This document shows, piece by piece, positions 1 to 64,000 of a stretch of 64,000 bases of DNA. The DNA comes from Deltaproteobacteria bacterium (GTDB lineage Bacteria; Desulfobacterota; Dissulfuribacteria; Dissulfuribacterales; DYLC01). Below the pieces are notes generated by a model. It was not told where the DNA came from. It ran no database searches and saw only the letters and a list, made by a program, of their open reading frames with translations. The stretch lies in contig JAQVIJ010000002.1 of assembly GCA_028695735.1 (NCBI GenBank), positions 271,852 to 335,851 of the forward strand. Direction: 5' to 3'. How positions within the stretch are numbered: the stretch's first letter is position 1; each line of letters opens with the position of its first letter. The position numbers were made by a program, and so were the translations under genes.

Positions 1-1
1 G

Positions 2-874
2 TTGCGTTTGGTGCAGGCCCTTCAGTCTCGTGGACACATAGTGGCCATGACAGGGGATGGTGTGAACGATGCCCCTGCCCTCAAGGCAGCCGATATAGGA
101 GTGGCCATGGGCAGGACCGGCACCGAGGTGGCCAGGGAGGCGGCGGACATGGTCTTGGCCGACGACAACTTCAGCTCCATAGAGGCCGCTGTGGAAGAAG
201 GCCGTTGTGTCTTTGACAACCTGATCAAGTTCATAGTCTGGACATTGCCCACCAATCTGGGCGAAGGCCTCGTGATTTTAGCGGCCATGCTTCTAAACGT
301 GGCCCTGCCCATTTTGCCCGTACAGATTTTGTGGATCAACATGACCACAGCGGTATTTTTGGGCCTTATGCTGGTCTTTGAGCCAAAGGAAGAGGATATC
401 ATGCAACGACCGCCAAGGGATGTAAGGGCGCCGATTCTTACGCCCTGGCTCATATTTCGCATAGTCTTTGTGGGTGCTCTGCTTCTGACTGTCTGTTTTG
501 GACTGTTTAATTGGGCGCTTGCCCATAATTATACCCTGTCAGAGGCGCGCACCCTGGCTGTAAATGCCTTTGTGGTGATGGAGTTGTTTTATCTCTTTAA
601 CTGCCGCCACCTGATGTTTCCTTTGTTTAAGGGTGATTTTCTTTCAAATCCCTGGGTCTTTTGGGGAGCAGGGCTTACACTGCTGTTGCAGGTGACATAC
701 ACCTATGCGCCTTTGATGCAGCGGCTGTTTCACAGCGCATCCATGGACTGGTTTGCCTGGCTTTTGGTATGTGCCGCGAGCGCCGTAGTGTTGGTATTGG
801 TAGAGCTTGAGAAATGGATTCTGCGCAGAGTAAAAGAAGGGCATCAGAAGTCCAATGCCTCCTTTACACTGTAA
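2..874 (+). CDS. Cation-transporting P-type ATPase, C-terminal part (truncated by window start)
   Basis: TGDGVNDAPALKAADIGVAMG hinge motif followed by C-terminal TM helices. Confidence 0.93.
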   Translation: MRLVQALQSRGHIVAMTGDGVNDAPALKAADIGVAMGRTGTEVAREAADMVLADDNFSSIEAAVEEGRCVFDNLIKFIVWTLPTNLGEGLVILAAMLLNVALPILPVQILWINMTTAVFLGLMLVFEPKEEDIMQRPPRDVRAPILTPWLIFRIVFVGALLLTVCFGLFNWALAHNYTLSEARTLAVNAFVVMELFYLFNCRHLMFPLFKGDFLSNPWVFWGAGLTLLLQVTYTYAPLMQRLFHSASMDWFAWLLVCAASAVVLVLVELEKWILRRVKEGHQKSNASFTL

Positions 875-1704
875 CGCCTGCCATCAAACATCACGGCCGC
901 ACCTGCCATTTTCATGTCGTGAGGAAATGCGAGGCGCATTCCTGTCTCAAGACAGCGTTTGAGCACCTCTTTGCGCTCTGAAAGTATGGTGAGGGGAAAG
1001 AGGTCATAGGACATGGACCAGGCAGGATTCAGTTGATTGGCATTGGGAATGAGATCCCCTGCGAACATGAGGTCAAAGGTCTCGCCCTTAAAGATGGGAA
1101 GTAGCATGTACGGAGTGTGGCCGTTGGACACAAACCACTCTACGCCTTTCAGGGTGGGCTCTGGGTTGTCTCCTGTGACGAATCGCAGGAGGTTTGAGGT
1201 GTGCAGAAAGGCCAGGTCCCGTTTGAGAAAGGATGCCCTGTCGCGTTCCGTGGGTGCATTGGCGTGCCTCCAGTGGCCTTCGTGTATCCAGTGCCTGGCG
1301 CAAGGGAAGGTGGGCAAGGTTTCACCCCTTTCATTGGAATACGAAAACCCGCCCACATGGTCGAAGTGCAGGTGCGTGAGTATCACATCCGTCACGCTTT
1401 CTTTGGAAACAGAGAGGCGTTTTAGGGTATCGGAAATGGCATGGGGACGATTTTCTATGGCATAGCGGTCCAATTCATTTTGAGGCCACTTGTCGCCGGC
1501 CCCGCCGTCTATCACCATGACACAGCCGGTTTTTTTGTTTATGGCCAACAGTGTGCGCATGGCGATCCTGACACGGTTTAGCTCATCCACCTCCTCCACC
1601 TTGGACCACAATACCTTGGGCACCACGCCGTACATGGCGCCTCCATCCAGGGCGATGGTGCCCGTCACTATGGAATAGAGTTCGAAGTCACTGATCTTCA
1701 GCAT
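844..1704 (-). CDS. MBL-fold metallo-hydrolase
   Basis: HLHFDHVGG metal-binding motif. Confidence 0.9.
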   Translation of the reverse strand: MLKISDFELYSIVTGTIALDGGAMYGVVPKVLWSKVEEVDELNRVRIAMRTLLAINKKTGCVMVIDGGAGDKWPQNELDRYAIENRPHAISDTLKRLSVSKESVTDVILTHLHFDHVGGFSYSNERGETLPTFPCARHWIHEGHWRHANAPTERDRASFLKRDLAFLHTSNLLRFVTGDNPEPTLKGVEWFVSNGHTPYMLLPIFKGETFDLMFAGDLIPNANQLNPAWSMSYDLFPLTILSERKEVLKRCLETGMRLAFPHDMKMAGAAVMFDGRRYSVKEALDF

Positions 1705-3037
1705 GGCCGTAGATTCCTTCTTTTTCCAAACACATCAAGATATATTCAGCCTGGTGAGTGGCTGCGTCAATTGCGATTTTTTGAAGGCCTTTCAAGGCAT
1801 TCCGGCCTATTTTGTTGCGATATTGGGCATCTGACAGGAGTTTTATGGCATTGTCAGCCAATTCCCGGGCATCTTTAATCTCAAATGCGCCTTCTGTCCG
1901 CAGCAGCGCCTCCTTTGCCTCTTCAAAGTTTTCCATGTGAGGTCCGAAGAGTACTGGGCAGGCCCATGCCGCTGGTTCCATGGGGTTTTGCCCGCCCTTG
2001 GGCACAAGGGAGCCGCCCACAAATGCCACGGTTGCAATGGAATAAAGGGAGAAGAGCAGGCCCATACGATCCACTAAAATTACGGGAGTTACATGAGATT
2101 CTTCACAAGGCGTATCAGGTTTGCATTCAACGATGTTTTCAAGGTCACTGAGCGTCATGGAGGGAATGGCGGCCTGTTCGCAGGCGGTCTTCAGATCGGA
2201 AAGCCGGTTGAGGTGCCGAGGGGCCAGAAAGACCCAAAGGGTAGGCAAGGTCTGTTTTAACAGGGCGATTGCCCTGGCCGTTTCCTGAACCTCATCGCCT
2301 CGAATGCTTCCAGCCACCAATATCTGGGCGTCTTTCGAGAGATGCAGCCGTTTTTTCATTTCTTGGGCCTTATGAGAATCGGTCTTGTGCAGAAGACCTT
2401 CGAATTTGGCGTTTCCTGTGACATGAATTGTGTCTGGAATTGCACCCAGTTGAATCAGGCGGTGTTTGTAGGTCTCAGAGATGGCGCATATGCCGTAAAA
2501 TTGTTGTAAAATCGGGCCGAATACGGTCTTGAGCCGCATGTAGCGGCCAAATGAGCGGTTTGATATGCGCGCATTCAGCAAGACGGTCCTGATACCACGC
2601 CGTTTGGCGGAAAGCAGCATATTGGGCCAGAGCTCCGTCTCTACCGAGGCATAGATGCGGGGTTGTATGGCCTTGAAGGCATCGCCGGCTGCACGAGGGA
2701 GATCGAACGGGGCCAGCACCACCTGGGCGATTCCGGTTAATTCCTTCATGGCATACCGGTATCCCGTGACGGTGAACACTGAAAGCAGCAGCCTGGTTTC
2801 AGGGGCCATGCGTTTTACTGCGTGCAGAATGGCCGATGCTGCTGATACCTCTCCCACTGATGCGGCGTGCATCCAGATGTCGTAGGGGGCGTTTTGCAGG
2901 ATATGTGATGAATAGATGCCGAATCTCTGCTGTCTTTCTTCGAAGGTCAATATGTGTATCAGAGGGCTTTGTCTGCAATAAAGCCATTTTACAGGCCCTT
3001 CAAGGATAAATGTGATGTTTTGATATAGGTGCAACAT
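1688..3037 (-). CDS. waaA: 3-deoxy-D-manno-octulosonic acid transferase
   Basis: WMHAASVGEV, ETELWPN, NARISNRS and GGSLVPKGGQNPMEPA motifs of KdtA/WaaA. Confidence 0.93.
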   Translation of the reverse strand: MLHLYQNITFILEGPVKWLYCRQSPLIHILTFEERQQRFGIYSSHILQNAPYDIWMHAASVGEVSAASAILHAVKRMAPETRLLLSVFTVTGYRYAMKELTGIAQVVLAPFDLPRAAGDAFKAIQPRIYASVETELWPNMLLSAKRRGIRTVLLNARISNRSFGRYMRLKTVFGPILQQFYGICAISETYKHRLIQLGAIPDTIHVTGNAKFEGLLHKTDSHKAQEMKKRLHLSKDAQILVAGSIRGDEVQETARAIALLKQTLPTLWVFLAPRHLNRLSDLKTACEQAAIPSMTLSDLENIVECKPDTPCEESHVTPVILVDRMGLLFSLYSIATVAFVGGSLVPKGGQNPMEPAAWACPVLFGPHMENFEEAKEALLRTEGAFEIKDARELADNAIKLLSDAQYRNKIGRNALKGLQKIAIDAATHQAEYILMCLEKEGIYGHAEDQ

Positions 3038-3111
3038 TGCGGGTTGAAGAGTCCTGTTTTTTTTGTTTAACTGAATTAAATGGTTTCATAATTAAAATAG
3101 GAGGTGGTTTT

Positions 3112-3579
3112 ATGCAAGAACTCATTTCTCGCACCGTATCCTGTGGTGTGTATATAATCACGGCCAGACATGGTGACAAGATAAACGGCATGACTGCTGC
3201 CTGGGTTACACAGGTTTCATTCAAGCCGGCCCTTGTGGGTGTGGCCGTCTCCCGTCAGCGTTATACCTATGAGCTCATCGAGGCATCCAGGGTCTTTTGC
3301 ATCAACGCTGTTTCCAGGGAACAGGTTCAGCTGGCCAAGGAATTCGGCTTCAAGACCGGCAGAAGGGTGGACAAATTTGCAAACGTGGAATATATGAATG
3401 CCCCAAAGGGTTCACCCATAATCAAGGCGGCTTATGCCTATCTCGAATGTGAGGTTGTGCAGACCGTTGAGATGGGCGATCATCTATTTGTGGCTGGTAG
3501 AGTGGAGACCGGCGCTGTCCTGAACGGGCAGGTCGAGCCCCTCATCTTCAGATGGGGCGATTTCTTTGGAGGAAAGTGA
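3112..3579 (+). CDS. Flavin reductase family protein
   Basis: ATG at 3112 after AGGAGGT; flavin reductase-like fold signature (GVYIITARHGDKINGMTAAWVTQVSFKP). Confidence 0.85.
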   Translation: MQELISRTVSCGVYIITARHGDKINGMTAAWVTQVSFKPALVGVAVSRQRYTYELIEASRVFCINAVSREQVQLAKEFGFKTGRRVDKFANVEYMNAPKGSPIIKAAYAYLECEVVQTVEMGDHLFVAGRVETGAVLNGQVEPLIFRWGDFFGGK

Positions 3580-3582
3580 GAA

Positions 3583-4281
3583 ATGACTGATAAAACAGAA
3601 AAAAAACATGAAGACAATGAAAAACCGGAATTTCATGCCAGTATAGTGCCCAAGTACCTGGTGGGGAGCGAAAAGGAGATAGAGCAGGACCCCATTTTAC
3701 ACACTGCACTGCATTTTTTGATGCACAGGGGCAGGGAACTGTTGGCTGTGGCGGCTGTGATCATCCTGTTTTTCAGCCTGATTACCGGTTATTCCGCATA
3801 CAAGGAAAGCCAGGAGAAAAAGGCCTCCGGCCTTGTGGCCAGGGCTATGTCCCTGGAGGATGAGACCAGGAAGATGGCTGAACTCAAGTCCGTCACGGAC
3901 AAGTACGGTTCCACACACACGGGCAAACAGGCCCTGCTTCTGTTGGCAAGGCTTCAAGAGGACGCAGGGCAGGTGGAGGAGGCCAGGGCCACCTTGAAAA
4001 AGGCGGTTTCAGGTCTGTCGGGTCTTCTACAGGCCAGCGCCTATCTGCAATCCGGTTATCTGAATGAGAGGGCCAACCAGCCCGACAAGGCCAAGGCCGA
4101 ATTTGAGGCCGCCACCAAGGAGCCTGCCTTTGCAGCCGTGGCCCAGCTTGATCTTGCCCGAGTGGCGGAGCAGATACAAGACAAGGAAGCCGCCAAGAAT
4201 GCCTATAGAAAATATCTTGAATTGAGCGGAGACAGCCCTGCCAACAAGGGTTTTGTTGAATGGCGTTTGAGCAGGCTCTAA
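3583..4281 (+). CDS. Tetratricopeptide repeat protein with one N-terminal TM helix (YfgM-like)
   Basis: Single TM segment plus TPR-like helices. Confidence 0.65.
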   Translation: MTDKTEKKHEDNEKPEFHASIVPKYLVGSEKEIEQDPILHTALHFLMHRGRELLAVAAVIILFFSLITGYSAYKESQEKKASGLVARAMSLEDETRKMAELKSVTDKYGSTHTGKQALLLLARLQEDAGQVEEARATLKKAVSGLSGLLQASAYLQSGYLNERANQPDKAKAEFEAATKEPAFAAVAQLDLARVAEQIQDKEAAKNAYRKYLELSGDSPANKGFVEWRLSRL

Positions 4282-4349
4282 AGCTCCAGCCTGGGAACGG
4301 GACAAGAATGGTTGACAGAGGGCAATTTTTTGAGGTTCCCAACAGTAAA

Positions 4350-5177
4350 TCAGAGGGTGATGCGCCCATCGAATACCACTAATGCAGGCCCTGTCAGAAA
4401 TACATCCTTAACTGTGTCATTCCTCGGCATAAAATCTATAATCAGCACGTCCCCGCCTTGTGTAAGGACCCTGACAGGCGGTTTGCATAGGCCTTTTATC
4501 GCGCTTATGATAGCCCCGGCGGTGGCCCCTGTCCCGCATGCAAGCGTCTCGTCTTCCACGCCCCTTTCATAGGTTCTGATGGCTATTTCAGATGGGCCCA
4601 ATACCTGCACGAAATTGACGTTTGTTCCCTTGGGTTGAAATGTGCCATGATATCGAATGGCCCTGCCTGATTCCACTACAGGGGCATGTCTGATGTCCGG
4701 TACAAAGAGAACGGTATGAGGCACGCCTGTGTCTATGTGGTGAACGGTCACGGTTTGTCTTTCAAGAGGCAGGTCGATGTCTGTCTTCAGATTTCGGGGG
4801 TCCGATAGCCGTATCCTGACCTGTTCGGATGCCTGAAAGACCTCAGCCTCTATGATGCCGGCCAGTGTTTCAAATCGCATTTGAGCAGGTGCTATTTGCG
4901 ACAGATTTGCAAAACGCGCAGCGCATCTGGCCCCGTTTCCACACATCTCCGCCTCGCTGCCGTCGGCATTGAAAAAACGCCAGCGGAAGTGGGTTGCAGG
5001 CTGAGTGGGGCCGGGGTTTTCTATGAGGATAAGACCATCTGCGCCTATGCCGAATTTGCGGTGACACAGACGTCTGGCCGCTTCCTTGCCGTTTTCAAGC
5101 GCCGCCATCTCTGCCCTGTTGTCAATGATGACGAAATCGTTTCCGCCGCCCTGCATCTTTGTAAAAAAAATATCCAA
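4350..5177 (-). CDS. dapF: Diaminopimelate epimerase
   Basis: FTKMQGGGNDFV, MCGNGARC and ERGVEDETLACGTGA motifs. Confidence 0.96.
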   Translation of the reverse strand: MDIFFTKMQGGGNDFVIIDNRAEMAALENGKEAARRLCHRKFGIGADGLILIENPGPTQPATHFRWRFFNADGSEAEMCGNGARCAARFANLSQIAPAQMRFETLAGIIEAEVFQASEQVRIRLSDPRNLKTDIDLPLERQTVTVHHIDTGVPHTVLFVPDIRHAPVVESGRAIRYHGTFQPKGTNVNFVQVLGPSEIAIRTYERGVEDETLACGTGATAGAIISAIKGLCKPPVRVLTQGGDVLIIDFMPRNDTVKDVFLTGPALVVFDGRITL

Positions 5178-5285
5178 TGGTAGAGTCTCCTTTTAAGAAT
5201 AAAATTGACGAATGTATTATATGGGGATTAAGATAACTTTTGAAACATTCCAAATAACTTGTATTGACGACATGGGAGGTGGCTT

Positions 5286-5618
5286 ATGCGTTGTCCTAAG
5301 TGTGGAACCATTGATTTCGATTATCTGACCGCATGTCCTTATTGTAAAACGGATTTGACAAAAATAAAAGAAAAATTGGGGGGTTTTGTGCAACCTCCAG
5401 CTGAGCCGGTGAAGTGGCTTACCACCAATAAAACTACTATCTCTCCAGCTGTTTCTTTGCAGGAACTGGATGTATCAGACCTGGTGCGTGACGACTACAG
5501 CGCAGGCGAGCCTGTCTCCATTGAACTTGAACCGCTGGATATAGATGTAAAAGACATCTCTCAAAATGAGGAATTCAAGAAAAAATTAAATCAGCTGGAT
5601 GAGTTGCTGAACAAATAA
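5286..5618 (+). CDS. Small zinc-ribbon protein
   Basis: N-terminal CPKC...CPYC. Confidence 0.6.
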   Translation: MRCPKCGTIDFDYLTACPYCKTDLTKIKEKLGGFVQPPAEPVKWLTTNKTTISPAVSLQELDVSDLVRDDYSAGEPVSIELEPLDIDVKDISQNEEFKKKLNQLDELLNK

Positions 5619-5636
5619 AAGGAGCTACGCAGGAAG

Positions 5637-6707
5637 ATGTATCTAAACACCGTTTCCAGGATCAGGTTTCTATTTTTATGCACCGCCGGAATATTGCTGG
5701 TTTTCATTCTCTTGTCGGGTTGTGCATTCAAGGAAGCCAACCCTGCTGCAACAGGCTCAAATCCCCCAGAGTCCAGTGCAGCCCGGTCTTCTTCTTCAAA
5801 GGAGGCTGCAAAGGCCGCAAACGCCGCCAAAATGGAGGAACTGGATAATCGCGTCATTGGTTCTCCCATGATGGTGACATCCGATTATTTCAGGGAGGTG
5901 AACGTCCAGGGCGGTTCCGGCAACTCCATAAAACTCTTTGGGGATTCAAAGCGTGAAAAGGAATTGGAAAACAGGCTGGAGGCCTTGGAAAGCAGGCTGA
6001 TGGGGCTTCCCCAAAGGGCCAAGGGAGTGGACGGCATGCCTGTTCTCAGGAGAAAGGTAGTCATGTTGTCCCTGCTCGGTGACATGGGGCTGGATGTCCT
6101 CTCCCTTTTGCCTGCGGCGTTGAGGCGCACCGACGGGCTCGTCCCCATGGATGCCTCCTATCTTTCTGAATTGCTGAAGTCAAGGGGATACAGTGAGTCT
6201 GATCTGTTAAAGGCATCGGTCAGACGTGACATAGCGGTCTTTGCAGGTATCCATGCCTATGTGCTGGTTTATTTTCCTCAGAGCAATCTGCCTGCATTTG
6301 CAAAAACAGACCTGCGTATCGATGTATTTCATGCCACAGAACCCCTGTTGATCGCCTCGTTCCTGACGAACGTAAAGGAATTCGACTCGGTGGCTGCCAA
6401 GATATCAGATGATGTCGTCAGGGCTACGGAATGGTCCTGTCGTATCGTGAAGATCGAAGGCGGAAAGGTGTTTCTGAATGCCGGGAGGCTTACCGGTCTG
6501 CAACCAGGGGACAGGCTCAGGGTGTTTGGCCGCGGGAAGGAGGTGACCGATCCCATTACCGGCCGTTCCCTGGGTTTTGCTACAGGAGATATGAAGGGCG
6601 AGCTGGTGATAGATAGTCTTTTTTCAGTGGATGCCTCAGAGGCTAAAATTGTTTCCGGTGCTGGTATGGAAACAGGCGATACGGTCAAGATGGCCGCGTT
6701 GTCCTGA
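5637..6707 (+). CDS. Lipoprotein with FlgT-like C-terminal domain
   Basis: Lipobox LLSGC; C-terminal GGKVFLNAGRLTGLQPGDRLRVF. Confidence 0.55.
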   Translation: MYLNTVSRIRFLFLCTAGILLVFILLSGCAFKEANPAATGSNPPESSAARSSSSKEAAKAANAAKMEELDNRVIGSPMMVTSDYFREVNVQGGSGNSIKLFGDSKREKELENRLEALESRLMGLPQRAKGVDGMPVLRRKVVMLSLLGDMGLDVLSLLPAALRRTDGLVPMDASYLSELLKSRGYSESDLLKASVRRDIAVFAGIHAYVLVYFPQSNLPAFAKTDLRIDVFHATEPLLIASFLTNVKEFDSVAAKISDDVVRATEWSCRIVKIEGGKVFLNAGRLTGLQPGDRLRVFGRGKEVTDPITGRSLGFATGDMKGELVIDSLFSVDASEAKIVSGAGMETGDTVKMAALS

Positions 6708-6833
6708 TGGAAACCGTCTCAAGATATAATCTTGAGGGTTCCCTAATGGTCTTGCCTGTCTGCATGATATTATGTATAGTTGTTTTTCATTAAGGCAGTT
6801 CACATGTTCATCTGAGGGGGGAGCGAAGAGATC

Positions 6834-8102
6834 ATGGTTGTCATCAGAACCTTGTGTTGTCTGGTTTTTATGTTGATGGTATGTAGTGTTTCCATCGCCC
6901 ACACTGACAGCAATAAACATTCAGTTCCATTATATCAAAAATATACAAAGCCAGCAGAACCGCAAAGACCTGTTAACAATGTCTCTCATAACACGACAGC
7001 AGCCAAGTTAAATACAGCAAAGAATGCCAAAAATACTCCTCATAAAGACTTAAAGACATCCGCAACCACCAAAAAGACCAAAGTGGCTGCGATATCTGCA
7101 AACAAAAAGACATCTATACCATCACCTGCCTCTAAAAGACCACTTGTCGCTAACTTAAGACATGAGGCATCAAAAAAGGGCACAATCCAGAAGGCCAACA
7201 TCTCCAATAAGCATGTCACTCAAAAAGTAGCTGTCATATCCGGCTCATCGTCAAAGAATAGGCAGAAAACGTCGCGGTTATCTGTGAGCCATGAGCCATC
7301 TCCAATAGATATCCATCAGATTCATTTCAGCTCCAGATCAGTAATGGTTTATGACGATGCATCCAATCGTGTGTTGTATGCACGCAATGCCGATGATGTA
7401 GTGCCTATCGCTTCCATTACCAAATTGATGACTGCAACCGTTATATTGGATGCGCATCTGCCCATGCATACTCCGATAACCGTAACAGAGGAAGACGTTG
7501 ACATGCTTCGCCATTCTTCGTCCCGTCTGCCTGTGGGCGCTGTATTGCCGCGGCGGGAGCTGCTCAGGCTATCGCTCATGTCTTCTGAAAATCGGGCTAC
7601 TCATGCCTTGGCCCGCACATACCCCGGAGGCGTCCAGGCATGTGTTGCAGCCATGAACCATAAGGCCAGGGCGTTGGGGATGTCCAATACATTCTTTGCG
7701 GATCCCACAGGTCTTTATTCGACTAACCGTTCTACAGCGCATGATCTGATGGTATTGGTCAAAAACAGCTATCAGTATGAGTTGATTCAGGAGTTTACCA
7801 CCACTCCGGAATGCAAGGTTGCCTCCAACAAGGGCTGTATCGCCTTCAGGAACACAAATCCCCTGGTTAGAGAAGGGCGGTGGGACATAGAGCTCAGCAA
7901 AACAGGTTTTATAAATGAGGCTGGTCTCTGTATGGTGATGAAGGCGAATATAGCCGATCGTCCTGTGATTATAGTGTTGCTGGATGCAAACAGTAAGGAA
8001 GGACGCCTGCAGGATGCCAATAATATAAAGCGGTGGATAGAGGCCGGCACACGTCATGCCCTGACCGCCGGATATGGTTTCAGGCCCGGTGAAAGGAGCT
8101 GA
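6834..8102 (+). CDS. D-alanyl-D-alanine endopeptidase / peptidase S11 family (PbpG-like)
   Basis: SITKLMTA (SxxK), SSEN and KTG motifs; Lys/Thr-rich N-terminal linker. Confidence 0.88.
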   Translation: MVVIRTLCCLVFMLMVCSVSIAHTDSNKHSVPLYQKYTKPAEPQRPVNNVSHNTTAAKLNTAKNAKNTPHKDLKTSATTKKTKVAAISANKKTSIPSPASKRPLVANLRHEASKKGTIQKANISNKHVTQKVAVISGSSSKNRQKTSRLSVSHEPSPIDIHQIHFSSRSVMVYDDASNRVLYARNADDVVPIASITKLMTATVILDAHLPMHTPITVTEEDVDMLRHSSSRLPVGAVLPRRELLRLSLMSSENRATHALARTYPGGVQACVAAMNHKARALGMSNTFFADPTGLYSTNRSTAHDLMVLVKNSYQYELIQEFTTTPECKVASNKGCIAFRNTNPLVREGRWDIELSKTGFINEAGLCMVMKANIADRPVIIVLLDANSKEGRLQDANNIKRWIEAGTRHALTAGYGFRPGERS

Positions 8103-8175
8103 TGACGGCCAGCAGAGGCAGAGCCGCTTGACACACGGGCAAAATATTGTTATCAACAGACCTGTCGTTTTTGAA

Positions 8176-8249
8176 GGCGCGTAGCTCAGTGGTAGAGCGC
8201 TACCTTGACACGGTAGAGGTCGGCAGTTCAATCCTGCCCGCGCCTACCA
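8176..8249 (+). tRNA. tRNA-Val (anticodon GAC)
   Basis: Cloverleaf GGCGCGTAGCTCAGTGGTAGAGCGCTACCTTGACACGGTAGAGGTCGGCAGTTCAATCCTGCCCGCGCCTACCA; acceptor stem pairs, CCA is encoded. Confidence 0.96.
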
Positions 8250-8321
8250 TTTTTTTATTTCCATCTTTCTGTCGTGCAAGGCATTTTTGCCTATTTTGCG
8301 TGAGGTATTTTTTATAACATC

Positions 8322-10298
8322 TTGATTATGGAAACCGTTGGCAAGACTGTAAACATACGTTTGTTGGATGGCACTGTTCAAGAAGTACCTGAGGGCTCCG
8401 TTGTATCGGATGTGTTGGTTAATGTCTTGAGCAAGAAAAAGGCGAAAGAGGTCTTGCTGGTGCGTATAAATGATGGGAGCGGTGGTCCTGTGCTAAAAGA
8501 CCTCTCCTCCCGTCTGGAAAAAGATTGTGAGCTGGACTTTGTTACGGCCAGCGACCCAGAGGCCCTTGATGTCCTTCGTCATACAACCGCCCATGTGATG
8601 GCCCAGGCGGTTAAGGAATTGTTTCCTGATGTCAAGGTGGCCATAGGGCCTGCTATAGAAAATGGTTTTTATTACGATTTTGACTATAAAAAGGGGTTTA
8701 CTCCAGAGGATTTGGCGGCCATAGAGCTCAAGATGCACGGGATCATTCATGCCCGTCAGGCGATTGTGAGAAAATCCATGCCCATAGAGGATGCCAGGGC
8801 CTACATGGAGCAGCATGAAGAGGTGTACAAGCTTCAGATCCTGAATGAGCTTGCCTCTCAGGGTGAAAAAACTGTGTCTTTCTACGGGCAGGGTGGTTTT
8901 TGGGACCTTTGCAGAGGGCCGCATCTCCCTGACACTGGTTGTATCCCTGCCTTTAAACTTACCCATACGGCCGGAGCCTATTGGCGGGGCGATGAGAAGC
9001 AACCCATGCTTCAGCGTATCTATGGCACCTCTTTCTTCAGCGCAAAGGAGCTCAAGGCATATTTAGACAGGCTGGAAGAGGCAAAACGAAGGGACCATCG
9101 CAGGCTCGGCAGGGAACTGGAGCTGTTTGCCATTGATGATGCCATCGGGCCAGGTCTGATACTCTGGCAGCCCAAGGGTGCCTTGATGCGCAAGACCATA
9201 GAGGATTTCTGGCGTAGCGAGCACCTGCGCCGCGGTTATGAGCTGTTATACACACCGCATATAGCAAGAAGAGACCTGTGGAAGACAAGCGGCCATTTGG
9301 ATTTTTATTCTGAGAGCATGTACGCACCCATGGACATCGACGAGGTGCAGTATCAGCTCAAGCCCATGAATTGCCCCTTCCACATTGCTATTTATAACAT
9401 CAGGAAAAGAAGTTATCGCGAATTGCCTCTGAGATGGTGCGAACTCGGCACCGTATATCGCTATGAACGGACAGGCACGCTCCATGGTCTGATGCGCGTG
9501 CGTGGTTTCACTCAGGACGACGCCCATATCTTTTGCACCAAGGAGCAGTTGAGCAAGGAGATTGGTGAGATACTCGCCATGACCCTTTATGTATTGCGCG
9601 TGTTTGGTTTTCATCGTTATGATGTATATCTTTCAACCCGTCCTGAGAAATACGTGGGTACGGATGAGAACTGGGAGCGCGCTACCAATGCCCTGAAAGA
9701 GGCCCTTGAGACTCAAGGCCTGCCATATAGCATTGATCCTGGCGAAGGGGTCTTTTACGGGCCAAAGATAGACATCAAGATCAAGGATTGCCTGGATCGT
9801 TCCTGGCAGTGTTCCACCATTCAGGTGGATTTCAATCTGCCGGAACGTTTCAATGTGCGTTATGTGGGTGAGGATGGGCAGGAACATGCCCCCATCATGA
9901 TTCATAGGGCATTGATGGGCTCGCTTGAGCGTTTTTTTGGTGTATTGATCGAACACTATGCAGGCGCCTTCCCCATGTGGCTGGCCCCTGTCCAGGCCGT
10001 TGTGCTGACTGTTACAGACCGTTGTGATGCATGGGCTTCTCATGTGGCGAGTGAGCTGCAAAAGGCTGGTTTTCGTGTATCGCTGGACCTTCGCAACGAA
10101 AAACTGGGCAAGAAGGTCAGAGAGGCACAGTTATCCAAGATACCGTTCATGCTGGTGGTCGGAGACAGTGAGGTGCAGGGGCATACAGTCACTCCCCGCA
10201 CAAGGAAAGGCGACAGTCTTGAGTCGATGTCTGTTGATGGAATAATTGATTTGTTTAACAAAGAGATTCAGGCTGCATTTGATTCGGCTGTTCAGTAG
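8322..10298 (+). CDS. thrS: Threonyl-tRNA synthetase
   Basis: TGS domain, HTTAHVMAQAVKELFP, class II aaRS motifs. Confidence 0.98.
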   Translation: MIMETVGKTVNIRLLDGTVQEVPEGSVVSDVLVNVLSKKKAKEVLLVRINDGSGGPVLKDLSSRLEKDCELDFVTASDPEALDVLRHTTAHVMAQAVKELFPDVKVAIGPAIENGFYYDFDYKKGFTPEDLAAIELKMHGIIHARQAIVRKSMPIEDARAYMEQHEEVYKLQILNELASQGEKTVSFYGQGGFWDLCRGPHLPDTGCIPAFKLTHTAGAYWRGDEKQPMLQRIYGTSFFSAKELKAYLDRLEEAKRRDHRRLGRELELFAIDDAIGPGLILWQPKGALMRKTIEDFWRSEHLRRGYELLYTPHIARRDLWKTSGHLDFYSESMYAPMDIDEVQYQLKPMNCPFHIAIYNIRKRSYRELPLRWCELGTVYRYERTGTLHGLMRVRGFTQDDAHIFCTKEQLSKEIGEILAMTLYVLRVFGFHRYDVYLSTRPEKYVGTDENWERATNALKEALETQGLPYSIDPGEGVFYGPKIDIKIKDCLDRSWQCSTIQVDFNLPERFNVRYVGEDGQEHAPIMIHRALMGSLERFFGVLIEHYAGAFPMWLAPVQAVVLTVTDRCDAWASHVASELQKAGFRVSLDLRNEKLGKKVREAQLSKIPFMLVVGDSEVQGHTVTPRTRKGDSLESMSVDGIIDLFNKEIQAAFDSAVQ

Positions 10299-10428
10299 AT
10301 TGTTTTTATATATTGCATTTTTCGTTGTTGAATAGTTTGAGATTGTTTTGTAGTTGTTTTATCTATTTTGACAGACGTTGCATACTGTCTCTGACAGGAA
10401 ATGCCGTCGGAATTTCGGGAGGTAGGAT

Positions 10429-10944
10429 ATAGGCAAGGAAACCATTAATATCAATAATGCAATCCAGTCTGATAATGTGCGTCTTATCGGTAAGGATGGT
10501 GCAAATCTGGGTGTTGTTTCCATTCGTGAGGCATTGGAGAGGGCAGGGCAGGAGTTTTTAGACCTGGTGGAGATAGTTCCCAACGCCAACCCTCCTGTTT
10601 GCCGCATCATGGATTTCGGCAAGTTCAAATATGAACAGAGTAAAAAGGCCCAAGAGGCCAAGAAGAAGCAGATCCAGATTCAGATAAAAGAAATCAAATT
10701 GCGTCCCAAGACCGATACGCACGATCTGGAGGTCAAGAAGAGACATATAAAAGAGTTTATAGAGGACGGCAACAAGGTCAAGGTGACCATCCGTTTCAGG
10801 GGCCGGGAGATGATGCACAAGGATATCGGTATAGAAATCCTGAAAAAAATGGTGCAGGACCTCTCTGATGTGGCGGTTATGGAAGGCACTATGGGCATGG
10901 AAGGCCCCACCGTTCATATTATGTTGATACCTAAAAGAGATTGA
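10429..10944 (+). CDS. infC: Translation initiation factor IF-3, probable AUA start
   Basis: IF-3 body in ORF 10477..10944; frame stays open upstream to ATA at 10429, 5 nt after GGAGGT (10418-10423). Confidence 0.88.
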   Translation: MGKETININNAIQSDNVRLIGKDGANLGVVSIREALERAGQEFLDLVEIVPNANPPVCRIMDFGKFKYEQSKKAQEAKKKQIQIQIKEIKLRPKTDTHDLEVKKRHIKEFIEDGNKVKVTIRFRGREMMHKDIGIEILKKMVQDLSDVAVMEGTMGMEGPTVHIMLIPKRD

Positions 10945-10968
10945 TTGTAAATCTATGAGGAGAAAAAT

Positions 10969-11166
10969 ATGCCTAAGATAAAGACAAAAAGGGCCGCTGC
11001 AAAGCGTTTTACTGTGACTGGTACGGGCAAGCTGGTCTGCCACAGGGCGGGCAAGAGACATCTCTTGACTCACAAGTCACGGGCCAGAAAGAGACATCTT
11101 GGCCAGCCGATGATAGTGGATACTGGTGTGACCAGGAATTTGAGGCGCGCCTTGCCTTCTCTGTGA
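10969..11166 (+). CDS. rpmI: 50S ribosomal protein L35
   Basis: MPKIKTKRAAAKRF; operon context. Confidence 0.97.
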   Translation: MPKIKTKRAAAKRFTVTGTGKLVCHRAGKRHLLTHKSRARKRHLGQPMIVDTGVTRNLRRALPSL

Positions 11167-11227
11167 GAGGCATTTTGGCGTTGCGTCACATTGATTTTAT
11201 TTATTTTTTGAGACAGGAGTTATAGTT

Positions 11228-11578
11228 ATGCCAAGAGTAAAGCGTGGTTTCAAGGCCAGAAGACGTCGCAACAAGATATTGCAGATGGCCAAGGGTTACT
11301 GGGGTAACCGCAGCCGTCGTTATAGATCCGCCAAAGAGACAGTGGAAAGGGCCCTTTATTTCTCTTATAGGGATAGAAAGGCCAAGAAAGGGGAGTTCAG
11401 GGGGCTCTGGATTGTGCGCATCAATGCCGCCTGCAGGGAACATGGGCTTTCATACAGCAAATTTATGGGAGCGCTTCATAAGGCTGGTGTGGAGATAGAC
11501 CGCAAGGTGCTCGCCAATCTGGCTGTTACCGATGCCAGGGCCTTTGCAGCAGTTGTGGAGCTGGCCAAGGCAGCCTGA
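11228..11578 (+). CDS. rplT: 50S ribosomal protein L20
   Basis: [26 protein letters not shown]. Confidence 0.98.
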
Positions 11579-11601
11579 TGCCCGTTTCCATCGCTCATTA
11601 G

Positions 11602-12612
11602 ATGCTCGACAGACTAAATGCCATCAGGGAGCAGGCTGTTTCCGCCATAGCTGCATCGGCGGATATTACCGCACTGGAAAGGATTGAGACGGATTTTCTG
11701 GGCCGAAAGGGCGTCCTGACCTCTCTTTTGCGCACACTTGGCAGTTTACCCGCTGAGCAAAGACCTCAATTCGGCAGCGCTGTCAATGCCCTTAAACAGG
11801 AACTGGCGGATGGAATAGAAAAACGGCGTCAGGAGCTGAAGGAGCTGATTGGCGCTGTAAAAATAGCCGGCCTGGACATCACCCTTCCAGGCCGTTCATT
11901 GCCATTGGGAAGGCTGCATCCCATTACGCAGGTCCTTAACGAGGTGTGTGATATCTTTCGGCGAATGGGTTTTGGAGTAGCTGAAGGACCTGAGGTAGAA
12001 CTGGATTTTTATAATTTCGAGGCATTGAATATACCTGCCAATCATCCGGCGAGGGACATGCAGGACACCTTTTATGTGGACGACAAGGTCCTGTTGCGCA
12101 CTCATACCTCTCCCATTCAGGTGCGCACCATGGAAAGGCTTCAGCCGCCCCTGCGCATTATAGCGCCAGGCAAGGTTTATCGCTGCGATTCCGATGTGAC
12201 TCATACTCCGATGTTCCATCAGGTGGAAGGCCTGATGGTGGATACTGACATCTCGTTTGCCTACCTCAAAGGGACACTTACGCACTTCATACAGCATTTC
12301 TTTGACGCCAAGACATCGGTCAGATTCAGGCCGAGTTTTTTTCCTTTTACAGAGCCCAGCGCTGAAGTGGACATTCAGTGTGTGATATGCAGGGGGAAGG
12401 GCTGCCGGGTGTGTTCCAATACCGGATGGCTGGAGGTGTTGGGTGCAGGCATGGTGCATCCAGCCGTGTTTCGGTCCATAGGTTATGATTCAGAGCGTTA
12501 CACCGGTTTTGCCTTTGGGCTTGGCATTGAAAGGTTTACGATGTTGAGATACGGCATTGATGACATTCGTCTTTTCTATGAAAACGATCTGCGTTTTCTC
12601 AGACAGTTTTGA
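11602..12612 (+). CDS. pheS: Phenylalanyl-tRNA synthetase alpha subunit
   Basis: HPITQVLNEVCDIFRRMGF, HTSPIQVR, GLGIERFTMLRYGI. Confidence 0.98.
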   Translation: MLDRLNAIREQAVSAIAASADITALERIETDFLGRKGVLTSLLRTLGSLPAEQRPQFGSAVNALKQELADGIEKRRQELKELIGAVKIAGLDITLPGRSLPLGRLHPITQVLNEVCDIFRRMGFGVAEGPEVELDFYNFEALNIPANHPARDMQDTFYVDDKVLLRTHTSPIQVRTMERLQPPLRIIAPGKVYRCDSDVTHTPMFHQVEGLMVDTDISFAYLKGTLTHFIQHFFDAKTSVRFRPSFFPFTEPSAEVDIQCVICRGKGCRVCSNTGWLEVLGAGMVHPAVFRSIGYDSERYTGFAFGLGIERFTMLRYGIDDIRLFYENDLRFLRQF

Positions 12613-12621
12613 TTCAGTCTC

Positions 12622-14700
12622 ATGAAGATACTCACTTCCTGGTTGAAAGAATTTGTGGATTGCAATGCCCCTGTCACAAAATTGGCCCATGATCTGACCA
12701 TGGCCGGTTTGGAGGTCGAGGGTATTGAACAGCTTGGAGACGGCGATGCCGTCATTGAGGTCAGTATCACGCCCAACAGGCCGGATTGTCTGAGCGTGTT
12801 GGGCATCGCCAGGGATGTTTCAGCCATCTATTCTTGTCCGGTGCTGTATCAGATGGATTTGCCGCCTCTTTCAAGCGCCTCTGATTTCGCTGTCCCAATT
12901 CACATCGAGGCACCCGCTTTATGCCCCCGTTATGCCGCAGCATCTTTATCGGGCGTGACCATCGCCTCCTCTCCTGACTGGCTTGTCAAAAGACTTGCCG
13001 CCTGCGGTGTGCGCTCTATCAATAATGTTGTTGATGCCACCAATTATGTGATGCTGGAGCTTGGACAGCCCTTACATGCCTTTGATCTTGAGCGGTTAAA
13101 TGGGCCTGGTATTGTAGTGAGAACCGCTCCGGGGGAACGCCTGACCACTTTGGACGGCAAAGAACGGGTGTTTGAGGGGGATATGCTGGCCATCTGCGAT
13201 ATGAAATGCCCTGTGGCCGTAGCCGGTGTCATGGGAGGGGCCGATTCAGAGGTGACCGACCGGACTCGCAATGTGCTTTTGGAGGCCGCATTTTTCAACC
13301 CTGATTCCATTCGCAGGACATCCAGAATGCTGAGGCTTTCCACCGAGGCATCATATCGCTTTGAGCGTGGCGTGGACCCTGAACTGCCCTTGATCGCCCT
13401 GAAGAGAACCGTGGAACTGCTGCAGCAGTTGGGTGCATTGAAACAGGATGCACTTTATTTCGACAACTATGCGGTCAGGCATGAACCGCCGGTCATCCAC
13501 TTGCGCACTGAAAGACTTGCCAGACTGCTTGGCCTGTCCATCCCCCTTGAAGAGGTCGTGGCCATACTTGCCAGACTTGGTGTAAAAATTCAAGAATCCA
13601 CTGGAATTTTGATGTGTATCCCACCGAGTTTCCGTCCTGATCTTAAAGAAGAGATCGATCTGGTGGAAGATGTGGCGCGCATCTACAGTTATGACCGTCT
13701 TGGGACCGACATGCCAAGGGCCGTTATTGCAGGCCAGCAGCCTGAGAGCCGGTGGGAACAGGAGATAAAACTCAAGAATTTTCTGGTTTCCCAGGGTTTG
13801 ACAGAGTGTATTTCATACAGTTTTTGTTCTCCTGAAGAGATTTCCGGTCTTTTTCTTGCGAATGGAGACACCAGAACCTCCCTTGTTAGGCTTCAAAATC
13901 CCCTTACAGAGGAGCTTTCCGTAATGCGTACCAGCCTGGTCCCGTGTCTGTTGAGCGCATTGGCCAGAAACAATGCACGCGGGGTGAATGATGTGAAGCT
14001 CTTCGAATTGGGCCGGGTTTTTTATGCCCAGGGCAGGTCTATGCTTCCGGTGGAGGAAAGGCGTTGCGCGGTCTTGTTTGCTGGTTCCCGCTATACGAGT
14101 TCCTGGGCATGGTCAAAGGATGGTGTTGACCTTTTTGATGTGAAAGGTATCTTTGAAAATATCGTCGAATTTATGCGCCTGGAGGGTGTTTCCTTGAATG
14201 CATCCTCGCGGCAGGAGCCGTTTTATCTGCCAGGTTCCTCTGCATGGATAGTTGTTGACGATAGGCAAATCGGCAGTATGGGCTGTATAGCGCCTGCCGT
14301 TCTGGAGCGGTTCGATATCCGCATAGACAGTAAAGCCGGTGTCTTTGTGCTGGACATCTCTTTTGACGGTCTTTGTGAAGCAAGAAAGACACGGCCTGTT
14401 TTCAAGGCACTACCTAAGTATCCTGCCATTTCAAGGGATGCGGCCATTATCGTTACAGATGAAATCTCCTGGGCTGCTGTTCAGGAATTTATAGCCTCAC
14501 AGAATATAACTTACCTGGAAAATGTCACATTGTTCGACCTCTATACCGGAAAGCCTATTCCAAAAGGATACAAAAGCATGGGGCTGCGCATGGTATATCG
14601 TTCAATGGAGCGGACCCTGACGGAGGAGGATATAGCCAAGGGACATCAGGGCCTGGTTGACAGCCTGATACAGCATTTTCAGGCGCAGCTTCGTGCATAG
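12622..14700 (+). CDS. pheT: Phenylalanyl-tRNA synthetase beta subunit, lacking the N-terminal tRNA-binding OB domain
   Basis: TMAGLEVEGIEQL fused directly to VIEVSITPNRPDCLSVLGIARDV; 692 aa. Confidence 0.95.
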   Translation: MKILTSWLKEFVDCNAPVTKLAHDLTMAGLEVEGIEQLGDGDAVIEVSITPNRPDCLSVLGIARDVSAIYSCPVLYQMDLPPLSSASDFAVPIHIEAPALCPRYAAASLSGVTIASSPDWLVKRLAACGVRSINNVVDATNYVMLELGQPLHAFDLERLNGPGIVVRTAPGERLTTLDGKERVFEGDMLAICDMKCPVAVAGVMGGADSEVTDRTRNVLLEAAFFNPDSIRRTSRMLRLSTEASYRFERGVDPELPLIALKRTVELLQQLGALKQDALYFDNYAVRHEPPVIHLRTERLARLLGLSIPLEEVVAILARLGVKIQESTGILMCIPPSFRPDLKEEIDLVEDVARIYSYDRLGTDMPRAVIAGQQPESRWEQEIKLKNFLVSQGLTECISYSFCSPEEISGLFLANGDTRTSLVRLQNPLTEELSVMRTSLVPCLLSALARNNARGVNDVKLFELGRVFYAQGRSMLPVEERRCAVLFAGSRYTSSWAWSKDGVDLFDVKGIFENIVEFMRLEGVSLNASSRQEPFYLPGSSAWIVVDDRQIGSMGCIAPAVLERFDIRIDSKAGVFVLDISFDGLCEARKTRPVFKALPKYPAISRDAAIIVTDEISWAAVQEFIASQNITYLENVTLFDLYTGKPIPKGYKSMGLRMVYRSMERTLTEEDIAKGHQGLVDSLIQHFQAQLRA

Positions 14701-14709
14701 GGATATGAT

Positions 14710-15027
14710 GTGAGAACTGTCACCAAAAAGGAACTGGCCAGACAGATAGCCCATCGTCTTGGTTTTTCTCAAAGGGTCAGCCTTGAGCTTGTGAATGCCT
14801 TTTTTACGGAATTGAGCCTGTTGCTTGGAGAGAAAAAAAACATAAAATTTTTTCGTTTTGGTCAATTCGTATCCATGAAACATCCGGAGCGCAGGGGGTT
14901 GCATCCTGTGTCCGGAAAGGAGATTCGAATACCAGCCGGAGAACGGGTGGTATTCAGGCCGAGTCGCACCCTGAAGGCTATCGTGAATGGCAAAAGAGAG
15001 CGAAAAGAAGTATTATCGCATAGGTGA
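14710..15027 (+). CDS. HU/IHF family DNA-binding protein (IHF alpha-like)
   Basis: GTG start; HU-family signature and position after pheT. Confidence 0.88.
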   Translation: MRTVTKKELARQIAHRLGFSQRVSLELVNAFFTELSLLLGEKKNIKFFRFGQFVSMKHPERRGLHPVSGKEIRIPAGERVVFRPSRTLKAIVNGKRERKEVLSHR

Positions 15028-15331
15028 GGTAAGCAATCTGACCGGTGTAGAACCTCATGTGCTTCGATATTGGGAGACGGAGTTCAGACAGATTCGTCCT
15101 CATCGTGTGGCCAAACAGCGTCTTTATCGCCAGGAAGACCTGCTAATTATCGAGAAGATAAAGGACCTGCTGCACCATCAGGGAATGACAATAACCGGTG
15201 CCAAAAAGGCTATGGAACGTTCGGCGCAATCGCCTGTCATGCAGCGGAATCTTTTTCAAAAAACCGTTGACATAGAAGATATCCTTTTCATTCGCAACGA
15301 GTTGTTGGCAATACTCGCCATCTTGAAGTAA
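14987..15331 (+). CDS. MerR family transcriptional regulator
   Basis: YYRIGEVSNLTGVEPHVLRYWETEF. Confidence 0.92.
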   Translation: MAKESEKKYYRIGEVSNLTGVEPHVLRYWETEFRQIRPHRVAKQRLYRQEDLLIIEKIKDLLHHQGMTITGAKKAMERSAQSPVMQRNLFQKTVDIEDILFIRNELLAILAILK

Positions 15332-15345
15332 TTAATTGACATATC

Positions 15346-16437
15346 ATGGATACTCAAACATTTGAACAATTAAAGGCATTACGAAACAGAATAGATTCCA
15401 TAGACGCTGAACTGGTTTCATTGCTACAGGAACGTTTTCGCCTTGCGATTCAAATAGGCGAGATCAAGGGCCAGGCTGAACGGGACATTCTGGATGTCAC
15501 GCGAGAGCGCGAGGTCATTGGGAATATTCTGGCAAAAAATCGGGAGGTCTTTCCCCCTGACGGTCTGAATGTCATATTTTCCGAGATTATATCGGCATGC
15601 AGAAACGCCCAGCGCCCCCTGGAAATAGGCTTTCTGGGGCCGGAGACCACCTTTACACACATGGCTGCTGTAAAATTTTTCGGCAATGCCCCCCATTTTA
15701 TACCCATGCCCAACATCACAGCCGTGTTTGAGGAGGTGGAGCGAAAGCGGGTGGACTTTGGAGTGGTTCCCATAGAAAATTCAGTGGAGGGCACTGTGGC
15801 CCTCACCTTAGACGGTCTTTGTGATTTCAAGGTGAAGATAAACGGAGAGATATTTCTGCCCATCTCCCACGACCTCATCAATCAAAGCGGCAGGACAGAC
15901 ACCATTCGCAGAATCCTTTCCCATCCCCATGCCTTGGCCCAGTGCAGAAATTGGTTGCAGAAAAACCTGCCCACTGTGCCCGTGGAGGAGGTGGTCAGCA
16001 CCGCCCAGGCCGCCAGATGGGCCGCTGTGGACTCATCCATCGCGGCCATAGCCAGCTCTTTGGCCGCCCGCACCTACAATCTGCAGGTAGTGGCGCATTC
16101 CATAGAGGATTATGCAGGAAACACCACTCGTTTTTTGATTCTTGGGCACAGGTCTCAAAGACCCAGCGGCAATGACAAGACATCTCTGCTCCTGAGCCTG
16201 GAGGACAAGCCCGGCTCCCTCTACCGCCTGCTCAAACCCTTGGCCGATCGCGGCATCAATCTCACCAAGATACAGTCCCGTCCTGTGAAAAACGAGCCCT
16301 GGCGTTATCTGTTCTATGTGGATATAGTGGGTCATATAGAGGATGATAAGGTGAAAGAGGGCATAGAGACCATTCGAAGCGGCTGCACCTTTCTGGAGTG
16401 GCTTGGTTCTTATCCGCAGGGTCAGCCTGTGGCCTGA
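15346..16437 (+). CDS. pheA: Bifunctional chorismate mutase / prephenate dehydratase
   Basis: N-terminal chorismate mutase, GPETTFTHMAA, ESRP-like ACT motif (KIQSRP). Confidence 0.95.
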   Translation: MDTQTFEQLKALRNRIDSIDAELVSLLQERFRLAIQIGEIKGQAERDILDVTREREVIGNILAKNREVFPPDGLNVIFSEIISACRNAQRPLEIGFLGPETTFTHMAAVKFFGNAPHFIPMPNITAVFEEVERKRVDFGVVPIENSVEGTVALTLDGLCDFKVKINGEIFLPISHDLINQSGRTDTIRRILSHPHALAQCRNWLQKNLPTVPVEEVVSTAQAARWAAVDSSIAAIASSLAARTYNLQVVAHSIEDYAGNTTRFLILGHRSQRPSGNDKTSLLLSLEDKPGSLYRLLKPLADRGINLTKIQSRPVKNEPWRYLFYVDIVGHIEDDKVKEGIETIRSGCTFLEWLGSYPQGQPVA

Positions 16438-16451
16438 AAGAGTAGGCGAAA

Positions 16452-17207
16452 ATGAAGATAGCTGTCAGCGGTAAAGGCGGCGTGGGAAAGACCACTCTGA
16501 GCGCCTTGCTCATAACCGTGCTTGCCTCCATGGGCCGCCGGGTCCTGGCCATAGATGCGGATTCCAGCCCGCATCTGGCGCGTGTTCTGGGTTTTCCCAA
16601 TCCGGACGAAATCACTCCCATAGCCGAGATGCGGGAGCTTTTAAACGAGCGCAGTGAGCGGGATGGGCCTTTTTACCGCCTAAATCCCCGTGTGGACGAC
16701 CTGCCTGAGCGCTTTATCCGCATTCAGGGCAACATCAAACTCATGACAGTGGGCGCTATTCGTCAGGGTGGAGGCGGCTGTGCCTGTTCTGACAATGTGG
16801 TACTGAAGGCCCTGCTCAATACCCTGATGCTCTCGCCCGACGAGGACATCGTATTGGACATGGAGGCAGGAGTGGAACACTTAGGCCGAGGGACCGTTGC
16901 CTCAGTGGATCACCTGCTGGTGGTGGCGCAGCCATACCTTGGCAGCATAGAGACCGTCTCCAAGATCATAGCCTTGGCCAAGGATCTGAAGATGAAGGCC
17001 ATTCATGTGGTGGTCAATGCCGTAAGCGCGCCTGAGGATGTGGTTTTTGTGGAAAAGAGCCTGAATATGCCTGTTCTGGCCGCATTTCCTGCCTCTTCAT
17101 TGGTTCGGCAGGCCGAGCGCACGGGTGCTGAGGTCGCCCTTGCAGATGAAACAATGCTTCAAAAGGCAAGGGAACTGCTGGAAAAATTAGGGGCGTTTTC
17201 GGCTTGA
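16452..17207 (+). CDS. cooC: CO dehydrogenase nickel-insertion ATPase (CooC-like)
   Basis: SGKGGVGKTT P-loop and DMEAGVEHLGRGT motif. Confidence 0.85.
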   Translation: MKIAVSGKGGVGKTTLSALLITVLASMGRRVLAIDADSSPHLARVLGFPNPDEITPIAEMRELLNERSERDGPFYRLNPRVDDLPERFIRIQGNIKLMTVGAIRQGGGGCACSDNVVLKALLNTLMLSPDEDIVLDMEAGVEHLGRGTVASVDHLLVVAQPYLGSIETVSKIIALAKDLKMKAIHVVVNAVSAPEDVVFVEKSLNMPVLAAFPASSLVRQAERTGAEVALADETMLQKARELLEKLGAFSA

Positions 17208-18013
17208 AAGTAGGTTCATCAGTCAAAACTGATTTGGTGGATGTGCAGGCCATGCCTGACGGCCGCAATATCCCGTTACAGCGGGTGGGCATCAAGAACA
17301 TTCGCTATCCCATCACGGTCCTGGACAAGGCCAGAGGCCATCAACAGACAGTAGCCAATATCAACATGTATGTAAATCTCCCCCATCACTTCAAGGGCAC
17401 TCACATGAGCCGTTTCGTGGAGGTATTGAATGAACACAGGGGGGAGATCAATATCAAGACCTTTTCCAGAATCCTGGTGGATATGAAGGGGCGTTTAGAG
17501 GCCCAGGAGGCCCATTTAGAGGTGGATTTCCCCTATTTTATAGAAAAGGCGGCGCCTGTCACCGGCAGCCTTGGGCTTATTGAGTATGGCTGCGGCTTGC
17601 ACGGCACCTTGACCGACAGCCTGGACATGGTGCTGGTGGCCCGTGTGCCCGTGACAACAGTATGCCCTTGTTCCAAGGAGATCTCCAGTCATGGCGCCCA
17701 CAATCAAAGGGGCGAGGTGCGTGTCTGGTTGCGTTTCAAGGGTTTTATCTGGCTGGAGGATGTGATAACAGAGGTGGAGCGCAGCGCCTCATCCGATGTC
17801 TTTTCGGTGCTCAAACGGCCTGATGAGAAGTATGTCACCGAAAGGGCCTATGAAAACCCCATGTTTGTGGAGGATGTGGTCAGGGCCGTGTGCGAACGGC
17901 TTTCAGCCATGCCGCAGGTCACATGGTTTCATGTGGAGGCCGAGAATTTTGAGTCCATACACAATCATTCGGCCTATGCCAGCACTACCTGGTGTGCGGA
18001 CGATATAACCTAA
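17204..18013 (+). CDS. folE2: GTP cyclohydrolase FolE2 (type IB)
   Basis: VGIKNIRYPI, TTVCPCSKEIS.HGAHNQRG. Confidence 0.95.
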   Translation: MKVGSSVKTDLVDVQAMPDGRNIPLQRVGIKNIRYPITVLDKARGHQQTVANINMYVNLPHHFKGTHMSRFVEVLNEHRGEINIKTFSRILVDMKGRLEAQEAHLEVDFPYFIEKAAPVTGSLGLIEYGCGLHGTLTDSLDMVLVARVPVTTVCPCSKEISSHGAHNQRGEVRVWLRFKGFIWLEDVITEVERSASSDVFSVLKRPDEKYVTERAYENPMFVEDVVRAVCERLSAMPQVTWFHVEAENFESIHNHSAYASTTWCADDIT

Positions 18014-18032
18014 AAATTCAAGGAGGTTTTTC

Positions 18033-18407
18033 ATGGCAAATGTTCAAAAGACACTGGACATGGAGGCGATGCGTAGGCGTCTGAAGGCGGCTTCAGCTGG
18101 AAGGGCTGGCATGATACTCATTCACAACGGCGTGGTGAGAAACTCCTCCCGTTCTGGCGAGGCTGTTTCCACAATAGATGTATCGGTGAATCGGACTCGA
18201 TTGGAGGAGATACTAACGAATGCCCGTCAGCACCCTGGTATCCTCGCTGTGGAGGCGGAGGTCAATGAGGGTGTGCTGGAGGTGGGGGATGATGTGATGC
18301 TTTTGGGAGTGGCTGGAGATATACGGGACAATGTCTTGGCATGTCTGACTGACACTCTCAATCGTATCAAAAAAGAGGTGACCTCCAAAAAGGAATATAG
18401 ACCTTGA
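18033..18407 (+). CDS. MoaE-like molybdopterin synthase catalytic subunit
   Basis: GMILIHNGVVRNSSR and overall MoaE-like pattern. Confidence 0.65.
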   Translation: MANVQKTLDMEAMRRRLKAASAGRAGMILIHNGVVRNSSRSGEAVSTIDVSVNRTRLEEILTNARQHPGILAVEAEVNEGVLEVGDDVMLLGVAGDIRDNVLACLTDTLNRIKKEVTSKKEYRP

Positions 18408-19018
18408 GCACGAATGACATTGCAGAGGAGATCGTCTTTGTCTGCCGCAGACTCTATGAAAAGGGTCTGATTGCAGGCGCAGACGGCAATGTGAGCGCCA
18501 GAGACCCTGCCTCAGGCCATATCCTCATCACACCCAGCGGTGTGCACAAGGGCTTTTTGAAAAAGGATGAGCTCTTGTTGCTGAATGCCGATGGCGCTGT
18601 CTTGAAGGGCAAGGGCAGACCTTCTTCCGAGCTGGCCGTGCATCTTGAAATCTATAGGGCCGATTCCAGCGCAAATGCAGTGGTGCACACCCATGCACCT
18701 TGGGCCATGGCCTTGAGCCTGTCGGGAAGGGGCCTTTTGCCTCACTCCATGATAGAGGCTGAAATGCTCTTGGGAAGGGTTGTAGAGGTGCCTTTTTATT
18801 TACCAGGCTCTCAGGAACTGGCAGATGCAGTGGTTTCAGCCATAAAAAACGGGCCTGTTCAGCTTCTGGCGCATCACGGAGCCATCTCCAGAGGTGCAAC
18901 CCTGCGTCAGGCCTTTGAACTCATGGAGTGCTTGGAGCACAATGCCAGAATACAGGCACTCGCCCATCTGTTGGGTGGCGCCCGGGCTGTGCCTATTTTT
19001 CAAGGGAACCCACATTAG
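18404..19018 (+). CDS. Class II aldolase/adducin family protein
   Basis: GNVSARDP, HTHAPWA, HHGAIS metal-binding motifs. Confidence 0.92.
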   Translation: MSTNDIAEEIVFVCRRLYEKGLIAGADGNVSARDPASGHILITPSGVHKGFLKKDELLLLNADGAVLKGKGRPSSELAVHLEIYRADSSANAVVHTHAPWAMALSLSGRGLLPHSMIEAEMLLGRVVEVPFYLPGSQELADAVVSAIKNGPVQLLAHHGAISRGATLRQAFELMECLEHNARIQALAHLLGGARAVPIFQGNPH

Positions 19019-20096
19019 CTAACCGTTCCAAGTAATTGATTTTATAAAACTCAAGGACCGAGATGGCCAGTGCTATGATGATGGGCCCCAGTATCACTCC
19101 AAGAAATCCAAACATGCCGATTCCGCCCAGAATGCTCAGCATCAGAAGCAGGCTGTGAATGGATGTTCTGCCGCTGATGAGCAGGGGTTTTACAAATGTA
19201 TCTATCTGACTGATTACGAGCATACCGAACCCAGCCAGAATAATCGCCTTTCCCCACTCACCTGTGATGAGGAGTCCCAGACTGGCAGGCCCCCACACCA
19301 GGGCGGTTCCCACCACAGGAATGAAGGTGCAGATGGCCATGACCATGCCCCAAAGAATGGGCGCTGAGAAGTCCAGCAACCACAGTATCAAGACACCCAT
19401 GGCGCCTTGCATCATGCCGGTCAAGAGATTGCCATACAGAGTGGCTATGACCATATCGGATATGATGAGAGTAAATTTTTCGGTTTCTTTGGCGGGAAAT
19501 GGCATGAGCGCCTTTAAGGTGCTTACCAATTTTTCACCGTCCCTGAAGAGATAAAAAAGCGTTATCAACATGATGCCGCCCTTGAAGAGCATGGAGGTAA
19601 GGTTTTTGAAGATGAGGGTGCCCTGTTGTAAAAAGAGATTACTGCCTTTTTGAGCCAAGTCTGTAAGCAGCTGATTGAGCTTGTCCTGATGATGTCTGTA
19701 GCTGTTCAGCACCTTGGCTAAGTAGTCGCCTATTACAGAGCCTTGTTGCAGGGTGTCCAACAGATGTCCAGAGTCTTGCTGCACCCAGGTCTTGATTCCA
19801 TCATAGAGCCTGAGTGTTTCATTGGTGAGACTTGCGGCAAGAAAGGCAAAGGGCACTATGACGAATGTCAGCACCAAGAGACACATGACAGCAGATGCCA
19901 GGTTGGAAGAGAGATTGGCCGTTTGCCTCAGTCTTTTATATATCGGATAGGTAAAAAGGGTGATGATGGCCGCCCAGATGATGGGCTCTAAAAAGGGCAA
20001 AAGCAGCATCAGTGCCAATACGAGCACTCCAAGGGCAAGGAGATTGGCTAATATCACGATGAAGCTGTGAGTGAGGGCAAATGAGGTGTCTTTCAT
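18993..20096 (-). CDS. AI-2E family transporter
   Basis: Multi-TM protein with AI-2E family pattern. Confidence 0.9.
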   Translation of the reverse strand: MKDTSFALTHSFIVILANLLALGVLVLALMLLLPFLEPIIWAAIITLFTYPIYKRLRQTANLSSNLASAVMCLLVLTFVIVPFAFLAASLTNETLRLYDGIKTWVQQDSGHLLDTLQQGSVIGDYLAKVLNSYRHHQDKLNQLLTDLAQKGSNLFLQQGTLIFKNLTSMLFKGGIMLITLFYLFRDGEKLVSTLKALMPFPAKETEKFTLIISDMVIATLYGNLLTGMMQGAMGVLILWLLDFSAPILWGMVMAICTFIPVVGTALVWGPASLGLLITGEWGKAIILAGFGMLVISQIDTFVKPLLISGRTSIHSLLLMLSILGGIGMFGFLGVILGPIIIALAISVLEFYKINYLERLANVGSLEK

Positions 20097-20605
20097 AATG
20101 GACCTGGTGAATTCCTGAGTAAAATCTCCAAAACCTTTTCAAGAAGGTCTTTATCCTCTATTTGCAGGCTTTGCAAGAAGTCTTTTAATTCAGAGGCCTC
20201 GCAATTGAGGCAGGTGGGCCTGCCATGGGAAAGTACCTCAAAGACCTCCTGCCTCAAGAAGTCTATCACGCGGTCTCGAATCTCCATTTGAATACCTTGA
20301 ATGTCCATGCCCTCTTTGCCGGCGAATTTGATCAGCCTGTTATAGTTGACAATGGCCCTGGCCATACCTCGATAGATGCGCTTGTCTCGATTTTTGTGGT
20401 CCAGGTCTCGCAGTATGATGGTCTGATATCGAAGGACCACGGCCTCCTTTAGGGGGGTGAGATTTAGGGCAGTTATGCTGATTTTTGGGCCATCTGAGTC
20501 CTCTGTGAGGTGATAAATGGAGCCATGGTAGGCAATCTCAGGGATCTCACCTGAGTGCAGTATCAAAAGCCTTTCGTCTTCTATGAGGTCTTTTAACTGC
20601 TGCAT
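20093..20605 (-). CDS. Conserved hypothetical protein between the AI-2E transporter and bioB
   Basis: 170 aa ORF with overlapping starts/stops to its neighbours; no family recognised. Confidence 0.7.
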   Translation of the reverse strand: MQQLKDLIEDERLLILHSGEIPEIAYHGSIYHLTEDSDGPKISITALNLTPLKEAVVLRYQTIILRDLDHKNRDKRIYRGMARAIVNYNRLIKFAGKEGMDIQGIQMEIRDRVIDFLRQEVFEVLSHGRPTCLNCEASELKDFLQSLQIEDKDLLEKVLEILLRNSPGPL

Positions 20606-21522
20606 TGTTGCCAGATCCCTTTGATCCTTTCCACCATTTGCAGGTCCTCGTGTACAGGTCTTCCTCGCACAGTGAGATAGCCGCCTATGAGCATGGCATC
20701 GGCACCTGCCATAAACAACAGCCCTTGCAGATCCTTCAGGGTCTCTCTGCCGCCTGCGATGCGAATGGCCTGTCTGGGTAGCAGCAGGCGAAATATGGCT
20801 ATGGTGCGCAGAATCTCATGAATAGAGGGGGGTAGGGCATTTGCCAGTCGAGTCCCTGGCAGGGGCACCAGAATATTGATGGGCACGGAATTTACTGAGA
20901 GTTTTTGAAGGGTAAGGGCCAAATTCAGCCGTTGACGCATGTCCTCGCCAAGGCCGATGATGCCTCCCACACAGGTCTCAATGCCTATCCTTTTGGCCGC
21001 CTTTATGGTCTCAATCCGTTCAAATATGGTGTGCGTGGTGCAGACCTGCGAGAAATAATCCGGAGAGGACTCCAGGTTGTGGTGATAGCGGCTCAAACCT
21101 GCCTGTTTCAGCATCAAAAGGGATTTGGAGTCCATGATTCCCAGGGATGCGCATACAGAGATGCCGATTCGTTCTCGAATGGCCTGAATGCGCAGGGCAT
21201 ATGTCTCCACCTCTGCAGGAGATGGCCCGCGGCCGCTTGCCACTAAGCTGAAGCGGGTTGCCCCATTTTGTGCCGCCTGTTCGGCCTGCTTTAGGACTTC
21301 ATTTACGGATTGAATGGGATATATGGTCGCATTTGTGGAGTGATGGGCGGATTGGGCGCAAAAGGAGCAATCCTCGGTGCAGTTTCCTGATTTTACATTC
21401 ATGATGGTGCAGAGGGAGAATTGGTCCTTGCGATGTCTGAGTTTGGTCTTTAATGCCCTTGCCATCAGTTGGTCCAGGGGCATTTCAAGGAGTTTGGAGA
21501 GTGTGTTATTCGAGGGTGTCAT
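20593..21522 (-). CDS. bioB: Biotin synthase
   Basis: SGNCTEDCSFCAQSAHH radical SAM motif. Confidence 0.97.
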   Translation of the reverse strand: MTPSNNTLSKLLEMPLDQLMARALKTKLRHRKDQFSLCTIMNVKSGNCTEDCSFCAQSAHHSTNATIYPIQSVNEVLKQAEQAAQNGATRFSLVASGRGPSPAEVETYALRIQAIRERIGISVCASLGIMDSKSLLMLKQAGLSRYHHNLESSPDYFSQVCTTHTIFERIETIKAAKRIGIETCVGGIIGLGEDMRQRLNLALTLQKLSVNSVPINILVPLPGTRLANALPPSIHEILRTIAIFRLLLPRQAIRIAGGRETLKDLQGLLFMAGADAMLIGGYLTVRGRPVHEDLQMVERIKGIWQQCSS

Positions 21523-22922
21523 CGTCTAAAAAACTCCCATAGCAGCCTTTCCATTCTCTGAAGGATGTCCTTTATCTCATCTGATGTGGTGGAAAGGGGC
21601 AAAAAGAGGTAGAGCACATCGCCCAGTGGCCGGAGAATCAGGCCGTATTTCAGGCCTTCCAAATAGATGCGAAAGCCCATGCGCGACTCAGGCGCAAAAG
21701 GGGTCTTGGTGGCCTTGTCCTGCACCAGCTCAAAGGCCGCTACCATGCCCATTCCGCGCACATCGCCGATAAACGGATGGCGCAAGAACTCCTTTGCCCC
21801 ATTTTGCAAGAGTTCCATCTTTGGGCCAAGGTTCTCAAGCACTCGGTCCTTTTCAAATATGTTCAGGGAGGCCAGGGCCGCTGAGGCCGCCAATGGGTTT
21901 CCGGTAAAGGTGTGGCCGTGAAAGAAGGTCTTGCCCTTTGAGTAGTCGTCATAAAAGGCGCAAAAGACCTCTTCTGTGGTCAAAGTGGCGGCCATGGGCA
22001 GCCAGCCTGCGGTCAACCCCTTGGAAAGACATAGAAAATCGGGTTTGGCATTTACATGTTCCAGGGCGAACATGCGGCCTGTCCTGCCAAATCCAGTGGC
22101 CACCTCATCGAATATGAGGTGTATGCCCGCCTGTTTTATGAGCCTTTCCAACCTTCTGAGATAGCCGCTTGAATAGGCTATCATGCCGCCTGCCGCTTGC
22201 AAAAGGGGTTCCAAAATGATGCAGGCCATTTCTTGGGCCTTGTCATTGAGAAGGTCCTCCAATGGTTTCAGGCAGGCAAAGTCGCAGCTAATCGGCTCTT
22301 TGTGATACTCACAGCGATAGCAGTAGGGCGAGGGCAGCTTGTAGGTGGAAAAGAGCAGGGGGGCAAAGGCCGAATGGAACTGGGGTGTGCCGCCCAGGGA
22401 CATGGTTCCAAGTGTGTCGCCGTGATAGCCCCGCTTCAAGGAGATAATGCCCTGTCTTTGAGGCTGGCCCACCTGTTTCCAGTACTGAAAGGACATCTTG
22501 ACCGCTATCTCGCAGGCGGTTGACCCGTTATCCGAGAAAAAGACTCGTGTCAGGTGTTCAGGTGTCAATTCCACCAATCTTTGGGCCAGTCTTATGCCTG
22601 GTGCGTGAGTGGTGCCTGCAAAGTGCACCTGCTCCAGCAGGTCCATCTGTTGGGCAATGGCCTGCTTGATCTCAGGCCGATTGTGGCCGTGCACTATGCA
22701 CCACCAGGAAGAGATGGTGTCATAGTATGCCTTGCCGTTTTCATCATAGAGAAACACTCCGTCTGCATGGTCTATGCAGAGCATGGAGTCCTCCTCGAAG
22801 TCCTTGTGTTGTGTGTATGGGTGCCAAAGGTGCCTTTTGTCCAGCTCTTTGAGCCTTGCCCAGTCAGAAGTCATTTTTTGCCTCTTGTTTAATTTTGATT
22901 TTTTGATGAATGAGTTATTCAT
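21519..22922 (-). CDS. bioA: Adenosylmethionine-8-amino-7-oxononanoate aminotransferase
   Basis: DKRHLWHPYTQ, PLP-transaminase motifs, LIFDEVATGFGRTG. Confidence 0.97.
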   Translation of the reverse strand: MNNSFIKKSKLNKRQKMTSDWARLKELDKRHLWHPYTQHKDFEEDSMLCIDHADGVFLYDENGKAYYDTISSWWCIVHGHNRPEIKQAIAQQMDLLEQVHFAGTTHAPGIRLAQRLVELTPEHLTRVFFSDNGSTACEIAVKMSFQYWKQVGQPQRQGIISLKRGYHGDTLGTMSLGGTPQFHSAFAPLLFSTYKLPSPYCYRCEYHKEPISCDFACLKPLEDLLNDKAQEMACIILEPLLQAAGGMIAYSSGYLRRLERLIKQAGIHLIFDEVATGFGRTGRMFALEHVNAKPDFLCLSKGLTAGWLPMAATLTTEEVFCAFYDDYSKGKTFFHGHTFTGNPLAASAALASLNIFEKDRVLENLGPKMELLQNGAKEFLRHPFIGDVRGMGMVAAFELVQDKATKTPFAPESRMGFRIYLEGLKYGLILRPLGDVLYLFLPLSTTSDEIKDILQRMERLLWEFFRR

Positions 22923-23013
22923 CTACCCTCTGTGCCAATATAAGTGAAATATTTTCCCCTTGTCAAATTGAAGTAGGGCGGGGAGGAGATTTGGGATATT
23001 TTCAGCCGGGAAC

Positions 23014-23154
23014 AAAAGGACAGACACATTTCTACTTAACTTTTTTAATTAAATCTCTTGGGGGCGGCAGCGGTGAAGCATTTGTTCCATGCGTCGCATA
23101 ACTAATCAAAAAGATTTGATTAAAAATATTATTCAAGAATGTGACTGTCCTTTT
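23014..23154. mobile_element. Short MITE-like element, copy 1 (internally deleted)
   Basis: TIRs AAAAGGACAGACACATTTCTACTTAACTTTTTTAATTAAATCT / revcomp AAAAGGACAGTCACATTCTTGAATAATATTTTTAATCAAATCT. Confidence 0.8.
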
Positions 23155-23159
23155 TTTCA

Positions 23160-23575
23160 CAACAGCAAGCCGGTGAGCGACGACCTCATTGCCCAGATCG
23201 AGCACCGCCGTCCCAGGACCAGGGACCAGCTCAACCACATGCGGAACCCTTCACGGAGGCCGGGCCCGACAATCCGGCAGGACAGCCGGATTGGACGCGC
23301 CAAGGGCGTGCCCTGGGGCCCCGTGTATGGCGAGCTTCTTACCTTCGACGATCCCGTGATCCGCCTCCCGGCCATCGACCGGCTGGAGGGGTTTCACCCT
23401 GGCGGTCCGAGTCTCTACCGCCGCGTCCTGGTCCGTCCAGGCAAACAGAAGCGTCCTCCCCGCTTGGCTCTATGTGGGGGAGGCCCCGATTTCGAAGAGG
23501 TTTACACCTCTTGGGGAGTCTTGCTGGCCCCGGTAGCTTCCGTTCGGTCAAATCCGGAGAAACTCGGGAAAACCC
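23160..23575 (+). pseudogene. Gamma-glutamylcyclotransferase-like protein remnant (5' truncated, frameshifted)
   Basis: VYGELLTFDDPVIRLPAIDRLEGFHPGGPSLYRRVLVRP, then a frame change to AWLYVGEAPISKRFTPLGESCWP. Confidence 0.65.
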
Positions 23576-23576
23576 T

Positions 23577-23604
23577 TTGACACGCACTCCGACTTTCGTA
23601 TAAT
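23577..23604 (+). promoter_or_regulatory. Consensus sigma-70-type promoter
   Basis: TTGACA - 16 nt - TATAAT, both hexamers perfect, upstream of the HTH gene. Confidence 0.7.
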
Positions 23605-23731
23605 ATATGCCAGTTTGTTCTGTTCGGACCGGATGGAAGCCAATGGGGCTATCCTGCACCGGGCTTTTGGCATAACCGAAGGACTGAGGCCGTTCAGGAT
23701 GGGACGAGACCCTGTTCGACTGGAGTCAGTA

Positions 23732-23941
23732 ATGGAAGATCGATGGCTCTCCGTGGATGAGATCGCGGCCTATCTCGGCATCAAGCGGGATACGGTCTAC
23801 AAATGGATATCTGAAAAGCAAATGCCGGCGCACCGGATGGGCCGCCTCTGGAAATTCCGCAAGGAAGAGGTGGACGAGTGGGTAAAGACAGGGGGAGCAG
23901 CGGAGTCCGATTCTCAGAATTCGGATACGGGGAAGAAATGA
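23732..23941 (+). CDS. Excisionase-family helix-turn-helix DNA-binding protein
   Basis: WLSVDEIAAYLGIKRDTVYKWISEKQMPAHRMGRLWKFRKEEVDEWV. Confidence 0.9.
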   Translation: MEDRWLSVDEIAAYLGIKRDTVYKWISEKQMPAHRMGRLWKFRKEEVDEWVKTGGAAESDSQNSDTGKK

Positions 23942-25269
23942 TGGATGTTCTGCTGACATTTACAGGATTTCATGACCCTTATTTCAAGGGATTGGTTGAC
24001 CAGGAGGAACAGCCTGGACCCATCCTTTCCCTCCTATCCACACGCTCATTCGATCATATTTTTCTCTTCGATACCCCAAGCACGCAGCGGGTTACCGGGG
24101 AAACAAAGGACGCTATCAAGAAGATCCATCACGGGAGTGAGGTCCACGTTCTCGAAATCAACCTTGCCGATCCGACGAATTACCAAGAGATATTCAGGGG
24201 GCTCAGAGCTCATCTTCATCGCATCATCGAGGATTTTTCTTCAGCACGCTTCTTTGTCGCAGTCGCGTCGGGAACGCCCCATATGCATGCCTGCTGGGTT
24301 CTCCTGACGGCCTCCGGCGAAATTCCTGCCCGCATCCTCCATGTGCGACCACCGCATTTTGTAACAAAACAACACCCGCTCGTGACCGAAGTGGATTTGT
24401 CCTCGCGTGAGTTCCCTACCGTCAGGTTCCAGGATGTATCGATTCCTGTTGAAGAGAGCCAAGCCGATGTTGATTCCGTCAGAGTGCAGCTTGGCATTGT
24501 GGGAGATCACTCCGCGATGCAGCGTTCACTCGAGATGGGTGCGATGTTGGCTCCATCACAGGCCCCGGTCCTCATCTTTGGCGAGACAGGGACCGGCAAG
24601 GAGCTATTCGCACGGTACATTCACCGATTGAGTGGAAGGCCGCGAGAGACCTTTGTCGCTGTAAATTGTGCAGCGATTCCAGAAGACCTTGTCGAAAGCC
24701 TGCTGTTCGGTCACAAGAAAGGAGCCTTTACTGGCGCGATCAACGACCAGGTTGGCAAGTTCGATACGGCGGATAAGGGGACCCTTTTCCTTGATGAGCT
24801 CGGAGAGCTTCCCATACCCGCACAGGCCAAGTTGCTGAGAGTTCTGCAAGATGGACTGGTAGAGCCGATTGGACAAGCCAAGGCGCATAAGGTGGACGTG
24901 CGGATTGTGGGTGCAACGAATCGGGACTTACGCAAGCTGGTGAGGCAAGGTAAATTCCGTGAAGATCTTTTTTATAGGCTCAACGTCGGTGAAATCAAAC
25001 TTCCTCCACTCCGTGAAAGACGCTCTGACATTCCCAAACTGGCGCTTCATATTCTCGATAGGTTGAATGGCTCTTTGCGACGACCCAAGAGATTGTCGGC
25101 GGAAGCCTTGTCTAGGCTGCAATCTCACAACTGGGCGGGGAATGTTCGCGATTTGGAAAACGTCATCGAGAGGTCTGTTCGCCTTTGCCGCAATGATGTT
25201 TTGGACGCAGACGACCTCCTAATCATAAACAAAAGGACAGACACATTTCTGAGCAACTTTTTTAACTAA
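23938..25269 (+). pseudogene. Sigma-54-dependent AAA+ activator with RtcR-like (putative CARF) N-terminal domain; 3' end truncated by mobile element copy 2
   Basis: GETGTGKELFA, GAFTGA, WAGNVRDLENVIER; the ORF ends in IINKRTDTFLSNFFN, encoded by the element TIR; no C-terminal HTH. Confidence 0.8.
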
Positions 25270-25683
25270 ATCTCTTTGGGCGGCAGCGGTGAAGCATTTG
25301 TTCCATGCGGCGCATAACTGCCCTCCTTGGCAGGATGCGCCGCCGGCGCCCTCCGTGGCGCCTATTTCACAAACACTTCACCACTGCCGCCCTTTTCGTC
25401 CCTGCGGAACTCCATGTTTATAACGGATGTCCTATTCATTCCTACTGCAATCCCACTGATAACAACGGATTGACCTGCTGAAGTAATGAGCCGGTACTTC
25501 TACCAATAAAAATCGCAGAATTGGCCTTTACCATCATGTTCACCAAAGTGCAAAGGGTATGTGCTGCGGTGAAGCGTCGTTTATGATTGGGTGTGGGGTT
25601 CCGGAGGGGCGACTGAAGGAATTGGCATAACTAATCAAAAATATTTGATTAAAAATATTATTCAAGAATGTGACTGTCCTTTT
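25231..25683. mobile_element. MITE-like element, copy 2 (full length ~453 bp)
   Basis: Left TIR AAAAGGACAGACACATTTCTGAGCAAC..., right TIR ...CAAGAATGTGACTGTCCTTTT; carries the structured module. Confidence 0.82.
25278..25392 (-). ncRNA. Structured three-way-junction module, copy in element 2
   Basis: Outer stem GGGCGGCAGTGGTGAAG/CTTCACCGCTGCCGCCC; inner hairpins GGCGCC/GGCGCC and GCGGCGCAT/ATGCGCCGC. Confidence 0.5.
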
Positions 25684-26089
25684 TTTCTTATTTTTTTCAG
25701 TCTTCAGCGCAAGTTCAAGGCGAAGACGTTCTTCATCCATGTGTCGCGCTTCGCGAAACTCTGCGATTATATTAAAAGCCGGGTGGACCAGACCATCCTG
25801 GGCAGAAACAACCGCTCGCGCGGCATTCCGAACTATGACGCATTTCAAAGTTACGAGGCGGAGCAACTGCGGCATGGCCAATGAGCGTCATATATGGAGT
25901 CGCCTGTCAGCCGCGCCGACCACTGGCTCCTGCCCTGATTGTAAAATCCTAAAGAAACCTGGCCCGGCATTGTTCGCTTCATGCTCTCTTCATGATGGCG
26001 TTTTATAGTGGTGTCAAACGGCAGGAACAGGACGACGGTCGTCTTGCCGATGTGACTGCCGGAATAACCAGACAACAGGAGGTATCGTC

Positions 26090-26491
26090 ATGAAGAAGAA
26101 ATGGATTGCCATCGTTGGAAGTGGGGCCTTGGCCCTCGGGATTGCCTTTGTGGGCGCAAGTTATGCCAAATCAGAGGGCGGCGGTGTTCGCTCCGGCACC
26201 ATCCGGATCGAAAATCAGTCCGAGGCGGAGTTTCCCTCCATGGCCAGGATTTCGATGGAGCAGGCCGTTCAGAACGCCTTGGCCTCGGTTCAAGGGCAAG
26301 TTTTGAAGACGGAGCTCGAGGATGAAAACGGCTTTCTGGTTTATGGGGTCGAGGTGGTGTCCTCCGACAAATCCGTCGTGGATGTGAAAGTAGATGCCGG
26401 AAGCGGAACGGTGCTGGCCATGGACCAGGATAAAGCGGATGGCGAGGGTCACGAATCCGGCGAATCCAATGACCGGGATGCGGAAGACTGA
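26090..26491 (+). CDS. Secreted PepSY domain protein
   Basis: Signal peptide plus ARISMEQAVQNALASVQGQVLKTELEDENGFLVYGVEVVS...VDVKVDAGSGTVL. Confidence 0.88.
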   Translation: MKKKWIAIVGSGALALGIAFVGASYAKSEGGGVRSGTIRIENQSEAEFPSMARISMEQAVQNALASVQGQVLKTELEDENGFLVYGVEVVSSDKSVVDVKVDAGSGTVLAMDQDKADGEGHESGESNDRDAED

Positions 26492-26499
26492 TTCAACCG

Positions 26500-26544
26500 A
26501 CGCGCCCCGGACGTTGGCTCCTGGAGCCCGCCGGGGCGCGTTTT
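26500..26544 (+). terminator. Rho-independent terminator after the PepSY gene
   Basis: ACGCGCCCCGG ... CCGGGGCGCGT followed by TTT. Confidence 0.8.
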
Positions 26545-26596
26545 ACCCGGCGATGTAAATACGCCTCGTTAACCTTGTCCTATGGAGGCTTATACC

Positions 26597-27529
26597 ATGA
26601 TCGACATTGAAAACCTGCGTTTAAGCATTGAGGGGAAGGAAATCCTCAAGGGCATCGATCTGCACCTGGTGCCCGGCGACACTTATGGTCTGCTGGGCCC
26701 CAACGGCGCAGGCAAGTCCACCACCATCTTCGCCCTTTTGGGGTTGAGCGCATACGGGAGCGGCCGCATCAGCGTCCTGGGTGGCGACCCAGCACAACAC
26801 GCCCTTTCCATTCGTCGTTCGGTGGGGGTGATGCCGGAAAAGGCGGGGTTTTATGACTGGATGACCGCCCCCGATTATCTCAAATGGTACGGACGGCTGT
26901 ACGATTTCTCCCCCACCGACGAGGATGTGGCAAAAATGTTGGAAAAAGTAGGGCTTGGTGCAGTGGCGCACCGTCCTATCGGGACCTATTCCAGGGGAAT
27001 GAAGCAACGTTTGGCCGTGGCTCGGGCCTTAACGCCGCGCCCCAAATTGCTGATTCTGGACGAGCCCACTAACGGGCTCGATCCCAAGGGTAGGCGTGAG
27101 ATTCACGACCTGCTGGTGGAATTCGCGGCTGACGGGAACGCCGGAGTGCTGTTGTGTACCCACCTGTTGGACGATGTGGACCGCCTGTGCAACCGAATCG
27201 GGATTATCGACAATGGCCGCACTCAGCTCGAAGGTTCGATTACCGATCTGCTGGCGGAACAGGTGAGTGGTCAACGGTATCGCCTGCGCCTAGAAACCGC
27301 GCCGGACACCACCAACCTTCCGGCCGGTGTCGTCATGGCGGGCCATGAAGGCGGTTGGTGGCGCGTTCAAGTCCAGGCGACGCCATTTGGTGAACCGTCG
27401 GCGCTTTGGCCTGAATTGTGGCGGCGCGGCTGGAAAATCTTAGAAATCCGTTCCGAGGCGTCGAACCTGGAGGAACTATACATGAGCCATACAGGCCAAG
27501 ACGAAGCTCATAATCGGGAGGCGGCATGA
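26597..27529 (+). CDS. ABC transporter ATP-binding protein
   Basis: GPNGAGKSTT, YSRGMKQRLAVARAL, LLILDEPTNGLDP. Confidence 0.96.
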   Translation: MIDIENLRLSIEGKEILKGIDLHLVPGDTYGLLGPNGAGKSTTIFALLGLSAYGSGRISVLGGDPAQHALSIRRSVGVMPEKAGFYDWMTAPDYLKWYGRLYDFSPTDEDVAKMLEKVGLGAVAHRPIGTYSRGMKQRLAVARALTPRPKLLILDEPTNGLDPKGRREIHDLLVEFAADGNAGVLLCTHLLDDVDRLCNRIGIIDNGRTQLEGSITDLLAEQVSGQRYRLRLETAPDTTNLPAGVVMAGHEGGWWRVQVQATPFGEPSALWPELWRRGWKILEIRSEASNLEELYMSHTGQDEAHNREAA

Positions 27530-28284
27530 TGAATACGATTTGGACCATTGTCCACAAAGAAAGCGCACAGATGCTGCGCAGTCAACGGGGCCTGCTGTGG
27601 TTGCTGGCCTTCAGCGGTCTGCTGTCGGCGTTTAGCCTACTGCTTGTGAGTAACACCGAACTGAGCCTGCTTGACAACGCCCAGGTGGTTTACATGATGG
27701 CCGGGACGGTCCTGGCCGCCGGAGCGCTTTTGTCCGCCATTCTGGGAAGCGATGCCTACGCAGGGGAAAAGGAGCGCGGCACGTTGGTGCCGCTGTTGTG
27801 CGCCCCTGTCGCTCCCAGCGCATTGCTTGCCGGCAAGGCTATGGGGCTGCTGGCCGCCTGGGGGGTCATGTTTGCGGTGGCCACACCCTACCTGTGGGCC
27901 GTGGGGGCGAGCGGCCAGAACCTCGGAGCGGCCTTGTTTTACCTGGCCCTTTTCGGCACTCCTGTGGTGCTCGGGTTCGGTTACCTGGCCATGGCTTTAT
28001 CGGCCCGTACGGGCAGCGTCCTGGCATCGCTGTTATCCACGGTTACTTTGCTGATGCTGGCCGCAAGTCCGCTGATCATCGGTCCCGGTCTGCGCGGCAC
28101 CGCCATCGGCCGCGCCCTGGACGCCGTCAACCCATTTGCCGGAGCGCTCAACACCTTCGACAGCGTCATTATCGACAGTGATCCTTTTTCCGCGCAAACG
28201 GCAAGGCTGTTACTGGTGATTGTATGGTTGGGGCTATGTTTAATCGCGGCCCGGCGCAGCGCCGCCCGTCCCGATTTTCAATAA
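27526..28284 (+). CDS. ABC-2 type transporter permease
   Basis: TM-rich ORF with GEKERGTLVPLL, 4-nt overlap with the ATPase gene. Confidence 0.9.
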   Translation: MMNTIWTIVHKESAQMLRSQRGLLWLLAFSGLLSAFSLLLVSNTELSLLDNAQVVYMMAGTVLAAGALLSAILGSDAYAGEKERGTLVPLLCAPVAPSALLAGKAMGLLAAWGVMFAVATPYLWAVGASGQNLGAALFYLALFGTPVVLGFGYLAMALSARTGSVLASLLSTVTLLMLAASPLIIGPGLRGTAIGRALDAVNPFAGALNTFDSVIIDSDPFSAQTARLLLVIVWLGLCLIAARRSAARPDFQ

Positions 28285-28297
28285 GGAAGGGAATGTC

Positions 28298-28870
28298 ATG
28301 AAAATAAGGAAATACTTGTTGACAGCAATTGTCTCAACACTCCTGTTCACTGCCGTTTCTGTCTCGGCCCAAGCGCCTGTGTCCCTTGATCTCCAGCCTG
28401 ACGGGAAAAATCCCGCGTCTCCTGTCATGGGAGACCACCTGCAATTCTGGAGCACCATCACCAACACGGGGACTTCTCCCATCGAGGGTCTGGTAGCCTG
28501 GATCAGCCTGGTGGAAATTGATCCAGGCAATGAACAACCGGTGGATCTGGAAGACTGGAGCGCACACAAGGCCGTGACCGGAGCGTCTTTAGGGCCCGGC
28601 CAATCCCTGCGCACCGATTGGCCCATGCGGTTGATCAAGGGCGGCGATTACCGGGTGGTGGTCAGCGTCACCGACCGCAACGGCCGACAAGTATACACCA
28701 GCCCGACCGTCCAGTTCCATATTCGGCAGAAACCGGTGCTTCAGGCTGGAAGGGTGTTGCCAGTGGCTGCGGGGATTCCCCTGCTGATTGTAGGTTTGAT
28801 GGTTTTCAATAAGGCGAAACAGCGCCATAAAAGAGTTTTTTCAACACATGGTCAAGTGCGAGAAGGGTAG
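28298..28870 (+). CDS. Secreted, membrane-anchored protein of unknown function (Ig-like/CARDB-like domain)
   Basis: Signal peptide, beta-rich domain, C-terminal TM. Confidence 0.6.
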   Translation: MKIRKYLLTAIVSTLLFTAVSVSAQAPVSLDLQPDGKNPASPVMGDHLQFWSTITNTGTSPIEGLVAWISLVEIDPGNEQPVDLEDWSAHKAVTGASLGPGQSLRTDWPMRLIKGGDYRVVVSVTDRNGRQVYTSPTVQFHIRQKPVLQAGRVLPVAAGIPLLIVGLMVFNKAKQRHKRVFSTHGQVREG

Positions 28871-28915
28871 ACATGAATATAGAAAAGATCACCGGAAACC
28901 TTTTACAGGGGGAAC

Positions 28916-29341
28916 ATGCAGCCAATTAGCTTAAACGTAAATAGATGGTTTGATCAGGTTTCCGTATTAATCACTTTTCTCTATCGATTGATGTTCACTA
29001 TTACCCATGCGCTTGCCAATTCCCGTTTTTTGCTTCACACCACCGGCAAGGCAAGGCGTTTCTGGCTGGTTCATTTCCGAAAAGAATATGTTCAGCGCCA
29101 ACTTTTTGTCCGCAGCGGCGATTGCCGGCAATGCGGCGCATGCTGTAATCTGCTCTTCACTTGCCCCATGCTGACAAAACAAGGTAGATGCTATGTCTAC
29201 GGCTACTGTCGTTCGCGGGCCTGCAAGGTTTTCCCGATAGATCAGCGTGACATTGACGAGGTGACTATTTGCGGCGGTCATTGCGGGTATCGTTTCGATA
29301 GGGAAGATGCATACAAGGTTCGTAACATGGGGAGGTCCTGA
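28916..29341 (+). CDS. Cysteine-cluster protein (YkgJ-like)
   Basis: [19 protein letters not shown]...[15 protein letters not shown]. Confidence 0.6.
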
Positions 29342-29342
29342 C

Positions 29343-29966
29343 ATGTTTCACCAGTTTGTCGTCTGGCTGGCCGATACCGTCGGCCAATTGGGCTATCCGG
29401 GCATCGTGATGCTCATGGCCTTAGAGTCCTCTTTCTTTCCGTTTCCCAGCGAGGTGGTCATTCCGCCCGCCGCTTACCTTGCAGCGGGTGGGAAAATGAG
29501 CATTGGAATGGTTGTCCTTTTCGGCACCTTGGGTAGCCTGGTGGGGGCCGCCTTCAATTATTGGATCGCCCTGAAGTTCGGGAGACCGTTTTTTATGAAG
29601 TACGGGCGGTATCTGCTGGTCAGCCCCAAGTCTCTGGAAAAGGCCGACCGATTTTTTGAACGCCATGGGCATATCAGCACCTTTGTCGGTCGGTTGCTGC
29701 CGGGCATCCGCCAGTATATTTCGCTTCCGGCGGGGCTGGCCCGCATGAATATTTTCGCTTTTTGCGCGGCCACGGTATTGGGCGCGGGGATATGGGTGTT
29801 GGTCCTGGCGGGAATGGGCTACTGGTTCGGCCGCAACGAGCAACTGGTGTTGCAAAATCTGCGCTGGGTTACCCTGATTTTGGTGGTCGGATGCGGCCTC
29901 ATCGTGTTTTTTTACTGGCGTAAATGGCAAAGCCATTCAAGACGGGCGCAGGAGCTATCAGAGTAA
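29343..29966 (+). CDS. DedA family membrane protein
   Basis: [40 protein letters not shown]. Confidence 0.93.
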
Positions 29967-29970
29967 GATT

Positions 29971-31176
29971 ATGTGGAGGAACACGCCTTTCAAACTTATT
30001 CCGGTCAGCGTCTGGGTGCTCGGCCTGGTGAGCATGTTTATGGACATCTCGTCCGAGATGATCCACAGCCTACTTCCCCTGTTTCTGGTCGGCACCTTGG
30101 GTGCGAGTACGGTCGTCGTCGGTCTGATCGAAGGTTTGGCCGAGTCCACAGCCCTCATTGTCAAAGTCTTCTCCGGCGTATTCAGTGACTATTTGGGCAA
30201 GCGCAAGGCGCTGGCTGTCTTCGGTTACTCCTTGGGCGCGTTGACCAAGCCGTTGTTTGCCATCGCGCCGACTGCGGGTGTCGTCTTCACGGCACGAATT
30301 CTGGATCGAGTAGGGAAAGGGGTGCGTGGCGCTCCGCGCGATGCACTGGTGGCGGACATCGCGCCAGCTGAGGTGCGAGGCGCGGCATTCGGCCTGCGCC
30401 AATCACTCGACACAGTGGGTGCGTTCCTTGGCCCTCTGCTGGCGGTCGGCCTGATGCTGCTCTGGGCCAATGACTTCCGGGCCGTATTTTGGGTTGCTGT
30501 CATCCCAGGCATGATCGCTGTCGTTCTGCTTCTGTTCGGTGTACGCGAACCGGGGCGGCACGTCGGCGGGAAACGCACCAATCCGATTCGTCGTGACAAC
30601 CTCAAGCGCCTGACGGGTGCGTACTGGTGGGTGGTCGGTATCGGCGCGGTGTTCACTTTGGCGCGATTCAGTGAAGCATTCCTGGTGCTTCGCGCCCAAC
30701 AGGGAGGTATTGCAGTCGCCTATGTTCCTCTGGTGATGATGGGCATGAACGTGGTCTATTCGGGATCAGCCTATCCATTCGGCAGGCTGTCGGATCGAAC
30801 GAACCACGGCACGCTGCTGTCGCTGGGCTTGATGGTCCTGATCGCGGCCGATCTGGTTTTGGCCGCAAACGATCATTGGCTCACCGTCGCTGTCGGTGTG
30901 TCCTTGTGGGGCCTTCATATGGGGATTACCCAGGGACTGCTTGCCACGATGGTCGCCGGTACCGCCCCAACAGACCTGCGCGGTACGGCCTATGGCTTCT
31001 TTAATTTGGTCAGCGGCATCGCCATGTTGATTGCCAGCGCCGTCGCGGGACTGCTGTGGGACAGCTTCGGCGTGTCCTTCACTTTCTATGCAGGGGCTGG
31101 CTTCGCGGCACTGGCGTTGGTGGGCCTTATCCTGAATGCCTGGCGAAAGCGACAACTTCTTGAGGTGTCTCAGTGA
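29971..31176 (+). CDS. MFS transporter
   Basis: 12-TM pattern, MDISSEMIHSLLPLFLV, GKGVRGAPRDALVAD. Confidence 0.92.
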   Translation: MWRNTPFKLIPVSVWVLGLVSMFMDISSEMIHSLLPLFLVGTLGASTVVVGLIEGLAESTALIVKVFSGVFSDYLGKRKALAVFGYSLGALTKPLFAIAPTAGVVFTARILDRVGKGVRGAPRDALVADIAPAEVRGAAFGLRQSLDTVGAFLGPLLAVGLMLLWANDFRAVFWVAVIPGMIAVVLLLFGVREPGRHVGGKRTNPIRRDNLKRLTGAYWWVVGIGAVFTLARFSEAFLVLRAQQGGIAVAYVPLVMMGMNVVYSGSAYPFGRLSDRTNHGTLLSLGLMVLIAADLVLAANDHWLTVAVGVSLWGLHMGITQGLLATMVAGTAPTDLRGTAYGFFNLVSGIAMLIASAVAGLLWDSFGVSFTFYAGAGFAALALVGLILNAWRKRQLLEVSQ

Positions 31177-31778
31177 CAACGAGCCTGAACACAGCCGTTT
31201 TCGAATGGATACACTCCGGCGCTGGAACGCATCCGGTGATGGATGGGTTAGCTGTATTCTTCGCTGAAGGCGGCCCATTTATGGCGGCGATTTTGTTTGC
31301 CGGTCTCTGGTTCTTTGTTGGGAAAAGTAAAAGGTTGGCCCTTCTTGAAGCGACCTGGGCCGCTATTCTCGGTCTGGGCATCAATCAATTGATCGGTCTA
31401 TTCTATTTTCATCCACGTCCTTACATGATCGGTCTTTGCGCCCCGCTTTTCCCCCACGGCCCGGAAACCTCCTTTCCCAGCGACCACGTCACGTTGATGT
31501 TCGCGGCCGCGTTCTATCTGCTTCTGGCCCGGCGATGGACGGCTTGCGGCATCCCACTGTTGGCGGTCGCCCTTCTGACTGCCTGGGGTCGGGTCTACAG
31601 CGGCATCCATTTTCCCTTTGACATGGCCGGCAGTCTGGCGGTCGGGTTCATAAGTGTCGGATTGACGCATCTATCCTCAAGGCCGCTGAATCCATTGAAC
31701 GAACGATTGATTCGGATAGTTGACCAGTTGACGAGTCGATTGGTTCAAACAAGAAAGCGCGGAGCAAGCGAAGGTTGA
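31173..31778 (+). CDS. PAP2 family phosphatase (undecaprenyl-diphosphatase, BcrC-like)
   Basis: FPSDHVTLMFAAA and GRVYSGIHFPFDMAGS phosphatase motifs. Confidence 0.9.
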   Translation: MTTSLNTAVFEWIHSGAGTHPVMDGLAVFFAEGGPFMAAILFAGLWFFVGKSKRLALLEATWAAILGLGINQLIGLFYFHPRPYMIGLCAPLFPHGPETSFPSDHVTLMFAAAFYLLLARRWTACGIPLLAVALLTAWGRVYSGIHFPFDMAGSLAVGFISVGLTHLSSRPLNPLNERLIRIVDQLTSRLVQTRKRGASEG

Positions 31779-32345
31779 CCCGGATGCACTACCTGAACAC
31801 ATTGCTGGCTTTTATCACCCATCATCCCGGACTGGCATACGGAACGGTTTTTCTGGTTTCTCTATCCGAATCCCTGGCCCTGGTCGGGCTGCTGGTCCCC
31901 GGCACGGTGATCATGTTCGGCGTCGGCGCGGTTGTGGCCACGGGTAGCCTGGGGCTTACGCCCGTCCTATTGCTGGCCACTGCCGGGGCCATTGCCGGCG
32001 ATGGCATCAGCTACTGGTTGGGGCGCCACCACAAGGAAAGACTGGTAGCGATCTGGCCCTTTTCCCGCTACCCCGAGATGCTCAAGAAAGGAGCGGCTTT
32101 TTTCCACCGGCACGGGGGCAAAAGTATTCTCTTCGGGCGATTCGTTGGGCCGGTGCGCCCGGTCATCCCGGTGGCGGATTGACATGGAAGGTGAGCTTGA
32201 GCAGCCCCTAACCGTTCGGTGGGCCGGGCCACCCGATGAGCTTGCTCGATTTTTAATGAGCAAAGGATGGCAACAACCAACTCGACCTCGAGCGTCAATG
32301 GTTACGCTGGCAAGGCAGGACGCTGCTGGCATGGGAAAAGGTTAG
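31775..32345 (+). pseudogene. DedA-LssY-type fusion with internal deletion/frameshift
   Basis: DedA N-terminus ends at GPVRPVIPVAD*; 8 nt later, in another frame, LssY-like PLTVRWAGPPDELARFLMSKGWQQP. Confidence 0.7.
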
Positions 32346-32433
32346 CCGATGATAGGACCCTTTTAAGTCATTATTTTTCGTAAAAACATGGTATTGTAAA
32401 AACAATTTGTTGGATGATATTATGTAGGGTGGA

Positions 32434-33120
32434 ATGATGAAGATATTAGTCGTCGATGATGAGCAGACCTTGTTAGACCAACTCAAGAATGCGCTCGAAA
32501 ATCAGCGCTACATGGTCGAAACCGCGCTCGACGGGGAAGAGGCTCTGAATAAACTGTTCGAGAATCCGGTCGATTTGATCATTCTCGATATCATGCTGCC
32601 CAAACAGGACGGCCTGTCGGTTCTTCGTGAAATCCGGCGAGCGGGCACAACCACGCCTGTTCTCATGCTGACCGCCAAAGGTGACATCGGCGACAAGATC
32701 AAAGGACTCGACCTGGGCGCGGACGACTATCTGGCCAAGCCGTTTTCACTTGATGAGCTGCTGGCGCGTGTCCGCGCCTTGTTCAGACGGTACGGGGGGC
32801 AGGCGGATTCGGTGCTGCAGGTCAAGGATCTGCGGCTCGATACTGTAAGCCGTGAAGTAAGGAAGGGAGGCGAGTTGGTGGAATTGACCGCCAGGGAATT
32901 TTCCATCCTGGAGTTTCTCCTTTACAACAAGAACAGGGCCGTGTCGCGTTTCAGCCTGGCCGAACACGTTTGGGGAGACGCGTTCGATCCCTTCAGTATG
33001 TCCAATTTCATGGATGTTCATATCAAAAACCTGCGCAAGAAAATTGGAGACTCCGGACAAGGCGTTCTTATCCGAACCATTCGCGGGGTCGGCTACATTA
33101 TCAAAGAAGAAGCGGAATGA
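32434..33120 (+). CDS. OmpR-family response regulator
   Basis: Receiver domain plus winged-helix; ILDIMLPKQDGL, LGADDYLAKPF. Confidence 0.96.
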   Translation: MMKILVVDDEQTLLDQLKNALENQRYMVETALDGEEALNKLFENPVDLIILDIMLPKQDGLSVLREIRRAGTTTPVLMLTAKGDIGDKIKGLDLGADDYLAKPFSLDELLARVRALFRRYGGQADSVLQVKDLRLDTVSREVRKGGELVELTAREFSILEFLLYNKNRAVSRFSLAEHVWGDAFDPFSMSNFMDVHIKNLRKKIGDSGQGVLIRTIRGVGYIIKEEAE

Positions 33121-34523
33121 CGGTTCGGCTGAAAATCACCCTCCTGATCACGGCGGCCGGTTTTCTATCCAGCTTGGTGTTTTCCTGCATTATATTGTGG
33201 GAAATGCTGGAACAGCCTTTCCATCTCATTGACGCTGATCTGGAATCCGCCGCCAGACGGGCCGTTCAAATTGTATTTAGAGGTGATGAGAAAAGAGGCT
33301 CGGTTGCACAGTGGTCTATAAACGATGAACGGTATTGGTTGGAAATCAAGGATCAGGATTCCAACAAGTCTGTTTATCGTTCAGACCTGGCCAAGCTGAT
33401 CGAAATTCCGGAACCGGCTCTTGGTTCCAAGGCCACTATCAGTCTCATCGTCCCTCGGGAACAAATCGATTTGGGACAGGATCGGCGAAACGAGGTGACC
33501 TTTCGCGTGCGGAAACTCAAAATTTCACTTGGTGCAAGGACGTTTCTTGTTTGCGCGGGCCGCCCCATGGAAAATCTGGAAGAAGAGTTTTGGGACACCC
33601 TCATTGGCGTTGTCAGCGGCCTCGTCTTCTCGGGCCTCTTGCTGATGGGGATCAGCTATTTTATGGCCGGTTTCATCCTTAAACCCGTCAGGATTATTAA
33701 CGAGCAGGCCAGGGATATCAGCGAGAAGCATCTGGACCGGAGAATACCGATATCCGGTGGCCGCGATGAATTCAACACCCTGGCGCAAACCCTCAACAAG
33801 GTTTTCGATAGGCTGCAGCACGCCTTCCTGCGCCAAAAGAGACTGCTCGCCGACGCGTCCCACGAATTGAAAACACCCCTGACCATGATGCGGCTGGCGC
33901 TGGATCAAATCCGCTCAGGCATCGGCGAAACCAGACCTGATCCGCAAGCGGAAAGCCTTGAGTGGATGACCGAACAGGTACTGCGTATGGAGAGGCTGGT
34001 AAAGAGCCTTTTGGATCTGTCATCCCTTGAAATCGAGGCTGCTGTTGCAAAAGATTCGATAAATCTGGCCGAGATGTTGGACTCTTTGATCGCTGACTAC
34101 CGTTTCTTGGCTGAACCGCGTGACATTGACATAAACGTCACACTTCCAGAGCGGCTTGAAGTAGAAGGAGACGCGGAGAAACTGCACAGGGCTTTTTCCA
34201 ACATTCTGGATAACGCCGTCAAATATAATATGGATGGCGGACAAATTAAAATCGCCGGCGATCTATTCGATGCTGGTCTGACTATAATCATTAGCAATAC
34301 CGGCCCGGGCGTTCCCGAAGCGGAAATCCCCAAGGTGTTCGATCAATTCTACAGAGTCGACCAATCAAGGTCACTGCGCCATGGTGGCTCCGGCTTGGGT
34401 CTGGCCATCGTGAAACGGATTATTGAACTACATGGCGGCAATGTGAAATTCGAGAGCAGACAAGGAGGTTGGACGCGGGTGACCGTCAGCCTGCCTCGGT
34501 ACCAGGAGAACATTCCGGCGTGA
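33117..34523 (+). CDS. Sensor histidine kinase
   Basis: HAMP, DASHELKTPLTMMR H-box, DNAVKYN, GGSGLGLAIVKRI; ATGA overlap with the regulator. Confidence 0.96.
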   Translation: MTVRLKITLLITAAGFLSSLVFSCIILWEMLEQPFHLIDADLESAARRAVQIVFRGDEKRGSVAQWSINDERYWLEIKDQDSNKSVYRSDLAKLIEIPEPALGSKATISLIVPREQIDLGQDRRNEVTFRVRKLKISLGARTFLVCAGRPMENLEEEFWDTLIGVVSGLVFSGLLLMGISYFMAGFILKPVRIINEQARDISEKHLDRRIPISGGRDEFNTLAQTLNKVFDRLQHAFLRQKRLLADASHELKTPLTMMRLALDQIRSGIGETRPDPQAESLEWMTEQVLRMERLVKSLLDLSSLEIEAAVAKDSINLAEMLDSLIADYRFLAEPRDIDINVTLPERLEVEGDAEKLHRAFSNILDNAVKYNMDGGQIKIAGDLFDAGLTIIISNTGPGVPEAEIPKVFDQFYRVDQSRSLRHGGSGLGLAIVKRIIELHGGNVKFESRQGGWTRVTVSLPRYQENIPA

Positions 34524-34722
34524 TAAACGAAGATACTAATCCGAGCGTTGATATTTAGACATAGCCGAGCACATAGGAACATTCCGGATGTTTGAAAAAG
34601 TTGCAGACAAACTTGGGCATCTTCTGAAGACGCCGCAAACAGCCCAATGCTGCAGACTTCAATTGAAAGGACAGAAAAAGGACAGTCACATTCCTGAACA
34701 ACTTTTTTAATTAAATCTATTG

Positions 34723-34839
34723 GGGGCGGCAGCGGTGAAGCATTTGTTCCATGCGGCGCATAACTGCCATCCTTGGCAGGATGCGCCGCCGGCGCCCTCC
34801 ATGGCGCCTATTCCACAAACACTCCACCACTGCCGCCCC
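34723..34839 (-). ncRNA. Structured three-way-junction module, left copy in element 3
   Basis: Outer stem GGGGCGGCAGTGGTGGAG/CTTCACCGCTGCCGCCCC with G-U pairs; GCGGCGCAT/ATGCGCCGC inner hairpin. Confidence 0.5.
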
Positions 34840-35169
34840 TTCTCGTCCCTGCGGAACTCCATGTTTATAACGGATGTCCTATTCATTCCCACTGCAATCC
34901 CACTGATAACGAATTAACCTGCTGGAATAATGAGCCGGCACTGCTGCCAATAAAAATCGCTGAAAATCGCTGGCTGAACCGGCATTTCTGCCAATAAAAA
35001 AAGTGGAATTGGCCTTTATCCTCATGTTAACCAAAATTCAAAGGATATGTGCTGCTTTAAAGCGGTGTTTATGATTGGACGTGGGGTTTCAGAAAGGGTG
35101 TTAACCAAAGTCCAAAGTGTCTATGCCTTTTTTTAAGCGGCTTCTGAGGTAGGATGTGGAGGTGGGGAG

Positions 35170-35283
35170 GGGCGAGGGTAGCCGGTGTTTGTGGAATAGG
35201 CGCCACGAGGGCGCCGGCCCCACATTCTCCGCCAAGAAGGTCGGTTATGTGGGGCATAAAACAAATGCCGGCTGCCCTCGCCC
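35170..35283 (+). ncRNA. Structured three-way-junction module, right copy in element 3
   Basis: Outer stem GGGCGAGGGTAGCCGG/CCGGCTGCCCTCGCCC; inner hairpin GCCCCACAT/ATGTGGGGC. Confidence 0.5.
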
Positions 35284-35308
35284 AGACATTGAATTGTCAC
35301 CTCATAAT

Positions 35309-36007
35309 CTATTCTGAGTCATTTTTTGCCTCCAGAAGCCCTAAAACAGCCGTGGCTGTATGAATGCAGGCATGATGTGTAAAGGGGAAGGGGGGTGTCA
35401 TGTGAGGAATTGGGCCAAAAGTGGGTATGTCTGTGCGTTTGGCGATGAAGTCCATGGAATCAGCGGCGATAAGCGGGTCTGTCACCGAGGTTTCATTGAA
35501 GATGACAGCGATCACCTGAATCCCCCTATGACCTAATGCCTCCAGGTGCACCAGGGTTTGATTGATGGTGCCCAGGCTGGTGGTGGTCACAAGTATGACG
35601 GGAATGGAGAGCTCTTTTATGAGATCTGCAAACAGCAAGTCGTGGCTGATGGGAGAAAATGGCCCTCCTGCGCCCTCTATGAGCAGTATGTCGCACACGG
35701 CCTCCAGGGCATGAGTGGCGTTTACAAGCCTTTCTTTGTCAATGTGAATGCCTTCGAGCTTGGCTGCCAAGTGAGGAGAGGCAGGAAATTTCAGGCAATA
35801 AGGCGCATGGTTTAGACCTGCCTCTGGCACAGGCCTGGCCATGGCCTCATAGACCAATTTTATGTCTTCGGAGCCGTGTGAGTCGCCTGTGGAGACCCAC
35901 TTCTGCACCTCTATTCGTATGCCTTTTGCATGCCAAGCGAAGGCAAGCATGGCTGTGATTAGAGTCTTTCCAACGCTGGTATTGATGCCTGTGACCGCTA
36001 TCTTCAC
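35309..36007 (-). CDS. bioD: Dethiobiotin synthetase
   Basis: VTGINTSVGKTLITAML, LLIEGAGGPFSP. Confidence 0.95.
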   Translation of the reverse strand: MKIAVTGINTSVGKTLITAMLAFAWHAKGIRIEVQKWVSTGDSHGSEDIKLVYEAMARPVPEAGLNHAPYCLKFPASPHLAAKLEGIHIDKERLVNATHALEAVCDILLIEGAGGPFSPISHDLLFADLIKELSIPVILVTTTSLGTINQTLVHLEALGHRGIQVIAVIFNETSVTDPLIAADSMDFIAKRTDIPTFGPIPHMTPPFPFTHHACIHTATAVLGLLEAKNDSE

Positions 36008-36705
36008 GGTGTCTCCTGGGAAATGCGTTTTTTATAGAATAAACGGCCTATGAGAATGCCTAATTCATAGAGAATGTATATGGGCACGGCCATCAGCATC
36101 ATGTTGAATGCGTCAGGTGTGGGCGTGAGAATGGCCGAGAGAATGGCGATGATCAAAATGGCATAGGAACGGGAGCGGCAAAAGAGCTCAGGGGAACAGA
36201 TGCCCATATAGCACAGCCCTGTGATGATGAGGGGCACCTCAAAGACCAGCCCAAAGCCGACGGTGAAGAGCACCACAAAATTTACAAACCTTTCCACTGA
36301 GATCACAGGTTGCAGGGTGTCGGATGCAAACCCCAGCAGAAACTTCATGGCAAAGGGCAGGGTGATAGACAGGCAGAACAGGGCGCCCACATAAAAAAGC
36401 ATCAGGGCCGCACAGGTAAAGAAGAGAATCTCCCTTTTTTTAAGTGGAAATACGGCATATATGGCCTGGGCTATGCGAAAAAACAGCCAGGGAACAGTCA
36501 CTCCAATGCCTATGAAGATGGAGAATTTCAGCAGGGCCATGGTGGGCTCCATGACGCCGAAAAAGGCCAGTTTTTGGTCAAAAAGCCCGGCAAATTTGGC
36601 CAGGGATCCGGGAAAGAGCCAAAAATTCACCAGGGTGATGACAAAAATGACAATACCTGTCTCTATGAGCCCTCGTCTGAGTTTTAGTAAAGATTCAGAG
36701 GACAT
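36004..36705 (-). CDS. tatC: Sec-independent protein translocase TatC
   Basis: FGLVFEVPLIITGL and the TatC multi-TM pattern. Confidence 0.93.
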   Translation of the reverse strand: MSSESLLKLRRGLIETGIVIFVITLVNFWLFPGSLAKFAGLFDQKLAFFGVMEPTMALLKFSIFIGIGVTVPWLFFRIAQAIYAVFPLKKREILFFTCAALMLFYVGALFCLSITLPFAMKFLLGFASDTLQPVISVERFVNFVVLFTVGFGLVFEVPLIITGLCYMGICSPELFCRSRSYAILIIAILSAILTPTPDAFNMMLMAVPIYILYELGILIGRLFYKKRISQETP

Positions 36706-37525
36706 TCGTTTGAATGTAATTCACTGCGTTACGAAACAGGGCGAGGCCCATTCCCTCTTCCGGCAGCTCCTTGCGTGTCCAGAGGGGGTGATTGGTGCGG
36801 TGGTGATAGGCCTCTGGATGAGGCATGAGCCCAAAGATGCGGCCGGTGGAGTCGCAGATGCCTGCTATGGCCATCTCTGATCCATTGGGATTATGTGGGT
36901 ATTCCTGCGTGGGCATGCCTGTCTCTGCATGGAGGTACTGCATGACCATGAGGTTTTGGTCTAAAATGGCCTTTAGTGTGCCTTCATTCATTGTGACAAA
37001 CTTGCCCTCTCCATGCCGCACAGGAAGGTCCATGGTCTGTATGCCCTGAGTGAAGATGCATGGAGAGTTGGCATTGATGCCGAGAGTCACCCACCTGTCT
37101 TCAAATCTGCCCGAGTCATTATGCGTGAGGCTTACGATGCGTTGAGTGTAATTGCCTTCCAGCCCTGGCAGAATCCCTGCCTTGACCAGGAGTTGAAAGC
37201 CGTTACACACCCCCAGAATCACCCCTCCCTGGGCTATGAAATTCAGAATTTGATGAAGCAGCCTTTCGCCCGTGTTTGCGACATGGGCATGAAGCAGCCT
37301 GTGGGCGGCTGCCTGGGCTGATCCCAAATGGTCACCGTCCAGAAAACCACCTGGCAGGTTCAGGAAGTGATAGTCTTGAATGCGGTATGTGCCATCCAGG
37401 ATGTCGCTCCAGTGCACGATATCCGCTTGACCTGCACCACCCAATTTGCAGCAGTGTGCCATCTCGCGTTCACAATTGGTGCCATAGCCGGTTACTACCA
37501 GTGCCTTTACTGCTTTTTTCGCCAT
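36695..37525 (-). CDS. purQ: Phosphoribosylformylglycinamidine synthase subunit PurQ
   Basis: GILGVCNGFQLLVKAGILPG, GLMPHPEAYHH. Confidence 0.93.
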   Translation of the reverse strand: MAKKAVKALVVTGYGTNCEREMAHCCKLGGAGQADIVHWSDILDGTYRIQDYHFLNLPGGFLDGDHLGSAQAAAHRLLHAHVANTGERLLHQILNFIAQGGVILGVCNGFQLLVKAGILPGLEGNYTQRIVSLTHNDSGRFEDRWVTLGINANSPCIFTQGIQTMDLPVRHGEGKFVTMNEGTLKAILDQNLMVMQYLHAETGMPTQEYPHNPNGSEMAIAGICDSTGRIFGLMPHPEAYHHRTNHPLWTRKELPEEGMGLALFRNAVNYIQTNVL

Positions 37526-37590
37526 TTATATCTCCTCAAAGGGAATCTGAAAAAAACGCCTCTAATTTTCAGATCTTCCCTGAATATACC

Positions 37591-38130
37591 CTACATACTC
37601 TCAAGTGCTATGTGTTTGATGGAAAATCGTTCCTGCCACGGGGCTGTCTCATCCTCGGGCTGTTGTTCAAATATCTGAAGCAGAATCCAGCCTGGTGGTT
37701 CCTTTCTGCCCAGGAGTTCCCCTGGGTTGAGAAGGAGTCTGCCCTTGTCCTCCTGCATGAAGCGGCGGTGTGTGTGCCCGAAGCAGACCAAGTGAAATTC
37801 ATGGGAGTTAAACAGGGCATGGCCCACGCCTGGGTCGTGAGTAAATGCAATGGAGACGCCGTTGAACTCCAGTCTGCCGATCCATCCATGCATTTGAAAT
37901 CTGCCCTTGGAGTCTTGAATCTTTTGAGACAAAAGGAATGGATCCCCGTAGTTGTTGCCGCTTACCAGATGAAGTGGGCCGTTAAACAGCTCGAACTCCT
38001 CCAGCAAAAAGGGCGAGACCATGTCTCCACAGTGAAGAATGGCCTCGACTCCCAAGTTGTTCATCTGCTCTATGGCCTTAGCTGTGTGAACAATGTGGTC
38101 ATGGGTGTCCGATATAATGGCTATTTTCAT
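37591..38130 (-). CDS. Metallophosphoesterase (YfcE/MJ0936 family)
   Basis: ISDTHDH, LHCGDMV, GHTHRRF. Confidence 0.92.
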   Translation of the reverse strand: MKIAIISDTHDHIVHTAKAIEQMNNLGVEAILHCGDMVSPFLLEEFELFNGPLHLVSGNNYGDPFLLSQKIQDSKGRFQMHGWIGRLEFNGVSIAFTHDPGVGHALFNSHEFHLVCFGHTHRRFMQEDKGRLLLNPGELLGRKEPPGWILLQIFEQQPEDETAPWQERFSIKHIALESM

Positions 38131-38656
38131 GCGCCCTCCTTTGCCGATCCTCTATGGCCAGCAGGATTTTTTTAATCTCCAGGCCGCAGGAAAAGCCGGT
38201 GAGTTCTCCATGCGAGCCCAGTACTCTATGACATGGGATTATAATGGGTAGTGGATTGGCCTTCAATGCCTGACCTATGGCGCGAGGCGAGGTTTGAAGG
38301 ATTTGTGCCAGTTCCTTGTAGGAAAGGGTATGGCCATAGGGCAATGAGAGCAGGGTGGTCCAGACCTCCACACTAAAGCGGCTGCCCCTTGCCGTATAGG
38401 GAATGGGAAATTCCAGGTTGTGAATTTGGCCGGTTAAAAGCCCAGTTAAGGCGTCAGCAAGGGGGGAATCGCCTTTATATTCCTGTTTGGCAGTAGGGGC
38501 TTGGCTGATGTTCAGGCGAATAAGCCTGTTTTCATGCCAAAATGCAGTGACAAAGAGTTCATAGGGCGCCAAGACAAGCCGCAGGTCTTCTGTTTTGGTG
38601 AAACCGGCCTCAGAAGATGTGTTCAAAGCCATGGTAAGAGATGTCTTTGCCCGCAA
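38099..38656 (-). CDS. ogt: Methylated-DNA-protein-cysteine S-methyltransferase
   Basis: PYGHTLSYKELA, IIIPCHRVLGSHGELTGFSCGLEIKK. Confidence 0.93.
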   Translation of the reverse strand: MRAKTSLTMALNTSSEAGFTKTEDLRLVLAPYELFVTAFWHENRLIRLNISQAPTAKQEYKGDSPLADALTGLLTGQIHNLEFPIPYTARGSRFSVEVWTTLLSLPYGHTLSYKELAQILQTSPRAIGQALKANPLPIIIPCHRVLGSHGELTGFSCGLEIKKILLAIEDRQRRAHENSHYIGHP

Positions 38657-39620
38657 TCCAGACGCCTTTTCCCTGCAGAATGCGGCCTATTTTATAAGGG
38701 GTATGCCCCAGTATGGCTGCTGCTGTGCGGCGCATTTGCCCCTCATTTTGAGGCGGAGTGGTCCAGATGAGCTCAAAATCCTCACCCCCTGTCAGGGCGG
38801 TTTTGAGTGGTGAAAGCCTCAGTGCCCGGCAGAGGAGACGGCTTGCCCGTGAGATGGGAATGGCCTTTGCGTCCAATTGCGCCATGACGCCGCTTTGAGA
38901 GCAGATGTGGGCCAAATCCGTTGCCAGTCCGTCCGAGGAGTCGATACAGGCGTTTGCAAGCCTGTCTTCAGCCAGGGCCTTGCCCAGGGCAAGCCTTGGA
39001 ATGGGCGTCAGGTGCCGTTTTATGGCCTTTTTTGCCGCAAAATGCAGGTTTTGAGGCATATTCAGCCGTTTTTTTTGCATCTTTTGCGCCTGAAGCCAGT
39101 ATAGGCCGCATGCGGCATCGCCCAGAGTGCCCGAACAGTAGATGAGGTCGCCGGGCCTTGCCTCCCGTCGCGTGAGGTGGCAATGGCGGTTGGCCTCTCC
39201 CAGGAGGGTCAGGGTGATGGAGAGTTCTTTGAGAGAGCTCACCGTATCCCCACCCACCAACTGAACGCCAAGAGGCCTGAGCTCTGCAAACAGGCCGGTT
39301 AAAAATGTGGAAAGAAAATCCTTTGAAAGGCCTGGTCTCACAGCGAGGTTGAGAAAGGCCCAACGGGGTGTGCCGCCCATGGCCGCTATGTCACTTAGAT
39401 TGACTGCCGCTGCCTTTCTGCCCAGGGAGAATGAGTCGAAATAGGCCAGATCGAAGTGTATGGCCTCTATGAGGGTGTCAGTGGTGACCAGCAGTTCCTT
39501 GTCCTGGTTCAACTGAAGCACGGCACAGTCATCGCCTATGCCCATTATAACGCTCGAGTCACAGGTGCTTGCTGCCTGTTTGGCTATGTATTCGATGAGG
39601 TGAAGCTCATGCAGGGCCAT
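38610..39620 (-). CDS. thiL: Thiamine-monophosphate kinase
   Basis: GIGDDCAVL, VNLSDIAAMGGTPRWAFL, DSSDGLATDL. Confidence 0.95.
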   Translation of the reverse strand: MALHELHLIEYIAKQAASTCDSSVIMGIGDDCAVLQLNQDKELLVTTDTLIEAIHFDLAYFDSFSLGRKAAAVNLSDIAAMGGTPRWAFLNLAVRPGLSKDFLSTFLTGLFAELRPLGVQLVGGDTVSSLKELSITLTLLGEANRHCHLTRREARPGDLIYCSGTLGDAACGLYWLQAQKMQKKRLNMPQNLHFAAKKAIKRHLTPIPRLALGKALAEDRLANACIDSSDGLATDLAHICSQSGVMAQLDAKAIPISRASRLLCRALRLSPLKTALTGGEDFELIWTTPPQNEGQMRRTAAAILGHTPYKIGRILQGKGVWIAGKDISYHGFEHIF

Positions 39621-39631
39621 GTCTTTGTGAA

Positions 39632-39655
39632 AAGGGGCGGAAAGGGCCGCCCCTT
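39632..39655 (-). terminator. Probable rho-independent terminator downstream of ndk
   Basis: AAGGGGCGG...CCGCCCCTTTT on the minus strand. Confidence 0.55.
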
Positions 39656-39682
39656 GCGTTTGAAGTTGGGCTAACGCTATTC

Positions 39683-40102
39683 TCAGCGGCTTACAATCTC
39701 AAGGTTGCTGAAGAAGTATGCGATCTCCTTGGCAGCGGTCTCAGGGGCATCTGATCCGTGTACCACATTCCTTTCGATGTCTGTGGCGAAATCGGCACGA
39801 ATGGTGCCGGGTTTGGCCTCCTTGTAGTTGGTTGCGCCCATGAGCTCCCTGTTCTTTTGAATCACATCTTCGCCCTCCAGGACCATGACAACTATGGGGC
39901 CTGAGGACATGAAGTCAGTGAGGCTGTTGAAGAAGGGCTTGGAGGCATGGACAGCATAGAAGCCCTCGGCCTCCTTTTTGGTGAGTTGCAGCATCTTCAT
40001 GGCCGCTATGCGAATGCCTGCCGCCTCAAAGCGTTTGATGACCTCTCCGATGAGTCCGCGTTCAACCCCGTCGGGTTTGATGATGGATAGGGTACGTTCC
40101 AT
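39683..40102 (-). CDS. ndk: Nucleoside diphosphate kinase
   Basis: [21 protein letters not shown]; active-site [12 protein letters not shown]. Confidence 0.97.
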
Positions 40103-40176
40103 TGTGTGTCTCCTTTTGAGTGTTTTTGCGTGGCGTCTTTATAACCTGTGTGGAATGAATTTCAAGTAGAGGCATG

Positions 40177-40656
40177 TCATATGCGGCACACACCTGTTTT
40201 TCTGAGCCTTACGCGTTCAGCAGCCGCCTCAAAGCGCCTTCTGTCCTCATCTGTCTCCAGAAGCACAGGTGAAACCGGTTGAGGCCGTCCGTTTTCTCCC
40301 AGGGCGACAAAGGTGAGATAGGCCGAGGCAGTGTGAACCAGGTTGCCGGTCTTGAGGTCCTCTGCCTCCACTCTGACGCCTATCTCCATGGAGGTCTTGC
40401 CGGTCCAGTTGAGGTTTGCCTTCAAATGCAGCAGATTGCCCACAAATACAGGGGAATGAAAGTTGATGCGGTCCACAGAGGCTGTCACCACATTCATGCG
40501 GCAGTGCCGACTGGCCACCACATAGGCTGCATTGTCTATGAGCTTCATGATAGTGCCGCCGTGCACATTGCCGGCAGGATTGGCATCCTCGGGCAGCATC
40601 ACCTGCACAAGGGTTACGCGAGAGTGAGAGGCTGGTTTGGGTTGAAGCTGTAGCAT
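40177..40656 (-). CDS. Acyl-CoA thioesterase (hotdog fold)
   Basis: DANPAGNVHGGTIMKLIDNAAYVVASRH. Confidence 0.92.
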   Translation of the reverse strand: MLQLQPKPASHSRVTLVQVMLPEDANPAGNVHGGTIMKLIDNAAYVVASRHCRMNVVTASVDRINFHSPVFVGNLLHLKANLNWTGKTSMEIGVRVEAEDLKTGNLVHTASAYLTFVALGENGRPQPVSPVLLETDEDRRRFEAAAERVRLRKTGVCRI

Positions 40657-40704
40657 AAAACCTCCAAGAGGTGGTTATGGTTACGTGTATGCCTTTTGAG
40701 TGCC

Positions 40705-41760
40705 TTAAGGTATTACTACGATGCGGCCATCGGAGGGCGCAAGCACGCGGCCTATCACGGCATGAAAGACATTCCTCTGTTTCAGTTCTTTTATCAAAAC
40801 CTCAAGTTTTGCCTCTGAAACCGCCATTAAAAGCCCTCCGGATGTCTGGGCATCGGCCAGGCAGTCCACCAATAACGGATTGACCCGTGCATCTATCTCC
40901 ACGGAGGCGGCACAGAATTGACGGTTTGCCCCGCTTCCTTCCGGCAGCATGCCCATGTTGAGCATGTCCATCACATGGGAGAGCAGGGGGACCTTGGAGG
41001 CCCATATCTCCAGAGTGATATGGGATGCAGCCGCCATCTCCAGGCTATGTCCCAGCAGCCCAAAGCCTGTGATGTCCGTGCATGCGGAGACCCCTACTGT
41101 CTGCATGGCCTCTGCGGCATTTTTATTCAATGTCCCCATCCAGAAGATGGCCTCTTCCTCTGCCTCGTTGGGCAGCAACCTGGCCTTGAGGGCAGTGGTC
41201 AGAATACCGGTGCCGATGGGTTTGGTGAGCACGAGAAGGTCGTTGGGCCTGGCCCCTGAATTGGTGACCACCTTTTCAGGGTGCACCAGCCCCGTGAGGC
41301 TCAGACCGTATTTGATCTCCGGGTCGTCCACGCTATGGCCGCCCACCAGTAATGCCCCTGCCTCTGTTATGGCCTCAAAACCGCCTGCCAGAATCCCCTT
41401 CAACACCTCGATGCTCATACCTTTTTTGGGAAAACAGACCAGGTTCATGGCGGTGTATGGCCTTCCACCCATGGCATACACATCGCTTAAGGCATTGACG
41501 GCAGCGATACGTCCGAAGGTGTGCGGGTCATTTACCATGGGAGTGAAGAAGTCAATGGTCTGAATCAGGGCGATTTCAGGCGTAAGTCGCACTACACCTG
41601 CATCGTCATAGGTGCCAAGCCCCACGATGAGGTCCGAATGAGTCTGAATGGGCAGCGCCTTTAATGCCTCCTCCAGGAACCCTGGGGGTAGTTTGGCTGC
41701 TCAGCCCGCTGCCTTTACGCCTTCAGCTAATCTGATGGTGTCATTCTGAGTGGTTTTCAT
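40705..41760 (-). CDS. selD: Selenide, water dikinase (selenophosphate synthetase), selenocysteine-containing
   Basis: ATG at 41760: MKTTQNDTIRLAEGVKAAG-U(TGA, 41703-41701)-AAKLPPGFLEEALKAL..., continuous with ORF 40705..41625. Confidence 0.94.
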
Positions 41761-41868
41761 GATTTACATTTTAAGTTGGGAAATGAAAAAATACAATGGA
41801 ATCTCCTTGACATTCGGATATTTTTTCACTAATTCAACAGGAATTATCTTCATTTGGAGGAGGGAATT

Positions 41869-43086
41869 ATGAAAAAGAGATTGTCTGTTTTCCTGGGATT
41901 GGCCGTGAGCACCCTGCCTGCTATGGCGTTTTCAGCGGGTTTCTAGTTGTTTAACGAGGGCTCGGCCAAGACCACCGCCCTGGGCGCCGCCATGACAGCC
42001 CGTTCTGATGCAGTGGAGAGCGCCTGGTTCAACCCTGCGTCTGTGGCTATGCAGGATTATAGGGGCATGACCGGTATGGCTGGCATGGCTGTTGTCATGC
42101 CTTCTTTAAAGCTGGATACGCCCACAGGGCCTGATCCAGAGATGAAAAACATGGCTTATTCAGTGCCTTACGCCTACTGGACCATGCCCTATGGCGATAA
42201 ATTAGGCCTTTCCATCTCCGTAAATGTGCCTTACGGCCTCACCACCGATTGGAAGGCCGACTGGATGGGCAAATATTATGCGGTTTATACAGACCTGCGC
42301 TGTATCTTTTTTACGCCGGCTGTCTCCTACAAGCTCACGGATTGGCTGTCTTTGGGAGTAGGGGCCCAGATAGCCAGGGCCGATGCCACCTTGGAGAAGT
42401 CAGTCACTCCGAAGGTGCCGGGCCTGACCACAAGATTGGAGGGGGATGATACGGATTACGGCTATGTGCTGGCCGCTACGGCTCGACCTGTCAAGGACTG
42501 GGTGGTGGGCCTGGTGTATCGCTCTCAAGTGGACTTTGCACTGGAAGGTTCGGCCAAATACAACATGGCCATTCCTGGTTTTTACAGAAGCGATATGCGC
42601 CTGCCCCTGCGCCTGCCCTCAACGGTCTCCTTTGGTGTGAGCACCACGGCGGTCCCTGACTGGACCCTTTCGGCAGATCTGCTTTGGACCGGCTGGTCCT
42701 CCTATGAATCCCTGACCTTTTACTACGACCAGGCCCCGGGTACTGGAAAGCCAGGGGTTGTGAGCATTCCAAAGGCCTGGAACGACTGTTATTCCCTGCG
42801 ATTTGGAGCGGAATACCGCCTGAATCCAGAATGGGTCCTGCGCGGTTCCTATGTCTATGACCGCACACCCATCGAAGATATGTATCGGGATCCCACGCTG
42901 CCCACCAATGACTCCCATCTCTTCGGCGTCGGTGTGGGTTACACCTATAAAAACTGGACAATAGACGGCGCATATTCATATCTTTACATGGAGGACGCCA
43001 AGACATCTCCTGTTACACCTGCGCTCCACGGCACATATGAGGCCACGGCCAGCATTTTCAACCTCAGCGTGTCATACAAATATTGA
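41869..43086 (+). CDS. OmpP1/FadL-type outer membrane transporter with an in-frame TAG at codon 26
   Basis: Signal peptide MKKRLSVFLGLAVSTLPAMAFSAGF, TAG (41944-41946), LFNEGSAKTTALGAAMTARSDAVESAWFNPASVA. Confidence 0.85.
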
Positions 43087-43108
43087 CCGTGGGGAGCCTC
43101 GAAAAATT

Positions 43109-44857
43109 ATGATCGAAAGAACAGACGCAAGACATAAAGGCGTGATGCCCATTCCTGAGCTGATTAGACAATCGGCCCAGGAATACGGGCCGCAGCCATG
43201 CCTGATTGCCCGGGATACTCAGCCGGATCGCATGATTACCTATAGCGAGCTTCTGGAGCGTGTTCAGGGGCTTGCCAAGGGATTGGCGAGTCTTGGAGTG
43301 AGTTTTCAGGATAAATGCGCCATCCTGGGGCCTAATTCCCCTGAGTGGGCCATGGCATATCTTGCAATCAGCTCCTGCGGGGCCATCTGTATTCCCCTGG
43401 ATTCCATGCTGACAGAAAACGAGCTTCGGCATCTCCTGTCCAATGCCCAGGTCAAGGTGGCCTTTGTGGCGCCCAAATTCCTGGATTGTGTCTGCAATAC
43501 TCACAAGGACTTCCCTGGGCCTAAACATGTGGTGTTGTTGTCGGCAAACCCTGAAAGAATGCCGCCGGGTGTCCTGTCCATGCAGGCCCTGGCAGAGAAA
43601 GGAAAGGCATACAAAAGACAGTTGCCTGAGCCAGGATTGGAGGATATAGCGGCCATCCTCTACACATCTGGCACTACCGGCAGGCCCAAGGGAGTCATGC
43701 TCACTCACTGTAACATCGTTTCAGATGTGGCTGCCTGTTACAGCGCCGTTCAGATAGGTCAGGAACGGTTTTTGTCGGTGCTTCCAATGCATCACACCTT
43801 TGAATGCACCGCCGGCTTTCTTTTGCCGCTTTATTCTGGTTCTTCCATCACCTTTGCCAGAAGTCTCAAGTCCAATCAGATACTGGAAGACCTGCGGGCC
43901 AGTAGGGCTACTGTCATGTTGGGGGTGCCGCTTTTGTTTCAAAAGATGCTGGATGGCATTTATAAGGCCATAGAGCGGAAGCCCTTTGTTCAGCGTCAGG
44001 CCTTCAAGGCCGTGATGAAGGCGGTCAAGGCCGCCGAAAGGCTGGGCAGGGAGAATTTAGGCGGTAAACTTTTCAAATCGTTGCGGGAAAAGGCCGGACT
44101 GGGTCATCTGCGTCTGATGGTGGTGGGAGGGGCGCCGCTCATGCCCCATGTGCCTGTGGAGTTCAGGCGTCTCGGTTTTACCATGCTTCAGGGCTACGGA
44201 CTCACAGAGGCCAGTCCTGTCCTCACCTTCAATCGAGGCAGGAATGCCGTGCCTGAGAGTATTGGAAGGCCATTACCAGGAGTGAAGGTGCGCATACTGG
44301 AGCCGGACGCCAACGGCGTTGGAGAGCTGGTCTTCAGCGGCCCCATGGTGATGAAGGGTTACTACAACAACCCTGAGGCCACCGCCGAGGTGCTGATGAG
44401 GGATGAAAACGGCGGCATCTGGCTTCGCACCGGCGACCTGGGCCTTCAGGATAAAAACGGGCTTTTGTATGTGAGCGGCAGGGCCAAAAACCTCATCGTA
44501 ACAGCAGCAGGCAAGAATGTATATCCTGAGGAGATCGAGGCCGAGCTCAACATGAGCCCCTTCATTCTGGAGTCCATGGTTTATGGGCAGAGAACGGAGC
44601 AGAATGAAGAGGAGGTGCGGGCTGTGGTGGTGCCCAATTATGAGGAGATTGGCAGACATCTGGCTGTCTCCAAGATGACGGAACAGGCCGTGCAGGAACT
44701 CATCTCCCGTGAGGTGAGAAAGGTCAATCAGAAATTGGCCGGTTACAAGAAAATCAAGGGGTTCATACTGGTGGAGGAGGAGCTGCCCAAGACATCTACG
44801 CGCAAGATCAAGCGTCATCTCTTCAAGATTCCGCAGAATGTGGCGGTGAACCGGTAG
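43109..44857 (+). CDS. AMP-dependent (long-chain acyl-CoA) synthetase
   Basis: LYTSGTTGRPKGVMLTH, QGYGLTEASPVL, GRAKNLIVTAAGKNVYPEEIE. Confidence 0.95.
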   Translation: MIERTDARHKGVMPIPELIRQSAQEYGPQPCLIARDTQPDRMITYSELLERVQGLAKGLASLGVSFQDKCAILGPNSPEWAMAYLAISSCGAICIPLDSMLTENELRHLLSNAQVKVAFVAPKFLDCVCNTHKDFPGPKHVVLLSANPERMPPGVLSMQALAEKGKAYKRQLPEPGLEDIAAILYTSGTTGRPKGVMLTHCNIVSDVAACYSAVQIGQERFLSVLPMHHTFECTAGFLLPLYSGSSITFARSLKSNQILEDLRASRATVMLGVPLLFQKMLDGIYKAIERKPFVQRQAFKAVMKAVKAAERLGRENLGGKLFKSLREKAGLGHLRLMVVGGAPLMPHVPVEFRRLGFTMLQGYGLTEASPVLTFNRGRNAVPESIGRPLPGVKVRILEPDANGVGELVFSGPMVMKGYYNNPEATAEVLMRDENGGIWLRTGDLGLQDKNGLLYVSGRAKNLIVTAAGKNVYPEEIEAELNMSPFILESMVYGQRTEQNEEEVRAVVVPNYEEIGRHLAVSKMTEQAVQELISREVRKVNQKLAGYKKIKGFILVEEELPKTSTRKIKRHLFKIPQNVAVNR

Positions 44858-45353
44858 CCGGGACGATCCACAAGGGCACGGCCCTGTGCTTCCATGTGGC
44901 GAATTTGAGTTTTTCTGCAATGTAATAGCGCCGATAGGCCGCCACCGCATTTTGAGGTACGCGATATTGTTCAGGCATGGCCTGCACAAATTCCGTAAGG
45001 CCGTTGTTTGCATATCTTTTCCCTCTAATCTGCCTCAAAACCTCGATGGAGGCATGGTCCTTCTGCCTCTGCCAGCGATAGCGGTATTCCTCGTTTAATG
45101 CCAGCATCAGTTCCTGTGTCCACAGCAGGTTTTCATAGGATTCAGCCACCCACAGCACGCAGGGGTGTTTTTGGTGTGTGGGCCGGTATGGAGTTGTATG
45201 GCCATGAAGATGCAGGGCGCTGCATATGATCTGCACGCCCTCCAGTATCATCTTTATCACATGCTTGTCGCAGTGATACTGGGCGCATCGCTTGAAATTC
45301 AGGTCCAGAATGAAGATGTTCATGGCAAGTAGAGGAGTTTTATTCTTTCGCAA
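44823..45353 (-). CDS. Phage-type conserved protein of unknown function; start probably at the MNIF methionine (45317)
   Basis: MNIFILDLNFKRCAQYHCDKHVIKMILEGVQIICSALH pattern reminiscent of bacteriophage proteins. Confidence 0.65.
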   Translation of the reverse strand: MRKNKTPLLAMNIFILDLNFKRCAQYHCDKHVIKMILEGVQIICSALHLHGHTTPYRPTHQKHPCVLWVAESYENLLWTQELMLALNEEYRYRWQRQKDHASIEVLRQIRGKRYANNGLTEFVQAMPEQYRVPQNAVAAYRRYYIAEKLKFATWKHRAVPLWIVPATGSPPHSAES

Positions 45354-45594
45354 GTTGGAGTGTCATGCTATACAAAATTATAGCACCTCTGAACTTATTA
45401 TTTCAACATGCTGAATGTGTTCAAATTTTCCCAAGAAAAAAAGGACGTTAGACGGCAGAGGCATTGCCATTGCCACACGCTGTTCTTTAAGGAGCAGATG
45501 GACCGGATTTATGCACAGGCAGAAAATAATCTGGTGAATATGTGCGAGTCGTGCTGAATTTAGATGAAAAAAAGAAAGGAGGCATCGTAAAAAT

Positions 45595-46560
45595 ATGTCT
45601 CATGGCCCGTTAATCAAGAGGACAGGTGTGGTGACCTCACCCATCTATCTAAACCACATTCCTGATGAAGGCCATATCGAGTCCCCAAGGCGGCTAAAGG
45701 CCATTTACGAGAGGCTGAACCAGGCGGATGCCAGGGAACTGTATGTGGAGCTGACGCCAAGGCCTGCCACTGTGGAGGAGTTGGCCTGGAACCATACCCC
45801 CTCCTATATTCAATACATTCGTCGCACAGCAGAGCGGGATTTGACCGTGCTTGACCCTGATACCATGGCCAGTCGAGGCTCCTGGGAGGCGGCCTGCCTG
45901 GCCGCAGGCGGTGTGTTCACCGCCCTTGATGCAATAGCTGATGGCCGTGTGCAAAACACATTGGTGTTGGCAAGGCCGCCAGGCCATCACGCAGAGCGAG
46001 ACCACGCCATGGGCTTCTGTCTCTTCAATAATGTGGCCTTAGGTGCCTATTACGCCAAAAACCGCTTGAATTGGCTCAGAGTCGCCATTATAGACTGGGA
46101 TCTGCACCACGGAAACGGCACTCAGCATAGTTTTTATGACCAAAACTGGGTGCTCTACTGCTCCACGCATCAGTATCCCCTTTATCCTGGAAGCGGTGCG
46201 GCGAATGAGACAGGAGAGGGCGAGGGAAGGGGCTTTACCGTAAATGTGCCCATGGCCGCAGGGGCTGGGGATGCCCAGTATATCTCTGTGTTTGAGGACA
46301 TCTTGTCCCCTGCCATTCGAGCCTTTGCTCCAAATGTGATGCTGGTCTCAGCGGGTTTTGACATTCATCACAGCGACCCATTGGGTGGCATGAGAGTGAC
46401 TGAAGAGGGTTTTGCTGCCTTGAGCCGCATACTTTTGAACCTTGCCAGTGAGTTATGTCACGGCAGAATTGTATTTTGCCTGGAAGGCGGTTACAATCTG
46501 AACGCCTTGGCTGAAGGGGTCTATGCTGTATTGAAAGAGTGCAGCATGGCCGTGGTTTAG
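45595..46560 (+). CDS. Histone deacetylase family protein
   Basis: RPPGHHAERDHAMGFCLFNNVALGA, DWDLHHGNGTQ. Confidence 0.95.
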   Translation: MSHGPLIKRTGVVTSPIYLNHIPDEGHIESPRRLKAIYERLNQADARELYVELTPRPATVEELAWNHTPSYIQYIRRTAERDLTVLDPDTMASRGSWEAACLAAGGVFTALDAIADGRVQNTLVLARPPGHHAERDHAMGFCLFNNVALGAYYAKNRLNWLRVAIIDWDLHHGNGTQHSFYDQNWVLYCSTHQYPLYPGSGAANETGEGEGRGFTVNVPMAAGAGDAQYISVFEDILSPAIRAFAPNVMLVSAGFDIHHSDPLGGMRVTEEGFAALSRILLNLASELCHGRIVFCLEGGYNLNALAEGVYAVLKECSMAVV

Positions 46561-46602
46561 CCGCAGGCAAGAAACGATTTTACAGGAAAGGTGAAGAATT
46601 CT

Positions 46603-48543
46603 ATGGGGTTAAATGTAACTGAGAAGATCATAGCCGAGCATATTGTAAGCGGTGAAATGACTGCTGGAGCGGACATAGCCATTCACATCGACCAGACCCT
46701 TACGCAGGATGCCACGGGCACCATGGCATACCTGGAATTTGAGGCCATCGGCCTAAAACGCGTCAAGACAGACCTGTCCGTGAGCTATGTGGATCACAAC
46801 CTGCTGCAGTCCGACTTCAGAAATGCAGATGATCACCGCTTTTTGCGCACCATAGCGGCCAAATATGGCATTTATTTCTCAAAACCAGGAAACGGCATCT
46901 GTCATCAGGTGCACTTAGAGCGCTTCTCTGCACCAGGCAAGACACTGCTGGGCTCTGACAGCCATACCCCCACCTGCGGCGGCTGCGGTATGCTTGCCAT
47001 AGGCGCAGGTGGTCTGGATGTGGCCATGGCCATGGCAGGTCAGCCCTTTCATCTCAGAATGCCTGCGGTCATAGGTGTGCATCTCACGGGCGAGCTACAG
47101 CCCTGGTGTTCTGCAAGGGATGTAATTCTGGAACTCCTGCGCAGACTTACTGTAAAGGGCGGTGTGGGCAGAGTGATGGAGTATTTCGGCCCAGGGCTTG
47201 CCTCCCTTACTGTCCCTGACAGGGCCACCATCACCAACATGGGCGCTGAGTTGGGGGCAACCACCTCCGTATTCCCCTCCGATGAAATGACTCGCAGGTT
47301 TTTGGCTGCGCAGGGCAGAGAGGAGGTGTGGGTGCCTTTGAAGGCGGATGAAGATGCCCAGTATGCCCAGGTGATCGAGCTGAATCTCAGTGAAATAGAG
47401 CCCATGATCGCCTGCCCATCCTCTCCTGACAATGTGGTGAAGGTGAGAGAGGTGGCGGGCAGGCCTGTCTCGCAGGTCTTGATCGGTTCCTGCGCCAATT
47501 CCTCCTATCGAGACATAGCCATTGCAGCCAAGGTGTTGGGGCACCACAGCATCTCAGATGGAGTGAGCTTTGAGATCAATCCAGGGAGCAGGCAGGTCCT
47601 GGAGAATATCGAGGCACACGGCCTGTTGCGCCCCCTTATTCATGCCGGTGCCCGCATTCATCAGTCAGGCTGCCTTGGCTGTATCGGCATGGGCCAGGCG
47701 CCTGCCACGAATTCCATCTCCCTTCGCACATTTACCAGGAATTTCCCTGGCAGAAGCGGCACCAAAAACGACCAGGTCTATCTGTGCAGCCCTGAGACCG
47801 CTGTGGCATCCGCCGTTTACGGCGTCATCACAGACCCAAGGGACCTGGGCCAATATACGCCCGTTTCCCTGCCCGACAGCTTTATTGTCAACGACAACGG
47901 CATTATTCCACCCTTAAAAGACGGCTCAATGGTTGAGGTTTTACGAGGCCCGAACATACAGCCATTGCCCATCTTTGAGCCGCTTGCAGAGGATCTGGTC
48001 TGCAGGGTCTTGCTCAAGACAGGCGACAACATCACCACAGACCACATCATGCCTGCAGGCAGCAAGATCCTGCCCTTGCGAAGCAACATTCCCGCCATCA
48101 GCGAGTATGTGTTCACTGCCATAGATGCGGAGTTTCCTGCTAGGGCCAAGGCCTCCAATCTTCCAGGCGTCATAGTGGGGGGTGAGAACTACGGTCAGGG
48201 CTCCTCCAGGGAACACGCTGCCCTGGCGCCCAGGTATTTAGGGGTGCAAATCAAGTTGGTCAAGGGCTTTGCCCGTATTCACAAGGCCAATCTGGTCAAC
48301 TTCGGCATAGTGCCCATGACCTTTGCAGATCCATCGGATTATGACGCCATTTGCCAGGGGGATGAGCTGAGTATCTCGGGCCTGCGCCAGTCCCTGTTGG
48401 CAGGCGCCACAAGCCTGTGCATAAAACGGCTTTCGGATGGCCGCATCTTTGAGGCAAGGCTGGAGTTGTCAGACAGGGAGCGCCAGGTCCTGGCTGCTGG
48501 TGGGCTTTTGAACTGGGTGAAGGCCCAGCTTCAAGACAAATAG
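46603..48543 (+). CDS. Aconitate hydratase
   Basis: GSDSHTPTCGGCGML, IGSCANSSYRDI, GCLGCIGMGQAP, GENYGQGSSREHAAL. Confidence 0.95.
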   Translation: MGLNVTEKIIAEHIVSGEMTAGADIAIHIDQTLTQDATGTMAYLEFEAIGLKRVKTDLSVSYVDHNLLQSDFRNADDHRFLRTIAAKYGIYFSKPGNGICHQVHLERFSAPGKTLLGSDSHTPTCGGCGMLAIGAGGLDVAMAMAGQPFHLRMPAVIGVHLTGELQPWCSARDVILELLRRLTVKGGVGRVMEYFGPGLASLTVPDRATITNMGAELGATTSVFPSDEMTRRFLAAQGREEVWVPLKADEDAQYAQVIELNLSEIEPMIACPSSPDNVVKVREVAGRPVSQVLIGSCANSSYRDIAIAAKVLGHHSISDGVSFEINPGSRQVLENIEAHGLLRPLIHAGARIHQSGCLGCIGMGQAPATNSISLRTFTRNFPGRSGTKNDQVYLCSPETAVASAVYGVITDPRDLGQYTPVSLPDSFIVNDNGIIPPLKDGSMVEVLRGPNIQPLPIFEPLAEDLVCRVLLKTGDNITTDHIMPAGSKILPLRSNIPAISEYVFTAIDAEFPARAKASNLPGVIVGGENYGQGSSREHAALAPRYLGVQIKLVKGFARIHKANLVNFGIVPMTFADPSDYDAICQGDELSISGLRQSLLAGATSLCIKRLSDGRIFEARLELSDRERQVLAAGGLLNWVKAQLQDK

Positions 48544-49413
48544 ATGGTTGCCTTGATAGACGCACACACTCAGCTTTTTGGCATATTTGGCCATCCTGTG
48601 CGGCACAGTTTGAGCCCCATTCTGCACAATGCGGCCTTTCGTGCCCTTGGGTTAAATGCGGTCTATCTGGCCTTTGATGTGACAGACCTGCCACGGGCCG
48701 TGCAAGGGGTTCGAGCACTGGGGATCAGCGGGCTTTCCATCACCATTCCTCACAAAGAGGCGGTCATGCCCCTTTTGGATCAAGTGGACTTTCAGGCCTT
48801 GCAGATCGGGGCCGTCAATACCATTGTGAATCAGGAGGGCAGGCTTTTGGGCTACAACACCGATTGCATAGGCGCACAAAGGGCCCTGGAGGAGGCGTTT
48901 ACAAATGACCAGGCCCACTTGGCCAAAGCAAATGGGGCCGGGCCTTCCAGTGTCCTTTCGGGCAAGAGCGCCGTGATCCTTGGCGCGGGCGGTTCGGCTA
49001 AGGCAGTGGCATTTGGCCTGAAATCAGCGGGCATGTCCGTGCATGTGGCCAATCGCACGGTGGAAAAGGCCAAGGCATTGGGGGAAGCACTTGGTGCAAC
49101 CTTTTCAAGTTTGAATGAGGTATGCGATATAACCGCCGATGTTTTAGTCAATACAACCCCTGTGGGCATGGCCCCTGATATCTATAAAATGCCCATAGCA
49201 TCTGAGTGTCTGAAGAATTTTTCTGTGGTCATGGACATTGTCTATGCACCGCTTGTCACAGCCCTTTTAAAAGAGGCAGAGGCCGCGGGGTGTCGCACTG
49301 TAAACGGGCTTCGCATGTTGTTACACCAGGCGGTCTGCCAGTTTGAGCTGTGGACAGGGCTTCAGGCCCCCTTAAATGTGATGGAGAGTGCATTGCTAGG
49401 CCAAATAAAGTGA
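48544..49413 (+). CDS. aroE: Shikimate dehydrogenase
   Basis: FGHPVRHSLSPILHNAAF, GAGGSAKAVAFGL. Confidence 0.96.
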   Translation: MVALIDAHTQLFGIFGHPVRHSLSPILHNAAFRALGLNAVYLAFDVTDLPRAVQGVRALGISGLSITIPHKEAVMPLLDQVDFQALQIGAVNTIVNQEGRLLGYNTDCIGAQRALEEAFTNDQAHLAKANGAGPSSVLSGKSAVILGAGGSAKAVAFGLKSAGMSVHVANRTVEKAKALGEALGATFSSLNEVCDITADVLVNTTPVGMAPDIYKMPIASECLKNFSVVMDIVYAPLVTALLKEAEAAGCRTVNGLRMLLHQAVCQFELWTGLQAPLNVMESALLGQIK

Positions 49414-49426
49414 GAGGGCTGGAAGT

Positions 49427-50731
49427 ATGAAGAAATATGTAGTTCAGGTGTTGGAATCCCCAGTAAATGCCGTGGTGCAAATGCCCGGCTCCAAGAGCAT
49501 CACTCAAAGGGCCATGGTGGCTGCTGCCCTGGCCAAGGGAGAGAGCCTGTTAAAGGGCGCCCTAAAAAGTGAGGACACAGGGCTTTTGGCCGATGCCCTG
49601 ACTCAACTGGGCATAAAGGCCTGTTGGAGCGAGGAAGGGCTTAAAATCAATGGCACAGGCCGTGTGGGGCCAGGCGGTGATCTTGAGCAGCCCCTCAAGC
49701 TCTATATGGGCAATAACGGCACAGGTATTCGTCTCCTCACCTCCCTGGTCTGCCTGGGTTCAGGTCATTACCTGCTCACCGGCACAAAACGCATGGAAGA
49801 GCGGCCCATAGCCCCGCTTCTGGAGGCGTTGAGGCCCTGGGGGGCACGCATCTCCTGCGTGAATGCTACGAATGCGCCTCCTGTGTTGGTGGAGGCAGAT
49901 GGCCTAACAGGCGGCGATACGGTTATAGACGGCAGCTTGAGCAGCCAGTATATCTCCTCCTTGTTGCTTGTGGCGCCCTATTTGAAGGCCCCTGGCCGTA
50001 TCTGCGTCAAGGGGAACCTGGTCTCCAGGCCATATGTGGACATTACACTTGCGGTTATGCGCTCCTTTGGGGCAGGGGTAGAGGAGAGGAAACAGGATGG
50101 TATGCCCTGTTTTGAGGTTCAACTCAGGGCCTATGAGGCCCAAACCTATGCTGTGGAAGGGGATGCCTCCAGCGCCTCTTATTTCTGGGCTGCGGCAGCG
50201 GTGACAGGCGGCCAGGTGACCGTCTCCAATATTCCCAGCCGTGCCCTGCAAGGGGACGCCGCCTTTGCAGACATTTTGGGCCAAATGGGTTGCGAAGTCA
50301 AAAAGGACGAGACAGGGGTCACTGTCGTCGGCCCTGAAAGGGGTGAACTGAGGGCCATCGACATAGACATGGGCAGATGGCCTGATGTGGCCATGACCTT
50401 GGCGGTGGTGGCCGCCTTTGCAAGGGGCCGAACGCACATCTCAGGGATTCACCACCTGCGCATCAAGGAGACGGATCGCATTCGAGCAGTGGCCACCGAG
50501 CTTCAGCGCATGGGCGCCTGTGTGACCGAGCTGAAGGACGGCCTGGTCATAGAGGGCGGGGCACACCTGCATGGTGCGGAGATTCGGACCTATAACGACC
50601 ATCGAATGGCCATGGCCTTTGCAGTGGCTGGGCTCAAGGTGCCCAATGTGGTGATTTGCGACCCTGACTGTGTGGCCAAGTCCTTTCCGGATTTTTGGAA
50701 ACAGTGGGTGCGCATCTCCCTTCAGGGTTAG
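49427..50731 (+). CDS. aroA: 3-phosphoshikimate 1-carboxyvinyltransferase
   Basis: PGSKSITQRAMVAAALA, GNNGTGIRLLTSL, RIKETDRIRAVATELQRMG. Confidence 0.96.
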   Translation: MKKYVVQVLESPVNAVVQMPGSKSITQRAMVAAALAKGESLLKGALKSEDTGLLADALTQLGIKACWSEEGLKINGTGRVGPGGDLEQPLKLYMGNNGTGIRLLTSLVCLGSGHYLLTGTKRMEERPIAPLLEALRPWGARISCVNATNAPPVLVEADGLTGGDTVIDGSLSSQYISSLLLVAPYLKAPGRICVKGNLVSRPYVDITLAVMRSFGAGVEERKQDGMPCFEVQLRAYEAQTYAVEGDASSASYFWAAAAVTGGQVTVSNIPSRALQGDAAFADILGQMGCEVKKDETGVTVVGPERGELRAIDIDMGRWPDVAMTLAVVAAFARGRTHISGIHHLRIKETDRIRAVATELQRMGACVTELKDGLVIEGGAHLHGAEIRTYNDHRMAMAFAVAGLKVPNVVICDPDCVAKSFPDFWKQWVRISLQG

Positions 50732-50743
50732 GCCGGTTTTGAC

Positions 50744-51277
50744 ATGAGGCGCATCTTTCTCATCGGTTATCGCTGCACAGGAAAGACCACTGTGGGCAAG
50801 GCCCTTGCTCAGGCCTTGAATATGGATTTTCTTGACTTGGATGACTTCATCGTGCAGAGGGCGGGCCGCAGCATTCAGGAGCTGGTCTCGCAACACGGCT
50901 GGCCCTATTTCAGGTCATTGGAAAGACAGGCGTTAAAGGAGGTCATGAATAGCCCGAAGGCAGTGGTGGTCTCATGCGGAGGCGGAGTGGTGTTGCATGG
51001 GGAATTATTGCCTCAAATCAAGGCATCTGGGCTGGTGGTGTGGCTTAAGGCCGATATTGCCACCATACTTGACCGCCTTCTAAAGGACTTGAGGACACGG
51101 CATCAGCGGCCTTCGCTCATGTCAGGTATGCAGCTTGAAGAAGAGACAAGGCACATACTCAAAGAGCGGCTGCCGCTTTATGAGGCATGGGCGGATGTGG
51201 CAGTGCAGACCGACCATGCAACTGTGCAAGAGGTGGTGGAGGAGATCAGGAGTGTGGTATCAAAGGGGGTGTCTTAG
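50744..51277 (+). CDS. aroK: Shikimate kinase
   Basis: LIGYRCTGKTTVGKALA, LDLDDFIVQ, CGGGVV. Confidence 0.95.
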   Translation: MRRIFLIGYRCTGKTTVGKALAQALNMDFLDLDDFIVQRAGRSIQELVSQHGWPYFRSLERQALKEVMNSPKAVVVSCGGGVVLHGELLPQIKASGLVVWLKADIATILDRLLKDLRTRHQRPSLMSGMQLEEETRHILKERLPLYEAWADVAVQTDHATVQEVVEEIRSVVSKGVS

Positions 51278-51562
51278 TGTTAGCCTCTCAAAATCAGCGC
51301 ACGACGAACACAAGAGGCAGGACTTGATTGAAAAAAAGAAAGAAGCCCGAAACGAAACGACCGATAGAATCCTACGAACACAAAGGCAAGGGGTGAGTAA
51401 ATAATCCGCCCGTGGGGCTGGTGACGCCTGAGACCGATGACTGGGTTCAAGTACAAGGGCAGGAAATATAGTGGCACCTCAGTGCGTTAGACTGCCACGG
51501 AAGCAGTGAGGCGCTGTCTCCTGATGACCATCGACCCAGGCGACCTGGTCTTCGACCCCACG

Positions 51563-52600
51563 TGTGTGCGCAAGGGAACAAGGGTGTGGGTGTGCAGCCC
51601 CTCCCCAACCCTCCCCGCACGCGGGGAGGGAGAGTTACTAACCCACCCCGCATGTTTGGAGGGAGAATCACTTTCTTTGGAGGGAGAATCCCCTGCCTCT
51701 CGCCATTGTGAAGGGAAATCCCTTTCCCCCCGCTTGCGGGGGGATGCAAGGGGGGCTGTATCTGCCATCTGCGGTTTTTGTGGGGATGCAAGGGGGGCTG
51801 GATGTACCATCTGTGGTTTGCGGGGGGATGCAAGGGGGGCTGGATTTACCCTCCTCCCCATCGAAACCATTCAACCCGGCTCCTACGTCCTGGCTCACGA
51901 CGGCTTGCCGCACCGTGTCTTGCGAACCATTCGGCGGACCTACGGAGGAATTATGGTCGGCATCCGCCACACCCTCTGTGACCAGATTCAGTGGCTTACG
52001 GCCGATCACAAAGTGTTGGCGCATCGGCGGCCGCATAGTCTGGAAGGCAAGGCCGACTGGTCCGGCATCCCGAAATCTTTGCGTGGTCGTAGCAAGGAAC
52101 TGCGCCAGAACATGACGCCCCCTGAGCGCAAGTTGTGGAATGTTCTGCGCGCTAACGGCGCCGGTTTTGCCTTTAGACGGCAACACCCCATTGGGCCTTA
52201 TATCGCCGATTTCTACTGCCGCGAGACGGCTTTGGTAGTAGAAGTGGATGGCGCGACTGCTCATGGTCATCCGGCCGCGATCGAACACGACCGCATCCGG
52301 AATGAATTCATGCATGCACTGAACCTGAGGGTGTTGCGTTTTCCTGCCTCTGAGATAGAAGGCAACCTCGAAGGGGTTTTTACGGCCATTTATGAAGCCT
52401 GCCAAGAACAACTTTCGCCTGAACATGCCCAGTGGATCGAAGCACGGCAAATCGCAAAGGGAGACATTCTGTTCTATGGCCCCAAACGCATGCCGGCACG
52501 GGTCGTGGATGTGGTAGCCAGCCCTTCAGAGGAAGAGGTCTATGATTTGGAAGTCGAGGGCGCCCATTCCTTTATTACCGAAGTCTGCGTGGTGCATAAC
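51563..52600 (+). other. Intein (HINT domain) with embedded DUF559-like nuclease domain, 346 codons, ORF intact
   Basis: N-terminal Cys; block A CVRKGTRVWV; block B TADHKVLAH; nuclease MTPPERKLWNVLRANGAGFAFRRQHPIGPYIADFYCRETALVVEVDG; block F/G VYDLEVEGAHSFITEVCVVHN, then Cys+1. Confidence 0.88.
51592..51850 (+). repeat. GC-rich repeat insertion inside the intein coding sequence, including three ~41-43 nt-spaced GGGGATGCAAGGGGGGCTG units
   Basis: CCCTCCCCGCACGCGGGGAGGG palindrome; units at 51738, 51782 and 51822; translated as RGDARGA(G) repeats. Confidence 0.8.
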
Positions 52601-52847
52601 TGTGGCTCCGGCACCACGGCCTATGTGGCCGAGCAGTGGGGCCGGCGCTGGATCACCTGCACCCGAATGGTCGGGACAGGGACTGCCCGATTCCAGCGAT
52701 ATGCAGTCATGGAGGAATAGTGCCTTTGCATTGCCTCATCAACGCCATGAGGCACTACTCTAATTTATGAACGAAAGTGTCTCATTTCCATTGACACGGT
52801 CCGCCAGTATTGCATTATATCATACCAGGGGATTTGTCAATTTTTTA

Positions 52848-52950
52848 GCGGGAGTGTTTGTGAACGTAGAGGCCAACAATGGCACCAGCGGCACATCACC
52901 GCCATGGAGGGCGGTTATGTGCCGCATAGAACAACTCTTCATTGTCGCCT
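52848..52950 (+). ncRNA. Divergent structured module related to those in elements 2 and 3
   Basis: GTGTTTGTGAACGTAGAGGCCAACAATGGCACCAGCGGCACATCACCGCCATGGAGGGCGGTTATGTGCCGCATAGAACAA; stem GCGGCACAT/ATGTGCCGC. Confidence 0.45.
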
Positions 52951-52970
52951 AAAAAGATTTGAATTGCGAT

Positions 52971-54179
52971 TTAAATCCCTTTGTGGCTTTCAGCCACTGC
53001 CGCTTGAATCTCCGCATCCAGTTCAGGTGGAAGGCCTTCTATCTTGACATTCAAAAAGCCCCTTACGATGGTGGCAGTGGCATCCTCTTCGCTCAATCCC
53101 CTGGCCATCAGGTATTCGATCTCGTCCTGGGCGATCTTGCCCACTGCGGCCTCGTGGGACATGTCCACATCGGCCAGATGCGCTTCCAGCTCAGGGATGG
53201 CGTGAATCACGCCGTTTTCAGCCAGGATCAGGCCGTTACACTCCAGATGGGCCTTGATGCCTGGGGCATTGCCCACCAGGTGGCCTCTGGCGATCACCTT
53301 GCCGCCGTAGGAGATGGTGCGTGAGACGATCTCCCCGCGAGTCTCAGGGGCGTCCAGAATGATGCGGGAACCGCTGTCCATTACAGTGCCTTCGGGCGCC
53401 ACTATCACGGAATTGAAGCGGGCCAGGGCCCTGCGTCCTGCCAGCCTTGCCGTGGGATAGGTCTGTACGGATTTGACGCCCTTCAGTGAGACATAGTTTG
53501 ACAGAAATACGCCGTCTTCTTCCACAAGCACACCTGTTCTGGGCCTGACATAGACGTTTTCACCCCAGTTATGAATCATGGTGAAGACCAGTTTTGCCCC
53601 CTTTTTGATATAAAACTCCGAGACGCCGATGTGCAGGGCTGAGGTGAGGTCGGGATGTGTGGAACAGCCTGTGATCACATGCAGCTCCGAGCCCTCTTCG
53701 GCGATAACGATGTTGTGAACCCGTTGAGCCACATTTTCGGAACGGATATAAAGGCATGTCTGAACCGGATACACCACCTTTGCCCCTGGCAGGGCGCGAA
53801 TGAAATAGCCGTTGTCCAGGTGCGCCGCTGTTTCCTTTGTGAAGACATCCTTTTCTTTCGCGACGAGCTTCCACCAGTAGTCCTTCAGCCAGTCATATTT
53901 TTTGAGGGCCTCTGTGATGGGCATGAGCTCCACGCCCTCCATGTGGCAGTCGCATTTGGCAACTCCGCAGTTGGTCTGAATATATGTGCCGATTCGTTCG
54001 TGTTCACTGAAATCAAGACCTACGTTTTTGAGTTTTTTGATCTCTTTTTCCTCGAGTTCGGCAAGACTGGTCAATGTGGGGGCGTCGGATGCCGGCTTGA
54101 AGCTCTTAAGCAGTGTCTCTTCAGACATATCCATTGGTTTTGATTGGGTTTTTCTTTTTACAGTTGACATTTCATGCAC
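52971..54179 (-). CDS. SufB/SufD family Fe-S cluster assembly scaffold
   Basis: SufBD core pattern, RGHLVGNAPGIKAHLECNGLIL, ATATIVRGFLN-like C-terminus. Confidence 0.92.
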   Translation of the reverse strand: MHEMSTVKRKTQSKPMDMSEETLLKSFKPASDAPTLTSLAELEEKEIKKLKNVGLDFSEHERIGTYIQTNCGVAKCDCHMEGVELMPITEALKKYDWLKDYWWKLVAKEKDVFTKETAAHLDNGYFIRALPGAKVVYPVQTCLYIRSENVAQRVHNIVIAEEGSELHVITGCSTHPDLTSALHIGVSEFYIKKGAKLVFTMIHNWGENVYVRPRTGVLVEEDGVFLSNYVSLKGVKSVQTYPTARLAGRRALARFNSVIVAPEGTVMDSGSRIILDAPETRGEIVSRTISYGGKVIARGHLVGNAPGIKAHLECNGLILAENGVIHAIPELEAHLADVDMSHEAAVGKIAQDEIEYLMARGLSEEDATATIVRGFLNVKIEGLPPELDAEIQAAVAESHKGI

Positions 54180-54880
54180 TCCTGATAGCCGTATTTTTGA
54201 ATGCCTTCAAAGATCTCCTGTGGGTTGCCCCTGCAGAGCATCTTGCCGTTCATCATCACATGCCCCTTGTCGGCTGCTACATAGTTGAGAATGAAGCCTG
54301 TGTGCGTGATGATCAGACCTGATTTCTGCCGGTTTCTGTGGACATCTTTCTGCAGGAGTTTCTTGATCATCTCTCCGATGAGGTGCAGGTTTTCGATATC
54401 TACGCCTGATTCAGGTTCATCCAGCAGTGTAAAGTCAGGGCTTTGGGCCAGCAGCTGTATGAGCTCGGATTTCTTGATCTCACCGCCTGAAAAGCCCAGA
54501 TTGACATCCCTTTCCAAAAAGCTGTCAAAGCCGTATTGAATGGCGAGGTTCTTGCCAAGCCCTGGGACGCTTTCACAGAACTTCAGCATATCCTTGAGTT
54601 TTACGCCCTTGAGCGTGGGAGGACGCTGAAGGGAGATGCCGAGCCCGAGTTTGGCGCGTTCGTTGACAGGCAGATGCGTGACGTCCACATCCTTGAAGAC
54701 GATGCGGCCATGTTTGACCTTGTAACCTGAAAAACCCATCAGGGTCATGAGCAGGGTCGTCTTCCCTGAACCATTTTTACCGAAAAGACAGTGGGTTTCG
54801 CCTTTTTCGATGTGAAGGTCTATGCCCTTCAATACCTCTTTGCCATGTACATCCACCCATAGGTCTTCTATATGAAGCAT
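54158..54880 (-). CDS. sufC: Fe-S assembly ATPase SufC
   Basis: GKNGSGKTTLLMTLMG, GFSGGEIKKSELIQLL, LLDEPESGVDIENL. Confidence 0.95.
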   Translation of the reverse strand: MLHIEDLWVDVHGKEVLKGIDLHIEKGETHCLFGKNGSGKTTLLMTLMGFSGYKVKHGRIVFKDVDVTHLPVNERAKLGLGISLQRPPTLKGVKLKDMLKFCESVPGLGKNLAIQYGFDSFLERDVNLGFSGGEIKKSELIQLLAQSPDFTLLDEPESGVDIENLHLIGEMIKKLLQKDVHRNRQKSGLIITHTGFILNYVAADKGHVMMNGKMLCRGNPQEIFEGIQKYGYQECMKCQL

Positions 54881-55249
54881 GTTTGGGCCTCCTTTTCAAT
54901 TGAGCAGGTGTTCGCTCCGTTCTTTCACAGAAACAGCCGGGCCAGAGTGATATAGCCAGATTGATACAGCCTGACTGATACAGATGGTGATGTTATACAA
55001 CAATCCTTTTGCATGAGGCAATATGCAGAAAAGGTATTTTCATGTTTTTTGAAACCGTATGGGCGAGATACGGCCTGCCTGTCTTGAATCTAATACCTGA
55101 TTTAGAGAATATCAAGATAATAATGAGTATTATTTTTTATTTTTGACCTGATTTTTTGAGGTTTCATTTTTGACTGATATGTTTTAAGATAGCAAGCTCA
55201 ATGAGTTAAAGGGATTTTCTAAGAAAAACAGTCAGGAGAGAATATTGCG

Positions 55250-55564
55250 ATGAATCTCAATATGAAGGAAATGATGCGTCAGGCCCAGCTCATACAGAAT
55301 AAGATAGGGAAATTGCAGGAGGAGCTGGGGCAGAGAAAGGTCGAGGCCGCAGTGGGAGGCGGCATGGTGAAGGCCGTGGCCAACGGCAAGTCCGAACTGG
55401 TGTCCATCACCATCGAGCGGGATGTGGTTAACCCTGATGATGTGGAGATGTTGCAGGACCTGGTGTTGGCTGCTGTAAATGAGGCATTGCACAGGGCCAA
55501 AGAGATGGTAGAGGCCGAGATGGCCAAGGCCACTGGCGGCATGAAGATACCGGGTCTGTTCTGA
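55250..55564 (+). CDS. YbaB/EbfC nucleoid-associated protein
   Basis: MNLNMKEMMRQAQLIQNKIGKLQEELGQ; precedes recR. Confidence 0.95.
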   Translation: MNLNMKEMMRQAQLIQNKIGKLQEELGQRKVEAAVGGGMVKAVANGKSELVSITIERDVVNPDDVEMLQDLVLAAVNEALHRAKEMVEAEMAKATGGMKIPGLF

Positions 55565-55570
55565 TACACC

Positions 55571-56173
55571 ATGTCCAAGGCATTCCCTCCGGCCCTTGAA
55601 AGGCTTATCAAAAACCTCTCCAGATTGCCTGGCATCGGCGAAAAAACCGCCACGCGCTATGCCCTGCAGATTCTGCGCTGGCAGGAGCCCACTGCCCAGG
55701 AACTGGCGGTCTCCATAGCGGAGCTGCACAGAAAGATACTGCTCTGCTCCACCTGTTTCGCATTTTCCGAGCAGGATCCATGTCCCATATGCGCTGATTC
55801 AAGGCGTAACCGGGAGATATTGTGCGTTGTGGAAGGCCCTGCGGATCTCTTGTCCATAGAGTCGTCAGGGGCCTTTAACGGCCTTTATCACGTGCTGCAC
55901 GGTGCGCTCAGCCCATCCGAAGGGGTGGGGCCTGAAGAGCTGCGTGTGGATAGGCTGCTGAACAGGCTGGGCACGCAGGGCATAAAGGAACTGGTCCTGG
56001 CCACCAGCAGCACCGTGGCCGGAGAGGCCACCGCAGCGTATCTTGCCCAGTGTTGCAAGGAATTTCCTGTCACTGTGACGCGGCTGGCCTGTGGCATTCC
56101 CATGGGCATGGACGTCAAGTATGCAGATCAACTCACCCTGAAACGGGCCCTCGAAGCCAGGTTTTCATACTGA
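55571..56173 (+). CDS. recR: Recombination protein RecR
   Basis: LSRLPGIGEKTATRYAL; C4 zinc finger CSTCFAFSEQDPCPIC; Toprim VVEGPADLLSIE. Confidence 0.97.
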   Translation: MSKAFPPALERLIKNLSRLPGIGEKTATRYALQILRWQEPTAQELAVSIAELHRKILLCSTCFAFSEQDPCPICADSRRNREILCVVEGPADLLSIESSGAFNGLYHVLHGALSPSEGVGPEELRVDRLLNRLGTQGIKELVLATSSTVAGEATAAYLAQCCKEFPVTVTRLACGIPMGMDVKYADQLTLKRALEARFSY

Positions 56174-56197
56174 ACCCATTCAATCCTTTCCTCATTC

Positions 56198-58792
56198 ATG
56201 TTTGACATCGAAAATTGTCTCATGCAGGTTCAAAAACCCAGCCGTTATCTGGGAAACGAGGTCAATAGCCTGCATAAACCCTGGAATACAGCGGAGTGCA
56301 GATGGGCCCTGGTGTTTCCAGACCTGTATGAGATCGGCATGTCCAACCTGGGCCTAAATATCCTCTATGCGGTCATAAACGGCCTGCCATGGGCCCTTGC
56401 CGACAGATGCTATGCTCCGGATTTGGACATGGAGCGGCTTTTGAGGCAGTCAAACCGGCCGTTATTTGGGTTGGAGACTCGAAGGCCGCTAAAGGATTTT
56501 GATGTCATCGGCATCTCCCTGCCCTATGAGCTCTGTTATTCCAATGTGCTCAATGTCCTGAACCTGGCCGGGCTTTCAATCCTTGCCGCCGAAAGGCAGG
56601 ACAATTGGCCCTTGGTCATAGGCGGAGGCAGTGCGGCTGTTCAGCCTGAACCTGTGGCAGAGGTCTTTGATGCCATTTTGGTGGGAGACGGCGAGGAGGC
56701 GGTGCAGGAGCTCTGCCGCATTGTGCGGGACTACAGGGCCTCACATGCCCCAAAGTCTGAGGTCTTGAAGGCATTGAGCAGGGTTCAAGGGGTTTATGTG
56801 CCCTCTTTTTATACGCCTTTTTATGAACAGGGGCGGTTTAGCGGTATGAGAATGCCTGAATCAGGCCCGGTCAAAAGGCGCATTGTGGCCGATATGGAGC
56901 ATGCGCCGTATCCAGTGGCCATGCCCGTGCCCTATCAGCAGATTGTTCATGACCGCATTGGTGTGGAGATCGCCAGGGGCTGCACCAGGGGGTGCAGATT
57001 TTGTCAGGCAGGGGTCATCTACCGGCCTGTACGGGAGAAGACGCCTCAGCAGGTCCTCAAGACCGTGGAGTCTGCATTAAAAAACACGGGTTGGGACGAG
57101 ATATCCCTTCTGAGCCTCAGCACTGGCGACTACAGCCATATTCAGCCTCTGCTCTGCAGGCTCATGAACCGCTATGCCGAGGAGCACATCGCCATCTCCC
57201 TGCCATCCCTGCGCGTGGGCACTCTGACGCCTGCCTTGATGGAACAGATTCGCCGCGTGAGAAAGACCGGTTTTACCCTGGCGCCGGAGGCAGGAAGCGA
57301 ACGCCTGAGACAGGTCATCAACAAGGGGATCACCGAAGAGGACCTGTTAAATGCGGCGGCCACCATCTATCGTCTGGGCTGGCGCAACATAAAACTCTAC
57401 TTCATGCTCGGCCTGCCCACCGAGACCGAGGAAGACATTCGGGCCATAGCGGAGTTGGCGCACAAGGTCCTGCGACAGGCTGAAAAGAAGATGTGCGTCA
57501 ATGTGACGGTGAGTGTGGGGACCTTTGTGCCCAAGGCGCATACGCCGTTTCAATGGGAGCCTCAGCTTTCTGTGGAGGAGGCCAGGGAGCGAATTTCTTC
57601 GCTGAGATCTCAGCTACAGGCCCGTTCTCGCGCTATAAAACTCAAGTGGCACGAACCGCATATCAGCTTCTGGGAGGGCGTGTTTGCACGGGGTGATAGA
57701 AGGGCCTTTCAAATCCTTTTAAGGGCCTGGCAGATGGGCGCCAGAATGGATGCCTGGACGGATCACTTCAGTCCGGAACGATATGAGGAGGCGGCTCAAA
57801 AGGCGGGGATAGACCCGTCATTCTACACCAGCGCCATGACACCCGGCCAGCCCTTGCCATGGGCTCATATTCAGACAGGAGTGAATGCGAATTTTTTGCT
57901 CTCTGAGCGGAAAAGGGCATTTGAGGGCGTCTATACTCCAGACTGTCGAAGGGGCAGTTGTAACGGCTGCGGCGTGTGCGATTTTCAGGAGATCAGGCCG
58001 GTATCGCATACTGACCTAAATTTGAGCCTCGAAGAGGCACCAGAAAAGACTGCCTTGGCAGAGAAGGCCGAGGGGTCATCGGTGGCCTGTTATGCCATCA
58101 CCTACACAAAATTGGGGGACGCCCGGTTTCTGGCCCATTTAGAGGTCATGCGCGCCATGCACCGGGCCATGCGCAGGGCAGGATTGAGACTGGAACACTC
58201 TTCAGGCCATCATCCCATGCCCAAAATGGCCTTTGGCCAGCCCATTCCCCTTGGCATGGAAAGTGTATCGGAGCAGGCGGCCTTTAGTCTGGAATTGGGG
58301 GCATCAAAAGGTCTGGAAGGTCTTCAGGGACCTTCGGCCATTCAGGACCTTTTGAACAGGCATCTGCCCGAAGGCATACGCCTGCTAAATATCAGGCCAT
58401 TGGAGCGGCTGAGCCAAATGGTCTTTCATGCGGTGAGTGAATACCTCGTGGCCGTAAAAGGTATTTCAAGGCCGCTTCTGCAAGAGGGGCTTTTACTCCT
58501 TAACACAGCAGAAAAACTCCCTGTTTTTGTGCAAAAAAAGGACAAGACCGTGGAGATGGACCTGAAGGATAGGGTGCGAAAGCTCACCTTTTTTGACAAA
58601 ACATCCTTGGCGATGAAGACCACGCAGCAGGCCCTGGTGCTTCAATGGGTGCAGGAGATAGGTGACCCTGATTGCATTTTGCACCTCTTTTTGTCTCAAG
58701 AGCCGCCTTTCATAAGGCCCATGGATGTCATGGAGAGGCTCTTCGGCCTGAGTCCAGAGGCAAAAAACACCCTGCGTATTTTGAGAATATGA
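56198..58792 (+). CDS. Fused B12-binding radical SAM protein plus C-terminal DUF2344-like domain (TIGR03960/TIGR03936 type)
   Basis: RGCTRGCRFCQAGVIYRPVREK; C-terminal KLGDARFLAHLEVMRAMHRAMRRAGL. Confidence 0.9.
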   Translation: MFDIENCLMQVQKPSRYLGNEVNSLHKPWNTAECRWALVFPDLYEIGMSNLGLNILYAVINGLPWALADRCYAPDLDMERLLRQSNRPLFGLETRRPLKDFDVIGISLPYELCYSNVLNVLNLAGLSILAAERQDNWPLVIGGGSAAVQPEPVAEVFDAILVGDGEEAVQELCRIVRDYRASHAPKSEVLKALSRVQGVYVPSFYTPFYEQGRFSGMRMPESGPVKRRIVADMEHAPYPVAMPVPYQQIVHDRIGVEIARGCTRGCRFCQAGVIYRPVREKTPQQVLKTVESALKNTGWDEISLLSLSTGDYSHIQPLLCRLMNRYAEEHIAISLPSLRVGTLTPALMEQIRRVRKTGFTLAPEAGSERLRQVINKGITEEDLLNAAATIYRLGWRNIKLYFMLGLPTETEEDIRAIAELAHKVLRQAEKKMCVNVTVSVGTFVPKAHTPFQWEPQLSVEEARERISSLRSQLQARSRAIKLKWHEPHISFWEGVFARGDRRAFQILLRAWQMGARMDAWTDHFSPERYEEAAQKAGIDPSFYTSAMTPGQPLPWAHIQTGVNANFLLSERKRAFEGVYTPDCRRGSCNGCGVCDFQEIRPVSHTDLNLSLEEAPEKTALAEKAEGSSVACYAITYTKLGDARFLAHLEVMRAMHRAMRRAGLRLEHSSGHHPMPKMAFGQPIPLGMESVSEQAAFSLELGASKGLEGLQGPSAIQDLLNRHLPEGIRLLNIRPLERLSQMVFHAVSEYLVAVKGISRPLLQEGLLLLNTAEKLPVFVQKKDKTVEMDLKDRVRKLTFFDKTSLAMKTTQQALVLQWVQEIGDPDCILHLFLSQEPPFIRPMDVMERLFGLSPEAKNTLRILRI

Positions 58793-60003
58793 GCACAGAA
58801 AACGGAGTCAAACTCGAAACCCTCTATGTAAAGTCTCAGACAGCGTCCTTTAGGATACTGAGTGCCATCAGCTTTTCACACTTTTTGAACGACACCATTC
58901 AGTCCCTGCTGTTTGCCATTTATCCCCTGTTAAAGACCAGTTTTCACCTGAATTTTACTCAGATCGGCCTGTTATCCCTTGTCTATCAGCTCACTGCCTC
59001 CATGCTTCAACCCGTGGTGGGATTCTATACGGATCAAAATCCCAAACCCTACTCACTGGCCGCAGGCATGGGTTGCACGCTGTGCGGCCTGCTGCTTTTG
59101 GCCGTGGCATGGGATTATGGCCTTTTGCTGCTGGCAGCGGCTCTGGTTGGCATGGGGTCGTCCATCTTTCATCCCGAATCCTCCCGTGTGGCAAGAATGG
59201 CCTCTGGCGGGCGATACGGCCTGGCCCAATCCCTGTTTCAGGTGGGCGGCAACGCAGGCACCTCCATGGGGCCGCTTTTGGCGGCGTGGATGGTCATTCC
59301 ATACGGCCAGAAGAGCATTCTGTTCTTTTCCCTGCTGGCCCTGTTGGCCATAGCCATACTGGTGAGGGTAGGGAAGTGGTATAAGCTGCGCTGTGTGCTA
59401 AAGGCTGGCAAGGGCACTGATGTCAAGCCAATTCAGCCGGTGTATTCAAGGCGCACCATAGTCCTTTCCATGTTGATTTTGCTGGTGCTCATATTTTCCA
59501 AGTATTTTTATCTGGCCAGCATAGGAAACTACTTCACATTTTATCTGATGCACCGTTTTGGCATTTCAGTGCAATCCGGCCAGTATCATCTCTTTGTCTT
59601 TTTGTTTGCCGTTGCCCTTGGGACCTTTATCGGCGGCCCTGTGGGCGACAAGATCGGCAGAAAACAAGTGATATGGCTCTCGATTCTGGGGGCATCTCCC
59701 TTTACGCTGGCCCTGCCATACGCCAATCTGGCATGGACAGGGGTGTTGTCCTTTGCAAGTGGTTTTATTCTGGCATCGGCCTTTTCAGCCATTCTGGTCT
59801 TTGCGCAGGAGCTTATTCCAGGTCGAGTAGGTGCCATCTCAGGCCTGTTCTTCGGGCTTGCCTTTGGCATGGCAGGCATTGCAGCCGCTGTACTTGGAAG
59901 GCTTGCGGATGCGTATGGCATCGAATTTGTGTATCATGTCTGCTCATATCTGCCTCTATTGGGCGTGCTGACCGTGTTTCTGCCCGATATCAGAAGGTCA
60001 TGA
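58789..60003 (+). CDS. MFS transporter (fosmidomycin-resistance family)
   Basis: SFSHFLNDTIQSLLFAIYPLLKTSFHLNFTQIGLLSLVYQ, GMGSSIFHPESSRVARMASGGR. Confidence 0.9.
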   Translation: MSTENGVKLETLYVKSQTASFRILSAISFSHFLNDTIQSLLFAIYPLLKTSFHLNFTQIGLLSLVYQLTASMLQPVVGFYTDQNPKPYSLAAGMGCTLCGLLLLAVAWDYGLLLLAAALVGMGSSIFHPESSRVARMASGGRYGLAQSLFQVGGNAGTSMGPLLAAWMVIPYGQKSILFFSLLALLAIAILVRVGKWYKLRCVLKAGKGTDVKPIQPVYSRRTIVLSMLILLVLIFSKYFYLASIGNYFTFYLMHRFGISVQSGQYHLFVFLFAVALGTFIGGPVGDKIGRKQVIWLSILGASPFTLALPYANLAWTGVLSFASGFILASAFSAILVFAQELIPGRVGAISGLFFGLAFGMAGIAAAVLGRLADAYGIEFVYHVCSYLPLLGVLTVFLPDIRRS

Positions 60004-60029
60004 TTCATGTTTTTTAGAAGGAGGAAGCC

Positions 60030-60224
60030 ATGTTTTCCGATGAAAAAACCACGACATTGAGGTGCCGTAAGTGCGGGGACTTGCTTGAGATATGCAGGCG
60101 CTGAAAGGTAGTCGCCCTGCGGTGCAGGGGCTGCGGCGCCATCTTTACTGTGGCCAGTTACGCCAAGGAGATGGACAAAAAGACTGAAGAGATGCTGGCT
60201 AATGTGCGGGTGGATAAGCTCTGA
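60030..60224 (+). CDS. Candidate small selenoprotein with repeated CxxC/CxxU motifs (UGA at 60102-60104)
   Basis: MFSDEKTTTLRCRKCGDLLEICRR-U-KVVALRCRGCGAIFTVASYAKEMDKKTEEMLANVRVDKL; SECIS-like hairpin CCCTGC-GGT-GCAGGG with loop ~17 nt after the UGA; RBS AGGAGG. Confidence 0.82.
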
Positions 60225-60233
60225 TTTTTCGCC

Positions 60234-62051
60234 TTATTGCACCTTCAATGCCTCATGTATCTGTTCGGCCAATTTGCTGGAGATGCCTGGCACGGCCTGT
60301 AACTCCTCTATTGAGGCCTGTTTCAGCCTCTTTAGGCTTCCAAAGTGCTGAAGTAGGGCCTTTTGCCTCTTGGCGCCTACGCCTGGTATTTGAAGCAGAG
60401 ACCCCTTGAACCTGGCTGAAGAGCGCTTTTTTCTGTGAAATGTGACTCCAAATCTATGTGCCTCGTCTCGCATGCGTTGTATGAAGAGTAAAACCGGATC
60501 GTGCGGGGCAAGCAGGACCTGTGAGCCGTCCATGGTATAGAGCTTTTCGCCCTCCTGGTCCCGTTCCTTGGCAATGGAGGCAAATTCCACCTGCTCAGGC
60601 ATGTCCAGCTCTTTCCAGGCGGAAATGGCCTCAAAGAGCTGTCCCTTGCCTCCGTCTATGACCATGAGGTCAGGCAGGTCCTGTCTTTCCATGCCTGACG
60701 CCAGCCGCCTCAACACCACCTCGCGAATCATGGCGTAGTCGTCTATGCCTGTTACGGTTCGAATGTTGTAGTGCCTGTAGCCCTGTTTTAGCGGCCTTCC
60801 ATTTTCAAATGCCACCAGGCTGCCCACGGGCAGCTCGCCTCCTGTGGTGGAGATGTCTATGGTTTCAATGCGGTTTGGCTGCCTTTTGAGTTTTAATGCC
60901 TGTTGAAGAAGCCGAGCCAGCTCCTCCCAGCGCGCCTCTTGCCTTGCCTCCATGGAGACGGCCTCCAAGGCATTGGCCTGCGCCATTTCCATGAGCCTTT
61001 TGCGAATGGATCTAAAATTGCCGCTCACTAAGCGGCAGCCCTTAGCCATCTCCCTTATCCATTCCTCCAAAAGCTCCATGTCAGCGGGGGCTGTGGAGAG
61101 GAGTATCTGTTCAGGGACAGGGTTGACGGCAAAATAATCCCGTAAAAACAATGAGAGGATGTCGCCGTCAGGTTCATCGTGCACTAAATATATACGGCTT
61201 TCATGCCCCCTTACCACTCCGTCCCGCACATGTAACACAGATACAGCCGCCCGTGCGGCATCCCTCGCCATTGCGACCACATCCCAGTTGGCGTCCAGAT
61301 CCGCCACCATTGCCTGGTTTTCAGTCACCGCCTTTATGGCCGCAATCCGGTCCCGCAGCACTGCTGCCTTTTCGAACTCCAGGGCCTCTGCATACTGCTC
61401 CATTTTGGCCTGTAGGTCCTTTAGAAGGCCTTGCTGTCTGCCCTCCAAAAAGAGCTTTAGTTGCTGAATGCGCTCTCTATATTCCTCTGAAGAGATGGCG
61501 CCCATGCAAGGTGCGCTGCACCTGTGTATCTGAAACTTGAGACACGGCCTGTCCCTGTTTTTCATCTGAGAGTCACTGCAGGTGCGCAGATTAAAGATGC
61601 TTCCCACTAAGTGCATGACCTCTCGCACCGCTGTGCCAGAAGGATATGGGCCGTAATACAGGGCATTGTCCTTTAGACGCCTGCGCACCACGGAGATGCG
61701 GCCAAATGGCTGAGATAGGTCAATGCGCAAAAAGGGATAGGCCTTGTCGTCCCGCATCACGATGTTGTACTTGGGTCGGTGTTCCTTGATGAGATTGAAT
61801 TCCAGTAGCAGGGCCTCTTTTTCTGTGGCGGTTACGATGTACTCCAGAGTGGCGGCGTTTTGCAGCATGTGCGAGGTCTTTACCGAGGATGGTGGGCTGA
61901 GCAGATAGCTTGAGATGCGGCTGCGCAGGTCCTTGGCCTTTCCCACATAGATGACGCGAGCCTCACTGTTTCTAAAGAGATAGACGCCCGGAGTCTTGGG
62001 CAGGAGTTTTAATACCTTTGAAGCCGATTGGGCAAGGGAAATGGCCTGCAT
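60234..62051 (-). CDS. uvrC: Excinuclease ABC subunit C
   Basis: PKTPGVYLFRNSEARVIYVGKAKDLRSRI, UVR motif, C-terminal HhH. Confidence 0.97.
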   Translation of the reverse strand: MQAISLAQSASKVLKLLPKTPGVYLFRNSEARVIYVGKAKDLRSRISSYLLSPPSSVKTSHMLQNAATLEYIVTATEKEALLLEFNLIKEHRPKYNIVMRDDKAYPFLRIDLSQPFGRISVVRRRLKDNALYYGPYPSGTAVREVMHLVGSIFNLRTCSDSQMKNRDRPCLKFQIHRCSAPCMGAISSEEYRERIQQLKLFLEGRQQGLLKDLQAKMEQYAEALEFEKAAVLRDRIAAIKAVTENQAMVADLDANWDVVAMARDAARAAVSVLHVRDGVVRGHESRIYLVHDEPDGDILSLFLRDYFAVNPVPEQILLSTAPADMELLEEWIREMAKGCRLVSGNFRSIRKRLMEMAQANALEAVSMEARQEARWEELARLLQQALKLKRQPNRIETIDISTTGGELPVGSLVAFENGRPLKQGYRHYNIRTVTGIDDYAMIREVVLRRLASGMERQDLPDLMVIDGGKGQLFEAISAWKELDMPEQVEFASIAKERDQEGEKLYTMDGSQVLLAPHDPVLLFIQRMRDEAHRFGVTFHRKKRSSARFKGSLLQIPGVGAKRQKALLQHFGSLKRLKQASIEELQAVPGISSKLAEQIHEALKVQ

Positions 62052-63035
62052 TTATTGATTTCGAATGCGGGGGTCTGCCAAGGCATAGCCGATGTCGGCC
62101 AAGAGGTTGCCAAGAAGGGTAAGCACTGCCACGATGACCAGATTGCCCATGAGGACTGGATAGTCCCTGGCCATGACACTGGTCCACATGAGCTGCCCGA
62201 TGCCTGGAATGGCAAAGATGGATTCAAAGATCACACTGCCGCCGATCATGCCAGGCAGAGACAGGCCTAAGATGGTGATGACAGGCAGCAAGGCGTTTCT
62301 CAGGGCATGTCGGTAGATGACCACCCGTTCAGAAAGCCCCTTGGCGCGTGCCGTCAGAATATAGTCCTGGCGCAGCACCTCCAGCATGGAGGAACGCATA
62401 TACCTGGACAGCCCTGCAAGCCCTCCCAGGGCCGAGATGCTCACGGGCAGTATGAGGTGTTTGGTCCAATCCCATATCTTTTGCCAGGTGGAAAGGGAGT
62501 CATAGCCCACGATGCTGTGCAGGCCTGAGATGGGCAGCCACTCCAGGTAGATGCCGAAGAACATCATGAGCAGCAGGGCCGCCCAAAAGGAGGGCATGGC
62601 ATAGAAAAAGAAGACCATCACAGTGCTTATGCGATCGAACAGGCTGTTTTGATGCACAGCCGCCTGTACGCCCAAGGGAATGGCGATGAGGAATATGAGG
62701 GTCAGAGAGAGGAGGTTTATTAGAATGGTTATGGGCAGGCGTTCGCGAATCTTGTCCCACACAGGTCGTTTATCCGATGCAAAGGATTTGCCCAGGTCCA
62801 GCTTGGCCAGGCCCTTTAGCCAGTTCCAATACTGTTCATAAAGGGGCTTGTCCAAGCCGTATTGGGCGCGCAGCCGTTCCCTGGCCTCAGGGGTCATCTT
62901 GGGATTGAAGTCCGCCTGTATGGACATGGGTTCTCCAGGCGCCATGTGCATCACCGTAAAGGAGACCAGTGTGATGCCCAAAAAGGTGGGAAGCAGATAG
63001 GCAAGTTTTTTGGCCAAAAATATGAGAAATTGCAT
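62052..63035 (-). CDS. ABC transporter permease (dipeptide/oligopeptide DppB family)
   Basis: [40 protein letters not shown] and the permease EAA-like region. Confidence 0.93.
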
Positions 63036-63131
63036 TTCATCCCCTTTTGAGTTGTTAAACCCCTTGACCATAACATAAGGCTGTTTTACAACCTGTTGTA
63101 TATATTAAAATACCAAACTGGAATTTTTACA

Positions 63132-63953
63132 ATGGAACAGTCTCAAGCACTCCAGATGCCATCAGGCAGTAATCTCTTTACAGTAGCCACCTATAATGTC
63201 AATTCCATTCGGGCCCGCATGCACATAGTGATTCCCTGGTTGAAACAGCATCAACCCTCTGTCCTGTGTATGCAGGAGACAAAGGTCGTGGATGCGGATT
63301 TTCCCAGGGCTGCCTTTGAGGAGGCAGGCTATTTCGTAGTTTTTCGAGGACAGAAGTCCTATAACGGAGTGGCTGTGGCCTCGAGACTGCCGATTCAGGA
63401 GGTGCAGTATGGTTTTCAGGACGGAGAGGACACGCCTGAAGACCAGGCCAGGCTCATCGCCTGTGTAATAAACGGCGTGCGCATAGTAAATACCTATGTC
63501 CCTCAGGGAAGAGAGATAACCGACAGCATGTTTCAATATAAGCTCAAATGGTTTGAGCGGCTCAACTCTTTATTTTCACGCTGGGTCTCCAGGGAACCAC
63601 TGCTCTGGTGCGGGGATCTCAATGTGGCCCCTGAACCCATGGATGTCTATGATCCAGATGGGCTTAAGAATCATGTGTGTTTTCATGAGGATGTGCGTAG
63701 GGCATTTCATGCAGTTAAGGCCTTGGGCCTTGTGGACATCTTTCGCAAGTTTAATCAGGAGCCCAAACAATACACCTTTTACGACTATCGTTTTCCCAAA
63801 TCAGTGGAAAGGGTAAAGGGGTGGCGCATAGACCATATCCTTGCCAATGAATCCCTTGCTGTCAGGGCAACGGGCTGTTATATCGACATGGAGCCCCGTC
63901 TGGCTGAAAAACCCTCAGACCACACAGTCCTGGCGGCCGTCTTTGATGTATAA
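63132..63953 (+). CDS. xth: Exodeoxyribonuclease III
   Basis: ATYNVNSIRARM, CMQETKV, CGDLNVAPEPMDVYDP, WRIDHIL, SDHTVL. Confidence 0.95.
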   Translation: MEQSQALQMPSGSNLFTVATYNVNSIRARMHIVIPWLKQHQPSVLCMQETKVVDADFPRAAFEEAGYFVVFRGQKSYNGVAVASRLPIQEVQYGFQDGEDTPEDQARLIACVINGVRIVNTYVPQGREITDSMFQYKLKWFERLNSLFSRWVSREPLLWCGDLNVAPEPMDVYDPDGLKNHVCFHEDVRRAFHAVKALGLVDIFRKFNQEPKQYTFYDYRFPKSVERVKGWRIDHILANESLAVRATGCYIDMEPRLAEKPSDHTVLAAVFDV

Positions 63954-64000
63954 ATCTTACATTTTTGTTCCATTCCAACAGGAGATTTTTTCATAAATGT

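Follow-up and report, generated by a model that had tools for sequence, protein, structure and literature searches.

Modules in the window

The window, a stretch of 64,000 nucleotides, contains four full copies of a structured module, which were recovered with R1, a covariance model (CM) built from 12 copies of the window's genome, together with a fifth, truncated copy (Table 1). The initial annotation had placed the four full modules to within a few bases of these positions, and the partial module that it gave at 23063-23100 is a real repeat by BLAST, namely a truncated repeat that contains the outer half of a module. The window copies are intergenic, and those at 34.7-35.3 kb and 52.8 kb lie between convergent open frames. 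An open frame for an RtcR-like sigma-54 activator with a CARF-like region (23878-25269, plus strand) stands directly before the module at 25277. No Rfam family matched at the module sites in the window at gathering thresholds. Three features went beyond the initial annotation: the modules at 34723 (minus strand) and 35169 (plus strand) are the paired inverted ends of one ~0.56-kb repeat, the module recurs at high copy number in the genome, and the hairpin loops read ANGGA.

Table 1. Modules and associated features of the window; the R1 scores are those of copies that were also in the R1 training set.
Feature	Position	Strand	Description	Evidence
Full module, A type	25277-25393	-	Three-way junction; loops ACGGAG and AAGGAG	CM R1 125.6 bits; RNA MFE z -12.3
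Full module, A type	34723-34839	-	Loops AUGGAG and AAGGAU; left end of intact element	CM R1 122.3 bits; BLAST family
Full module, B type	35169-35284	+	Loops ACGAG and AAGAAG, both degenerate here; right end of the 34723-35284 element	CM R1 119.0 bits; z -10.1
Diverged solitary module, C type	52845-52951	+	Hairpin 2 loop AUGGAG kept	CM R1 66.9 bits; z -3.8
Truncated copy	23014-23155		A-module outer half (23061-23103) between GGACAG-type repeats facing each other	BLAST match 23014-23103; motif scan
Intact dispersed repeat	34723-35284		A module (-), ~330-nt middle without evident gene, B module (+)	BLAST
Element copy	25231-25684		Keeps the A module and most of the middle but not the B end, which is replaced; inverted AAAAGGACAG..CTGTCCTTTT repeats on either side	BLAST; motif scan
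Recurrent flank AAAAGGACAGTCACATTCCTGAACAACTTTTTTAATTAAATCT	34676-34722	+	Adjoins many A ends genome-wide	Flank listing
Promoter-like match TTGACA-16-CATTAT	52791-52818	+	Upstream of C module	Weak: 1 found against 0.4 expected

Fold and covariation of the module

Single-strand folding of the copies at 25277, 35169 and 52845 gave a three-way junction, with the outer stem, the TTTGT/ACAAA helix, the GGCGCC hairpin and hairpin 2 as originally described (MFE z-scores in Table 1). In the 52845 copy, which is degenerate, most of the outer stem is lost and hairpin 1 is altered or decayed. Across 32 distinct sequences from four genomes, two-sided compensation was found in 27 of 43 pairs, including 11 of the 20 pairs of the inner hairpins, and none of 500 shuffles reached the observed covariation values. 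Standard pairs filled 94.9% of the cells, compared with 35-49% when the partners were slid, percentages that lean toward the model's structure, to which the alignment was fitted. These results demonstrate that the fold is real and conserved over divergent lineages, in agreement with the original description of a covarying three-way junction that is a structured RNA or ssDNA element.

The initial annotation had also argued that compensatory change implies selection on the fold. Compensation is indeed present, but the conclusion was too strong: matched changes are not by themselves sufficient proof that selection acts on an RNA, because inverted repeats can correct each other, and arm-to-arm templated correction in mobile palindromes yields the same pattern. 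Recent stem mutations comprised 43 G-U and 31 A-C events (P = 0.20), with 18 G-U and 19 A-C events in the two relatives G008 and G015, and an RNA-specific tolerance of G-U over A-C in the stems was not significant overall. The mutations thus show no clear RNA-strand bias, indicating that single copies seem to decay neutrally. Such decay is expected of MITEs, and selection, if any, must work at the level of the active copies or of the whole family.

A dispersed repeat in the window's genome

In the window's genome (G000; 2.22 Mb in 9 contigs) the modules form a dispersed repeat, with at least 40 copies of each module type by BLAST. We recovered at least 46 full A-type and at least 46 full B-type modules, as well as at least 60 and 59 outer halves, all lower bounds from ~0.2 Mb of genome stretches. 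Counting both ends gives at least 90 modules, and we estimate ~100 copies. The repeating unit is an element of ~0.56 kb, in which an A module (read on the minus strand) and a B module (read on the plus strand) are inverted ends around a middle of ~330 nt. It was found intact or in part at many loci, often in A-B-A-B arrays. Since its flanks come in a few recurrent kinds, such as AAAAGGACAG(A/T)CACATTC.., the element boundaries in this genome are composite, and the flank listing of G000 loci revealed no clear target duplication. High copy number and inverted ends, which would fit a MITE, stand beside composite flanks here.

Three further observations concern this genome. Many B ends are followed, after a few tens of bases, by another common repeat, GGGGATTGCTTCGCTTCGCTCGCAATGAC (for example at loci L073 and L082); a tandem array with a period of ~196 bp is built from the B module's right half and a spacer (L064, G000:C4:79500-83500); and four modules lie ~2-3 kb from the sole csrA gene (C8:277789-277947; L116, G000:C8:274000-285000), a proximity that may be due to chance given the clustering of modules.

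Distribution in other genomes

DNA BLAST of 40 relatives gave no module match. Model R1, although trained on the window's genome alone, found divergent copies in other genomes of the same order: at least 90 in G008, 39 in G015 and one in G006. The copies in G008 and G015 have the same fold as those in G000, with a sequence too diverged for BLAST. A broader model, R2, added weak matches within the class (G001, G025 and G035) and, among 395 sampled genomes, four copies in G358, which belongs to another class of the phylum. These four (L136-L139) form a dispersed repeat in a single-contig genome; they share the two ANGGA hairpins of the module, and their outer stems covary. Plasmid and phage searches returned no match to the module, nor did a pattern search of viral contigs. 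Pattern matches in Xenophilus and Frigidibacter are chance matches, as the CM gave no match in the former and an E-value of 0.07 in the latter.

Several genomes of the order also carry another dispersed family whose members have two ANGGA hairpins (CGAGCACGGAAGG..CATGGA..CCATGGATGG..CGCAGG, followed by TTTTCTTTGGTTC..TTTCTTTTGG), with 2-13 copies and scores of 34-36 bits against the Rfam family TwoAYGGAY; its loci include L118:1396-1513 (G001), L120:1501-1614 (G025) and L189-L208.

The module is carried by a MITE in two relatives

In G008 and G015 the module fills most of a MITE of 174-175 bp with the ends CCTGAATCCG/CGGATTCAGG. The end sequence has 184 matches in G008 and 46 in G015. Of 31 MITE copies, 11 lie between exact 5-bp target duplications, compared with 0.9 expected (maximum 4 in 500 shuffles), and 19 do so when one mismatch is allowed. 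The element is short, lacks a gene, and shows terminal inverted repeats, target duplications and high copy number, demonstrating that the module is mobile in these two relatives as part of a MITE with 5-bp target duplications. The module lies in either orientation inside the MITE, and some copies in both genomes have other ends.

The CCT.. ends and the 5-bp duplications suggested an IS1380-type transposase (PF13701) as the mover. Only two partial matches were found, both in G008, with none in G015 or G000, and shared ends were not demonstrated; one of these remnants adjoins a MITE copy, which does not prove that it moves the MITE. An integron attC site, considered for the GCATAAC/GTTATG boxes, was dropped by eye, as the boxes misfit RYYYAAC/GTTRRRY and the paired inverted layout misfits a cassette array.

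Hairpin loops match the CsrA recognition consensus

The two hairpins are capped by ANGGAX hexaloops. The high-affinity consensus for Csr/Rsm proteins is ANGGAX set directly on a stem, and leaving out N lowers the affinity (PMC4005645). The typical hairpin loops are AUGGAC or AUGGAU in G008, G015 and G006 (both occur in the G006 copy), and ANGGAU and AUGGAC/U are those of G358. Over 44 copies in G008 and G015, A, G, G and A were 98-100% conserved in both loops, compared with 80-89% for X. In G000, 87 of the 92 A and B copies retain ANGGA in hairpin 2, with T, A or G as N, and the loop of this hairpin is ANGGAG/T in most copies. Among 93 hairpin-2 loops of this genome, 5 of 372 core letters (A, G, G, A) were changed, compared with 53 of 186 at N and X; the copies are related, so that a Fisher P value for these counts is no true probability. 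Hairpin 1 of G000, on the other hand, has lost ANGGA in most copies (ACGAG in 44 of 92 and ATGAAG in 13 of 92). Further GGA triplets (GUGGA, CAUGGAA) lie in the junction, and csrA was present in all genomes checked (G000, G006, G008 and G015).

The loci of G006 and G358 with conserved loops had first been retrieved by loop-informed models. To reduce this circularity, we used R3, a model trained without G006 or G358 in which both loops were masked as N. R3 nevertheless matched G006 at 43.9 bits and G358 at 32-36 bits, indicating that the ANGGA loops of these genomes are unnecessary for the match.

No promoter or terminator is carried consistently by the modules: one promoter-like match was found, before the 52845 copy, and no terminator was seen reading out of a module. 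Selection for read-through, looked for as an orientation bias toward the upstream gene, was not seen in G008 and G015, where 17 of 38 copies were co-oriented.

Comparison with known RNAs and repeats

The nearest Rfam family to the module and its related modules is TwoAYGGAY (RF01731, clan CL00106), which has been proposed to bind CsrA (PMC4333381) and whose clan, the CsrB/RsmZ clan, also includes PrrB_RsmZ. It scored 28.8 bits at 25277 and 30.8-37.5 bits in G001, G025 and G358, all below the gathering cut-off of 43 bits, and did not appear among the Rfam matches listed for G008, G015 and G006. Under the Rfam threshold, the module does not belong to this family. In both, a closing stem is combined with two hairpins that carry A-Y/N-GGA-Y/X hexaloops: the enclosing outer stem is present in the module, and AYGGAY terminal loops occur on two hairpins in G008, G015 and G006 and partly in G000, where hairpin 1 is often degenerate. 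However, the stem sequences are unrelated, and the module occurs in ~100 dispersed copies and is MITE-borne in relatives, whereas no description of TwoAYGGAY as mobile was found in the literature searched. We file the module as a TwoAYGGAY variant with a new carrier.

The sponge RNAs CsrB/CsrC and RsmX/Y/Z, each encoded by a single chromosomal gene that has its own promoter and terminator, resemble the module in having multiple GGA sites in hairpin loops together with unpaired GGAs. Unlike them, the module is short, repeated and without its own promoter or terminator. A candidate chromosomal Csr sRNA was seen in G015 (L089:2810-2924), with a weak PrrB_RsmZ score of 26 bits (cut-off 44) and a terminator-like hairpin and U-tract at its end. 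Among repeats, QMITE1 and QMITE2 of Coxiella are likewise short and stably folded, with terminal and direct repeats and a high copy number (~50), and some of their copies are transcribed into sRNAs (PMC5896051). CsrA and GGA loops are not mentioned for them (PMC5896051), and unlike theirs, the internal fold of the module is conserved across genera.

Interpretation and alternative explanations

We hold with about even confidence that the module is a TwoAYGGAY-like RNA element, borne on a high-copy non-autonomous mobile repeat and predicted to bind CsrA when transcribed. Two hairpins branch from the long closing stem, and their ANGGAX tips would act as CsrA/RsmA recognition elements. Since promoters and terminators are not consistently carried, a copy would probably be transcribed by read-through from adjacent genes, and its two hairpins would then hold one CsrA dimer. 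The ~100 copies could jointly form a dispersed CsrA decoy; alternatively, transcripts into which they insert may gain CsrA sites in their 3' regions. Transcription, CsrA binding and an effect on the Csr network are what we infer from the sequences. The scans for promoters and terminators, the orientation of the copies and the stem mutations lend this reading no support, and the loss of ANGGA from hairpin 1 in most G000 copies and the TwoAYGGAY scores under the cut-off speak against it.

The main rival, to which we give appreciable though lesser weight, is that the module is only the palindromic core of a MITE and acts as DNA, with the RNA fold as a by-product and the arms kept matched by template-switch correction of inverted repeats or by a requirement of the transposase. 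The MITE ends and target duplications fit this explanation, as does the overlap of the outer-stem ends with the terminal repeat in G008 and G015. A block variant, ATGAG/CTCAT, present on both arms of some B copies and on one arm of others, points the same way, and so do the stem mutations without clear RNA-strand bias and the lack of consistent promoters. However, it does not predict ANGGA loops that are strand-specific in several lineages with N left free, nor covarying inner hairpins, nor the same core beside different flanks in G000, G008/G015, G006 and G358. Selection at the RNA level is supported chiefly by these strand-specific loops.

Starting from the reading as a CsrA-binding RNA element, we tentatively suggest, as a bolder and rather doubtful extension, that a selfish MITE family took up a CsrA-binding RNA module and spreads it, placing ~100 mobile decoys or docking sites in one genome, and that each insertion rewires the Csr network or dampens CsrA to the benefit of the element. 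Known CsrA-sponge RNAs are encoded by single chromosomal genes, and bacterial MITEs are mostly regarded as genomic clutter. A conserved two-site RNA of the CsrA type, raised to ~100 copies through transposition, would join the two, and mobile DNA would distribute the binding sites of a global regulator. The result would also bear on the unassigned TwoAYGGAY family outside Gammaproteobacteria.

It is improbable that the module is a REP-like stabiliser or attenuator of 3' untranslated regions, which would protect or end neighbouring transcripts with its loop sequence incidental. The fold is very stable and the window copies lie between genes, in two places between convergent frames, but no U-tract follows the stem, the loops are conserved beyond need, and orientation is independent of the upstream gene. 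Very improbable is a REP/BIME element mobilised by RAYT, a Y1 transposase: high copy number, paired inverted modules and two Y1_Tnp domains are found in G000, but neither domain is linked to modules, no module being seen near either by eye and the GGACAG repeat lying near neither gene, and the terminal repeats and 5-bp duplications of the relatives are a DDE-type signature. The HEARO/OMEGA RNA (RF02033) of an IscB/TnpB system, to which the initial annotation had likened the module for its general look and which is likewise a structured, branched RNA able to occur apart from its nuclease, is the least probable of all, as RF02033 gave no CM match even at E <= 10, none of 10 neighbouring proteins scanned carried an IscB/TnpB domain, and the best Rfam relative is TwoAYGGAY.

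The two Y1_Tnp loci of G000 have features of their own. One lies in frame inside a long, DNA methyltransferase-like open frame, without a stop codon, as a Y1_Tnp (HUH) domain (L061:610-3231, G000:C5:30587-33208). The other is a Y1_Tnp gene amid GTAGGGGC..GCCCCTAC palindromes, which look like a classical RAYT/REP system distinct from the module (L062, G000:C8:329729-332917).
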